From assembly GCA_000993405.1 (NCBI GenBank), contig LBWB01000016.1:1-40136 (forward strand): 40,136 nt of DNA, written 5' to 3'. Positions 1-40,136 of the stretch are shown piece after piece. Both the position numbers and the translations under genes were made by a program. Under the pieces are notes generated by a model, which did not search any database, was not told the origin of the DNA, and saw nothing but the letters and a program-made list of their open reading frames with translations. Positions within the stretch are counted from its first letter, which is position 1. Each line of letters opens with the position of its first letter. Origin of the DNA: Candidatus Woesebacteria bacterium GW2011_GWB1_39_12. Its GTDB lineage: Bacteria > Patescibacteriota > Microgenomatia > UBA8517.

Positions 1-469
1 TTACTTCCCCATTTCCAGTCCCTGCAATATTTCCTGCAAAAAATACTTGAAGTTGTAGAGAGGCGGCTTGCGTGATTGTTGCTCCTTTTTCAATGACAAT
101 ATGGATATTATTGTTATTAAGGTCAGCGCCTATTTTCATTGTTTGAGCAACAGTATCGCCTACGGCATAATGAGCGACAGTAAAGGTATAGGTACTCCCG
201 CCTTTTATTACTATTTTTCCACCACTTGTTGGAAGATTATTTATTGCATATTGTAGTGGTACGGCAAAATCGGTACTGGTTGAAACCGCTGTCCCTGTAT
301 CATCATAGGCTATGTAATTTGAACCGCTTTTAATAAGAGTAAAAGAGGCAGGATTAGCAGTGGCAATTATATCTGCCGCTGTACGAAGTTCGTTTACATG
401 AGAAGGATAGATGTCGTCATCATCAGTTAATGTTTGAGAATTTGAATTATTTCCAGGTGTCCATAACAT
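1..469 (-). CDS. N-terminal part of a tail spike/fibre-like protein, truncated by the window edge
   Basis: Open frame not in the ORF track: MLWTPGNNSNSQTLTDDDDIYPSHVNELRTAADIIATANPASFTLIKSGSNYIAYDDTGTAVSTSTDFAVPLQYAINNLPTSGGKIVIKGG...NIAGTGNGEV, still open at position 1. Confidence 0.75.
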   Translation of the reverse strand, partial: MLWTPGNNSNSQTLTDDDDIYPSHVNELRTAADIIATANPASFTLIKSGSNYIAYDDTGTAVSTSTDFAVPLQYAINNLPTSGGKIVIKGGSTYTFTVAHYAVGDTVAQTMKIGADLNNNNIHIVIEKGATITQAASLQLQVFFAGNIAGTGNGEV

Positions 470-490
470 ATTATTTTTAATAAATTAACA

Positions 491-877
491 TTATCTAAAC
501 CACATAACATATATGTTGGCTGTTCCTGTTGGAGAAGCTTGTTTAGTCCACGCTATAACTCCACCGTCTGAATTAAATGTTAATGCACCAAGTGCATAGT
601 TACCTGACGCTGGTTGTAAACAAATATCTGAACCATCTGTACTATTGAAATTACCAGCTGCACCATTACCAAGTACAACTGAATGAGTTGTTCCATTAGT
701 TAATCCAATTGAATGCGTTACGGTAGCGGAAATATTAGCAAATATAACAGCTGCTTTTGGAGTAAAACCCGCTCCAGTTAAGGTTTGATTACCTGATGCT
801 GTTGCAACATCATAAGTATGTACTGTTACTTTAAACCTTGAATCTGAATATAATACTCCTGGATTAAAAACTGGCAT
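491..877 (-). CDS. Small virion/tail-associated protein
   Basis: ORF 128 aa in the late operon, Gly/Thr/Ala-rich. Confidence 0.6.
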   Translation of the reverse strand: MPVFNPGVLYSDSRFKVTVHTYDVATASGNQTLTGAGFTPKAAVIFANISATVTHSIGLTNGTTHSVVLGNGAAGNFNSTDGSDICLQPASGNYALGALTFNSDGGVIAWTKQASPTGTANIYVMWFR

Positions 878-878
878 A

Positions 879-1829
879 TTATACTTCTATAAAATTAATA
901 ACAGAAGTCCCAGCAGTTACAATTCCAGTGACAACACCCGTATATAAACTTGAGCCTGTAATCTCCATAGCCCCTCCATTTGCATTAAGCCTATAACCAC
1001 TATTTATATTAGCCAATGTTCCAAAAGCTATATAAGAATCTCCAGTCCCATCATTTGACATAAATAAAGCTCTTCTTGAAGTATTTGAGGCTCTTATTGT
1101 TCCAGAAGTATTTGTTAAAGCCACAGAACCATTTGCATTAACTGTAGCAGCTCCCACATAACTGTTAATATTTACTGTTCCAGCTTTCAACATATCCATT
1201 GTCCCTGCTTGTATCATCTTAACCGTATCTGTAGTACCAGCTATAACCATACTGACTGTAGCTGCCTTAACCATTGAAAGTGTTCCATCTTGAAGCATTT
1301 TATTCGTATCAATTGTACCTCCAGTTATCATAGAGACTGTGGCAGCTTTCACCATACTTAATGTACCGTCCTGAACCATCTTTATAGTGTCTACTGTTCC
1401 AGCCGTCATCATTGATACCGTTGCCGCTTTAACCATGTCTAAAGTACCAGCATTTACCATTGCTAAAGTTCCTGAAGTTTCTACCGTATTTATCGTACCA
1501 GCTTTTATTAAATCAACAGTTCCAGCTGTAAGCATAGATATTGTGTCAACGGTATTAACAGTTCCCGATGAAAGTTTATCTATTGTTCCAGCTTTAACCA
1601 TACTTAAAGTACCATTTTTTATCATGTCTACCGTAGCTGCTTGTACCGTTCCGAGAGTTTGTACTGAAGTAATGGTTCCTAAAATTGCGATAACATTTAC
1701 CGTTCCGACAACTCCTGTAATTGAAGCCAATGTTCCACCTGTTACATGAACTTGACGGGCTACAATACCTGTTCCACTTTCAACGAAAGATTGTTTTTGT
1801 CTGTCTCCTACACCAGTTGGTATAGCCAT
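879..1829 (-). CDS. Repetitive tail-fibre-like protein with GT(V/L/I)(D/S)M(V/I)KA repeats
   Basis: ORF 316 aa; about 9-aa units and three 27-aa units TVSMMTAGTVDTIKMVQDGTLSMVKAA. Confidence 0.65.
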   Translation of the reverse strand: MAIPTGVGDRQKQSFVESGTGIVARQVHVTGGTLASITGVVGTVNVIAILGTITSVQTLGTVQAATVDMIKNGTLSMVKAGTIDKLSSGTVNTVDTISMLTAGTVDLIKAGTINTVETSGTLAMVNAGTLDMVKAATVSMMTAGTVDTIKMVQDGTLSMVKAATVSMITGGTIDTNKMLQDGTLSMVKAATVSMVIAGTTDTVKMIQAGTMDMLKAGTVNINSYVGAATVNANGSVALTNTSGTIRASNTSRRALFMSNDGTGDSYIAFGTLANINSGYRLNANGGAMEITGSSLYTGVVTGIVTAGTSVINFIEV

Positions 1830-1859
1830 ATTTTATTTAAGCAAAATACTAATGAAGAA

Positions 1860-1888
1860 AGTATAAGGTAGATTTAAAAAATTGTCTA
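1860..1888 (-). promoter_or_regulatory. Candidate sigma70-like promoter (TAGACA-N17-TATACT)
   Basis: Minus-strand -35 TAGACA at 1883-1888, 17-nt spacer, -10 TATACT at 1860-1865, upstream of the 1829 start. Confidence 0.55.
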
Positions 1889-1893
1889 ATCAA

Positions 1894-2022
1894 CTATTTA
1901 CGAAGTCGTCTTTTCATAGCCATCATCATTCCGTTCTCCCTACCATGATTAGTGGGTTTTCTCATTTGAAGTCCCCTTGCCTCTTTTTCCATCTGGACAA
2001 CACCTATCATTTTAGGCGGCAT
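1894..2022 (-). CDS. Small basic protein, 42 aa
   Basis: MPPKMIGVVQMEKEARGLQMRKPTNHGRENGMMMAMKRRLRK; start overlaps the upstream stop region. Confidence 0.5.
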   Translation of the reverse strand: MPPKMIGVVQMEKEARGLQMRKPTNHGRENGMMMAMKRRLRK

Positions 2023-2023
2023 T

Positions 2024-2179
2024 TTATTTGATTTGTTCATATATTTCGGTAGCCCTTCCAAAAATCTTTTCTAACTTGGGAGCAATTTTCTCCAATTCTT
2101 TAACATCATTAACCAAAACATAACCTTCAATGGCCAATTTGTCTAAAATTGCTTTTTCTTTTTTAGTTAATTTATCCAT
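2024..2179 (-). CDS. Small hypothetical protein, 51 aa
   Basis: MDKLTKKEKAILDKLAIEGYVLVNDVKELEKIAPKLEKIFGRATEIYEQIK; overlaps the upstream stop. Confidence 0.55.
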   Translation of the reverse strand: MDKLTKKEKAILDKLAIEGYVLVNDVKELEKIAPKLEKIFGRATEIYEQIK

Positions 2180-2627
2180 TATTTGTAGCAATCAAACGTC
2201 TCAGTTCATCACTTGTGATTGGAACTTTAATTTTGATTCCTAACGCTTTCACTTTAGCAAATAATTCACTCCTTGACAAATCAACTACGGGTTTAACCTC
2301 TACGGGTTCAAGTTTCTTTAAGTCTGGGAATTCCTCCTCAACTTCAATTTTATCCTCAACCTCTGGTTTTACCTCTTTCTTAAATGATGTTGGTTTTCCT
2401 AAAATTTTTGCATAAAGTTCACTTCTTACTGCCTCATTATTTAATTCTTTTACCCGCCCTGCTCTAATAAGTTCTCGGTCAACCAAGTGTTTTGCTCCGT
2501 GCTCTGCTAAAAATTCTGGGAATGATTCTCTTTCTCCCGCTTTGACTATATAAGTTTCCTTTTCGTAAGAAAAAGTAAAATTGGTATCGGCATAGTTAAA
2601 GAAGATTATTGTATTGTACATAGCCAT
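2172..2627 (-). CDS. Hypothetical late protein
   Basis: ORF 151 aa with GGGGGTGA leader. Confidence 0.6.
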   Translation of the reverse strand: MAMYNTIIFFNYADTNFTFSYEKETYIVKAGERESFPEFLAEHGAKHLVDRELIRAGRVKELNNEAVRSELYAKILGKPTSFKKEVKPEVEDKIEVEEEFPDLKKLEPVEVKPVVDLSRSELFAKVKALGIKIKVPITSDELRRLIATNNG

Positions 2628-2707
2628 ATTCTATAAATCACCCCCTTCAAAAGAAGACATAATTTTATGGTAGCAGATTTTTTTGAATAATTCAACAGCA
2701 ATCGTCT

Positions 2708-2726
2708 GGAGAGAAATTTTCTCTCC
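2708..2726. other. Perfect inverted repeat GGAGAGAAA-T-TTTCTCTCC
   Basis: 9-bp arms between two late ORFs; no strong U-run on either side. Confidence 0.5.
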
Positions 2727-2739
2727 AACGTGATTATTG

Positions 2740-3453
2740 TTAATCAATTCTTAAATAAACCTGATGTGCATAGTTCTGAGCACCCGCCTGAATTGCCTCA
2801 CCGACTTTAACTTGCTGTATATCATTTGATATAACATCAATTCCACCCGATACACTACCATCGCTGATAAACGTGTATCCAGCTGCAATTGTTGCATCAG
2901 AAAAAAGTCCGACTACTCCCTTTGTCTGTAACCATCCGAAATACCCAGATGTAAAGGAACGTAGTGCAACTCCAGTAGGTTGCGTAACTGCTGACGTATC
3001 CATCAAAACACCATTCCAAGGATTATGAGCCAAATCAATCTTTGAAGTTGTATCAAGAGCCACTAAAAGCGGGTCTTCAAGATTTACAACTGCTCCAGTT
3101 TGAGCTGAAGTATAAGCCAAATGACTGGCTACTTTCAAAGTCTGCCCAATACCTGTTCCATAAGAAACACTAAGAAATCCTTCAGCATATTCATTAGCCG
3201 CAGAAGTGGTTGCCCCGTGAGTAAAGGTAATAGATTTTGCCCCGACTACTGCCGCTGACGTAACTGCCATTGTTATGGTAGCCGTATCAATTGCAGGAGA
3301 TTGAGTAAGATAACCAATGGTTATTGCCTCGCCCATCTTAGCATATCTAAAAATTCTACCGTCTGCTGTTTCTCCCTTCTGACCTAATGCGTGCTGTTGG
3401 TATTGGTGTTCTGTCCAAATATCCGTTGCCGCTAAACTTACTATGTTTGCCAT
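2740..3453 (-). CDS. Virion structural protein, possibly capsid decoration
   Basis: ORF 237 aa downstream of MCP; leader GGGGGGTGAAACAAAATG. Confidence 0.55.
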   Translation of the reverse strand: MANIVSLAATDIWTEHQYQQHALGQKGETADGRIFRYAKMGEAITIGYLTQSPAIDTATITMAVTSAAVVGAKSITFTHGATTSAANEYAEGFLSVSYGTGIGQTLKVASHLAYTSAQTGAVVNLEDPLLVALDTTSKIDLAHNPWNGVLMDTSAVTQPTGVALRSFTSGYFGWLQTKGVVGLFSDATIAAGYTFISDGSVSGGIDVISNDIQQVKVGEAIQAGAQNYAHQVYLRID

Positions 3454-3518
3454 TTTGTTTCACCCCCCTCTAAATTATGTAATTTTTAATATACCTAAAC
3501 CATTCTTGCAAACTACTA

Positions 3519-4550
3519 TTATGTGTTTGCACCAATATTTATCTCACCACTTTCCGCTGCCGTTATAGATTGACCATAACACCCTGCAACGTGCATCGTT
3601 GTTGGAATCTTGGCCGCTGTACCAGCTGCGAGCCATGTAAGGGTTGTTCCCGTATTGCTTGATTGTGCACCAAAGAAATTTCTGGTCAACATACCCGTGC
3701 AACCTGTGGCATCAATAAATCTCAGAACTGAACCTGAACCGATTGCTGGTAACTGTTGGAATATATTATTATCAATTACAACTCCATTCATTCCAGAACC
3801 TCCTGCTAAGTATAAATTTACATCTACACTTGCGGCTGGCCCTGAAAAAATATTGTCTTGAATGATAACATCCTGTGGAACTGAATTTGAAGTACCTTTT
3901 AATAACACATCACAGACGTTTTTATAGAATCTGTTTCCTATAATCCGTACCTGCCATGCGTTTCCTTCCGCACTCCACATTATGGCTCCACCAGTTCTTC
4001 CATCAGTTGCAGTTGTACCTACACAGTTTTTGAAGTGACAACCTGTTATGGTTGTACCAAAAGCTGTTTTGGTAGAATTATCATCATCCAGTAGAATACC
4101 TCCACCAGTTGATGAAGCTCCATTAAATCCAAGATTGGCAATATAACAACCTGCGGCTCTCACTGTGAGAAGCGCGGTTGAACCTGAACCTTTCTTGATT
4201 TGTGGGAGTCCACCTTGCGTAAGCCCTCTTGAAATTCCGATTAGAGATAAATGAGGAGTTCCGTTTGGAATTATGATTGTTTCAGCATAATTCGTTGGGT
4301 CTCCCGTATTATCAGTAATCTTTTTCTCTGCAACAAATACCACATCTCCTGCCCCTGCTGCCGTTACACCTTCTTGGATTGTTATAAATGCTTTATCCCA
4401 AGATTTTCCGTTTCCCGATACTGACCTATCTCCATCTACAAACCAATACTTAGCAGATTTAGTCATATATCCTACTCCGACTAAATCTTCAGGATACCAC
4501 TTATGTCCAAAAGTTCCAACAGCTGGCATATATTTACTTGCTTTTCCCAT
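3519..4550 (-). CDS. Right-handed beta-helix protein encoded next to the capsid gene
   Basis: ORF 343 aa: YWFVDGDRSVSGNGKSWDKAFITIQEGVTAAGAGDVVFVAE...; repeated N-x-F/I-x-G rungs. Confidence 0.6.
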   Translation of the reverse strand: MGKASKYMPAVGTFGHKWYPEDLVGVGYMTKSAKYWFVDGDRSVSGNGKSWDKAFITIQEGVTAAGAGDVVFVAEKKITDNTGDPTNYAETIIIPNGTPHLSLIGISRGLTQGGLPQIKKGSGSTALLTVRAAGCYIANLGFNGASSTGGGILLDDDNSTKTAFGTTITGCHFKNCVGTTATDGRTGGAIMWSAEGNAWQVRIIGNRFYKNVCDVLLKGTSNSVPQDVIIQDNIFSGPAASVDVNLYLAGGSGMNGVVIDNNIFQQLPAIGSGSVLRFIDATGCTGMLTRNFFGAQSSNTGTTLTWLAAGTAAKIPTTMHVAGCYGQSITAAESGEINIGANT

Positions 4551-4601
4551 AATTTATTTCACCCCCATTTTATGTAACTTTTAATGACTATCCACTTATC
4601 A

Positions 4602-4629
4602 AAACGGCTACCCGCAAAGGTAGCCGTTT
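4602..4629. terminator. Terminator/attenuator hairpin after the MCP gene
   Basis: AAACGGCTACC cgcaaa GGTAGCCGTTT: 11-bp perfect stem; on the minus strand the stem ends in GTTTTG. Confidence 0.7.
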
Positions 4630-4695
4630 CTATACCCTTTGCAATTTTTCCCTCCTGAATTTTACTCGTCAAGGGCGGTTAATTTTCAATCCGAA

Positions 4696-5745
4696 TTATC
4701 CTGTGATACCTGTCAGTCTTCCATGATATCTTGGAGCTGCAGAAACTAAATTACCCTCCAAAATAAACTGGCCAACTTCTGAATACTGATTGGTTGGTTC
4801 TTTTAGACCACTCCAAGAGAATCCAGTTGTCTTTGGTGCATCTTCATAAACTCCGTCTATGTTTGAAGAAGCAAGGCTAACGGTTTGATATTTATGAGAT
4901 TTCAAACCATACCATTGCAAATATTCTTCATTTAACATCCAAAGAGTCTGAGCCGTGCACTTTTCATCCCGAACCAAAGGAACTCCTCTGTAAAAAAGTG
5001 CATCAAAACCTAATTCACCCTGCAAAGCTCCTCTGTCTTTGGCAATGCCAGTTCTTGTAACCTGTGCATAACCTGAAGCATTATAATTTGCTTGAACTGT
5101 CGGTTGAAGCAGAGCTTCATAGATTGTCCAAATAGCTTCAGTTGTTACGATAAGAGTTGGTCTTTTGCCTCCTCGTGTGCAGTTGTCATACAAAGCACCC
5201 ATTAAATCCGTTGTTAAAGTTCCACCACTGGCTGTGCGTGTCGCCTTCAACATTGTATAAGTGCTTCTTGACAATCCACCATAGGTTGTAACCGAGGTCG
5301 TGTCGTCCACGATAGCATCAAGTCCTAAAAAGTCCTTGTTGCTGTTTCCAGTACCATCTCCATAGAATAAAGTTCCGATAGAGTCAATCATATCCTGTTG
5401 GGTTGATTCCATTTCTACCTTAACTAAATTCAAAACTCCAGCTGGGGTTGCGTTGACATCAACTTCCATTCCTGACAAAACTACTGAATGATAGTAGCCT
5501 CTTGGGTCAAAAGACAATGTTTGTCTTGTATTGACTTTGGCAGTTGAAAATGTGTCGAGTCCCGAAAAAGAACCACCTGAAGTAGATTTTTGGTATTTAA
5601 TAGGAAACCTTAAAGTCTCACCATTCCACGGCTTAGCATTTCCAAGAAATCTTAAAGCTAAGACGTTAGAATTTAAAATATTATCTACCACTTTTGGAAC
5701 AATTTCATGATTGGTGATAGAAGTAATATATGTATCAAATGTCAT
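4696..5745 (-). CDS. Major capsid protein (HK97-fold-like)
   Basis: ORF 349 aa between scaffold and decoration-like genes; FGDGTGNSNKDFLGLDAIVDD-type capsid signature; strong leader GGGGTGAAACAAAATG. Confidence 0.8.
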   Translation of the reverse strand: MTFDTYITSITNHEIVPKVVDNILNSNVLALRFLGNAKPWNGETLRFPIKYQKSTSGGSFSGLDTFSTAKVNTRQTLSFDPRGYYHSVVLSGMEVDVNATPAGVLNLVKVEMESTQQDMIDSIGTLFYGDGTGNSNKDFLGLDAIVDDTTSVTTYGGLSRSTYTMLKATRTASGGTLTTDLMGALYDNCTRGGKRPTLIVTTEAIWTIYEALLQPTVQANYNASGYAQVTRTGIAKDRGALQGELGFDALFYRGVPLVRDEKCTAQTLWMLNEEYLQWYGLKSHKYQTVSLASSNIDGVYEDAPKTTGFSWSGLKEPTNQYSEVGQFILEGNLVSAAPRYHGRLTGITG

Positions 5746-5777
5746 TTTGTTTCACCCCTTTTAAAATAAATTTATAA

Positions 5778-6452
5778 TTATTGTCCACTAATTTTTTCGG
5801 CAGCATCAGCTACAATGTCATCAAGAGTCCTTCTTTTGAAAGACTTATATGGCGTTGTTGCCTTTGCTCCACCTTCTGTTTTTTTGGACGAGCCTATTGG
5901 GGCTACCCTCTTTCTTAAAGCCTGTTTCTCACCACGTTTCTCGGCATCCACCTCCAGTTGCATGATTTCCCATGCCTTGTTGATGTCACCAAGACCGTAC
6001 TTGACTGCAGTATTTAATAAACGTTTCTCATCAAACTCACCCTTCTCAGTTTTTAATTGAGAAAGAGCACTATCAAGAGCTTGGTCTTCCTGCCTCTGTT
6101 GGGCAGTTGACTGCTCCTGTTGACGTTGAAGGTCAGCTATTAAGTCTTCCTTAATCTTTTGCTGAACCTCACCCCACGTTTTGGGTTGCCACTCTTCCTT
6201 TGGAGTCGGTTGAGTTCCTACCCTTATGGATAAGTCCTTCAACTGACGCTCCAATTCGTCTACTCTTTGGGCTTTCGAGTAAACCTCTTTCCATCGTGGA
6301 TGTTCATGGAAAGGAACATTCTCATCTTGACTGCCTTGTTCAGGTGCTGTCTCAGGAGTCTTCTCTGCTGGTGATTCAGAGATTTCGACATCTCCCACTT
6401 CGGTTTTTCCAATCTCACCAAATCCTGTATCGTCTAACATATCCTTTTTCAC
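5778..6452 (-). CDS. Scaffold-like protein
   Basis: ORF 224 aa, acidic, Glu/Gln-rich coiled coil directly upstream of MCP. Confidence 0.7.
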   Translation of the reverse strand: MKKDMLDDTGFGEIGKTEVGDVEISESPAEKTPETAPEQGSQDENVPFHEHPRWKEVYSKAQRVDELERQLKDLSIRVGTQPTPKEEWQPKTWGEVQQKIKEDLIADLQRQQEQSTAQQRQEDQALDSALSQLKTEKGEFDEKRLLNTAVKYGLGDINKAWEIMQLEVDAEKRGEKQALRKRVAPIGSSKKTEGGAKATTPYKSFKRRTLDDIVADAAEKISGQ

Positions 6453-6512
6453 AGATTTTAGCGTTGATGTGACAACGAAGGATTGACGATTCCTTAAAAT
6501 ACTAACAATGAG

Positions 6513-6541
6513 AGTATAAAGTGAAGAAGAAATTTTGTAAA
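6513..6541 (-). promoter_or_regulatory. Candidate sigma70-like promoter (TTTACA-N17-TATACT)
   Basis: -35 at 6536-6541, -10 at 6513-6518, upstream of the scaffold/capsid genes. Confidence 0.55.
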
Positions 6542-6546
6542 ATCAA

Positions 6547-6675
6547 CTACTTTTTTAATTTACGTTTTATAGCAGGAAGGTTCCTTTGGTTAGGATATTC
6601 CTTACTCCACCTCTTGACTATTTTGGGATGTTTAGCATACATAAATCTACGTTGTGATTCTGATTGAAATGGCAT
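6547..6675 (-). CDS. Small basic phage protein, 42 aa
   Basis: MPFQSESQRRFMYAKHPKIVKRWSKEYPNQRNLPAIKRKLKK, a pattern familiar from phage head modules. Confidence 0.65.
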   Translation of the reverse strand: MPFQSESQRRFMYAKHPKIVKRWSKEYPNQRNLPAIKRKLKK

Positions 6676-6677
6676 AG

Positions 6678-7049
6678 TTATTGTGGATAAATTTCAGGAC
6701 CATAATCTTTTCCTTTAATATTTGCTTTTTCTTGTCTCCTCACTACTGCATCTGTCTGACCTAAAATATTATTTATTAATTTATTTTTTCTACCTGATTT
6801 ATAGTTCGCAACCCGCAAATTACTAACCGCTCTTTCTGCAACTGGTTTAATATACGGATTCATTAAAATTGGATTAGTTAAACCATGTAATCCTTCATAA
6901 GTTCCTCTATTTTTAAATTCTGCTGGAACTTTTTTAAGCAACCAATCTTTTGGAGTATTTTCTTTATTAAAAAAGGGTTCTTTTATATTTTGATTTACTT
7001 CTTTTTGATAAGTTTTAAGTTTTCGTATAATTGCTTCAAGGTTGGTCAT
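6678..7049 (-). CDS. Hypothetical head-module protein
   Basis: ORF 123 aa overlapping the portal 3' end. Confidence 0.6.
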   Translation of the reverse strand: MTNLEAIIRKLKTYQKEVNQNIKEPFFNKENTPKDWLLKKVPAEFKNRGTYEGLHGLTNPILMNPYIKPVAERAVSNLRVANYKSGRKNKLINNILGQTDAVVRRQEKANIKGKDYGPEIYPQ

Positions 7050-9081
7050 TTTGTCCTCCTTGTGGTTGTGATTGTTCTACTGGTTGTTCGGTTTGTTGTC
7101 CTTGTGCCTGTTCCTCCCCGACATGATTTTGATGCAATGCTTGAATTATCGGGTCAAGTGCCTCAAATTGTGGGCCATTGATAAATGCTTCATGGACTGC
7201 CAAATGCGGTTGGTCAGCCTTATCATAAGGTGGAACATTCTCTCCCCCGTTCATTCGGTCTATCTCTGCTTGAGCAACTTGTTTTGAGTCCTGCATTGGG
7301 GCTTCAATTCCGAAGTTTTTAGCAAGTATTTCCTCTTGAACGGCAGGAGGCAGAGTTTCAAGTTTAACCGTGATTGAGTAGTTTTTCTTCTCATTCTCTG
7401 GAGTTTTTGCCTCGGCAGCTTTAGCGGCTTCTTCCTTTAAGTCTGGGAAGAGAGAAACTGGGTCGTTCTTCCACTGGAAAAGTCTCTTGGCGGATTCGGT
7501 GGGATTGGGCCATTCTAATCTTTCAAAAAGCGTTATGGGGTCAATATTTCCCTGTTGCATTAAGTCCAATGCTTCCTGTCGTTGGGAGACCTTATCAACT
7601 GGTAACGTTGACCCTTCTTTAACGGAGATTTCAATTCCCTGTTCAATTGAATCACGGGAATATTCAATAACTTGTTGAGCTCCGTCTTTTCCGATAATTC
7701 TGGCATAGTGGGTTTGAGTAAAGTAAACTTTCATCATGTGCATCCATGCCTTATAAAGTTCATCAGCCACTTCCTCCAGCCCCCGAACCAGTAAGTCAAT
7801 TCTTCCAAAATCAGCTTCCCGTAAAATCTGTCTTCCGCCTAAAGTTTCCCTCCCCTGCCTCTCACCTCTGGTTGTTGAGTGAGTTCCCGCTACGTTATCA
7901 ACTGAAGATTTAAGCCCTTGAAGTGACTCGTAGGTGAAAGGAGCCAGTTGTTTGGCAGGTAGCCGTCCTATCCCTTCAGCTGGGTTTCCATGTTCCACCC
8001 ACACTTTATCTTCTGGGTCGCCAGTATATTTAGCCAGTTCCTCCTTGGTGATAAAGTCCCCGCTTCCCATCAAGACTCCGTTATCCGAAAAGTTGTCATC
8101 AATCTGCCTCTGCCTCTTATTTATCCCGTCCTGTAAAGGCATAATCTGCTCCACAAGTGAAGTATCATCCCAAACATTTTTACCAAGATTAAAGACGGAG
8201 TAGAAAATATAGGGAATTTTGGGTTTATCAAAATAATTATGGTAGTAAACTTCCCCCTCAATTTCCTGACCGTTCTCGTCAGTCGTTTTATTTTCAACTC
8301 CAGTATAATCAAAGTTTGGGTTCTTGAGTTTCTTGAAAATTAAGGTCTTGTACTTCCAACAAACGTACTCGGATGTCCAAAACTCCACATATTTAATTTT
8401 TGTTGCCAGTCCTTTTTGGTCAATCGTAGTTGGGTCATAATTTCCATCTTTATCTTGAGTGGCATTAAGTCCAAACTCCTTAATTACCTCACCAACCTTC
8501 TCAGGGAATTTCTTTAGGATTTCAGAAAGCGAATCTTCCAAGTATTCAACCACATACTCCCCGTTCTTATCTATAAGGATATTCTGGGGCAGGACATATT
8601 CGGTTACAATATCATCAATATCTGGGTCGTATTTGTATTTTAAGATTCCAATCCTTCTAAGCATATTATGTCTGGTTATCATTTGGAATTTACCCTTCAT
8701 TTTCTGTTTTTCAAACAAAGCCAGTAAAATTCTCTGGAGATTTTTGGCGTGTAACACCGACTCTGGGGTATTGGACTCCGATTTAGTTACGGGTTCGGGA
8801 GTTTTTGAAGTGATAATGGGGATGATTGTCTCAACCGTCTGGAAAGTGATATTCTCAACCACTCTTGATTTGAAGTCCCGCAATTTTTTACTGTCTATCT
8901 GTTTCCCCAACCAATAATTTTGGTTTAATTCGCCAATTCTGTCCAACTCATCATAGTCCTGTTTTGCTTTTGTTATCCGTTTATTGATAAGGGAGACTAA
9001 TTCCTTGTCTTCAATATCTAAAGACAACTCATCAAGTATTTCATCTTTCCCTTCTGTAGCTTCTTTTATTTTGTCTGCCAT
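7036..9081 (-). CDS. Portal protein
   Basis: ORF 681 aa between terminase and scaffold/MCP; ...YIFYSVFNLGKNVWDDTSLVEQIMPLQDGINKRQRQIDDNF. Confidence 0.85.
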   Translation of the reverse strand: MADKIKEATEGKDEILDELSLDIEDKELVSLINKRITKAKQDYDELDRIGELNQNYWLGKQIDSKKLRDFKSRVVENITFQTVETIIPIITSKTPEPVTKSESNTPESVLHAKNLQRILLALFEKQKMKGKFQMITRHNMLRRIGILKYKYDPDIDDIVTEYVLPQNILIDKNGEYVVEYLEDSLSEILKKFPEKVGEVIKEFGLNATQDKDGNYDPTTIDQKGLATKIKYVEFWTSEYVCWKYKTLIFKKLKNPNFDYTGVENKTTDENGQEIEGEVYYHNYFDKPKIPYIFYSVFNLGKNVWDDTSLVEQIMPLQDGINKRQRQIDDNFSDNGVLMGSGDFITKEELAKYTGDPEDKVWVEHGNPAEGIGRLPAKQLAPFTYESLQGLKSSVDNVAGTHSTTRGERQGRETLGGRQILREADFGRIDLLVRGLEEVADELYKAWMHMMKVYFTQTHYARIIGKDGAQQVIEYSRDSIEQGIEISVKEGSTLPVDKVSQRQEALDLMQQGNIDPITLFERLEWPNPTESAKRLFQWKNDPVSLFPDLKEEAAKAAEAKTPENEKKNYSITVKLETLPPAVQEEILAKNFGIEAPMQDSKQVAQAEIDRMNGGENVPPYDKADQPHLAVHEAFINGPQFEALDPIIQALHQNHVGEEQAQGQQTEQPVEQSQPQGGQNDQP

Positions 9082-9087
9082 AAGTAA

Positions 9088-9115
9088 AATATAATCTAAA
9101 ATTCCAAATTATCAA
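9088..9115 (-). promoter_or_regulatory. Candidate promoter (TTGATA-N16-TATATT) upstream of portal
   Basis: -35 at 9110-9115 and -10 at 9088-9093 in the TerL/portal gap. Confidence 0.45.
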
Positions 9116-9116
9116 A

Positions 9117-9410
9117 TCAACTGATTGCATCTTCAATCCTTATTTCTTCCTCTTCTAATTTTTTTATTGCATCCCACTTGCTCTTTTTTTCCGCACCAAC
9201 CCTGCAACCCCGCAAGTATCGGGAAATGTATTGAATAGCCTTCTCTAAAACTATAAATGGACTGTCATCCTCAATCCATACTTCGTGGGATTTCCTGTCG
9301 CTGCAAATTTGACAGGAAAAAAACCAGTGGGCTTTGTCTTCAGTTGACTCAAGGCAAATATTTTCCACCCTCATATTTTTTATGATTTTAATCAGGTATT
9401 GTTCTATCAT
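9117..9410 (-). CDS. Hypothetical protein with Cys pairs
   Basis: ORF 97 aa, FSCQICSDRKSHEVW; starts within the TerL stop region. Confidence 0.55.
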   Translation of the reverse strand: MIEQYLIKIIKNMRVENICLESTEDKAHWFFSCQICSDRKSHEVWIEDDSPFIVLEKAIQYISRYLRGCRVGAEKKSKWDAIKKLEEEEIRIEDAIS

Positions 9411-11881
9411 ACATATCTCCAGTCTTTGGGTTCTTTTTCAAATATTGGCTTTCCTGGCATGGTGTCATCAACTATCTCAAATGACGGCTCACCATGAAGG
9501 CGGGAAGAAAAAGAATTTTTAACCACCGAACCCCTCTTTTCAGAATATCTCTTCAGACCAATTAAAAAGTAGTTAGTTGCGTGACAGTTTGAAACAAGAG
9601 CTCCATTAGCGAAGTATTCGTGAACATCTTCAACCTCTAGGTTGTATACCATGTCTTCTTCTCCACACTCTTGCTTGGAAACGATGGTTACATCTGGGGG
9701 AACAGTATTTTCCACCTGACCGAGAAATTGTTTGAGATGGTTTATTACATTCAATACAGTTGAATTTTTTTGGAACTTTAAGAACAATGGAATTAAAAGC
9801 ATGTTTAGAATGCCACGCTTTTCCTTCTGGTGTTCTTCTCCATATATGTGATAATTTATTGATTTTTTTAAGATGTTCTTTATTTTGTTTTCTCCGTTGT
9901 GGATTTTTGAAACTTTCTTTTGCATGTTGGGACATATGGAGACTTCTTGAGATACATTCAAGATTGGAAATATCATTGTTAAGCGAGTTACCGTCTTTAT
10001 GGTGTATTGCACAACCTTTTGGAAATTTTCCATGAATAGACATCCAAATTTCCTGATGAAGTCTTTTCCTACCTTTATAATGTTCAGTACCATTTGAATT
10101 AAAATACACCCTATCAGAACGATTAGGAGAATCAGGATACCTCCTATAAGTAATACCTTTGAATATGATTGCTTCTTGCATGTTTCTATTATATCACCAT
10201 AGTTCGTAGAATGTAAGTCAACGAAACCTTTATCTTTAATCCAGATTTTATGGTCGGGAGTTCCAATAAGAGATTTTCTATTTGAGAAATTAACTTTCAT
10301 TACCTTTGCGTTCTTCCTTGTCATCCAAGAACGAAGAACTTTCCTATATCCTTTTCTTGTTAAAACCATATCCCCAACTTTTACTTTCTTGATAAGTATT
10401 TCTCCCTTTGAAGTTTCAATTAAAGTTTCACCAACTAAACAAAAATGGTCTTTTCCCGTTGACTCCCAGATAAATTTGGGCACTCCCAGGAAATCCTCCT
10501 CCACCAATTTATACATAGTTGACCAGTGTTTTACAAATTCTTCTAAATCATAAGGTTTCATCTGGAATTTAATCTTTCCCGAAGCTAGCCAATCTATAAC
10601 CGTCTGTAAAGTTCGGTTTCGGTCAGCCCAGACATAACCCCAGTCCTTGTTCTCGCCCCACTTGGTATCTACCGCCCTGTCCTTGTCTTTGTGGTAGTAA
10701 CAGAGGTGGACTTTGTGAGGATATTTTTCCCTCAACTGGCGGGGAACGGTCAAGTCGGGAAGGGCATCCATGATAAGTACCGCATCAAATTTATTTCTCA
10801 GGTTCTCAATATCGTCCCACTCCTTAGTGCTCCCTACTTGGAAAATTCCCTCCTTATTTCCCAAAACATAATGTTTTTTCAACCCTTGGTCAACCCCCAT
10901 AATACAGTTGGTTTGGGAGTTTGGAGTTTCAACCACGTTTTTTAAGATAAGGGAGGCATCAATGATGGTGTCACTGCCCATGTAAGGTTTGCCTAAAACA
11001 AAATTATAGAAGTAGGCCTTGTTTTTATCCTCCTCCTCCAAAATCAGATTTTTAACATCTATCCACTCGGCCATCATCTGGTTAATCCAGTACCCTTTCA
11101 TCTCCCGACTGGGGTATTTAGCGACCCATTCGCCATGAGTCCTGTCGTAATTCTCTATTTTCTTTCCGCACCTGAAACAGATGTAGCGGCCATTGGCTTT
11201 GTCCACATTATTATCCCAATCCATGTACTGGTAATGTCCACAGGAGGGTTTTATAAACCAATGGTTCTGGGTTGAGAGGGTGAATTTTGCTCCTACTCCA
11301 GCCGTTGGGGCTGAAGGATTGGAAAGGAACCACTCGCCGTGATAGGGAGAAAATTTGACCCTTGAGGAGTAAATGTCAATCGTTGACAAGTCGCTTCGGT
11401 CTACCTCATCATAAACGTTTAAATCGGAAGACAACATAATCGCCTCTTTGCTGGTGAAAGTTCCCTTGTAGAAGATAAACGAGTCCCCGACTTTCTTGGT
11501 TTCTATGGAGTCTTTGTCCTTAACCCATTTGTAAATCTGGGAATTATTGTTTACGATTGGATTGACTTTGGAAGGTACAAACTTCCTAACGTCCTCTACT
11601 GTTGGGAGCGTGTAGATAATATTCATGTTTCTAAACTTCGCCATCCAAAAGGTTTTTAGAATCATCATGATTGAGAGACCCATCTGGGCTGATTTCTGGT
11701 AAACCTGGCGGGGAGACATATCACAAAAAGGCTCTATAAGGTATTTATGCCTCTTGAAAGAGATGGGAATTGCCCTCTCACTCTTCATTTTGTTAGCGTA
11801 AATCCAGACCAAAGGATTAACTGATTGAGCCTCGTAGATTATTTTTGTTAACTCTTCTTTGGTGAATTCCTTATTATCCAT
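9407..11881 (-). CDS. terL: Terminase large subunit (GpA-like) precursor, interrupted by an intein
   Basis: ORF 824 aa; Walker-B-like NVYDEVDRSD, zinc-binding CGHYQYMDW...CFRCGKKIEN, nuclease MGVDQGLKK; intein between GKDHF and CHATNYFLIGL. Confidence 0.9.
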   Translation of the reverse strand: MDNKEFTKEELTKIIYEAQSVNPLVWIYANKMKSERAIPISFKRHKYLIEPFCDMSPRQVYQKSAQMGLSIMMILKTFWMAKFRNMNIIYTLPTVEDVRKFVPSKVNPIVNNNSQIYKWVKDKDSIETKKVGDSFIFYKGTFTSKEAIMLSSDLNVYDEVDRSDLSTIDIYSSRVKFSPYHGEWFLSNPSAPTAGVGAKFTLSTQNHWFIKPSCGHYQYMDWDNNVDKANGRYICFRCGKKIENYDRTHGEWVAKYPSREMKGYWINQMMAEWIDVKNLILEEEDKNKAYFYNFVLGKPYMGSDTIIDASLILKNVVETPNSQTNCIMGVDQGLKKHYVLGNKEGIFQVGSTKEWDDIENLRNKFDAVLIMDALPDLTVPRQLREKYPHKVHLCYYHKDKDRAVDTKWGENKDWGYVWADRNRTLQTVIDWLASGKIKFQMKPYDLEEFVKHWSTMYKLVEEDFLGVPKFIWESTGKDHFCLVGETLIETSKGEILIKKVKVGDMVLTRKGYRKVLRSWMTRKNAKVMKVNFSNRKSLIGTPDHKIWIKDKGFVDLHSTNYGDIIETCKKQSYSKVLLIGGILILLIVLIGCILIQMVLNIIKVGKDFIRKFGCLFMENFQKVVQYTIKTVTRLTMIFPILNVSQEVSICPNMQKKVSKIHNGENKIKNILKKSINYHIYGEEHQKEKRGILNMLLIPLFLKFQKNSTVLNVINHLKQFLGQVENTVPPDVTIVSKQECGEEDMVYNLEVEDVHEYFANGALVSNCHATNYFLIGLKRYSEKRGSVVKNSFSSRLHGEPSFEIVDDTMPGKPIFEKEPKDWRYV
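9630..10181 (-). CDS. HNH endonuclease nested in the intein in a different reading frame
   Basis: ORF 183 aa: RLHQEIWMSIHGKFPKGCAIHHKDGNSLNNDISNLECISRSLHMSQHA (HNH_3-like) and C-terminal CIECNKPS...YCSPRCNHRF; 11881-10181 = 1700, not a multiple of 3. Confidence 0.9.
   Translation of the reverse strand: MQEAIIFKGITYRRYPDSPNRSDRVYFNSNGTEHYKGRKRLHQEIWMSIHGKFPKGCAIHHKDGNSLNNDISNLECISRSLHMSQHAKESFKNPQRRKQNKEHLKKINKLSHIWRRTPEGKAWHSKHAFNSIVLKVPKKFNCIECNKPSQTISRSGGKYCSPRCNHRFQARVWRRRHGIQPRG
10188..10196 (-). promoter_or_regulatory. Candidate extended -10 element (TGATATAAT) just upstream of the nested HNH start
   Basis: Minus-strand TGATATAAT-agaaac-ATG. Confidence 0.3.
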
Positions 11882-11882
11882 A

Positions 11883-12335
11883 TCATTCTTTTTTTAAGGC
11901 ATCTATAATTGTCTTACTAATTTTCTCCAGAGTTTTGGTGTCATGAGTAATTACGATTGGTTTGTCTTCATTTCCCTCCAAAACTGCTATCTGTTTGTAT
12001 CTTGCATCCCTTGATTTAAGATAGAAAATTTCAGGTATGGGAGATTTGCTTTTGAACTTCTGGATAAGGGATTCCTCCACCTGTTCGTTGACTATCTGCT
12101 GGGCCTCCTCGAATTTGAGCTTGAATTTTGGGTCTTTCATCCAAGTCCTGTAGGTGGAGTAGCGGATGTTGGCCTCTTTGCAGGACTTGTAGATTAATCC
12201 TCCTTTTTCAATGAAGGCCCTGACAAAGTCAATCTGTTTGGCGACCGTTCCTTTCATATAGGGAGTGATGACCTTCCCATCTTTGATTTCTACTCCCCTA
12301 ATGATTTCTTTACTTTTCGTGAGGGTATTTACCAT
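11883..12335 (-). CDS. Terminase small subunit-like DNA-binding protein
   Basis: ORF 150 aa directly upstream of terL; HTH-like GGLIYKSCKEANIRYSTYRTWMKDPKFKLKFEEA. Confidence 0.7.
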   Translation of the reverse strand: MVNTLTKSKEIIRGVEIKDGKVITPYMKGTVAKQIDFVRAFIEKGGLIYKSCKEANIRYSTYRTWMKDPKFKLKFEEAQQIVNEQVEESLIQKFKSKSPIPEIFYLKSRDARYKQIAVLEGNEDKPIVITHDTKTLEKISKTIIDALKKE

Positions 12336-12612
12336 AGGCTTTTTTAAACTCAGGATTTGGCCTCCCGTCTTTGTTAGGTTGGATTAAATCCTTGTAATGT
12401 TTCCGTCTCATTTCATCTTTCTTCTGTTTCCATCCTAAAGTATAGGCATCTACCTTGCCTAAACCAGTCTTACCGACAACCGAGTAGGCATGGACTTTGC
12501 TACATTTAGCACAATAATAACTTCTTGTCACCCACTCACGGTTTAGGGGTCTTTCCTCAAAATTGCACTTCAGTTGTCCGATTTTTGGCCTCATCAGCTC
12601 TTCAAATTTCAT
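12310..12612 (-). CDS. Hypothetical protein with CxxC motif
   Basis: ORF 100 aa, YYCAKCSKVHAY. Confidence 0.55.
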   Translation of the reverse strand: MKFEELMRPKIGQLKCNFEERPLNREWVTRSYYCAKCSKVHAYSVVGKTGLGKVDAYTLGWKQKKDEMRRKHYKDLIQPNKDGRPNPEFKKAYGKYPHEK

Positions 12613-12857
12613 AGAATGGTTTCTTTCCGACTATAAACTTTCCTCTCAAACTCCTGTAGCTTCCGTTTACGCTCCATGTCAGGTTCTTCAGATTTCAGAA
12701 TAGTTCCTTTCGGTTTAATCCCGTCTTTTACTAATTTTTTTTCTAATTTTGGAATCTCACTTTTTCCTGAAGGTGGATTTACATAATAAAGAAAGAGGAA
12801 ACTTCCAACGAAAGACCCAAGGAAAGACCCCAGTAGACTCAAAATAAAGAGGAACAT
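12609..12857 (-). CDS. Small membrane protein
   Basis: ORF 82 aa, N-terminal TM MFLFILSLLGSFLGSFVGSFLFLYYV; overlaps the next start. Confidence 0.6.
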   Translation of the reverse strand: MFLFILSLLGSFLGSFVGSFLFLYYVNPPSGKSEIPKLEKKLVKDGIKPKGTILKSEEPDMERKRKLQEFERKVYSRKETIL

Positions 12858-12862
12858 AATTA

Positions 12863-12891
12863 AATCTACTACAATATTTAAAAAATGTCAA
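12863..12891 (-). promoter_or_regulatory. Candidate promoter (TTGACA-N17-TAGATT)
   Basis: Perfect -35 at 12886-12891, 17-nt spacer. Confidence 0.55.
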
Positions 12892-12999
12892 CTATCTACA
12901 AAAATACGGACCACAGGGTGGTCCAAGGTCATGATTCAGGAAATACCACCATGCGTAAATAATCAGTAAAAACATCAACCATAGAAATATCTTAATCAT
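12892..12999 (-). CDS. Small membrane peptide, 35 aa
   Basis: MIKIFLWLMFLLIIYAWWYFLNHDLGPPCGPYFCR; ATGA overlap with the upstream gene. Confidence 0.5.
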   Translation of the reverse strand: MIKIFLWLMFLLIIYAWWYFLNHDLGPPCGPYFCR

Positions 13000-13151
13000 A
13001 TTTTCTTTTGAAATTTCTTTATCCTTGTCCTTAAATTACCATCCATCAAAGCCCAAGGGTCCATAGGATACATCTTAGATATATCTGCCGTAATCTTTTT
13101 TATAGCTTCCTCCTTGTTTTTAAACCCGTTCCTCTGCCAATTAGGAATCAT
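12996..13151 (-). CDS. Small hypothetical protein, 51 aa
   Basis: MIPNWQRNGFKNKEEAIKKITADISKMYPMDPWALMDGNLRTRIKKFQKKI. Confidence 0.5.
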   Translation of the reverse strand: MIPNWQRNGFKNKEEAIKKITADISKMYPMDPWALMDGNLRTRIKKFQKKI

Positions 13152-13611
13152 ATATTTTTCCCACCCGCTTTCCAATTAAAATATTAACACACTTTTCACA
13201 GTACCATTTATGGTCTATGGTTACATCCCCATTTTCATTCTCGTAGGTAATAAGATAAGTCTTGTAAGTAACTCCTCGCTCAAAATGTCCCTGACACCAA
13301 CCCTCCTTAAATGAGAAATGATACTCACCAAAATTAGGCAGCTTAACTTCTTTAACTTCAATTTTTTCTAATTTTTCTCCGTCTTCATGTGTAGACACTA
13401 CTGTATCATCTGTAGACACATCAGTAACTTTAACCCCTATTTCTGGAACTATGTAAAATAAGGTTTTCCCTTTGGCAGTTACGGCAAGGGGTAGCTCCCT
13501 TATATACCTATAAATATTTTTTCTGAAATCAATTATACTAACTTTAACTGTAGACATATGTAGACACATGATAACACAACTGTAGACACTTGTAAAGTGA
13601 TGTGTAGACAC
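13141..13611 (-). CDS. Phd/YefM antitoxin-like DNA-binding domain fused to a zinc-ribbon tail; candidate regulator
   Basis: MSTVKVSIIDFRKNIYRYIRELPLAVTAKGKTLFYIVP resembles Phd/YefM; C-terminal HKWYCEKCVNIL; real start is probably the internal ATG at 13557. Confidence 0.6.
   Translation of the reverse strand: MSTHHFTSVYSCVIMCLHMSTVKVSIIDFRKNIYRYIRELPLAVTAKGKTLFYIVPEIGVKVTDVSTDDTVVSTHEDGEKLEKIEVKEVKLPNFGEYHFSFKEGWCQGHFERGVTYKTYLITYENENGDVTIDHKWYCEKCVNILIGKRVGKIYDS
13390..13419. repeat. Two intragenic TGTAGACAC sites
   Basis: Copies at 13390-13398 and 13411-13419. Confidence 0.8.
13549..13611. promoter_or_regulatory. Operator array of four TGTAGACA(C/T) sites
   Basis: Copies at 13549, 13559, 13581, 13603; spacing 10, 22, 22 bp; next to minus-strand -10 TACAAT at 13612-13617. 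Confidence 0.75.
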
Positions 13612-14400
13612 ATTGTACTTTTAGAGCGTATTATCAACAAAAAAAGGGAGGGGTACTTAAAAACTACACTCAGGGGGAGAGGGAATAGTCAATAATCACA
13701 AGGCTACCCCCATGAGTTACCCTACCTCCCTTGAAATTCTGGGAGTCTGAAGTCCTAAACCTTGTCCTATCAAGCTAAACTTGAATTAAACAAAGGCAGG
13801 GTATCACTTATGTAGTGTGTCTTATAGTTTATGGGTGATGTGTATTGATGTAGTTAAGTGTCAGAATAGTACGTCGTCTATTATAGCATTTACGACGTTA
13901 CAACTTTAGCTTCAATTTGAGGCTGTGAAGAAATAATCGTAACGCAATCTCAAACCTGTTTTGTTGCTTTGTTGCTGTTCCTTTTGGTTGTTACTTGCTG
14001 TCTATTAAAATGGTTCTTTATGGTTTGGGGTTTTAACTGTCCTGTTTTTTTATGGCTTATAATGGTCTTTCTTTCTGTCTTGTAGTTTGCTTTTGTTTTG
14101 CTGTCTATTTGCTTAAGGTTGTATTTTCTCTCGTGTAGGGGTTCAAGGCTAAACGGATAAACTTTTAAGAGCTGAGCCTATAAAAAACAACGTAAAATGC
14201 CCCACGTTGAACGTTATCAAGTGTTAAGCTACCTTTCATCCTTTATTATATAGTATATTGTATAATACTTTGTACAAGTTTATTCTCCGCAAATGATGTT
14301 TTTTAGGCTCGTTTTCTTGCGGTTATTCTGGTTCATGCCTATGGTTTTAGAGCTAGTGTTCATACTGTATCAATCTATATAATTTCTTTGTTAAATACTC

Positions 14401-14430
14401 TTGACATAAGTATATTGTATACTGTATCAT
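14401..14430 (+). promoter_or_regulatory. Candidate early promoter (TTGACA-N18-TATCAT)
   Basis: TTGACA 14401-14406, TATCAT 14425-14430, in the divergent non-coding region. Confidence 0.6.
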
Positions 14431-14535
14431 CAAGGTACAGGATTAAATAAATATAAGCACTTTAACAATTAGGTTTAACACTTTAGACAAGACACCTTCG
14501 CCCTTTATTATAAATTGGCGTAGTCTTGGTTATCT

Positions 14536-14775
14536 ATGTGGAAATATAGAACTTGTTTATATTCTCATAAACGAAAAAAGCAACCTCGTTATTGGGTTAT
14601 AACTTGTAGATGTTGTAAAGAAAAATGGATTGTAAAAAGTAATCCTGTTGGGGAAATAGATAGACATTGTAATAATGGTTGGGGATTAAATCAAAATCAT
14701 AAAGAGCCATATATTACCCACGAAAAATGGATTTCTCCTAAAACGGATGAGCTTGGATTTTTCTTTACATTTTAA
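14536..14775 (+). CDS. Small Cys-rich early protein
   Basis: ORF 79 aa, ITCRCCKEKWIVKS; first early gene. Confidence 0.6.
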   Translation: MWKYRTCLYSHKRKKQPRYWVITCRCCKEKWIVKSNPVGEIDRHCNNGWGLNQNHKEPYITHEKWISPKTDELGFFFTF

Positions 14776-14784
14776 TAATAGAGG

Positions 14785-14811
14785 ACAAGCGGGAAATAAT
14801 TCCCGTCTTGT
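14785..14811 (+). terminator. Hairpin, terminator or attenuator
   Basis: ACAAG c GGGAA ataa TTCCC gt CTTGT followed by TTAA. Confidence 0.5.
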
Positions 14812-14830
14812 TTAAGGTGTTAATAATCAG

Positions 14831-14862
14831 ATATCAACGAAGTATTTTTACTTGGTTGATAT
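14831..14862. promoter_or_regulatory. Long near-perfect inverted repeat
   Basis: ATATCAAC g AAGTA tttt TACTT g GTTGATAT, 13 bp with one mismatch. Confidence 0.6.
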
Positions 14863-14892
14863 TCGGTTATTATAAATTTATATTTTAATTAT

Positions 14893-15222
14893 ATGACCTA
14901 CTCTAAAACTGAGAGGGAACAATATAACGAGTATAGGTTGGCGGTTTGTGAAAAGTTATCAATTAGAGAGCTTGACTATAACGCTTTTAGGCGATTAGGT
15001 CAGAAGCTATGTAATATTTATGTTCAATCTTGTAATGGTGAGATTGACGAAATAGAGTACGAACAACAGGTAAGACCGTTATACATAAAAGCGGAGGCAT
15101 TAGCGAGACGCTTAAAACTTGAAATATATTTTCAGACTGACCCAAGAGGGAACACAATATATTTAAGCAAAGAAAAGATAGTAGATAATGACTATACACG
15201 AAATAGCATATCAATATATTAA
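14893..15222 (+). CDS. Early hypothetical protein
   Basis: ORF 109 aa. Confidence 0.65.
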   Translation: MTYSKTEREQYNEYRLAVCEKLSIRELDYNAFRRLGQKLCNIYVQSCNGEIDEIEYEQQVRPLYIKAEALARRLKLEIYFQTDPRGNTIYLSKEKIVDNDYTRNSISIY

Positions 15223-15232
15223 TTAATAGCTT

Positions 15233-15460
15233 ATGGGCTTTATGGATAAGCATAAAGCTCTGAAAGTTAGAAATTATAAATTGAGATTAATATCTCACAA
15301 AAAATATATGAAGATTTACGACTTAGACGGGGTGGATATTGATGAAGTATTTAGAGAGCTTGAAAGCCTGGAAGAAAAGAAAAAGGAAGTAAGGAAAGAA
15401 GAAAAAGAAAAAGCAAAAGAACGGTTTGATAATTATAAATTAAAACTAAATGGAATATGA
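15233..15460 (+). CDS. Early hypothetical protein
   Basis: ORF 75 aa, Lys/Glu-rich. Confidence 0.55.
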   Translation: MGFMDKHKALKVRNYKLRLISHKKYMKIYDLDGVDIDEVFRELESLEEKKKEVRKEEKEKAKERFDNYKLKLNGI

Positions 15461-15648
15461 AATCAACTAAAAAAATGATTGATTGGCTGTATAAGAGTGA
15501 TGATTGTTCGGATTTTCAAAAGGGGTTACGTTTCAAAATGTGGAGTCGTTACATTATGAGAAAGTTTAATGCGGTTGATGTTTCCAATTATAAGTTAAAT
15601 GACAAAGAATTTTCGTTACTTGAAAAAGTAACAGGAATAAAAGTATGA
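15457..15648 (+). CDS. Early hypothetical protein
   Basis: ORF 63 aa, ATGA overlap. Confidence 0.55.
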   Translation: MKSTKKMIDWLYKSDDCSDFQKGLRFKMWSRYIMRKFNAVDVSNYKLNDKEFSLLEKVTGIKV

Positions 15649-15779
15649 AAACAATAGATAGAATGATTATTGAAAATCTTGAACAACAGATTGAAATTTT
15701 AGAAGGTAAGGTTGATTTATTAATGGGACATATTAAAAAGTTAGAAAAAATTATAAAAGATTTAACAGAAAAAATATGA
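15645..15779 (+). CDS. Small coiled-coil protein, 44 aa
   Basis: MKTIDRMIIENLEQQIEILEGKVDLLMGHIKKLEKIIKDLTEKI, overlaps both neighbours by ATGA. Confidence 0.55.
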   Translation: MKTIDRMIIENLEQQIEILEGKVDLLMGHIKKLEKIIKDLTEKI

Positions 15780-16021
15780 ATACAAAAAAATGTAAACATA
15801 GTATAACAACTATGTCAAAGGTTGGGTTTGATTTTAGATGTGATAAATGCGGGGGAATAGTCCTTGATATGAGTGAAGATAATTTTACTGATAACGAATA
15901 TATGGAAGAAGTAAAAAGAGAAAATGACGAAGAAGCAAGAATGGAAGAATTAGACCGAATGGACTACAATTTTGATAGAAATTTTGAGAATGGCACTTTT
16001 GATGAGGGGGTGTCAAAATGA
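15776..16021 (+). CDS. Zinc-ribbon-like small protein
   Basis: ORF 81 aa, FRCDKCGGIVLDM. Confidence 0.6.
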   Translation: MNTKKCKHSITTMSKVGFDFRCDKCGGIVLDMSEDNFTDNEYMEEVKRENDEEARMEELDRMDYNFDRNFENGTFDEGVSK

Positions 16022-16212
16022 AATACAAAGACTTTGAGGACTTTTTACGGAAAAAACACGCTGACCAGTACACAGGTACTGATGACTTAATGCCTGATGA
16101 TTATGAAGATTGGTTAATGGATTTGAGTGCTGATGATTTTATTGATTTTGGGAACGAATACGGGAAAGTAATTAAAAGTTTCATGAAGTTTCATGGAAGA
16201 ATTAGCAATTAA
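16018..16212 (+). CDS. Early hypothetical protein
   Basis: ORF 64 aa, acidic. Confidence 0.55.
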   Translation: MKYKDFEDFLRKKHADQYTGTDDLMPDDYEDWLMDLSADDFIDFGNEYGKVIKSFMKFHGRISN

Positions 16213-16214
16213 TT

Positions 16215-16844
16215 ATGAAAGGAGAACATATGAATAACTTTTTAACAAAGAAAGTAGAAAAGAAAGCGGGAGAAATAGAGAGAAAAGGGAAAAAGTTTAT
16301 AAAGAGATTGAAAGTTTATGCGGTAGCTCTTGGTGTTGGGTTGTTTGTTATTGGTATGTTTTTGGCTTTTATGAACGTAAGCCGTTGGTATGACGAGAAC
16401 AGGGTTTTGTTTCAATTCCCGATTATCATTAAATTACAAGCCCCTGTAAGGATAGAGAAAAGAGCTAAAAGCGTGAAAATACAGGCGTCTGATAGGGTTA
16501 AAAGCCCTGTTGTACTAAGTCAAGCTATCCCTGTACCTTTAACCGAAAAAGAACAAATTTTAGCCCAAAAACATGGGGCGATATTATGGAAGATATACGG
16601 ACTTGAAAGTACTTGGGGAAAGGCTGACGGTTGTAGATTAAATAATAAGGGTTGGGGAGGGTTTGGGGTAATGAACGAGGGGCAAGTGATTTGTTATGAA
16701 AGCTTTACGAAAGCTGTTGAACGTGCCGAGTTTTGGCTTTCTAAGATGAACCCTGATAAGAATTTGAATGAAGCTTTGTGCCTATGGAATACAGGTATAA
16801 GACAACCAATGTGTAATTATTCTATAAGTTATGAAAATCTATGA
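16215..16844 (+). CDS. Membrane-anchored lytic-transglycosylase/lysozyme-like protein
   Basis: ORF 209 aa: TM VYAVALGVGLFVIGMFLAFMNV, then ILWKIYGLESTWGKADGCRLNNKGWGGFGV. Confidence 0.6.
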   Translation: MKGEHMNNFLTKKVEKKAGEIERKGKKFIKRLKVYAVALGVGLFVIGMFLAFMNVSRWYDENRVLFQFPIIIKLQAPVRIEKRAKSVKIQASDRVKSPVVLSQAIPVPLTEKEQILAQKHGAILWKIYGLESTWGKADGCRLNNKGWGGFGVMNEGQVICYESFTKAVERAEFWLSKMNPDKNLNEALCLWNTGIRQPMCNYSISYENL

Positions 16845-17065
16845 AATATCCTTATTTATTATTAAATGGTGTATTGTATTTATGTATTGATGATGATTAC
16901 CTAAACAAAAGAAAAAGAGAAAAAGAAAAGAACACTTTAAGGCTAACAGGCAAGAGTAAGTTTGTCAAGCTGTCAAGCCCCCTTGCGGGAAATATACGGG
17001 AAAAGATATTGAACGCTATTAAGGGTTTAGTTGAGCTGTATAACGAGTTGAAATTATCAGTATAA
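16841..17065 (+). CDS. Early hypothetical protein
   Basis: ORF 74 aa. Confidence 0.5.
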   Translation: MKYPYLLLNGVLYLCIDDDYLNKRKREKEKNTLRLTGKSKFVKLSSPLAGNIREKILNAIKGLVELYNELKLSV

Positions 17066-17076
17066 TACTGTATACT
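17048..17076 (+). promoter_or_regulatory. Candidate early promoter (TTGAAA-N17-TATACT)
   Basis: TTGAAA 17048-17053, 17-nt spacer, TATACT 17071-17076; contains ATACTGTAT. Confidence 0.6.
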
Positions 17077-17110
17077 TTATATAATTAAAAGTTAATAAAT
17101 AAAAAAAGAA

Positions 17111-17275
17111 ATGAAACAATCTTTGAAATCAAAAATAATAGAGATGACAGAGGCGGGAAAGACACCGATTGAAATAACAAAAGAATTGGGTACTTATTCA
17201 AGCTATGTTTATGGAATACTCTCAAAATATAAAATTGAGAAAGAGTTGAAAAAATTAAAAGTTTTAAATAAATAA
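17111..17275 (+). CDS. Small helix-turn-helix protein, 54 aa
   Basis: MKQSLKSKIIEMTEAGKTPIEITKELGTYSSYVYGILSKYKIEKELKKLKVLNK. Confidence 0.6.
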   Translation: MKQSLKSKIIEMTEAGKTPIEITKELGTYSSYVYGILSKYKIEKELKKLKVLNK

Positions 17276-17280
17276 TAGTT

Positions 17281-17622
17281 ATGAAAGCTATTCATCTAAA
17301 AACTATAATAACTTCAATTAGAAGTAAGGTCGACCATTCTCTTGGACTCAGTATTTCAACGCCAGAATTAACAGTTGAGGAAAGTGCCGAATTTATGAGA
17401 TTACAAGGAATTGAGTGCGAAACTCTTTTTGACCCACTAACAACCAAAGAGCCTCCACACGAAGTTAAGAGTGAAATATCACAGAAAACACAAAGTCAAA
17501 GACTTCGCTCTGTTCTTTTTATACTTTGGGAACAAAGAGGAAAAAAAGGAACATTTGAAGATTTTTATAGAGATAGAATGGAAGAAATTATAAATGCTAT
17601 TAAAAATAAATTTGATAAATAA
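17281..17622 (+). CDS. Early hypothetical protein
   Basis: ORF 113 aa. Confidence 0.55.
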   Translation: MKAIHLKTIITSIRSKVDHSLGLSISTPELTVEESAEFMRLQGIECETLFDPLTTKEPPHEVKSEISQKTQSQRLRSVLFILWEQRGKKGTFEDFYRDRMEEIINAIKNKFDK

Positions 17623-17623
17623 T

Positions 17624-18061
17624 ATGGAAGAACCAAAAAATTCCGCAACTTTCAGTATGACCACGCTTGGTGGGTTTAACGTACTGTTTACAATTAGAGA
17701 GGGTGATATTAAAGCTACTAAGGATTTAGTTAGCTTGGTTGTGGCGGTTGATAAACATTTTACCGAGGTTGGGTTTAAGCCACAGGTTAAGTCATTTGGT
17801 GGTGGGTTTCCAAAGAAAGAAAAAGAGTACACAGGAGATATTTGCCCTAAAGATAGTGGTCGCTTATATCATATGGTAACTAAAACTGGTAAAGATATGT
17901 GTAAGTGTGAGAATAGCAAGTATGATTTTACAACTAAGACAAGCTCTGGCTGTGATTTTATAGCTTGGGGTAAAAACTTAGAGGACGCTAAAGTACAAAA
18001 AGCTAAATGGAACGCAAGTAAAACCGTTACAGCATTTGAAGCGGATAATCCTAATTTCTAA
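17624..18061 (+). CDS. Early protein upstream of the exonuclease, possible recombination/ssDNA-associated role
   Basis: MEEPKNSATFSMTTLGGFNVLFTIREGDIKATKDL...; Cys-rich C-terminus MCKCENSKYDFTTKTSSGCDF. Confidence 0.55.
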   Translation: MEEPKNSATFSMTTLGGFNVLFTIREGDIKATKDLVSLVVAVDKHFTEVGFKPQVKSFGGGFPKKEKEYTGDICPKDSGRLYHMVTKTGKDMCKCENSKYDFTTKTSSGCDFIAWGKNLEDAKVQKAKWNASKTVTAFEADNPNF

Positions 18062-18062
18062 T

Positions 18063-18242
18063 ATGAATGTTAGTTTTTGTCCTAAATGCGGATTTCCGCT
18101 TGTAAAAGATAGAACAGTTAAATATCTAAAAAAAGAATATAAAGAAATGTTAAGCGGATTTATGAGATGTGAAAATTGTAAGATAAATTATAAAACACCA
18201 TTAACCTTAGATAATGAGGAATGGAAAAAGAAAACAAACTAA
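18063..18242 (+). CDS. Zinc-ribbon protein
   Basis: MNVSFCPKCGFPLVKD...FMRCENCKINYK. Confidence 0.6.
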   Translation: MNVSFCPKCGFPLVKDRTVKYLKKEYKEMLSGFMRCENCKINYKTPLTLDNEEWKKKTN

Positions 18243-18243
18243 T

Positions 18244-18918
18244 ATGAAATACGATAAATATTTGTTTCATTGCTCAATGCTCCCTTTATTGACCACAAAG
18301 AGTAGAGTTAAGGGAGAGTTATCTGAAACCTGTAAGACAGAGCTTACCAAGATTTGGATAGAGAGTGAGTATGGCAGAGCCCGTGATGTAACTACAAAGT
18401 TTACAGAGAAAGGGATTATCTGTGAACAGGATAGTATTGATTTGTTAAATAAGAAATTGGCGAGTAGTTTTGTTAAAAATACAGAGTTATTAAAGAATGA
18501 CTACATTACTGGTACTCCCGATATTAGGGATACGGCTATTTGGGATATAAAGACAAGTTGGGATTTGCTCTCATACGTTCAATCTGATTTTGATAAAGCT
18601 AAAAAGACCTACTACTACCAGCTCTTGGGTTATATGGCGCTTGTTGGGGCTAAGAGTGGGCATATTGCCTATTGTCTTGTGGATACTCCTGATAGCTTTA
18701 TAAGAGATGAACTGTACAGGTTTTCATTCCAACACGACCCAGAGAGTGCCGAATACAAGGAAAAGGAACAGGAGATTATTAAGAACATGAAGTTTGGAGA
18801 TATACCAGAAGAAAAGAGGGTTAAGATATTTGATTTTGAGTTTGACCAAAAAGCGATTGATGAGGTTTATGAAAAGGTTAAGGAATGGAGAAAGTTTTTA
18901 AATGATTTACACCTGTGA
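18244..18918 (+). CDS. PD-(D/E)XK exonuclease (YqaJ/RecE/lambda-exo-like)
   Basis: ITGTPDIRDTAIWDIKTSWDLLSY...YYYQLLGYMALVGAKSGHIAYCLVD. Confidence 0.75.
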   Translation: MKYDKYLFHCSMLPLLTTKSRVKGELSETCKTELTKIWIESEYGRARDVTTKFTEKGIICEQDSIDLLNKKLASSFVKNTELLKNDYITGTPDIRDTAIWDIKTSWDLLSYVQSDFDKAKKTYYYQLLGYMALVGAKSGHIAYCLVDTPDSFIRDELYRFSFQHDPESAEYKEKEQEIIKNMKFGDIPEEKRVKIFDFEFDQKAIDEVYEKVKEWRKFLNDLHL

Positions 18919-19267
18919 GAAATATTATAACGGGTTTGCGTCTGTAAGGTCTTTTGTTATGGAGTTGGCTAATAAAAGACATGAGGTGGTTGAAATAACA
19001 TTAGACGGGGATTTGGTTCCTTATGCTATGCGAGGACAGAAAATGAGAATAAATAGCAAGACTCCATATAGAATATCTCCCTATGTACAAACAGCTAAAT
19101 ATGACGGTAAGAATATTAAAGCAGGGCAGAAGTATTATCTATGGGATTATAAGTGGGAGCCAATGAAAGAAGTACCAAAAGAAGCAACTATGGACGGTAA
19201 ATTAGCTATGTTAGAGGCTTGGAAAAATCTTAACAAGCCTAAACAAATGGATTTGACAAAAATATAA
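18902..19267 (+). CDS. Early hypothetical protein
   Basis: ORF 121 aa overlapping the exonuclease end. Confidence 0.6.
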   Translation: MIYTCEKYYNGFASVRSFVMELANKRHEVVEITLDGDLVPYAMRGQKMRINSKTPYRISPYVQTAKYDGKNIKAGQKYYLWDYKWEPMKEVPKEATMDGKLAMLEAWKNLNKPKQMDLTKI

Positions 19268-19300
19268 ACAAAGAGTAGGATAATATATCGGGATTGAAAT

Positions 19301-19342
19301 TTAGGGGCTAAGTAGATTTCATTGATTTCAGCTTGTCCCTAA
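19301..19342 (+). ncRNA. Intergenic stem-loop
   Basis: TTAGGG-GCT ... AGC-ttgt-CCCTAA in a 117-bp gap. Confidence 0.35.
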
Positions 19343-19384
19343 GTTTGAGGAACGACTATAGTAATAAATTAAATTAAATTCAAT

Positions 19385-19657
19385 ATGGCGACAAATTTAG
19401 ACTACCAAAAAGACGCTTTCAAAAAGTTAACTTCCGATATAGACAAGTATAAATATTTAGAAAAACTTCGTAATGTTCTTCGTGATATTCAAAAATTATC
19501 TTGGCGTATAACTCAATTTGATAAAAAATTCTCGCTTGAAAATACAGACAAACAACATTATGAAGAATTATTGGACGCTTATCTAGAGTTTGGATTAGAA
19601 ATTGATGATTTAGCTTTATGGGTAAGAGAAGATGAGATGAGAAAAAATAATCTATAA
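19385..19657 (+). CDS. Early hypothetical coiled-coil protein
   Basis: ORF 90 aa. Confidence 0.6.
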   Translation: MATNLDYQKDAFKKLTSDIDKYKYLEKLRNVLRDIQKLSWRITQFDKKFSLENTDKQHYEELLDAYLEFGLEIDDLALWVREDEMRKNNL

Positions 19658-19677
19658 GTTTATATTAAATTAAATTA

Positions 19678-20211
19678 ATGAAATACCGAAAAATAAATTC
19701 TAATTTTTGGGAAGATGGTTATATACTAGGACTTTCTAATGAGGAAAAATTACTCTTCTTGTATCTATTTACTAATTCTAAGGTTAATATGGTCGGTATA
19801 TATGAATTACCTGATGTGATAATCTGTTCTAGTCTAGGGGCTAGTATAGAACAGTTATCAATAATGAAAGAGAAACTACAAAAAGACAATAAATATGCTT
19901 TCTATAAAGGTTGGGTGTTTGTTAATAACTTTTCAGAACATAATCATTTTTCAACTGTTACTAATGTTTTAGAAACTTACCTTAAAGATTTCAATGCTAT
20001 ACCCCAAGAAATCCTTAATTATTTCTTCCACACTCTTAAACTAGACTACATTCCCACTATTAAAAACAAGAAAGGTAATGAGGTTATTGTTATTGATATG
20101 GATATTGTTATTGTTAAGGACACTAGGGGGTACACTAGAACAGAGCCTTACAAAAGGATTGGGGCTAGAACTATAGAAGAGAGAGTAAATCCTGATGATG
20201 TTCCTATATGA
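19678..20211 (+). CDS. Replication-initiator-like protein (N-terminal winged-helix domain type)
   Basis: MKYRKINSNFWEDGYILGLSNEEKLLFLYLFTNSKVNMVGIYELPDVIICSSLG. Confidence 0.65.
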   Translation: MKYRKINSNFWEDGYILGLSNEEKLLFLYLFTNSKVNMVGIYELPDVIICSSLGASIEQLSIMKEKLQKDNKYAFYKGWVFVNNFSEHNHFSTVTNVLETYLKDFNAIPQEILNYFFHTLKLDYIPTIKNKKGNEVIVIDMDIVIVKDTRGYTRTEPYKRIGARTIEERVNPDDVPI

Positions 20212-20265
20212 GTCCTATAATAATATCAACAACATTTAGGTATATAATACTGTATAATAGTAAGT

Positions 20266-20439
20266 ATGAAGCTAAGTAAAAAAGAATTAAAGGAAGTTCG
20301 TGAGTGTAAGTATTGCGATGGGGTAGCAATGCATAGAACAGAATGTTGGTTAAAGAGTTTCCAGATGATACCAACAGATTTACCTGACCTAACACCAATA
20401 AGAAAGTTAAAAGTTACCAAACTTAAAATACTAAAATGA
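20266..20439 (+). CDS. Small Cys-containing protein, 57 aa
   Basis: MKLSKKELKEVRECKYCDGVAMHRTECWLKSF... Confidence 0.5.
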   Translation: MKLSKKELKEVRECKYCDGVAMHRTECWLKSFQMIPTDLPDLTPIRKLKVTKLKILK

Positions 20440-20510
20440 TAGAAGCACTAACCATTATCATAACTATTGGATTATTAATTTTTATAAGTTCATGGAGGTC
20501 AAAAGCGTAA
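20436..20510 (+). CDS. Tiny membrane peptide, 24 aa
   Basis: MIEALTIIITIGLLIFISSWRSKA, ATGA overlap. Confidence 0.4.
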   Translation: MIEALTIIITIGLLIFISSWRSKA

Positions 20511-20511
20511 T

Positions 20512-20697
20512 ATGAAATGTCCTGAATGTCAAAAAAAAGGAGATAAGTCAGAGATTTATATTGGAATGTCAACAAGAACTTTATTGGGTTGGCAACAATA
20601 TTATGATAAAGACGGAATTTTACATGATAAAGACCCAAACCATACAACAACTGAATATGAATGTTCTAAAGGTCATAAATGGAAAGATATTAAATAA
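20512..20697 (+). CDS. Small zinc-binding protein
   Basis: ORF 61 aa, MKCPECQKKG. Confidence 0.55.
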   Translation: MKCPECQKKGDKSEIYIGMSTRTLLGWQQYYDKDGILHDKDPNHTTTEYECSKGHKWKDIK

Positions 20698-20718
20698 CCA
20701 TTATTAGTTTTAGCAAAT

Positions 20719-21024
20719 ATGAAGACTAAAGAAAAGAAATGTAAATGTGAAATAAAATATGCGTCTGACGGTAAGGTAAGATTTTGGAAAACTGATTGTC
20801 CAATCCATACGAAATCAGAAGTATGGTTAAATAAATCCCCAAAACCTAAAGAAAAGAAAGTAAGGATAGAGGAGCAAATAGAGGAAGTTTTAAGAAATAG
20901 AATACTTTATATTGGAAACGAAATTCCAAAATATTTTACAACTGATAAAAGAAGTAAGCAATTATATTCAGGCTATCCCCAACAGTTAATAGATGAATTA
21001 GTAAAAGTTATAAATTCTAAATAA
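20719..21024 (+). CDS. Early hypothetical protein
   Basis: ORF 101 aa, KCKCEIKYASDGKVRFWKTDCPIH. Confidence 0.55.
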   Translation: MKTKEKKCKCEIKYASDGKVRFWKTDCPIHTKSEVWLNKSPKPKEKKVRIEEQIEEVLRNRILYIGNEIPKYFTTDKRSKQLYSGYPQQLIDELVKVINSK

Positions 21025-21183
21025 ATTATGAAGAAACAAAATGAATGGAAAATGAAAATGACTTTGCTTTGTGATAGACCCGTTATAAGAGCAAAAAACC
21101 TTTACGAACGATTAAACCCTAAAGAAAAACAAGCATTTCAATTCTATTATAAATGGAGTAAGTTATTATTCGGATAAATAATT

Positions 21184-21351
21184 ATGAAGAACTTAAGAGA
21201 AGAAATAGAAAATATGATACTGACTTTCAAAGTTCGCACCGTGCTTCAAGAAGCCCAATCAGTTAAAGATATTAGCGAAATTGACTCAGGAACATTAACA
21301 AAAGAAAGTATAAATAGATTATTAAAACTTTTTGAAAAACACAAATTATGA
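21184..21351 (+). CDS. Small MKNLREEI-family protein
   Basis: MKNLREEIENMILTFKVRTVLQEAQSVKDISEIDSGTLTKESINRLLKLFEKHKL. Confidence 0.55.
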   Translation: MKNLREEIENMILTFKVRTVLQEAQSVKDISEIDSGTLTKESINRLLKLFEKHKL

Positions 21352-21596
21352 AGAACTTAAGAGAAGAAATAATTGAGATATTAGGTAATGGAGTTTTCAA
21401 AGGAAAATTGTTTGAAGGACAATGTGGATTTTGGGCTGATACTCTTCTCTCCCTCTTTAAGCAACAGATGAAGGAGGAAATAAACAAAATAGAAAAGTTA
21501 GGAAGTTGGGAAGAAGGCAATTATGAATTGGTTATTTCTCATGAAGATTGGAAATCATTTAGAAAAAAACTATTAAAAAATATTGAGGGTTTATAA
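21348..21596 (+). CDS. Small MKNLREEI-family paralogue
   Basis: ORF 82 aa; first 27 bp of context identical to 21181-21207. Confidence 0.55.
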   Translation: MKNLREEIIEILGNGVFKGKLFEGQCGFWADTLLSLFKQQMKEEINKIEKLGSWEEGNYELVISHEDWKSFRKKLLKNIEGL

Positions 21597-21816
21597 ATTA
21601 TTTATTTATATGGATATAATTAACGGTTTGGATGGACAATATGTTGTTTTTCAAGGAAAATTATTAAAAATAGTAGGAATTATTACCTCTGAAAATTGGT
21701 ATAAAACGACAGATGGGTGGATAGAATATACTTTTGAAAATGGTATGAAAATAACAATGGGTAATAAAAATAGGTGAGAAAGTTAAAAGTTATAAAAATA
21801 TTGAGGATTTATAAAT

Positions 21817-22017
21817 ATGAATACTTATAATAAAACACAATCTTTTTATAAAAATAAAGGAACTTTATTATTACCCCAAGAAAAACAGTCTAAAAGGATT
21901 TGTTTTAGATGCGAGAAAGAAACATCCGATACACCTTGTCCTTATTGTGGAGGCGGTGTATTTAAGTTTGAAGATTATAGTAAGTTAAAAGTTCCCCCCC
22001 AAAACATAAAAATATGA
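21817..22017 (+). CDS. Zinc-ribbon protein
   Basis: ORF 66 aa, RICFRCEKETSDTPCPYCGGGV. Confidence 0.6.
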   Translation: MNTYNKTQSFYKNKGTLLLPQEKQSKRICFRCEKETSDTPCPYCGGGVFKFEDYSKLKVPPQNIKI

Positions 22018-22208
22018 AAAATGAATGGTCAATAAAATTTAGAGTTAAAGATAGAAACCTCTTTAAAGTTCACAAGAAATCTATCTTGTGTGATATAAAT
22101 CTTGAAGTTCCGACCGAATTACTTAATGGTTCTTATGGTTTGATATTAAGAAAAATAGAAGAAATTGAAAATGCAAAAAGGATTATGAAATTATATAAAC
22201 AAACATAA
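22014..22208 (+). CDS. Early hypothetical protein
   Basis: ORF 64 aa. Confidence 0.5.
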   Translation: MKNEWSIKFRVKDRNLFKVHKKSILCDINLEVPTELLNGSYGLILRKIEEIENAKRIMKLYKQT

Positions 22209-22212
22209 TAAT

Positions 22213-22620
22213 ATGAAAAAGTATCAAGTTACAAAAAAACAATGTCAAAAACATATAGACCAAGTAAATAATGTTTGTGATAGATGTGGTAGAAAAATTG
22301 TTCCTATAAAAACAGTTGATAATTCTCACAATCCTACTTATTGGGCTGGTTGTTTTCATGGAAGTAAAGATAAAGATGCTTTTGGTAATTTTACTTATGG
22401 AGTTCCAAAAGAAACATATAAATTAGCCTACAAGTTAGTTTTACAAGATAATTTATATTTAGGAATGAAAAAAGAAAAGGGTTCTGATTTTGAGTATTTA
22501 TTTCAAAATGGAGTTAGTAAAATTTGTGGAATACTTAATGATATTGAATACATAAAAAATAATAAACCAAGATACACAAAAACCCAATTAAGAAAAGATT
22601 ATATAAAATATTATAAATAA
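22213..22620 (+). CDS. Early zinc-binding protein
   Basis: ORF 135 aa, NVCDRCGRKIVPIKTVDNSHNPTYWAGCFHG. Confidence 0.6.
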   Translation: MKKYQVTKKQCQKHIDQVNNVCDRCGRKIVPIKTVDNSHNPTYWAGCFHGSKDKDAFGNFTYGVPKETYKLAYKLVLQDNLYLGMKKEKGSDFEYLFQNGVSKICGILNDIEYIKNNKPRYTKTQLRKDYIKYYK

Positions 22621-22662
22621 CCCCCTCACAAGGGTAGGGAACTTTGAAAATTAGAGGATTGA

Positions 22663-22733
22663 AAGCTGGGACATTAGGTGCTGAAGAGGTTATCAGGTTG
22701 CGAAGCATGATATTGCCCACTAAACCCCAGCTT
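22663..22733 (+). ncRNA. Structured intergenic RNA candidate of tRNA-like size
   Basis: AAGCTGG ... CCAGCTT closing stem, 71 nt, in a 160-bp non-coding gap. Confidence 0.4.
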
Positions 22734-22780
22734 TTAACCCTTTAATTAGTTAGGGAATTATAAATTAAAATATTTTAAGT

Positions 22781-22972
22781 ATGAATATAAAATTTGATTT
22801 GGACTATGACGGAATTCCTTTTATAGATTTAGAGGCTGATGACGATGATGTAGAAACAAAAATGCTACGAAAGTTTATTGAGGAAGCTAAAAAGAATGGG
22901 ATAGTTCTTAAAGGTTGTGATGCAGAAAAAGATTGTGATAAACACGCAACAATAGAATTAAAAATTAGTTAG
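22781..22972 (+). CDS. Early hypothetical acidic protein
   Basis: ORF 63 aa. Confidence 0.55.
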   Translation: MNIKFDLDYDGIPFIDLEADDDDVETKMLRKFIEEAKKNGIVLKGCDAEKDCDKHATIELKIS

Positions 22973-22989
22973 GGTAGGGAATTAGAAGT

Positions 22990-23163
22990 ATGAAAAACTC
23001 TAAATCAATAGATAAAGGAAAGAAGAAACAGATAAGCCATATAAATAATGATTGGTTTTGGGCGAGTTCTGTCGGTCAGGACAGTATAGAAATAACACCT
23101 CTTAAATGGTGGGAACGAATACTATATTGGAAGTTTCCCGATAAAAGTTATAAATCAAAATGA
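22990..23163 (+). CDS. Small hypothetical protein, 57 aa
   Basis: MKNSKSIDKGKKKQISHINNDWFWASSVGQDSIEITPLKWWERILYWKFPDKSYKSK. Confidence 0.5.
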   Translation: MKNSKSIDKGKKKQISHINNDWFWASSVGQDSIEITPLKWWERILYWKFPDKSYKSK

Positions 23164-23351
23164 CTAACACTAAACCAATAGATAAAAAGATGAAAGCGGT
23201 TAAAACTGTAATTAAAATGGCTGAAAAGGGAGTTGGTCGTGATAAGTGTAAAAGTTATGCGGTTGGTTGTTCTAACTGTCAGGGTCAAATATTACTTGGT
23301 TGTTTGGATAATTTTCTTAATTTACTAATTTGGGAAAAACAAAGTGAATAA
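23160..23351 (+). CDS. Small Cys-rich protein
   Basis: ORF 63 aa, KCKSYAVGCSNCQGQILLGCLD. Confidence 0.5.
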   Translation: MTNTKPIDKKMKAVKTVIKMAEKGVGRDKCKSYAVGCSNCQGQILLGCLDNFLNLLIWEKQSE

Positions 23352-23384
23352 ACCAATAGGGAATTAGAAGTTTATAAAGAGGAT

Positions 23385-23543
23385 ATGACCACTAATGAAT
23401 CAAGAAGAAAACTGACTGAAGAAGAAAGAGTAATTAAAGAAATTGATTTTATAGCACAAGGTGAGAAAGATAGTGAAAAAGATATTTTATTTCTCGTCGA
23501 ATATTGTTTGGATATACCTTGTCAATTATTTGTTAAGAAATAA
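23385..23543 (+). CDS. Small hypothetical protein, 52 aa
   Basis: MTTNESRRKLTEEERVIKEIDFIAQGEKDSEKDILFLVEYCLDIPCQLFVKK. Confidence 0.45.
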   Translation: MTTNESRRKLTEEERVIKEIDFIAQGEKDSEKDILFLVEYCLDIPCQLFVKK

Positions 23544-23558
23544 ACGCCCTGAAATAAT

Positions 23559-23858
23559 ATGGTAAACCTAAATAAACTACAGAGTGAAGCGGTTGAAAAG
23601 AAAATGAATTACATCTTTAGAAAGTGGGAGTTGGTAAAAGGAAAACTCTATATTGCTGGTGTTCAAGGTTGGATGAATTATTATATTAGAAAAACTTTAA
23701 ATAGTGCCTACAAAGAAGGACAGAAGGGGGAGAGAAAATTAATAATTAAAGAAATAGACGAACTTGAAAATAGAATGGGTGAAACCTCAATGGAAGAATG
23801 GAGATTATTTAAACACATAAGAAATACTTTAAGAGATAAGAAATACTTTAAGAGATAA
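23559..23858 (+). CDS. Early hypothetical coiled-coil protein
   Basis: ORF 99 aa. Confidence 0.55.
   Translation: MVNLNKLQSEAVEKKMNYIFRKWELVKGKLYIAGVQGWMNYYIRKTLNSAYKEGQKGERKLIIKEIDELENRMGETSMEEWRLFKHIRNTLRDKKYFKR
23819..23856 (+). repeat. 19-bp tandem duplication, two copies
   Basis: AAGAAATACTTTAAGAGAT x2, exact. Confidence 0.9.
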
Positions 23859-23882
23859 TGTTAAAAATTTAGAGAAGAAATA

Positions 23883-24227
23883 ATGAAAAATAAAGAGAAA
23901 TGTAAACACCCGAAAATAGCAAGACACCCTTATGGATTTTGTAATAATTGTGGGAAAGAAATATCCAAAGAGAAACCCCAATTAGATTGGGAAGAAGACT
24001 TAATAATTTTAGGTTTAATGAACCTACAAAATAAAGATTGGAGAACTTATGAAGTTAAAAAGTTAATAAAATTTGTTAATTTATTGCTCCAAAAAACAAG
24101 GAGAAAAGTGGTGGAGGAAATAATTGGTAAACTAAAGAGACAAAGTTATTTATTTGGCCATAAGTGGCAGGTGCCTTCGAATAAAAGGTACACCGCCTAT
24201 TGTCCGAAATGTCAGAAAGTATGTTAA
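23883..24227 (+). CDS. Zinc-ribbon-containing early protein
   Basis: ORF 114 aa, CKHPKIARHPYGFCNNCGKE ... AYCPKCQKVC. Confidence 0.6.
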   Translation: MKNKEKCKHPKIARHPYGFCNNCGKEISKEKPQLDWEEDLIILGLMNLQNKDWRTYEVKKLIKFVNLLLQKTRRKVVEEIIGKLKRQSYLFGHKWQVPSNKRYTAYCPKCQKVC

Positions 24228-24307
24228 TACTTAAAGAAAAACTAAAATATATTATTTATGGAAGTTTGTTTGTTTTGTTAGGGTATATAATTGGAGGTTT
24301 ATGGTAG
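24221..24307 (+). CDS. Tiny membrane peptide, 28 aa
   Basis: MLILKEKLKYIIYGSLFVLLGYIIGGLW; overlaps the upstream stop. Confidence 0.4.
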   Translation: MLILKEKLKYIIYGSLFVLLGYIIGGLW

Positions 24308-24434
24308 TTTAGTATGTGAACAAGGGAAATACCCGCCAAAAGACAGTTGTGTAAAGTTTACCAACAGGTTGCTAATCCGAAGTCACCGAGAAAAGAATGG
24401 CGGAATGTACGTTCAAGTCGTACAGCTACCACCA
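24303..24434 (+). ncRNA. tRNA-like RNA with encoded CCA and a 59-nt anticodon-loop insertion
   Basis: Acceptor GGTAGTT/AGCTACC (7 bp, one G-U), T8 A9, D-stem GTAT/ATAC, anticodon stem CGCCA/TGGCG, T-arm GTACG-TTCAAGT-CGTAC, then A-CCA. Confidence 0.6.
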
Positions 24435-24650
24435 CGCTGAATAATCTGTGATAGTTCAGCAAGTACCAGAACTGAGGACTCTGGGTCTTATCTCCCGCTC
24501 TAGGGCTTTCCTTGGGGCGGATAAAAGTACATACACGGGAGTTCCGTGAAAGTACGATAGAGATGGAGTAAAATCCTACCTCTGGAGTACATTTCTAAAT
24601 TATAGATTGGCACAGATGCGATTTAGACACTTAACTCCCCGCCTTATTTA
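24435..24650 (+). ncRNA. Multi-hairpin structured RNA candidate downstream of the tRNA-like element
   Basis: GCTGAA...TTCAGC; CCAGA...TCTGG; CCGCTC...GGGCGG flanked by TTAT/ATAA; CACGG-gagtt-CCGTG; no credible ORF. Confidence 0.5.
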
Positions 24651-24653
24651 ATT

Positions 24654-24791
24654 ATGATTATATCTAATCCTTGCCCGATTTGTAGTTACCCCTTAAGAGA
24701 AAGTATAGGTTATCTAACATGCGAGAATTGTGGTAAAGTTATTTATAGAATTAACACCAAGAAGAAGAAAGTTAAAAGAATAGTAAACTGA
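24654..24791 (+). CDS. Zinc-ribbon protein, 45 aa
   Basis: MIISNPCPICSYPLRESIGYLTCENCGKVIYRINTKKKKVKRIVN. Confidence 0.55.
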   Translation: MIISNPCPICSYPLRESIGYLTCENCGKVIYRINTKKKKVKRIVN

Positions 24792-24792
24792 T

Positions 24793-25233
24793 ATGGACGA
24801 AGTTCTAACTAAAACATTTACTTTTATGAAGTTCCCCAAGCCCATTAAGAAACCTAAAAAAACAATGAAGGACTACATAAAAACACGTAAACTACTCAAG
24901 CTAAAATCAAAATCTAAAGGGGTTAAGGTTAAAAAGGTAAAGTTGCCAAAGGAAAAGACAAGAAGTAAGTTGATTAAAGAAGAAAGAGAAATATTAAAAA
25001 AAGAATTTCAAAAAAAAGGAATAACATCTTGTGAATTAAGATTTAAGAATTGTTGGAAAACAAATGCTCTTGGTTTTTCCCATAAACATAAAAGAAATTG
25101 GTATCTCGGTAAAAACAATAAAGAACTATTATGGGAATTTAATCAAGTTATTTTAGCTTGTAATTCTTGCCATTTTATTATAGAATATGATAAGGAATTA
25201 ACTAAAAAAGTATTTAAAAAGTTAAGACCTTAA
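24793..25233 (+). CDS. HNH nuclease-like protein
   Basis: CELRFKNCWKTNALGFSHKHKRNWYL...NQVILACNSCHFIIEYDKELTKKVFKKL. Confidence 0.65.
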   Translation: MDEVLTKTFTFMKFPKPIKKPKKTMKDYIKTRKLLKLKSKSKGVKVKKVKLPKEKTRSKLIKEEREILKKEFQKKGITSCELRFKNCWKTNALGFSHKHKRNWYLGKNNKELLWEFNQVILACNSCHFIIEYDKELTKKVFKKLRP

Positions 25234-25236
25234 AAA

Positions 25237-26049
25237 ATGCCTACAGGATTTTATAAACGTTCTGAAAAAGAATTAGACAGGTTAAGAAAAATGATGAAAG
25301 AAATTGGCTTAAGAAATGATTTGAAAGTAAAAAAAATATGCGAAGTATGTAAGAAATCATATCTATGTCACAATTTTAGAAAAAATACTTCTCGCTTTTG
25401 TTCAAGAGAATGTTTTTTAAAAGCATCAAGAATGGGTTTGATTATTTATTTTTCTAAAGGTCATATAAGAAAAATAAAAAGAATTGAATATAATTGTAAA
25501 GAATGTGGAAAAATTAAAACAATAGCCCCAAGTCAATATAAATATTATAAAAATGCTGGTAGTTTTTGTTCTTTAATATGTAAAAATAAAAATAAAAAAT
25601 ATAAAAAAGATATGGCTAATGTTTTTGTAGGTAGAATGCCAATTCCTATAAGAATAGGATATGGTACTAACAGACACGTAAAAGTATTCAATGGAAAATA
25701 TCTTATAGGAAACAAAAATATATATTTTAGAAGTAAATGGGAAGCAAACTATGCTGTCTATTTAGATTTTCTAAAGAAAAATAATTCTATTAAAGATTGG
25801 TTATTTGAAAAAGATGTTTTTATCTTCCAAAAGATAAAGTTTGGAACAAGAAGTTATCGTCCAGATTTTAAAGTTTTTAATAATGATGGAACTTTTGAAT
25901 ATCATGAAATAAAAGGATGGATGGATAAAAAATCTAAAACTAAATTAAACAGAATGAGAATATATTTCCCTAATATTAAAATGGTCTTAATTCAACAAAA
26001 TGAATATAGAGAAATTATGAAATACAAAAATTTATTAAAATTTTATTGA
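25237..26049 (+). CDS. Zinc-finger plus PD-(D/E)XK nuclease (DUF1064/EDxHD-like)
   Basis: FCSRECF / FCSLICKN fingers; FRSKWEANYAVYLDFLKK...TRSYRPDFKVFNNDGTFEYHEIKGWMDKKSKTKLNRMRIYFPNIKMVLI. Confidence 0.7.
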   Translation: MPTGFYKRSEKELDRLRKMMKEIGLRNDLKVKKICEVCKKSYLCHNFRKNTSRFCSRECFLKASRMGLIIYFSKGHIRKIKRIEYNCKECGKIKTIAPSQYKYYKNAGSFCSLICKNKNKKYKKDMANVFVGRMPIPIRIGYGTNRHVKVFNGKYLIGNKNIYFRSKWEANYAVYLDFLKKNNSIKDWLFEKDVFIFQKIKFGTRSYRPDFKVFNNDGTFEYHEIKGWMDKKSKTKLNRMRIYFPNIKMVLIQQNEYREIMKYKNLLKFY

Positions 26050-26136
26050 AAATAAAAGCTAACGGGACAACAAAGTTTTCAATTGGAGATATAAAACTTT
26101 TAATACAAAATTTTAGCAATATTTGGAGATAAAAAC

Positions 26137-26316
26137 ATGCCACTAACAAAACCACTCTTTCATTTCAAAAATAAGTGTCTTCTATGTCAAAAACCCTGCC
26201 GTAATAAATACTGTAATAGAATATGTCGTGAGATAGCTTTTCTTAGGCGAAGATTTGATATTTTAGATAAATATAGAAGGCGGCTTGATATTATTATTAA
26301 ATACTATTCTACTTAG
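26137..26316 (+). CDS. Small Cys-rich protein, 59 aa
   Basis: MPLTKPLFHFKNKCLLCQKPCRNKYCNRICREIAFLRRRF... Confidence 0.5.
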   Translation: MPLTKPLFHFKNKCLLCQKPCRNKYCNRICREIAFLRRRFDILDKYRRRLDIIIKYYST

Positions 26317-26488
26317 ATTTTATCTTTGGCGGTTTTGGTTGCCCGAACCAGCTTTTTCTCCTTACCAACTTCTCCAGTGTCTCTCTTGATATATGGTTTA
26401 CACCAAGTAGTGCTAAATTATGAAAACGGTTAGCTTCTTTTCTTTGGTTCCATTCAATATCAATCTGTTTTCTTTTAGCTTTTTCCAT
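26309..26488 (-). CDS. Small basic protein, 59 aa
   Basis: MEKAKRKQIDIEWNQRKEANRFHNLALLGVNHISRETLEKLVRRKSWFGQPKPPKIKSK; tail-to-tail overlap with 26137..26316. Confidence 0.5.
   Translation of the reverse strand: MEKAKRKQIDIEWNQRKEANRFHNLALLGVNHISRETLEKLVRRKSWFGQPKPPKIKSK
26336..26357 (+). terminator. Weak terminator-like hairpin at the convergent junction
   Basis: TGGTT gcccg AACCA gc TTTTT. Confidence 0.35.
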
Positions 26489-26715
26489 TATATTCCACCT
26501 AATTTAGTTGAAATTTTATAAAGTCCCGAACTTGTTAATGCAACTATTAAACCATTTTCAATACCCGATATCCCAAATAACTTGAGAAACCCAAACACTA
26601 CTCCTAAAACTATAGCAAAACAAAAATACATAAAAGACTTCTTGTCTGGGTTCTCAAAGAGTTTAACCCCGTTTATGAAACCAATGACGACGGCAACACT
26701 TGTTAATTGTTCCAT
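26488..26715 (-). CDS. Holin-like membrane protein
   Basis: ORF 75 aa, two to three hydrophobic segments, next to the endolysin. Confidence 0.6.
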   Translation of the reverse strand: MEQLTSVAVVIGFINGVKLFENPDKKSFMYFCFAIVLGVVFGFLKLFGISGIENGLIVALTSSGLYKISTKLGGI

Positions 26716-26731
26716 TTTATATCATCTCCTT

Positions 26732-26986
26732 TTATTTAATCCCTTGCAATGTTTCAAGGGCTTGAACTTTTAACGCTAACTCTCCATAGCGGGCTTCAAC
26801 GCTGACTAATTTTTGTAAAATAATTTCTTGATTTTTATTCATTATGTCTACTTTCTGGGTAAGCAGTTGAATTTGGGTTGAAAGTCCAAAATAAAGAGTA
26901 GCAAAAGCGAATATAGATGCTATTACGGATACCGAAAAGGCTACTAAATTATCAATTCTCCAAATTGGTAAATTATGTTTTGTCAT
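26732..26986 (-). CDS. Membrane/coiled-coil lysis-module protein
   Basis: ORF 84 aa, one TM then coiled coil; 3' of the endolysin. Confidence 0.6.
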   Translation of the reverse strand: MTKHNLPIWRIDNLVAFSVSVIASIFAFATLYFGLSTQIQLLTQKVDIMNKNQEIILQKLVSVEARYGELALKVQALETLQGIK

Positions 26987-27972
26987 TTAAGTTTTATTTG
27001 TTTTAATTTATTAAAAAGCAAGACTAAGACATCGGCTATAGTTAATTGTTCAATAGTGCTTTGAGATTTACATTCTAAAAGAGCCTTGTTTAGCTCTCCT
27101 TTTGTTCTTGCGATTGCCTCAAGCCCACCCTGAATTTCTTTTAACCTTTTTTCGTATACCCCTACCATACCTTGCTGTTCTGACACTGTGTCGGATAGCT
27201 TTTGTATAAGCTCTCCCCGTAATTTATCGTTATTCAGCACTTGCTCCTTTAATCTGCTAACCTGTTCCATCCTGTTTTCTAACTCTGCTTGAGTATTGCC
27301 AAGTTGGGTTTGGATATCTGTAATGCGACTTTTTAGGCCTGCCACTACCCTTTGAACATCTTCAAAAGAGGTAGATGCTGGGTCACTTGAAATCTCCAAA
27401 TATTTAACCATTTCGTCCCATTTGGTTGAGTTACCAACCAACTTTTCATAAAGAGAACCTTCTATCGTGATATTTGTGTTTGGCATAGGTTGTGTTCCGT
27501 TATAATTTCTAACTTCATCAACGTATTCCTGCGGATTAACTGCGCCGAAATATCCGTTGTTATAATCTTGAACTTCGTGTTGACTATTAAGTATCTTAAT
27601 TTTTTTAACTGTCCAATGAAGATGAGCTCCAGTTGAATTTCCCGTATTATCAGAAATTGCCATTGATTCTCCTTGTTTTTTCTCAGTAAAGGTTTCTATT
27701 GAATGACAGTGAGCGAATGTATGTTTCCAAAGACTTTTGGCTTTAGTTATTACTTCAAAATATATACCATATCCTGGGGGGTCAATACTTTGTTTATAGA
27801 ATTGAACATTTTGAGGAGCAATAATATATCTTTGTCCAACTGGAGTATCAGGATATTTTGTTTTAATATCCCATCCATTATGTGCTTTAAGACCAAATTT
27901 CTTATACATATTGGGGTTTTCTCCAAATTCTTGAGTTAATTGAAATGGGTCTATAGGTAATAATAACTTCAT
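26983..27972 (-). CDS. M23-peptidase endolysin with C-terminal coiled coil
   Basis: AHNGWDIKTKYPDTPVGQ...HCHSIETFTEKKQGESMAISDNTGNSTGAHLHWTVKKI. Confidence 0.8.
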   Translation of the reverse strand: MKLLLPIDPFQLTQEFGENPNMYKKFGLKAHNGWDIKTKYPDTPVGQRYIIAPQNVQFYKQSIDPPGYGIYFEVITKAKSLWKHTFAHCHSIETFTEKKQGESMAISDNTGNSTGAHLHWTVKKIKILNSQHEVQDYNNGYFGAVNPQEYVDEVRNYNGTQPMPNTNITIEGSLYEKLVGNSTKWDEMVKYLEISSDPASTSFEDVQRVVAGLKSRITDIQTQLGNTQAELENRMEQVSRLKEQVLNNDKLRGELIQKLSDTVSEQQGMVGVYEKRLKEIQGGLEAIARTKGELNKALLECKSQSTIEQLTIADVLVLLFNKLKQIKLK

Positions 27973-27977
27973 ATAAT

Positions 27978-28106
27978 TTATCTAAACCAACTTCTAACTG
28001 TATTTATAGCATTTTGTACGATACTTGATGCCTTGCTCTGTTTAGGGGCGGCGGTTTCTTTATATTCGCCATCCAATAAAGACATGAATTCTATGAATGT
28101 AACCAT
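27978..28106 (-). CDS. Small protein, 42 aa
   Basis: MVTFIEFMSLLDGEYKETAAPKQSKASSIVQNAINTVRSWFR. Confidence 0.45.
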   Translation of the reverse strand: MVTFIEFMSLLDGEYKETAAPKQSKASSIVQNAINTVRSWFR

Positions 28107-28112
28107 ATTCTT

Positions 28113-28140
28113 ATATTAACTAATTAACTTTAATTTTCAA
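28113..28140 (-). promoter_or_regulatory. Candidate promoter (TTGAAA-N16-TAATAT) upstream of the lysis module
   Basis: -35 at 28135-28140, -10 at 28113-28118. Confidence 0.45.
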
Positions 28141-28145
28141 ATCAA

Positions 28146-31100
28146 CTATTTATAAAGTTTTCTCATCTCGGCCTTTACCTCGTCAGTTACAATCCCAGCC
28201 TGAATGAGTAGTTTAAGATGTTTAGGTTGGTTTTTTAGAACAAAACTATCAAGTCTGTCCAAGACCGCCTGTGCCCTTGCCGTTGGGTCATCAATCGTTA
28301 AAAGTTCCCTATCGGCTTTCATAATTCCCAACTTCTCCAACTTTCTGTACTTCTCCGCCTGAGCAATAACCTCATCAGTTGCCAGTCCTGAAGATTTTAT
28401 TTTCTCTATAACGGTCTTATCTTTCTTAGCCTTCTTGATTTCAGTTAACAGTAGGTCAGCCTTATCGGTAACTGAAACATTATCAAGTAGCTTAGGATTA
28501 ATCCCTTTCCCTGCGTCATACTGGACTATCATAGTGTCTAAATTATTTTTCTCCGTTCCGCCATAGGTTTGACCTCCTGCTCCAAAGAACATTGGTATTC
28601 CAAAAGGAATTGATGAGGGGTCGTCATTATAAAGGTCGGCCATATCCTGAATAAACATTGGGATTATTCGCTTGATGATTTCCTGTTTGGCGTCAAACGG
28701 TTGTCCTTCAAAACTTGTTCCTTTAGACCAGTTAAGAAAAAAAGACATAACGGGAGCAGTCTTATTTTCAAAATAAGTATTAATTAAATCATATCTTGTC
28801 AAAGGTTTATATCCTTCCCCCAGTTTAATCTTCTTTCCAGTTATGGAACTTGTAAGTTCTCCTTTGATAAGCCTTGCCAAAAGTACAATTGGCTGTTGAA
28901 ATCCGCCTAAGATATCTATTCTCGTATTTCCTTTTTTAAGTTTAAGAAAGTCTGAATTAGTTGGGTCAGTTACTACTTCAAACCCCCCAAGTTTTCCCAG
29001 CTCAAGTAGAGTCGCACTTCCAGCAACATAAGCAAATAAAGTTTTAAGGGCTTCCTTTCTGACAGCGGGTTGAAGTTTTGTATAGTATAGAGGATTTAGT
29101 AATTGAATTCGGGAAGCCAGAAGTCGTGGTGAGAATAATACCGAGGTAACTTCTGTTCCTACTTTCTCAAGTAGCCCTAAAGTTCCCCTCCCCGTCATGG
29201 CATTTATGAACTTAGCCATATCTTTCAGGTATCTTGGGTCTCCAATATCCCCAGTTCTCTTTCCGACTTCAACCATCTTATTGAATACATCAGCCCTCAT
29301 TTTGTTAGCAAATCCTGTATAAGCTCTTGCTGACGCTCTTACAAATTTTCCAATTATAGGAATTTTCTCAGCTAAAGATGACCTGAACTGTTCCTCACGT
29401 TTTTCCAACTGTTCTCCTAAATTCATGATAGAAAGTTTATTCTCCCTCATCATTTGGTAATTGGGACTTTTAACGATGCTTTCATTAAGTTCATTAACAG
29501 CTTTTTCTGAGAAAAAATACTTGAATTGTTCCTTAAAAGCTCCCGCCCATTCTTTAGGATGACGATATCCTCCAAATATCCCCTGTCTAAGACCAAAAGA
29601 CATATCAAATCCTCCAGCAAGTAGTGAGCGTGGGATAGAGAGTGCGTCTCCAAAAAACGACATAACTTTTTCCATTACAGGTCTTTTATCCAGTATCGCC
29701 TTAGTAAATTCTTCTCCAAATACATCACTTAATAATGAGAGTTCATTCTTGGTTGGTAGAGCTGTTCCCTCTTTGCCAAACATCTTGACTAAAGCGTTGT
29801 TGGCTGTCACTTTTTCCCAATCAGTTATAACAGGTGAAGTCTTTACTTGGTCAAATAAGGAATCAATGGTTGGTTGGTCAACAGTTTTTCTTAGGGTTTC
29901 AAATTGAACCTTCGGGAGTTGTCCTTTAAGTTTTACTAGTTGTTCATAAAAACCCTTTTCCCCAGATACAGTTTCTCCTGTCTTGGTAAACTCTCCAATT
30001 CTTGCTCCACGTTCCTTTGTGTATAAACTCTCCTGCGTTTGACGTAAAGGTTTAAGAGCTTCAATTACTTTGTTAATTGGTGGAACTTCAGGTGGTGGAG
30101 GAATAACTGGTTCAGGTGGTATAGCCCCACCTGGAGTAGTCGGCAATATTTTAGGTAATGGTTTTCCCGCTTTACCCAGCACTTGGCTCATCAACTCTTC
30201 GTGTGGAATTCCCATCTGGTCGGCTACCGCCTGAGATGAAGGAAGTTTTCCGATTGCTGGAACCCCAACTTGATACTTTTCATTCTGCTTGACAAGGGCA
30301 GTAAATCTGTCAAGGTCTTTTTGGAAAGGTACTTGTGGTATTTCTACTCCTCCCTGTACTGGGGGTTGTTTTAGTCTTAATCTTTCTTCTGGGGTTATGG
30401 GTTTGATAGATAGACCCATTGGTATATCTTCAATCCTGTATCCTCCTTTAGGCATCTTTAAATCTTCTCTCGCTTTAGCATACCAAATAGGCTCTTTCTT
30501 TCCTCCAGTAACAATAGGTCGTTTTTGGTATTTGTCTATTTCGCTATAAAAGACTTCTTCTCTTGGTTTAGGTTTAGTAAATTGTCCTAATTCATTTCTA
30601 AAAAATTCTTTTGAAGCAGTAATAGCTTCCTTATCAGTTGCCTTAGGAAATACTTTTTTATAAGCATTTATAATGGAAGAAAGTATTTTACCAGCCGTAT
30701 AACCCAATGCTCCTACTCCTCCCCCTAAAACTGCTCCCCCCGCCCCACCTATCGCAGTTGAACCAGCGACCCTTTTAGTATATTCTAATAAGTTTTTTTC
30801 ATCCTGATTTTCTTGTAATCCTCCAGTCAGTCCATAAGCACCTCCAAATTTTCCAAAACCTAATGCTCCTTTACCTATAGATTTTAATAAGGTTTTTTTT
30901 CCTACTTCTTTAACAATAGTTTTAACTGCTCCTCCACCAAACGGAAGCATGATTGCGTTTAAAATTCCAGTTCCTAATTGTCCAACGTCTCCTAAAGTTT
31001 TTTGAATAGGAACTTTTTGTCCTCCTACTGTTCTTCCTAAGTCTAACGACAACTTTGTTCCTCCTCCAACAATATCTCTCGGAATATTAGCAAACCCTTC

Positions 31101-31376
31101 AAGTAATGGTTTACCTAAATAGTCATATCCCCAATCTAATCCTTTGTATCCTGTTTGAATTTTTGGAAGTACAACTGGTTTGTAGGGTTCCTGCATAAAT
31201 GAACTTATTTTCTGTACTGGTTGTTCAAATTTAAGAAGTGTTTGAGAAGCTTGTGGGTTTTGTGTTGCCCAATTTTGTATACCAGTTTGAGCCGTCTTGA
31301 TAGGATTTTGAATAAAAGAACTAACTCCTCCCGCAAGGTTGCCTAATTTTCTTTTGATTGCTGAGATTAAATTCAT
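28146..31376 (-). CDS. Large internal virion/ejection-type protein
   Basis: ORF 1076 aa; Gly-rich amphipathic N-terminus, long helical C-terminal half; position in the tail/ejection cluster. Confidence 0.6.
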   Translation of the reverse strand: MNLISAIKRKLGNLAGGVSSFIQNPIKTAQTGIQNWATQNPQASQTLLKFEQPVQKISSFMQEPYKPVVLPKIQTGYKGLDWGYDYLGKPLLEGFANIPRDIVGGGTKLSLDLGRTVGGQKVPIQKTLGDVGQLGTGILNAIMLPFGGGAVKTIVKEVGKKTLLKSIGKGALGFGKFGGAYGLTGGLQENQDEKNLLEYTKRVAGSTAIGGAGGAVLGGGVGALGYTAGKILSSIINAYKKVFPKATDKEAITASKEFFRNELGQFTKPKPREEVFYSEIDKYQKRPIVTGGKKEPIWYAKAREDLKMPKGGYRIEDIPMGLSIKPITPEERLRLKQPPVQGGVEIPQVPFQKDLDRFTALVKQNEKYQVGVPAIGKLPSSQAVADQMGIPHEELMSQVLGKAGKPLPKILPTTPGGAIPPEPVIPPPPEVPPINKVIEALKPLRQTQESLYTKERGARIGEFTKTGETVSGEKGFYEQLVKLKGQLPKVQFETLRKTVDQPTIDSLFDQVKTSPVITDWEKVTANNALVKMFGKEGTALPTKNELSLLSDVFGEEFTKAILDKRPVMEKVMSFFGDALSIPRSLLAGGFDMSFGLRQGIFGGYRHPKEWAGAFKEQFKYFFSEKAVNELNESIVKSPNYQMMRENKLSIMNLGEQLEKREEQFRSSLAEKIPIIGKFVRASARAYTGFANKMRADVFNKMVEVGKRTGDIGDPRYLKDMAKFINAMTGRGTLGLLEKVGTEVTSVLFSPRLLASRIQLLNPLYYTKLQPAVRKEALKTLFAYVAGSATLLELGKLGGFEVVTDPTNSDFLKLKKGNTRIDILGGFQQPIVLLARLIKGELTSSITGKKIKLGEGYKPLTRYDLINTYFENKTAPVMSFFLNWSKGTSFEGQPFDAKQEIIKRIIPMFIQDMADLYNDDPSSIPFGIPMFFGAGGQTYGGTEKNNLDTMIVQYDAGKGINPKLLDNVSVTDKADLLLTEIKKAKKDKTVIEKIKSSGLATDEVIAQAEKYRKLEKLGIMKADRELLTIDDPTARAQAVLDRLDSFVLKNQPKHLKLLIQAGIVTDEVKAEMRKLYK

Positions 31377-31385
31377 ACATAGTTT

Positions 31386-32903
31386 TTACTGTAATAATGA
31401 TGCAATAGTTTGTTCTCCAGTTTCAGGTGTTATTTGATTTCCAACATATCCTTTATTAGACGATAAAGTCTGTGCGGTAGGTTTAACGTAAGGAAGAAGC
31501 CCAAGTAATCTGTTCTTTCTTTGTTCCTCTGCCGATTGAGCCATCTGGGCCGCTTGGAATTGAGTTGTAATAGTATCTTTCTTAGCTGCCATTCTGTCAT
31601 TTAACATCTTCATTAAACTATCAAGTCCTACTCCTGCATATTGGGCAGACCGCATTAGCTTTGTAAGTTGCTCTCTAAGTGGTTGAGCTCTTGCGGAAAT
31701 CAGCCTTCTTCTCTGGTCTTCAGTCATCAATACATTTCCAGCCTCTCTTGTTACCTGTCCATCAATGGCTTCAATCTCATCAGTTACAGATAATACTTGG
31801 GTATTCAAATCATTAAGAACTGCCTGTTGTTTGGTAACTCCAAGTTCTTCAGCCATCTTGGTATATGCAGCATCAAGGTCTTCTGTAGGCATATTAGCTA
31901 TTTGGTTTGAAGTAGCCATTAACTCCTGAAGTATCATATCCCGTACTTCCTGATTTTGCAGTCCTGTAAACATTTGTCCTTGTTCTCCAACTGCTCCTCC
32001 TCCACTACCAGCAAATATACCCTCAGGAGTTGTAGGTAATTCTGGAGTTTTAATTGGAGGTTTAATTGGAGGTTTAGTTGTTGGAGCTCCAAAGATATTT
32101 GAACCACCTTTATCAGTTCTTTGTTTTCCAAGTAAATCACTTAACTTTTCGGTTAATCCTATCTCTTTAGTTCCCCAACTTCCAACTGGAGCTTGAACCT
32201 TACTATATACATCTCCAAGAGCTTTAGCTCCTGGAAGAAATGTTCCAGCAATATTTAAACCTTTTTGTAACCAGTCTGTCTTTGGTAAGTTGGTAGCACT
32301 TCCCCTATCTCCAGCTTGAACTTCTCCACGTCTTTGAATAGCCGCTCCTAAATCAGCAACACCTTTAGTAAGTCCTTGTCCTATTGAACTGGCTGTCTCT
32401 TGTAATTTTCTCTGTAGAGCTCCCATATTAAATATCTGAGGTTGTGCTGGAGTTGGAACTGGTGTTGGAACTGGAGTTACTGCTGGAGTAGTTGCTTTTC
32501 TTTGAGCTTCTTGTGCTGCTTGTTCGGCCTTATATGCGTTCCAAGAAGGGTCTCCCCATTCAGCTTCATAAATTCCCCTTGAAGGGTCAACTATTTTATA
32601 AGTTCTTCCGCTAATAGTAATTTTATCACCTACATTTTTTCCTCTTGTTAAATCTGCGTCAGAACCACCTGTCGGTGCTGGTTGTTGTCCTCCGCCACCA
32701 CCTGAAGTTCCACCAATGGTTGCCGAAGTTTTTAATTGTGCTGAAGAATCTTTAACTGGGCCTTCTCCAATAAATTTATCAATTTGGGACAATTGTTGTT
32801 GCTGTTGAGCTGTCGGTGGTTTTACACGAGATATCAATTTAGAGGCTTCTGATTGTTGAGGTTGAAAAAATGACTGTACTTTTCTAACTATGGCGTTCCA
32901 CAT
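31386..32903 (-). CDS. Virion-associated protein
   Basis: ORF 505 aa with Pro/Thr/Gly linkers and helical C-terminus. Confidence 0.6.
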   Translation of the reverse strand: MWNAIVRKVQSFFQPQQSEASKLISRVKPPTAQQQQQLSQIDKFIGEGPVKDSSAQLKTSATIGGTSGGGGGQQPAPTGGSDADLTRGKNVGDKITISGRTYKIVDPSRGIYEAEWGDPSWNAYKAEQAAQEAQRKATTPAVTPVPTPVPTPAQPQIFNMGALQRKLQETASSIGQGLTKGVADLGAAIQRRGEVQAGDRGSATNLPKTDWLQKGLNIAGTFLPGAKALGDVYSKVQAPVGSWGTKEIGLTEKLSDLLGKQRTDKGGSNIFGAPTTKPPIKPPIKTPELPTTPEGIFAGSGGGAVGEQGQMFTGLQNQEVRDMILQELMATSNQIANMPTEDLDAAYTKMAEELGVTKQQAVLNDLNTQVLSVTDEIEAIDGQVTREAGNVLMTEDQRRRLISARAQPLREQLTKLMRSAQYAGVGLDSLMKMLNDRMAAKKDTITTQFQAAQMAQSAEEQRKNRLLGLLPYVKPTAQTLSSNKGYVGNQITPETGEQTIASLLQ

Positions 32904-32930
32904 AAATATAATGAAATGTTAATAGAACCA

Positions 32931-32959
32931 ATAATAATTACTATTATCTAAATAATCAA
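32931..32959 (-). promoter_or_regulatory. Candidate promoter (TTGATT-N17-TATTAT)
   Basis: -35 at 32954-32959, -10 at 32931-32936. Confidence 0.5.
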
Positions 32960-32960
32960 A

Positions 32961-33629
32961 TCAACTGACGTTGGTTGCTATACCTTTTGTAAAAACAATA
33001 GTTCCTGAAGTAGTTGTTGTTCCACCAAAATCAACTGTTTTAATATAAACAACAGTTCCGTCAACTCCTACTGTTCCACCTACTGAATATGCTATTGGAT
33101 TAACCGTACCCCCTGTTAAAGATGGCGTACCAATAGTCGGAGTTACTAAATTAAGACTGGTCGCAGTTCCGCCTATTATTGTTGGAGTTCCAAAAGTACC
33201 TAAGCTATATGTCCCACCCGTAATGGTAGGAGTTCCAAGTGTAAGAGTATTTGCCGTACCACCAGTTGAAGCCATCGTTCCTATTGTTGGGGTAACTAAC
33301 TTCATACTGGTTGCCGTTCCTCCGTTATATACCATATTTGTAAGCGTTATTCCTGTAAGGTCATCTGCCCCTCCTGAAGTATGGGAGGCGGCATGAAGTT
33401 TAGTGTGATGCTGGTCTGACGTTACTCCACCCAAATCATTATGTAAAACTGTTCCTGTGACCTCACGGGTTAAATCTATAGCGGGTTGGTCTAAATTATT
33501 ATGATGATGAATGGTCGGTTCGGGTTCATCTTTCATCTCTGGGGTTCTAACCACCTTGACTTCCTTGCCATCTATAATGGTAAATTCATCTTTAGCCTCA
33601 AGTGATGGAGTTTTAATATTGTCGTCCAT
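32961..33629 (-). CDS. Repetitive fibre-like protein (GGTATS..LVTPTIG repeats)
   Basis: ORF 222 aa: GGTATSMKLVTPTIGTMASTGGTANTLTLGTPTITGGTYSLGTFGTPTIIGGTATSLNLVTPTIG. Confidence 0.6.
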   Translation of the reverse strand: MDDNIKTPSLEAKDEFTIIDGKEVKVVRTPEMKDEPEPTIHHHNNLDQPAIDLTREVTGTVLHNDLGGVTSDQHHTKLHAASHTSGGADDLTGITLTNMVYNGGTATSMKLVTPTIGTMASTGGTANTLTLGTPTITGGTYSLGTFGTPTIIGGTATSLNLVTPTIGTPSLTGGTVNPIAYSVGGTVGVDGTVVYIKTVDFGGTTTTSGTIVFTKGIATNVS

Positions 33630-35062
33630 TATAAAAATTCCTCAGTATCTATTAACATTCCTAAACTGGTAATCTGTGGTGCTGTCGTTCCGTTTCCCAC
33701 ATTGGCAAGGGCCAATTGAAATTCTTTTGCCCTCCAGTCTACGGTAAATCTCTTCTCGGTTATTGCCCCGTCAGTTGTGTAGGAGGCAGTCCCAAGAGCC
33801 GTCCAACTTGAGGCATTATCAAGTTTATACTCTACCGCTACAGACTCACCTGTCGCCAAAGGCCTGAAAGAAGCCTTGACTATTTTTGCGTATTTTCCTT
33901 TATAAGGTTGTTTGTCATCAAAAACCATAGACTCAAAACGGGAAGAAGTATAATAAAGAGACGTTGAGATTTGGTCTACTCCCACAGTTCCCGCCCCATT
34001 CTGCCACCCTATGTAAAATTGGGAAGGACTGACTCCCTTAACTGCCCCGATTATAACCGCTGTTCCCTGATTAGTAGTTCCTGAAATCGGGTAGTCAAAA
34101 TTAAGACTGTTTGAATAGTTCTTGTTTATCTGTCCGTAAGAGTAGACGCCCCTGTAAACTGTAGTTGAATCCCCATTTGAAACGGCAAAGTAAGGAATAC
34201 CATTTTGGACTGTTACTGCCCCAGGATAAACTTCAATATACTTTCCCACTCCGACAAATGGGATACGTTTTAATTTAACTAGGTTCCCATTCCAGGCATA
34301 CATGTTGCCGTGAATCCCCGCCCAAATATAGAGGTTGTTCTGGTGAAAGAGCATCGCATTAACTCCGCCCTCGTTGATTTCTATTATATCGTTATAAGTC
34401 GTTGCAGTCCCGTCCCACAGGAAGATTTTAGAATTTCCTACAGCGTTGATACTATCTCCTTGATAAGTACCTATCGCCAGAAACTTACCAGTTATCGCCG
34501 TAAGGCATCTGATGTGATAACCAGGCGGGAGGGTAAGAGAATTATAAGTATAGGTTGTCCCATCATAGGTTGAGAGATAACGCCCATTTCCAATACAGAT
34601 GTAGTTTATGAAATTTGTCATTGGAAGCCATGTTTCATATCCTACGCTTGTAATAGTCCCATAAGGGGTAGTTAATGATGGAGTTCCTGAAATTGGGCCG
34701 TAACGTGAAACAGCAGCACTTCCTCCAAGATATACATAATCATTAAAAAACTCCATTCCCTGACCTTGGGAAGTAGAGACTGTTCCTACAAGTGAGAATG
34801 TTCCAGTTCCTCCAGTTTTCTTGTAGAATTTTCCCGTATTCCCATAAAAGTAGACATCAGAGTTTACAGGTGAAATCCAGGTAATAAGGTCGGTATCTAT
34901 TGTCCCTGAATTTTTAGTGGCAGCATAGTTAGTTTTTAAGACATCAGGGTCGCTGCGGTAATCCAAAGAAACTCCATTGTAGAAAGAGCCAGGTATTCCT
35001 ACCTTACTTCCGTCAGCCAGTCCCGAATGGAAACGGTCTACAAGAAAATATTTTTGTGCTAT
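33629..35062 (-). CDS. Tail protein, beta-propeller-like; true start probably ATA at 35062
   Basis: ORF track begins at an internal TTG (34966), but the frame is open and protein-like upstream (.AQKYFLVDRFHSGLADGSKVGIPGSFYNGVSL) to AGGAGG-aaaataat-ATA. Confidence 0.7.
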   Translation of the reverse strand: MAQKYFLVDRFHSGLADGSKVGIPGSFYNGVSLDYRSDPDVLKTNYAATKNSGTIDTDLITWISPVNSDVYFYGNTGKFYKKTGGTGTFSLVGTVSTSQGQGMEFFNDYVYLGGSAAVSRYGPISGTPSLTTPYGTITSVGYETWLPMTNFINYICIGNGRYLSTYDGTTYTYNSLTLPPGYHIRCLTAITGKFLAIGTYQGDSINAVGNSKIFLWDGTATTYNDIIEINEGGVNAMLFHQNNLYIWAGIHGNMYAWNGNLVKLKRIPFVGVGKYIEVYPGAVTVQNGIPYFAVSNGDSTTVYRGVYSYGQINKNYSNSLNFDYPISGTTNQGTAVIIGAVKGVSPSQFYIGWQNGAGTVGVDQISTSLYYTSSRFESMVFDDKQPYKGKYAKIVKASFRPLATGESVAVEYKLDNASSWTALGTASYTTDGAITEKRFTVDWRAKEFQLALANVGNGTTAPQITSLGMLIDTEEFL

Positions 35063-35075
35063 ATTATTTTCCTCC

Positions 35076-35969
35076 TTATTGAGTTGCTACGGGTGGTGGA
35101 TTATTTGGGTCTGTTACACCTATCAATCTATAGCTTGAGATATATTGCCCCGTAGATTTATAACCATATCTCTGCTTCATTTTTTCCATACCATCTTTGA
35201 ATTGTCTAAGATAGAAAGCAGCATGGTTATCTTCCCTCTTCAAAGTCCAATATCGTCCAACTGCCCCTAACCAAATAAGGTCATGAAAATCCTCTGGAAG
35301 CGAGGGCATTTCCCCTATTACATAAGTATCTCCCGATACACTTGCTCCACCAAAGGCTCTTTTTAGAGTAATAACTGTATTACTTGTACGGGATGTAATT
35401 TCGTACCACCAGTCATCAGTATCAAACTTGAAGTATCGTCCAACCATAGCCGCAGTCCAAGTTGTACTCCCTCCAGTTATAGCATATTTACTTGTAGTAA
35501 TAGTGATAGAGGCGGTTCCCGTTGTATAGTCATCAACTGATAAATCCCTAACGGATTTTTCGTAAACTATCGTAACGGTTTTTCCAGCTGTAGAGGGAAT
35601 GGGAAAGATTTGAATTTCTGTTTCATCATTTACAAAGTAGAATTCCGCTATGTTTGAAGTATAATCTGAACCATACTGATTTAACTTAGTCCAGTAATCC
35701 CAATCAGAAATTTCCTTAAGAGAATAGACAATATCAGAAACCGTTACTGAAACCGACTTAACTCTCTTTATATTGTAAGGAAAAGTATATGCCTGTTGAG
35801 ATGCCACAGTTGAACAAGTTCCCGAAGTTTCCATAAAAGGCCAATTCCAATAGGAAAGAATATTCCTATGAACCATGTTAATATAACGTCCACCTCTTGT
35901 CACATTGGCAGTTGCTGTATCCTGCGTCTCATCCTGATAAATTGTATTCAAAGTTTGCCAGCTTAACAT
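35076..35969 (-). CDS. Tail adaptor/tubular-protein-like
   Basis: ORF 297 aa upstream of the propeller-like tail gene. Confidence 0.6.
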   Translation of the reverse strand: MLSWQTLNTIYQDETQDTATANVTRGGRYINMVHRNILSYWNWPFMETSGTCSTVASQQAYTFPYNIKRVKSVSVTVSDIVYSLKEISDWDYWTKLNQYGSDYTSNIAEFYFVNDETEIQIFPIPSTAGKTVTIVYEKSVRDLSVDDYTTGTASITITTSKYAITGGSTTWTAAMVGRYFKFDTDDWWYEITSRTSNTVITLKRAFGGASVSGDTYVIGEMPSLPEDFHDLIWLGAVGRYWTLKREDNHAAFYLRQFKDGMEKMKQRYGYKSTGQYISSYRLIGVTDPNNPPPVATQ

Positions 35970-35972
35970 TTT

Positions 35973-36221
35973 TTATGTCCAACTTGTCTGGGGGGCAGTT
36001 ACCCCAGTATAACTTGATTGGTTAATGGTTTGCCCAGTAAAAGTAGCGTGAGAGTCTTTGGGATTTCTCCCTCCATACTTATATCTGGCTCCAGTAACCC
36101 TGCCTCCATATTTAAGTCTTAATCCTCTAAGTCCTCCATATTTATATCGTCCCCAACGGTCTCCCTGAGAGAATGTAGTTTGATTTGTAGTATCTTGAGT
36201 AAAAGCTGTTTGATTTGACAT
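35973..36221 (-). CDS. Small protein with three (Y/L)KYGG repeats
   Basis: RYKYGGLRGLRLKYGGRVTGARYKYGGRNP flanked by Thr/Gln-rich ends. Confidence 0.6.
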   Translation of the reverse strand: MSNQTAFTQDTTNQTTFSQGDRWGRYKYGGLRGLRLKYGGRVTGARYKYGGRNPKDSHATFTGQTINQSSYTGVTAPQTSWT

Positions 36222-36223
36222 AA

Positions 36224-38674
36224 TTAAAGACTTTCCAGGTACGGAACCCAGTAGTCTTTAATGATTTTATCAACATCGTAGGCTTTTGTAAATTCAACTG
36301 CTTTTCTTTTATACTCCTCTTTATCTCCTTTATAGATTTTTTCTAACGCTTCTAAAATACTTTCCATTTTTGGGTGATATTGGTAAGAGGCTAAAGGTGT
36401 CCACCACTTCTCACTTGACTCAACCGCTATACCTGAGCCGAGAAGTTCGGGCATTGAAGTCCAGTTACCAACAATTACTGGCGTACCACACGCTTGACTT
36501 TCAATTACGGGAATTCCAAAACCTTCACCCATAGCAGGATTAAGTAAGACATCAAAAGACGAATAAAGTTTAGCCAAGTCCTCTGAGGAAAATTTAAAGA
36601 GATAATTATAATATGCCGTATGGATAAGTTTATCGGCTATCCCCAAGTGAATACAATATTCAATTAAGTTCATTCCCCCTTGTTCAGTTCCTACCGCTGT
36701 ATGAAGATAGAGTCTTGCATTAGGTTTATCTTTGGCAAAATTAGCAAACGCCTCAAGAGACTGCTGAAATGATTTTCTTGAAGGTAGACTTTTATTCTGA
36801 GCTACCATTCCTACACAATAAGAGTCTTCTGGAATATTAAATATCTTACGGCTTTCTTTCTTATCTCTTGGATTAAAAATTTTAGTATCTATACAATGGG
36901 GAATATATAAGGCATCAATTCCTGCTCTTTTAAAAGCCCTCTGCCCATGTTTAGAATAAGCAATAACCTTGTAGGCTTCTCTTGCCCTAACTAAAACTGG
37001 AGGTGGAACTTCTTCATGGTCAACTGGACACCAACTTATCCACTTAACTTTGTTGGCAAAAAGAGAAGTATTCATCGGCCAAATATCCATCAGGGTAATC
37101 ACAATATCTGCCTTAAAATCCTGACTGTGAGAAACTATACTATCTTCTCCCCAAGTACTGGCTATTATGGGATAACAGATAATCCCCCCCATATTAAGTA
37201 TTCCACCCTGAAGTCCGTAGTAAGATGAAATTGCCATAGGATAACCTGTTTTTTGCAGTCCCTGAGTAACAAGAGCTGTCTGATTTCCATAACCTGTTGG
37301 AGTCCAAGCAGAATTGGAGTGCCAAAGTATCCGTAACTTTTTCCCAGATACATTTAATCCCTTTGAACTTTTGCCTTCTAAGTGAGTAAGTTTTGCTGTA
37401 GAACAGACAATTTTATATCCCGCCTCTTTTACCTTTTTACACCATTCCCTGTCGGATTCGTAGTGGGGAAACTTAATTTCATCCCATAGTCCAACTTTAT
37501 CAATCACTTCTTTTTTTATCAGCATACAAGCTCCTGTAACCCATTCTACCTCTCTTACTTTATCGTACTGTCCTTTGTCCTCTTCACCCATTCCAGTATG
37601 TGCTCCAAATCCAAAAGCTCCTGCATGTTGGATTTTACCGTCTGGGAATTTAAGTATTGCACCTGCTACTCCATCCAAATCATCAACCATTTGTTTCAAC
37701 CACCCGTCTTGGAGATTACCCATGCAGTCTGGGTTCAGAAGTAGAACATTACCTTGAGCCAGTTTTAACCCTTGATTAACCGCATGGGTAAAATTGTAAT
37801 TCCTGTCGTTTATGATGTAATCTACTCCTTGTTTATTAAGGTAAGTTTTATCGTTTGAGTTATTGTCAATTACAATAATTTTATACTGATAACCTGCCTT
37901 AGATAACCCTTCAAAACATTTATCCAAGACCTCCTGCGAATTGTAGGTAACGATGATAATCGTAACAAAATCTTTCTTCTCTATTTTCTGGGTAACTTCT
38001 ATGAAATTATCCAACTGTTTATCAAAATCTAAGTCTTTGGTGTACCATTCCCGATTATATTCCTCAATTCCTTTTTCCGTTATAATCTTTACCTCACACC
38101 CGCAGCGATAGGCTTCTTCAGGAAGGCCAGAATACCCGTCATAAGAGTAAAAGACTTTAGTACTTTTAAGAAGAGAAGACAATTCCTCTCTTGTTTTAGG
38201 ATAGTCTAAAGTAATCTCCGTTAAGTCTTTAGTTTCTTTAACTCGTGGAATATCTTTTCCCTTTCCCACCCAAAAACAATTCTTGGTTCTTTCTGCTGTT
38301 GATGAATTATTAAAGAAATTTTCTATCACATCAATCTTTAATAGTGGAGCATCATAGGATATCTTATTCCAAGTAAAGACAGTTTCGCTGTAACTTTTTG
38401 CCCCACCTAAAAGTCCAGGAGTGTTTAGAACATACCTAACTACCTTCTTTGCCCCAAAAGGATTTCCCCAGACTATTTCAGGATAAACCGCTATAAAATC
38501 ATCAGTTATATTTTTTGGGTCAAGGTAGAGAGTATTCCAATCTTTATTTACAATTGGATTTGAAACATAAGCCTCTTGTCCCCGTCTGTTAAGTAAGTGA
38601 CAAAGTCTATGAAGAGCCCGTATTCCACCAGAGTTATTACGGTAATCAGGAGTCCAAATGAGATATTTACCCAT
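36224..38674 (-). CDS. Multi-domain glycosyltransferase (GT2 plus GT4-type domains)
   Basis: GT2: VTIIIVTYNSQEVLDKCFEGL...NPDC...WVTGACMLIKKEVIDKVGLWDE; GT4-like: LNPAMGEGFGIPVIESQACGTPVIVGN. Confidence 0.85.
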   Translation of the reverse strand: MGKYLIWTPDYRNNSGGIRALHRLCHLLNRRGQEAYVSNPIVNKDWNTLYLDPKNITDDFIAVYPEIVWGNPFGAKKVVRYVLNTPGLLGGAKSYSETVFTWNKISYDAPLLKIDVIENFFNNSSTAERTKNCFWVGKGKDIPRVKETKDLTEITLDYPKTREELSSLLKSTKVFYSYDGYSGLPEEAYRCGCEVKIITEKGIEEYNREWYTKDLDFDKQLDNFIEVTQKIEKKDFVTIIIVTYNSQEVLDKCFEGLSKAGYQYKIIVIDNNSNDKTYLNKQGVDYIINDRNYNFTHAVNQGLKLAQGNVLLLNPDCMGNLQDGWLKQMVDDLDGVAGAILKFPDGKIQHAGAFGFGAHTGMGEEDKGQYDKVREVEWVTGACMLIKKEVIDKVGLWDEIKFPHYESDREWCKKVKEAGYKIVCSTAKLTHLEGKSSKGLNVSGKKLRILWHSNSAWTPTGYGNQTALVTQGLQKTGYPMAISSYYGLQGGILNMGGIICYPIIASTWGEDSIVSHSQDFKADIVITLMDIWPMNTSLFANKVKWISWCPVDHEEVPPPVLVRAREAYKVIAYSKHGQRAFKRAGIDALYIPHCIDTKIFNPRDKKESRKIFNIPEDSYCVGMVAQNKSLPSRKSFQQSLEAFANFAKDKPNARLYLHTAVGTEQGGMNLIEYCIHLGIADKLIHTAYYNYLFKFSSEDLAKLYSSFDVLLNPAMGEGFGIPVIESQACGTPVIVGNWTSMPELLGSGIAVESSEKWWTPLASYQYHPKMESILEALEKIYKGDKEEYKRKAVEFTKAYDVDKIIKDYWVPYLESL

Positions 38675-38710
38675 TAATTCATCATAGCAGATTTTTATTT
38701 AAATTCAAAA

Positions 38711-39832
38711 TTATAATATTTGGGCTCTCCACCCAAAGTCAAAATTAGATGTTGATGGAGCAACTTCACAATTAACAGTAAAGTATGTTGCTCCTATTGT
38801 ATCAACCCAAATCGTTCCTATATCAGTTGTTGGATTTTCTCCACCCACAATACTTATATTATCAAGTGTTGGAGTAACCGCAAGTCCATGAGTGATAATT
38901 GCCGAAGTTGCTCCACTTGCAATAGTTCCTGTTCCTGAATTTTCGGTAACAAAACCAATTAAATTTTTGATTTTACCCATTGAGGTAGTAAATCCAGTTA
39001 TAGCCCCAGTATTACCAGTAACATTTCCCCCTGAACAAAGAAAATTAGTCACGCCAGTTACAAATTTTATGCCCCAAGCCTGTGTTTTTACGACTTGGTC
39101 GTCATAAGCAATAAAATTATCAATACTTACGCTATCACAAAGTCCTATTGTCATAGCTCCATTACCACCTTGATCTGCAACTTGTACACTATTTCTAATA
39201 ATTACAATTTGAATATTCTGACTTGCGCCAAATGAAGCAGACACAGAAATTCGTATTTGCGGTTTATATGAAACACCTGTTTTATATCCATCACTATTAA
39301 CTTCTCCTACTTGAATATCGGTTAAAGCTAAGGAAGAGGCTGTCTCCAACTGTAATGAATACATACAGTCTTTTGCGTTGATTACTCCTATATTTATATG
39401 GTCTCCCCCATCCTGAATTGTCATAACCGAACCAGCTAAAGAATTTCCGTTAAGCACTCCAACCGTTGCGTGGCTATTGCGCTCTAAATCTAAACATCCA
39501 GCTCCACCTAATGCCGTATAGGAGTCTTTAGCATTAATGTATCCAATTCTATTATTTGGTCCATAATATAAAACTAAAGCACTATATTGACCAAAGTTTT
39601 TAGCCTGTAAATAAGGAAAGTAACCATTTGTAGAATACATCGCAATCGGGCAGGCTTGAAATTCTGTACCAAGTGCTGAATAACCTTGATTCGCATAATT
39701 TCCGTCAATCCATCCATAGCATTCAATGGTAGTATTGTCTAAAACTTCCCCATTTCCAGTTCCTGCAATATTATCAGTTTTAAAATATACCCCCGCCCAC
39801 ACGTAATTGTAATTGTCCCTCATAGCAAACAT
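38711..39832 (-). CDS. Beta-helix tail spike/fibre-like protein; start unclear, frame extends past 39832
   Basis: ORF 373 aa; upstream in-frame ..KSGLIVLRNSNLASSDMFAMRDNYNYVWAGVYF looks like protein sequence. Confidence 0.65.
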   Translation of the reverse strand: MFAMRDNYNYVWAGVYFKTDNIAGTGNGEVLDNTTIECYGWIDGNYANQGYSALGTEFQACPIAMYSTNGYFPYLQAKNFGQYSALVLYYGPNNRIGYINAKDSYTALGGAGCLDLERNSHATVGVLNGNSLAGSVMTIQDGGDHINIGVINAKDCMYSLQLETASSLALTDIQVGEVNSDGYKTGVSYKPQIRISVSASFGASQNIQIVIIRNSVQVADQGGNGAMTIGLCDSVSIDNFIAYDDQVVKTQAWGIKFVTGVTNFLCSGGNVTGNTGAITGFTTSMGKIKNLIGFVTENSGTGTIASGATSAIITHGLAVTPTLDNISIVGGENPTTDIGTIWVDTIGATYFTVNCEVAPSTSNFDFGWRAQIL

Positions 39833-39840
39833 GTCTGAGG

Positions 39841-40136
39841 AAGCCAGATTCGAGTTTCTTAAAACTATTAGTCCTGATTTACTTTGGAAAATGGCGGTTG
39901 CCCGGGAAACAGGCCAGTGGCCGGAAACTTTTGTCTGAAAAAATATATGTAGTAGAAGCTGATTGCGATCGGCCCAAAGAAGGGAAATTTATAGCCCAAC
40001 TCTTGAAACCAAACATTACTCTTTGGCTTAGCCTAAGTAGGACTCACTCCATGAATTTTAGAACACAAAAGTGGAAAACTGTTGAATCAGCAACAGCACG
40101 AGAGTTCGGATACTTTATTGAATTGGCTAAGGATCT
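39841..40136 (+). CDS. Interior fragment of a bacterial Mur ligase (MurF-like), no start, runs off the edge
   Basis: Open frame: ...KIYVVEADCDRPKEGKFIAQLLKPNITLWLSLSRTHSMNFRTQKWKTVESATAREFGYFIELAKD; phage/bacterial border lies about 39850-39900. Confidence 0.6.

Follow-up and report, generated by a model that had tools for sequence, protein, structure and literature searches.

A tRNA-like element without an anticodon loop

What kind of RNA is encoded where a hairpin-bearing insert takes the place of the anticodon loop of a tRNA? The question is raised by positions 24303 to 24434 (+) of the window, as we call the whole 40 136-nt stretch of DNA analysed, which is contig C16 of a 1.51-Mb CPR/Patescibacteria MAG. 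Read from the sequence, the element can be drawn on the class-I tRNA plan throughout, the anticodon loop excepted. Its parts follow each other in this order:

24303–24309 (+): acceptor stem, 5′ strand GGTAGTT; 7 of 7 pairs with 24424–24430, one of them G-U; predicted pairing 0.93 in isolation
24310–24311 (+): linker T8 A9
24312–24332 (+): D-arm, 4-bp stem GTAT/ATAC with a 13-nt loop containing GGG; predicted pairing weak (0.15)
24334–24338 (+): anticodon stem, 5′ strand CGCCA, pairing with 24398–24402 (0.91 in isolation); the preceding C24333 adds one pair
24339–24397 (+): 59-nt insert replacing the anticodon loop, with hairpin A (24346–24365) and the weaker hairpin B (24367–24387)
24398–24402 (+): anticodon stem, 3′ strand TGGCG, in the predicted fold; G24403 adds one C-G pair
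24403–24406 (+): variable loop GAAT, 4 nt, class I
24407–24423 (+): T-arm GTACG-TTCAAGT-CGTAC, fitting TTCRANY; predicted pairing 0.23 in isolation, 0.5–0.99 in longer contexts
24424–24434 (+): acceptor stem, 3′ strand AGCTACC, followed by discriminator A73 and an encoded CCA

The coordinates and the list of parts given in the initial annotation (acceptor stem, T8/A9, D-stem, anticodon stem, T-arm and A-CCA) proved exact when the sequence was read again. The 59-nt insert with a hairpin of its own, also described there, is borne out by the sequence and by the predicted fold, in which hairpin A (GTTG-t-GTAA-agt-TTAC-CAAC) has pairing values of 0.98–0.99. The D-loop is 1 nt above the usual length, and position 26 is a C.

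Two of the checks proposed with the initial annotation came out negative: ARAGORN reported 0 tRNAs in the window, and nothing in the window reached the Rfam thresholds. A sub-threshold match to the Rfam tRNA model (16.9 bits, cut-off 29) extends from 24367 to 24431. Its register differs from that of the element, and it takes another 5′ strand for its acceptor, in which there is a T-T mismatch. Since standard tRNA finders miss such elements, counts of tRNA-like elements may be too low, above all for CPR phages.

Probability of a chance arrangement

The frequency of accidental tRNA-like arrangements was estimated from simulated sequence with matching dinucleotide composition. A T-arm combined with a 7-bp acceptor stem within 65–200 nt is expected about 0.065 times per window. 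When CCA was included, 0 cases were found in 48 Mb of simulated sequence and 0 in 300 simulated windows; we estimate that this combination arises by chance about 7e-4 times per window. Taken alone, the T-arm, acceptor and CCA are not overwhelming for a scan over many windows.

Shuffled interiors were used for the remaining stems. Given T8A9, a D-stem and an anticodon stem at the canonical offsets had P = 8e-5 with Watson-Crick pairs and P = 1.4e-3 with G-U pairs permitted. The weight of the lower figure comes mostly from the G+C-rich anticodon stem, and the D-stem by itself is weak. Because the figures for the T-arm, acceptor and CCA combine with those for the D- and anticodon stems, it is unlikely that the whole tRNA-like layout arose by chance.

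Cloverleaf and rod

Fold prediction revealed a competitor of the cloverleaf, in which the D region (GTATG/TGAAC) pairs with the T-arm (CGTAC/GTTCA):

24312–24321 (+): 5′ side of the alternative rod, GTATG-TGAAC; pairs with 24419–24423 and 24411–24415, predicted 0.68–0.74 in isolation

These rod values, obtained with 24303–24434 folded in isolation, compare with 0.23 for the T-stem and 0.15 for the D-stem, and the energies of the two folds are close (MFE −32.5 versus −32.1 for the cloverleaf). The surrounding sequence shifts the predicted balance in both directions. Within 24250–24500 the T-stem has a pairing value of 0.74; within 24303–24645 it reaches 0.99, but the acceptor falls to 0.02 through long-range pairing. 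The folding z of the element alone is −2.0.

RNAfold takes no account of tRNA tertiary contacts, and T-stem values below 0.25 were also obtained for 16% of 45 host tRNAs. For these two reasons the predicted rod weakens the tRNA reading and does not remove it; overall, the tRNA fold is moderately supported. Should both folds exist, the RNA would act as a switch between them.

No excision yields a decoding tRNA

The initial annotation had noted the lack of a U33-like base and had proposed, as one reading, a tRNA with a mini-intron. The first statement held: in an enumeration of excisions leaving 7 nt, position 33 was always A, and no excision yielded U33 when the anticodon stem was shortened by one or two pairs. 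The second is disfavoured, because no splice choice gives U33 or a usable anticodon loop; on this ground the element does not qualify as a decoding tRNA carrying a mini-intron. In bacteria, the introns of tRNAs are group I ribozymes, whose length greatly exceeds 59 nt.

The sole anticodon-loop-like string in the insert is TTGCTAA (24369–24375), which is not flanked by a proper stem. Its reading as the anticodon loop of a class-II tRNA-Ser(GCU) was rejected: 2 of the 5 stem positions are mismatched, the discriminator is A73 rather than G73, and the CGCC/GGCG helix is left stranded.

Anticodon-independent charging was considered separately. The alanine rule does not fit, the element having U3-A70. 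Base −1 is T, so that G-1 is absent, and a long variable arm is lacking as well. Charging with leucine is conceivable because truncated variants of Escherichia coli tRNA-Leu, without anticodon and variable arms, stay active given A73 and the D/T-loop contacts (PMC9976931); by analogy, the element may be charged with leucine independently of an anticodon.

Phage contig and host genome

The window contig belongs to a tailed phage and encodes a terminase, a portal protein, a major capsid protein, an exonuclease, a DnaD-like helicase loader and a Holliday-junction-type nuclease. By capsid, the closest deposited relatives are MW202566 (39%) and the TM7 phage MG269973 (38%); the portal and one further protein are similar too. 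No integrase was found among the phage proteins scanned (PHROGs).

The MAG carries about 60 tRNA genes and a tmRNA with the tag ANKSDYDFDYAYLS. With up to 3 mismatches allowed over 24 nt, nothing matching the T-arm and the acceptor 3′ strand was found elsewhere in the MAG; the element is therefore unlikely to be an attP scar for the MAG host, nor was it recently copied from one of the host tRNAs. The host 16S rRNA gene (L002:1500-3180, G000:C7) contains large A+T-rich insertions, of a kind known for CPR bacteria; together with the genome sizes of the relatives, mostly 0.5–1.5 Mb, this fits CPR/Patescibacteria.

A structured non-coding island

The element makes up the 5′ portion of an island (24308–24653) that is non-coding, structured and rich in G+C and that lies in a run or operon of small same-strand ORFs. 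The G+C content of the island is 0.40–0.51 versus 0.2–0.4 in the flanks; for the part after the CCA (24435–24645) it is 0.45, compared with 0.36 for the window. The element has these neighbours:

24221–24307 (+): possible 28-aa membrane ORF, putative from sequence, with its TAG stop inside the acceptor stem
24435–24645 (+): structured non-coding stretch after the CCA, with hairpins 24436–24460, 24461–24489, 24495–24520, 24527–24555 and 24557–24584 and a 3′ stem
24654–24791 (+): 45-aa zinc-ribbon-like ORF with two CxxC motifs, the 3′ boundary of the island

For 24435–24584 the folding z was −4.3 and the MFE structure equalled the centroid. Within the window, the stretch downstream of the CCA ranks 20 of 1232 by z and 3 of 1232 by energy. 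These roughly 200 nt of structured RNA, the overlap of the 5′ end with an ORF stop and the competing rod fold had not been mentioned in the initial annotation. No promoter of note and no terminator was found for the element itself, so that the simplest presumed route is transcription as part of the operon, with tRNA enzymes then freeing the RNA.

Other structured stretches were seen between genes of the window. At 22615–22764 (+) there is an intergenic structured RNA with a stem of about 12 bp (GAAAGCTGGG/CCCCAGCTTT), a z of −3.2 and no Rfam match. Structure is strongest in the window at 14756–14900, where two long, near-perfect hairpins (z −6.9 to −8.8) stand between small ORFs; a processing site or a terminator is a possible interpretation.

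Search for relatives

A DNA search in 191 related genomes, mostly of 0.5–1.5 Mb, did not find a relative of the element. None was found in 50 697 phage or 72 556 plasmid records either; the phage matches, at E 4, were 25-nt chance matches. The covariance model R1, built from the element, was specific (171 bits versus 16 for a tRNA). When it was run over 384 genomes of the class, the best matches were a tRNA-Pro and coding or chance sequences, and no relative appeared. With no homologue found in these collections, the stems are read from this one sequence.

The phage proteins were used as a second entry. A search of genome contigs with the capsid protein gave no match. A search with a 3-row capsid alignment detected one contig, binned as Prevotella (L035, L036, L047, L048), in which no tRNA-like RNA with CCA was found. 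Relatives of the terminase (about 40% identity) carried only ordinary tRNAs and no comparable element. A 155-nt match in one terminase relative (L024) has no CCA and a different location, and was taken as chance. In MW202566 the gap upstream of the terminase holds ORFs rather than RNA.

The Prevotella bin contig, JAFTFC010000001.1, carries two copies of a TM7-like phage capsid gene, spaced at a 40-kb period. At L047:4105-4345 (+) it contains a promoter-like TTGACA-TACAAT, a structured RNA of about 200 nt (z −4.0) without CCA, and a terminator-like hairpin. This RNA sits upstream of terminase genes, the same place as the tRNA-like RNA of the TM7 phage described below.

Other tRNA-like RNAs in the TM7 phage and in the MAG

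Beyond the window element, the CPR-associated finds comprise a tRNA-like RNA of the TM7 phage and several Y-RNA-like RNAs. The former is an unannotated 66-nt sequence of MG269973 (L033:8020-7955 (−), GGGCTAG...GTGGG-TTCAATT-CCCAC-CTAGTCC-ACCA). It scored 34.9 with the tmRNA model (cut-off 47, E 6.5e-12); it has G3:U70, lacks a D-stem and carries a 7-bp hairpin where the anticodon arm would be. The whole locus, L033:7855-8250 (−), starts with a promoter matching the consensus at 11 of 12 positions, followed by a domain of about 190 nt closed by 10 bp (GTACGGCCTG/CAGGCCGTAC) and then by the tRNA-like part. Because MG269973, a capsid-related CPR phage, has such an RNA, tRNA-like ncRNAs do occur in this phage group. 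In architecture it differs from the window element; the likeness is a tRNA-like end with CCA, and homology is not implied. It may be of attP origin. Matches of the covariance model R2, made for this RNA, were indistinguishable from ordinary tRNAs.

On contig C15 of the same MAG, L105:1289-1406 (+) (G000:C15:11788-11905) is a YrlA-like Y RNA (RF02553, 40.3 bits, below the cut-off of 69, E 6e-8). It is a permuted tRNA mimic lying amid phage-like tRNA genes, and the contig also encodes TyrRS-like and PP-loop proteins. About 350 nt past it, at L105:1738-1846 (+), there is a tRNA body of normal order with an outer stem AAAAGGG/CCCCTTTT replacing the acceptor. The motif GATACTTCTAA flanks both loci, and their downstream strings are similar; judged by its sequence, the second is possibly a non-permuted Y-type RNA. 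Another permuted tRNA mimic, L106:1054-1186 (G000:C18), consists of a T-arm, a closed acceptor hairpin TTCCGCC/GGCGGAA and a D-like arm enclosed by a CAGTCGG/CCGATTG stem (z −3.4), with no YrlA match in Rfam.

Interpretation of the element

We read the locus as that of a real structured RNA, which most probably includes a non-decoding tRNA-like domain. To the more specific reading, in which this domain belongs to an ncRNA of a CPR phage and is matured by the tRNA enzymes of the host, we give a slightly better than even chance. The element would be transcribed together with the operon of small genes. RNase P of the host would cleave before G24303, and the tRNA 3′-end enzymes would leave the CCA at 24434. 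The tRNA body could supply a defined, nuclease-resistant end, or could split upstream from downstream mRNA in the manner of tRNA punctuation. The insert hairpins, the downstream hairpins or both would carry the activity, most likely through protein or RNA binding.

The tRNA mimic, one of the readings offered initially, is thus the best remaining one now that the mini-intron is disfavoured, with a fold that is moderately supported and has the rod as competitor. A processing tag, also suggested there, is compatible with a mimic, the element lying amid small same-strand ORFs with its 5′ end within a possible ORF stop. For a packaging tag no support was found. A bolder version, possible but on the doubtful side, is a natural ‘tRNA scaffold’: a hairpin module would replace the anticodon loop of a host-matured tRNA body joined to the structured RNA of about 200 nt, perhaps acting as a cloverleaf/rod switch by virtue of the complementarity between D region and T-arm.

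The same ends could instead form, in a structured RNA that is equally real, one long imperfect hairpin made of the acceptor stem, GTATG/CGTAC and TGAAC/GTTCA, the T-loop and CCA being coincidental. The isolated pairing values speak for this and the energies are nearly equal. It demands, however, that a consensus T-loop on a 5-bp stem adjoining the acceptor strand and ACCA all arose by chance, it comes from a program blind to tertiary contacts, and the T-arm is preferred in some longer contexts; we consider it unlikely. That the element is a tRNA gene inactivated by the insertion and now functionless would agree with its single copy, the lack of relatives, the sub-threshold Rfam score and the missing anticodon. 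However, all stems are intact, which is unexpected under decay, and the insert folds, is bordered exactly by the intact anticodon stem and lies within a structured island, so that such degeneration seems quite improbable.

The remaining rivals have far less in their favour. The insert does occupy the usual position of tRNA introns, and a decoding tRNA might lose a short intron by some other route; with no U33 from any 7-nt excision, and with TTGCTAA accompanied by stem mismatches and A73, this is very improbable. An attP scar, for which the 3′ end of a tRNA or tmRNA of the host would have been copied to serve integration, would account for some of the parts, as such scars keep the T-arm, the acceptor strand and the CCA, all present here. 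It would leave the matching 5′ acceptor strand and the anticodon stem unexplained; taking the MAG as host, there is no match within the mismatch limit given above, nor an integrase among the phage ORFs scanned, and we regard this origin as scarcely credible.

Comparison with known systems

The non-decoding tRNA-like domain resembles tmRNA (SsrA, RF00023) in having a tRNA-like acceptor and T-arm that end in CCA, the anticodon arm being replaced by a large insert. It differs in having a drawable D-stem, an insert of 59 nt versus about 300, and U3-A70, the alanine determinant G3:U70 being absent. RF00023 did not match the element at the gathering score, and none was reported at E 10 in the clan-best listing. 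Inspection by eye of the three frames of the insert revealed no tag reading frame ending in a typical tag.

A tRNA-like domain has also been noted in YrlA, a bacterial and phage Y RNA (RF02553; PMC7790460), likewise a non-decoding RNA, in which a module unrelated to tRNA occupies the anticodon position of the tRNA body. The arms of YrlA are circularly permuted, running from the T-arm through a closed acceptor hairpin to the D-arm, and the Y stem forms its end, whereas the element has the normal order and ends at the acceptor. RF02553 did not match the element, a permuted-tRNA descriptor found nothing in the window, and no Ro60/TROVE match was obtained among the subset of window ORFs submitted to Pfam.

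The mascRNA and menRNA (PMC11693755) share with the element a tRNA-like domain with no usable anticodon and processing by RNase P and the tRNA 3′ enzyme, which for the element is presumed. They are eukaryotic, have no 59-nt insert and have their CCA added, whereas the CCA of the element is encoded. GOLLD and ROOL (PMC12286853) are large, structured ncRNAs of phages that contain tRNAs or lie close to them. They differ in length (600–800+ nt) and have Rfam models of their own, which did not match in the window. In engineered ‘tRNA scaffold’ RNAs, a tRNA that is left intact elsewhere has a structured insert in place of its anticodon loop; these RNAs are artificial.

The element resembles the known tRNA-like ncRNAs in plan and lacks defining features tested for tmRNA, YrlA, GOLLD/ROOL and decoding tRNAs. 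Among the known tRNA-like ncRNAs, tmRNA, Y RNAs and mascRNA each have a plan of their own. If the proposed reading is true, normal tRNA order combined with a structured insert at the anticodon loop constitutes a further plan, and the phage would be a virus that exploits the tRNA maturation of its host to produce an ncRNA.

What the first reader, a model, noticed from the sequence alone, without database searches (positions are those of the whole stretch)
24435..24650. Dense run of hairpins after the tRNA-like element: candidate large phage ncRNA
This GC-richer stretch lacks a credible ORF and folds by eye into at least four stems (GCTGAA/TTCAGC; CCAGA/TCTGG; TTAT-CCGCTC/GGGCGG-ATAA; CACGG/CCGTG), with AGTAC recurring at 24462, 24527, 24551 and 24586 between them. 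With the tRNA-like part it makes an about 350-nt structured locus. Association of a large structured RNA with tRNA is reminiscent of GOLLD-type phage RNAs, but I see no sequence match I can claim. I also searched by eye for group I intron P7 signatures and did not find them.
Basis: partly seen in the sequence, partly recalled or inferred. Interest (0 to 1): 0.72.

Follow-up and report, generated by a model that had tools for sequence, protein, structure and literature searches.

The report
Orphan tRNA-mimicking structured phage RNA
A virus of a small-genome bacterium carries a 350-base stretch with no gene in it whose front part is shaped like a transfer RNA that cannot read codons and whose rear part is a chain of hairpins; it looks like a real non-coding RNA without any known relatives, and what it does is still a guess.

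Summary
All named stems and four AGTAC copies are present (one sits at 24526, not 24527), there is no credible ORF, and the stretch folds better than shuffled DNA (z -3.4). The unit is larger than reported: a 346-nt gap (24308-24653) between small ORFs; the most GC-rich 346-nt stretch of the early region starts exactly at 24303. Its 5' part (24303-24434) is a full tRNA cloverleaf: 7-bp acceptor, D-stem, 'anticodon' stem, T-arm TTCAAGT, A73 and encoded CCA. A 59-nt insert replaces the anticodon loop and there is no U33, so it cannot decode. That combination arose once in 943 Mb of random sequence. Nothing in Rfam matches (GOLLD, ROOL, HEARO, tmRNA, group I). Apart from an identical IMG/VR copy no homologue was found in phage records, 1.25 Mb of related phage contigs, or 374-380 sampled genomes of the host's class and phylum, so covariation is untestable. 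A related TM7 phage independently carries a different promoter-to-terminator RNA with a tmRNA-like, tag-less tRNA mimic. Best reading: a non-decoding tRNA mimic with a structured tail, probably processed by host tRNA enzymes and possibly titrating a tRNA-binding factor. Mechanism inferred.

The parts
24303..24434 (+). tRNA-like cloverleaf with a 59-nt insert in place of the anticodon loop and an encoded A73-CCA
   Evidence: RNAfold recovers the cloverleaf without constraint on the isolated 132-nt element; full pattern 1 hit in 943 Mb random; ARAGORN 0 tRNAs; Rfam tRNA 16.9 bits, below the 29-bit cut-off
24303..24309 (+). acceptor stem 5' strand GGTAGTT, pairs with AGCTACC 24424-24430 (7/7 with one U.G at 6:67; 3:70 is U-A, so no alanine G3.U70 signal)
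   Evidence: sequence
24312..24332 (+). D-arm: GTAT/ATAC 4 bp, 13-nt loop GTGAACAAGGGAA
24333..24403 (+). 'anticodon' stem CCGCCA/TGGCGG (24333-24338 / 24398-24403) closing a 59-nt insert (24339-24397); no U33, so not a decoding tRNA
   Evidence: sequence
24346..24365 (+). hairpin GTTG(T)GTAA-AGT-TTACCAAC inside the insert
24407..24423 (+). T-arm GTACG TTCAAGT CGTAC, canonical 7-nt T-loop
24432..24434 (+). encoded CCA
24436..24460 (+). hairpin A, GCTGAAT..GTTCAGC plus inner ATC/GAT, 10 bp
24461..24489 (+). hairpin B, CCAGA/TCTGG (24466-24470/24480-24484) with outer AAG/CTT
24488..24524 (+). hairpin C, CCGCTCTAGGG-CTTT-CCTTGGGGCGG 11 bp; optional TTAT/ATAA extension
24534..24548 (+). hairpin D, CACGG-GAGTT-CCGTG; GGGAGTT (24537-24543) can instead pair with AACTCCC 24633-24639 (alternative fold or pseudoknot)
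24552..24590 (+). hairpin E, GTAC..AGAG..GGA/TCC..CTCT..GTAC
24594..24627 (+). hairpin F, TCTAAATT/GATTTAGA
24462..24590 (+). four AGTAC copies (24462, 24526, 24551, 24586) between or beside the stems; six palindromic GTAC in the whole RNA
   Evidence: 0 of 5000 shuffles
24286..24291 (+). TATAAT, possible -10 box just upstream; no convincing -35
   Evidence: sequence; the promoter scan does not list it
24221..24307 (+). upstream 28-aa membrane-like ORF whose stop overlaps the acceptor 5' strand
24654..24791 (+). downstream 45-aa zinc-ribbon ORF, no Shine-Dalgarno
   Evidence: Zn_Ribbon_TF, E 0.006, below cut-off
24793..25233 (+). downstream 146-aa ORF with HNH-like Cys/His pattern (no Pfam or PHROG match)
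   Evidence: relatives in L153, L163, L224, L225
25237..26049 (+). DUF1064 / Holliday-junction-resolvase-like nuclease

Best explanation
The stretch is a phage-encoded structured RNA of about 350 nt, on the early-gene strand between the replication genes and a resolvase-like gene. It has two modules. The 5' module is a tRNA mimic: it has every arm that host tRNA-handling enzymes recognise (acceptor, T-arm, elbow, CCA), but its anticodon loop is replaced by a 59-nt structured insert, so it cannot decode. The 3' module is a chain of hairpins with AGTAC linkers. Most likely host RNase P cuts just before 24303 and tRNA 3'-end processing acts after the CCA at 24434. This frees the mimic and gives the hairpin module a defined 5' end within an otherwise polycistronic early transcript. 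The freed mimic then occupies a tRNA-binding host factor (SmpB/tmRNA system, EF-Tu, or a synthetase), as reported for tag-less tRNA-like-domain RNAs. Shown by computation: the fold, the gap, the non-decoding loop, the lack of a known family. Inferred: transcription, processing, and what the mimic binds.
For: Cloverleaf with correct spacing and CCA: 1 in 943 Mb random sequence; the looser acceptor+T-arm+CCA criterion gave 2 hits in 3.9 Mb shuffled gaps. Unconstrained folding finds it on the isolated element. 3' part z -3.4; whole z about -3. GC island starting at 24303. A related phage (MG269973; capsid 38-40% identical) has, in an annotated 396-nt gap, a promoter (11/12 sigma-70 match), a structured domain, a 66-nt tRNA-like element with G3.U70, A73 and CCA that Rfam scores as tmRNA (34.9 bits, below the 47-bit cut-off), and a hairpin followed by a T run. 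TLD-only tmRNA in phage DS6A, and strong inhibition of tmRNA by a similar molecule, perhaps by titrating SmpB, are reported in PMC4131195 and PMC11915505. Bacterial RNase P cleaves non-tRNA substrates, including tRNA-like structures and phage RNAs, and a 3' RCCA motif matters (PMC12710915). The host carries a normal tmRNA.
Against: No diverged homologue, so no covariation and no evidence of selection on the fold. No strong promoter or intrinsic terminator of its own on the + strand. The element has U3-A70, so the alanine signal of tmRNA is absent, and it shows no significant sequence similarity to the host tmRNA (fraction of shuffles reaching the observed score 0.1-0.46). When the whole RNA is folded, a long-range alternative that breaks the acceptor and anticodon-like stems has nearly the same energy (-103.5, -104, keeps the cloverleaf). 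The similar TM7-phage RNA has the two modules in the opposite order and no clear sequence homology.
Confidence: 0.4

Rival explanations
1. Punctuation only: the tRNA-like element is merely an RNase P / tRNA 3'-processing signal that cuts a long early transcript, and the hairpin part is the protected 5' leader (possibly regulatory) of the zinc-ribbon/HNH-like/resolvase genes; the freed tRNA mimic has no job of its own.
For: It lies between consecutive same-strand ORFs, overlaps the stop of the upstream ORF and ends right before an ORF without Shine-Dalgarno; no own terminator; GGGAGTT/AACTCCC alternative pairing near the downstream start.
Against: Simple punctuation does not need a 59-nt structured insert in place of the anticodon loop; no homologous leader before the HNH-like relatives in L153, L163, L224, L225.
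Confidence: 0.25
2. Tag-less tmRNA: the 5' module is a divergent tRNA-like domain of tmRNA (TLD-only), as in phage DS6A and apparently in the TM7 phage, which blocks host trans-translation.
For: The same kind of element in the related TM7 phage is closer to tmRNA than to tRNA; short collinear matches to the host tmRNA (GGGAAAT after the D-loop, TTGCTAA near the resume codon, CGGA before the T-stem) seen by eye in L213 (one search prints the sequence).
Against: Clan competition in Rfam puts this element under tRNA, not tmRNA; the tmRNA model does not list it in its own genome at E<=10; alignment to the host tmRNA is no better than shuffles; G3.U70 absent; it has a D-stem.
Confidence: 0.15
3. 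A decayed or intron-interrupted tRNA gene captured by the phage, with an unrelated hairpin-rich intergenic stretch behind it.
For: T-arm, acceptor and CCA are ordinary; phages often carry tRNAs, and some related contigs carry normal ones.
Against: No similarity to any collected host tRNA beyond shuffles; no U33 possible at either edge of the insert; all stems intact, which decay would not preserve; insert far too short for a group I intron and no group I match.
Confidence: 0.1
4. A DNA-level element (replication origin or protein-binding array) whose inverted repeats and GTAC palindromes only look like RNA.
For: Both strands fold about equally well; GTAC/AGTAC cluster; a DnaD-like helicase loader and RecE-like exonuclease lie in the same early region.
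Against: The tRNA cloverleaf with CCA is an RNA feature; no GC-skew switch centred here.
Confidence: 0.1

Closest known systems
TLD-only (tag-less) tmRNA of mycobacteriophage DS6A (PMC4131195; PMC11915505)
   Same: phage-encoded tRNA-like RNA with acceptor, T-arm and CCA, without a usable anticodon
   Different: here a D-stem, a 59-nt insert, no G3.U70, no tmRNA-model match, and a 216-nt structured tail
Unannotated RNA of TM7 phage DolZOral124_53_65 (MG269973: 7847-8242, minus strand; found here)
   Same: phage with a related capsid; about 350 nt noncoding; tRNA-like element with CCA without U33 next to a structured domain; lies upstream of HNH genes
   Different: domain order reversed (structured domain first), 7-nt loop, tmRNA-like, strong promoter and terminator-like hairpin, no clear sequence homology
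GOLLD and ROOL RNAs (Rfam; PMC12286853)
   Same: large structured phage RNAs associated with tRNAs
   Different: this one is much shorter, has no Rfam match, and its tRNA-like element is part of the unit and non-decoding
Viral 3' tRNA-like structures (TYMV type; RF00233 is in the Rfam copy searched)
   Same: tRNA mimicry with CCA without decoding
   Different: no match in this window; here a DNA phage with an internal element followed by a further structured domain

Membership tests
tRNA (decoding) | cloverleaf stems and T-loop | tested here: met
tRNA (decoding) | 7-nt anticodon loop with U33 | tested here: not met
   59-nt loop, A at either edge; ARAGORN none; Rfam 16.9 bits, below the 29-bit cut-off
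tmRNA / TLD-only tmRNA | match to RF00023 | tested here: not met
   not listed for this element at E<=10 in its own genome nor (one search keeps only the best clan member)
tmRNA / TLD-only tmRNA | G3.U70 alanine identity | tested here: not met
   3:70 is U-A; the only U.G is at 6:67 (sequence)
tmRNA / TLD-only tmRNA | binds SmpB / inhibits tagging | not testable with these tools
   needs biochemistry
GOLLD / ROOL / HEARO | covariance-model match | tested here: not met
Group I intron | P7/P4 core motifs and Rfam match | tested here: not met
Structured ncRNA | folds better than shuffled sequence | tested here: met
Structured ncRNA | covariation across homologues | tested here: inconclusive
   only an identical copy exists; models R1 and R2 find nothing else
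Structured ncRNA | transcribed | not testable with these tools
   no RNA-seq available

The most novel reading that the evidence does not exclude
Phages of small-genome (probably Patescibacteria) hosts carry a so far undescribed kind of RNA, a non-decoding tRNA mimic joined to a structured domain, that uses host tRNA enzymes to be cut out and then jams a tRNA-binding step such as ribosome rescue. The present RNA and the TM7-phage RNA would be two independent examples.
Probability: 0.25. Interest if true: 0.75.

Novelty: new variant of a known kind. Interest (0 to 1): 0.47.

Why it matters
If real, it shows a phage using a tRNA look-alike that cannot translate, either to cut out a structured RNA or to block host ribosome rescue, in reduced-genome bacteria that are hard to culture. 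It also points to an unannotated tag-less tmRNA-like RNA in a named TM7 phage, which makes the idea that phages disarm trans-translation with tRNA-like decoys directly testable.

Tried and rejected
GOLLD/ROOL/HEARO/group I: no Rfam match. Phage BLAST: none. T-arm DNA pattern in IMG/VR: 22 stretches, only the identical phage holds this element; the others are mostly ordinary tRNAs or unrelated sequence. Neighbour-gene and capsid scans: about 80 related phage loci, 34 taken up as records and most fetched whole, no homologue of the RNA. Single-sequence covariance models over relatives and sampled host order/class/phylum genomes: only the window; one E 6e-4 hit (G012) looks like coding sequence and chance. 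Host tRNA origin or attP from a host tRNA: no similarity. Host tmRNA origin: not better than shuffles. MAFFT alignment with the TM7-phage RNA shows no convincing homology. An AGTAC shuffle test used a poor shuffler and is replaced. The base-pair probabilities printed are wrong (indexing slip, all 0.0) and are not used.

Full report
WHAT IS THERE. The window is one whole contig (G000:C16, 40136 bp) in a bacterial bin of 1.5 Mb; genomes of the same family are mostly 0.4-1.2 Mb. The contig is a tailed phage: major head protein, portal, terminase with an intein, glycosyltransferase, holin, exonuclease, DnaD-like loader, resolvase. The same phage is in IMG/VR as a rotated 39961-bp record, and the RNA region is identical there. 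The capsid relatives include TM7 (Saccharibacteria) phage MG269973, so the host is probably a Patescibacterium; its name was not shown to me.

THE OBSERVATION. The AGTAC copies are at 24462, 24526, 24551 and 24586, and their clustering is not chance. The 216-nt piece folds with z -3.38, but its complement does so too (z -3.31), so folding energy does not pick the strand.

THE UNIT IS LARGER. The noncoding gap runs from 24308 to 24653, between a 28-aa membrane-like ORF and a 45-aa zinc-ribbon ORF. It has 43% GC against 30% in the early region, and the most GC-rich 346-nt stretch of the early region begins at 24303. That is the first base of a tRNA-like element.

THE tRNA-LIKE ELEMENT. 24303-24434 reads GGTAGTT-TA-[GTAT/13-nt loop/ATAC]-[CCGCCA/59-nt insert/TGGCGG]-AAT-[GTACG TTCAAGT CGTAC]-AGCTACC-A-CCA. 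RNAfold, given the isolated element alone, returns this cloverleaf. Requiring all four stems, a TTCRANN loop and CCA, I found one match in 943 Mb of random sequence of the gap's composition. ARAGORN sees no tRNA and Rfam's tRNA model gives 16.9 bits with a different 5' end. The insert has its own hairpin (24346-24365). Neither edge of the insert offers U33, so the element cannot work as a decoding tRNA even if the insert were removed. The acceptor stem carries U3-A70, so it lacks the alanine signal of tmRNA.

THE 3' PART. Hairpins A to F follow directly behind the CCA, with AGTAC in the linkers; GGGAGTT (24537) can pair either locally or with AACTCCC (24633), giving alternative folds. No intrinsic terminator and no strong promoter are seen on this strand, although a TATAAT lies at 24286-24291, 11 nt upstream of the element. 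The RNA may therefore be cut from a longer early transcript. When the whole RNA is folded, an alternative that destroys the acceptor and anticodon-like stems is about as stable, so the cloverleaf in the full-length RNA is a prediction that needs probing.

RELATIVES. Apart from the identical phage record, no homologue of this RNA turned up: not in 50,697 phage records, not by T-arm pattern in IMG/VR, not in about 1.25 Mb of contigs of related phages, not in 57 genomes of the order, 374 of the class or 380 of the phylum. The nearest relatives by capsid (83%) are fragments that do not reach this region.

AN INDEPENDENT COUNTERPART. Scanning capsid relatives for the acceptor/T-arm/CCA pattern gave, besides ordinary tRNAs and one doubtful hit (L152), one more case: the TM7 phage. 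In its annotated gap 7847-8242 (minus strand) lie a near-consensus promoter, a structured domain closed by a 10-bp stem, a 66-nt tRNA-like element (acceptor with G3.U70, A73, CCA; no U33) that Rfam ranks as tmRNA at 34.9 bits, and a hairpin with a T run. This fits a tag-less tRNA-like domain, the form known from mycobacteriophage DS6A. The literature states that a similar molecule strongly inhibits tmRNA whether or not it can be charged, perhaps by titrating SmpB (PMC4131195; also PMC11915505). Two TM7-phage-like contigs have other structured gaps with terminator-like hairpins near the equivalent place but without the tRNA-like part.

HOW IT MOST LIKELY WORKS. Established knowledge: bacterial RNase P cuts tRNA-like substrates and a 3' RCCA motif helps (PMC12710915); tRNA-like-domain RNAs can inhibit trans-translation (PMC4131195). 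Inference: host enzymes cut the element out of the early transcript at 24303 and after 24434, giving the hairpin module a clean 5' end, and the mimic then competes for a tRNA-binding factor. I give this 0.4, the plain punctuation/leader version 0.25, a divergent tag-less tmRNA 0.15, a broken tRNA 0.1, and a DNA-level element 0.1.

MEMBERSHIP. It is not filed as tRNA (no decoding loop), tmRNA (model, G3.U70 and sequence similarity fail), GOLLD/ROOL/HEARO (no match), or group I intron (no match, no core motifs). It works like a viral tRNA mimic, which is a resemblance and not a family assignment.

VERDICT. A real structured locus containing a non-decoding tRNA mimic, orphan, with function unproven. 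The finding is more interesting than a hairpin cluster because of the mimic and the TM7-phage parallel, but without homologues or transcripts it stays a candidate.

Noticed in passing
L039 (MG269973) 7847-8242, minus strand: TM7 phage DolZOral124_53_65 has an unannotated RNA unit with an 11/12 sigma-70-like promoter, a structured domain, a 66-nt tag-less tmRNA-like element (Rfam tmRNA 34.9 bits, G3.U70, CCA) and a terminator-like hairpin.
   Followed up: partly
window 9407-11881 and 9630-10181, minus strand: The terminase large subunit carries an intein-like (Hint) region, and a 183-aa HNH_3 endonuclease ORF lies inside that region in another frame of the same strand.
   Followed up: partly
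L134: 9850-10127; L131: about 11480-11640 (-); L180: about 8890-9070 (-): Strongly folding gaps followed by terminator-like hairpins in related phage contigs, no Rfam match at gathering threshold; possibly further phage ncRNAs near HNH/terminase genes.
   Followed up: partly
window 24293-24312: GGAGG then ATG GTA GTT TAG: a three-codon minigene-like start overlapping the acceptor stem; probably a by-product of Gly-Gly codons in the upstream ORF.
   Followed up: no
L019 around 11600-11730, L023 around 1415-1545, L030 (-): Another tRNA-like unit with a GATCGG../CCGATC acceptor and the same T-arm that ARAGORN does not call; in L023 a tRNA-Leu is called just downstream.
   Followed up: no
G000:C5:14507-14866 (L213): The host bin has a normal one-piece tmRNA with tag ANKSDYDFDYAYLS.
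   Followed up: yes
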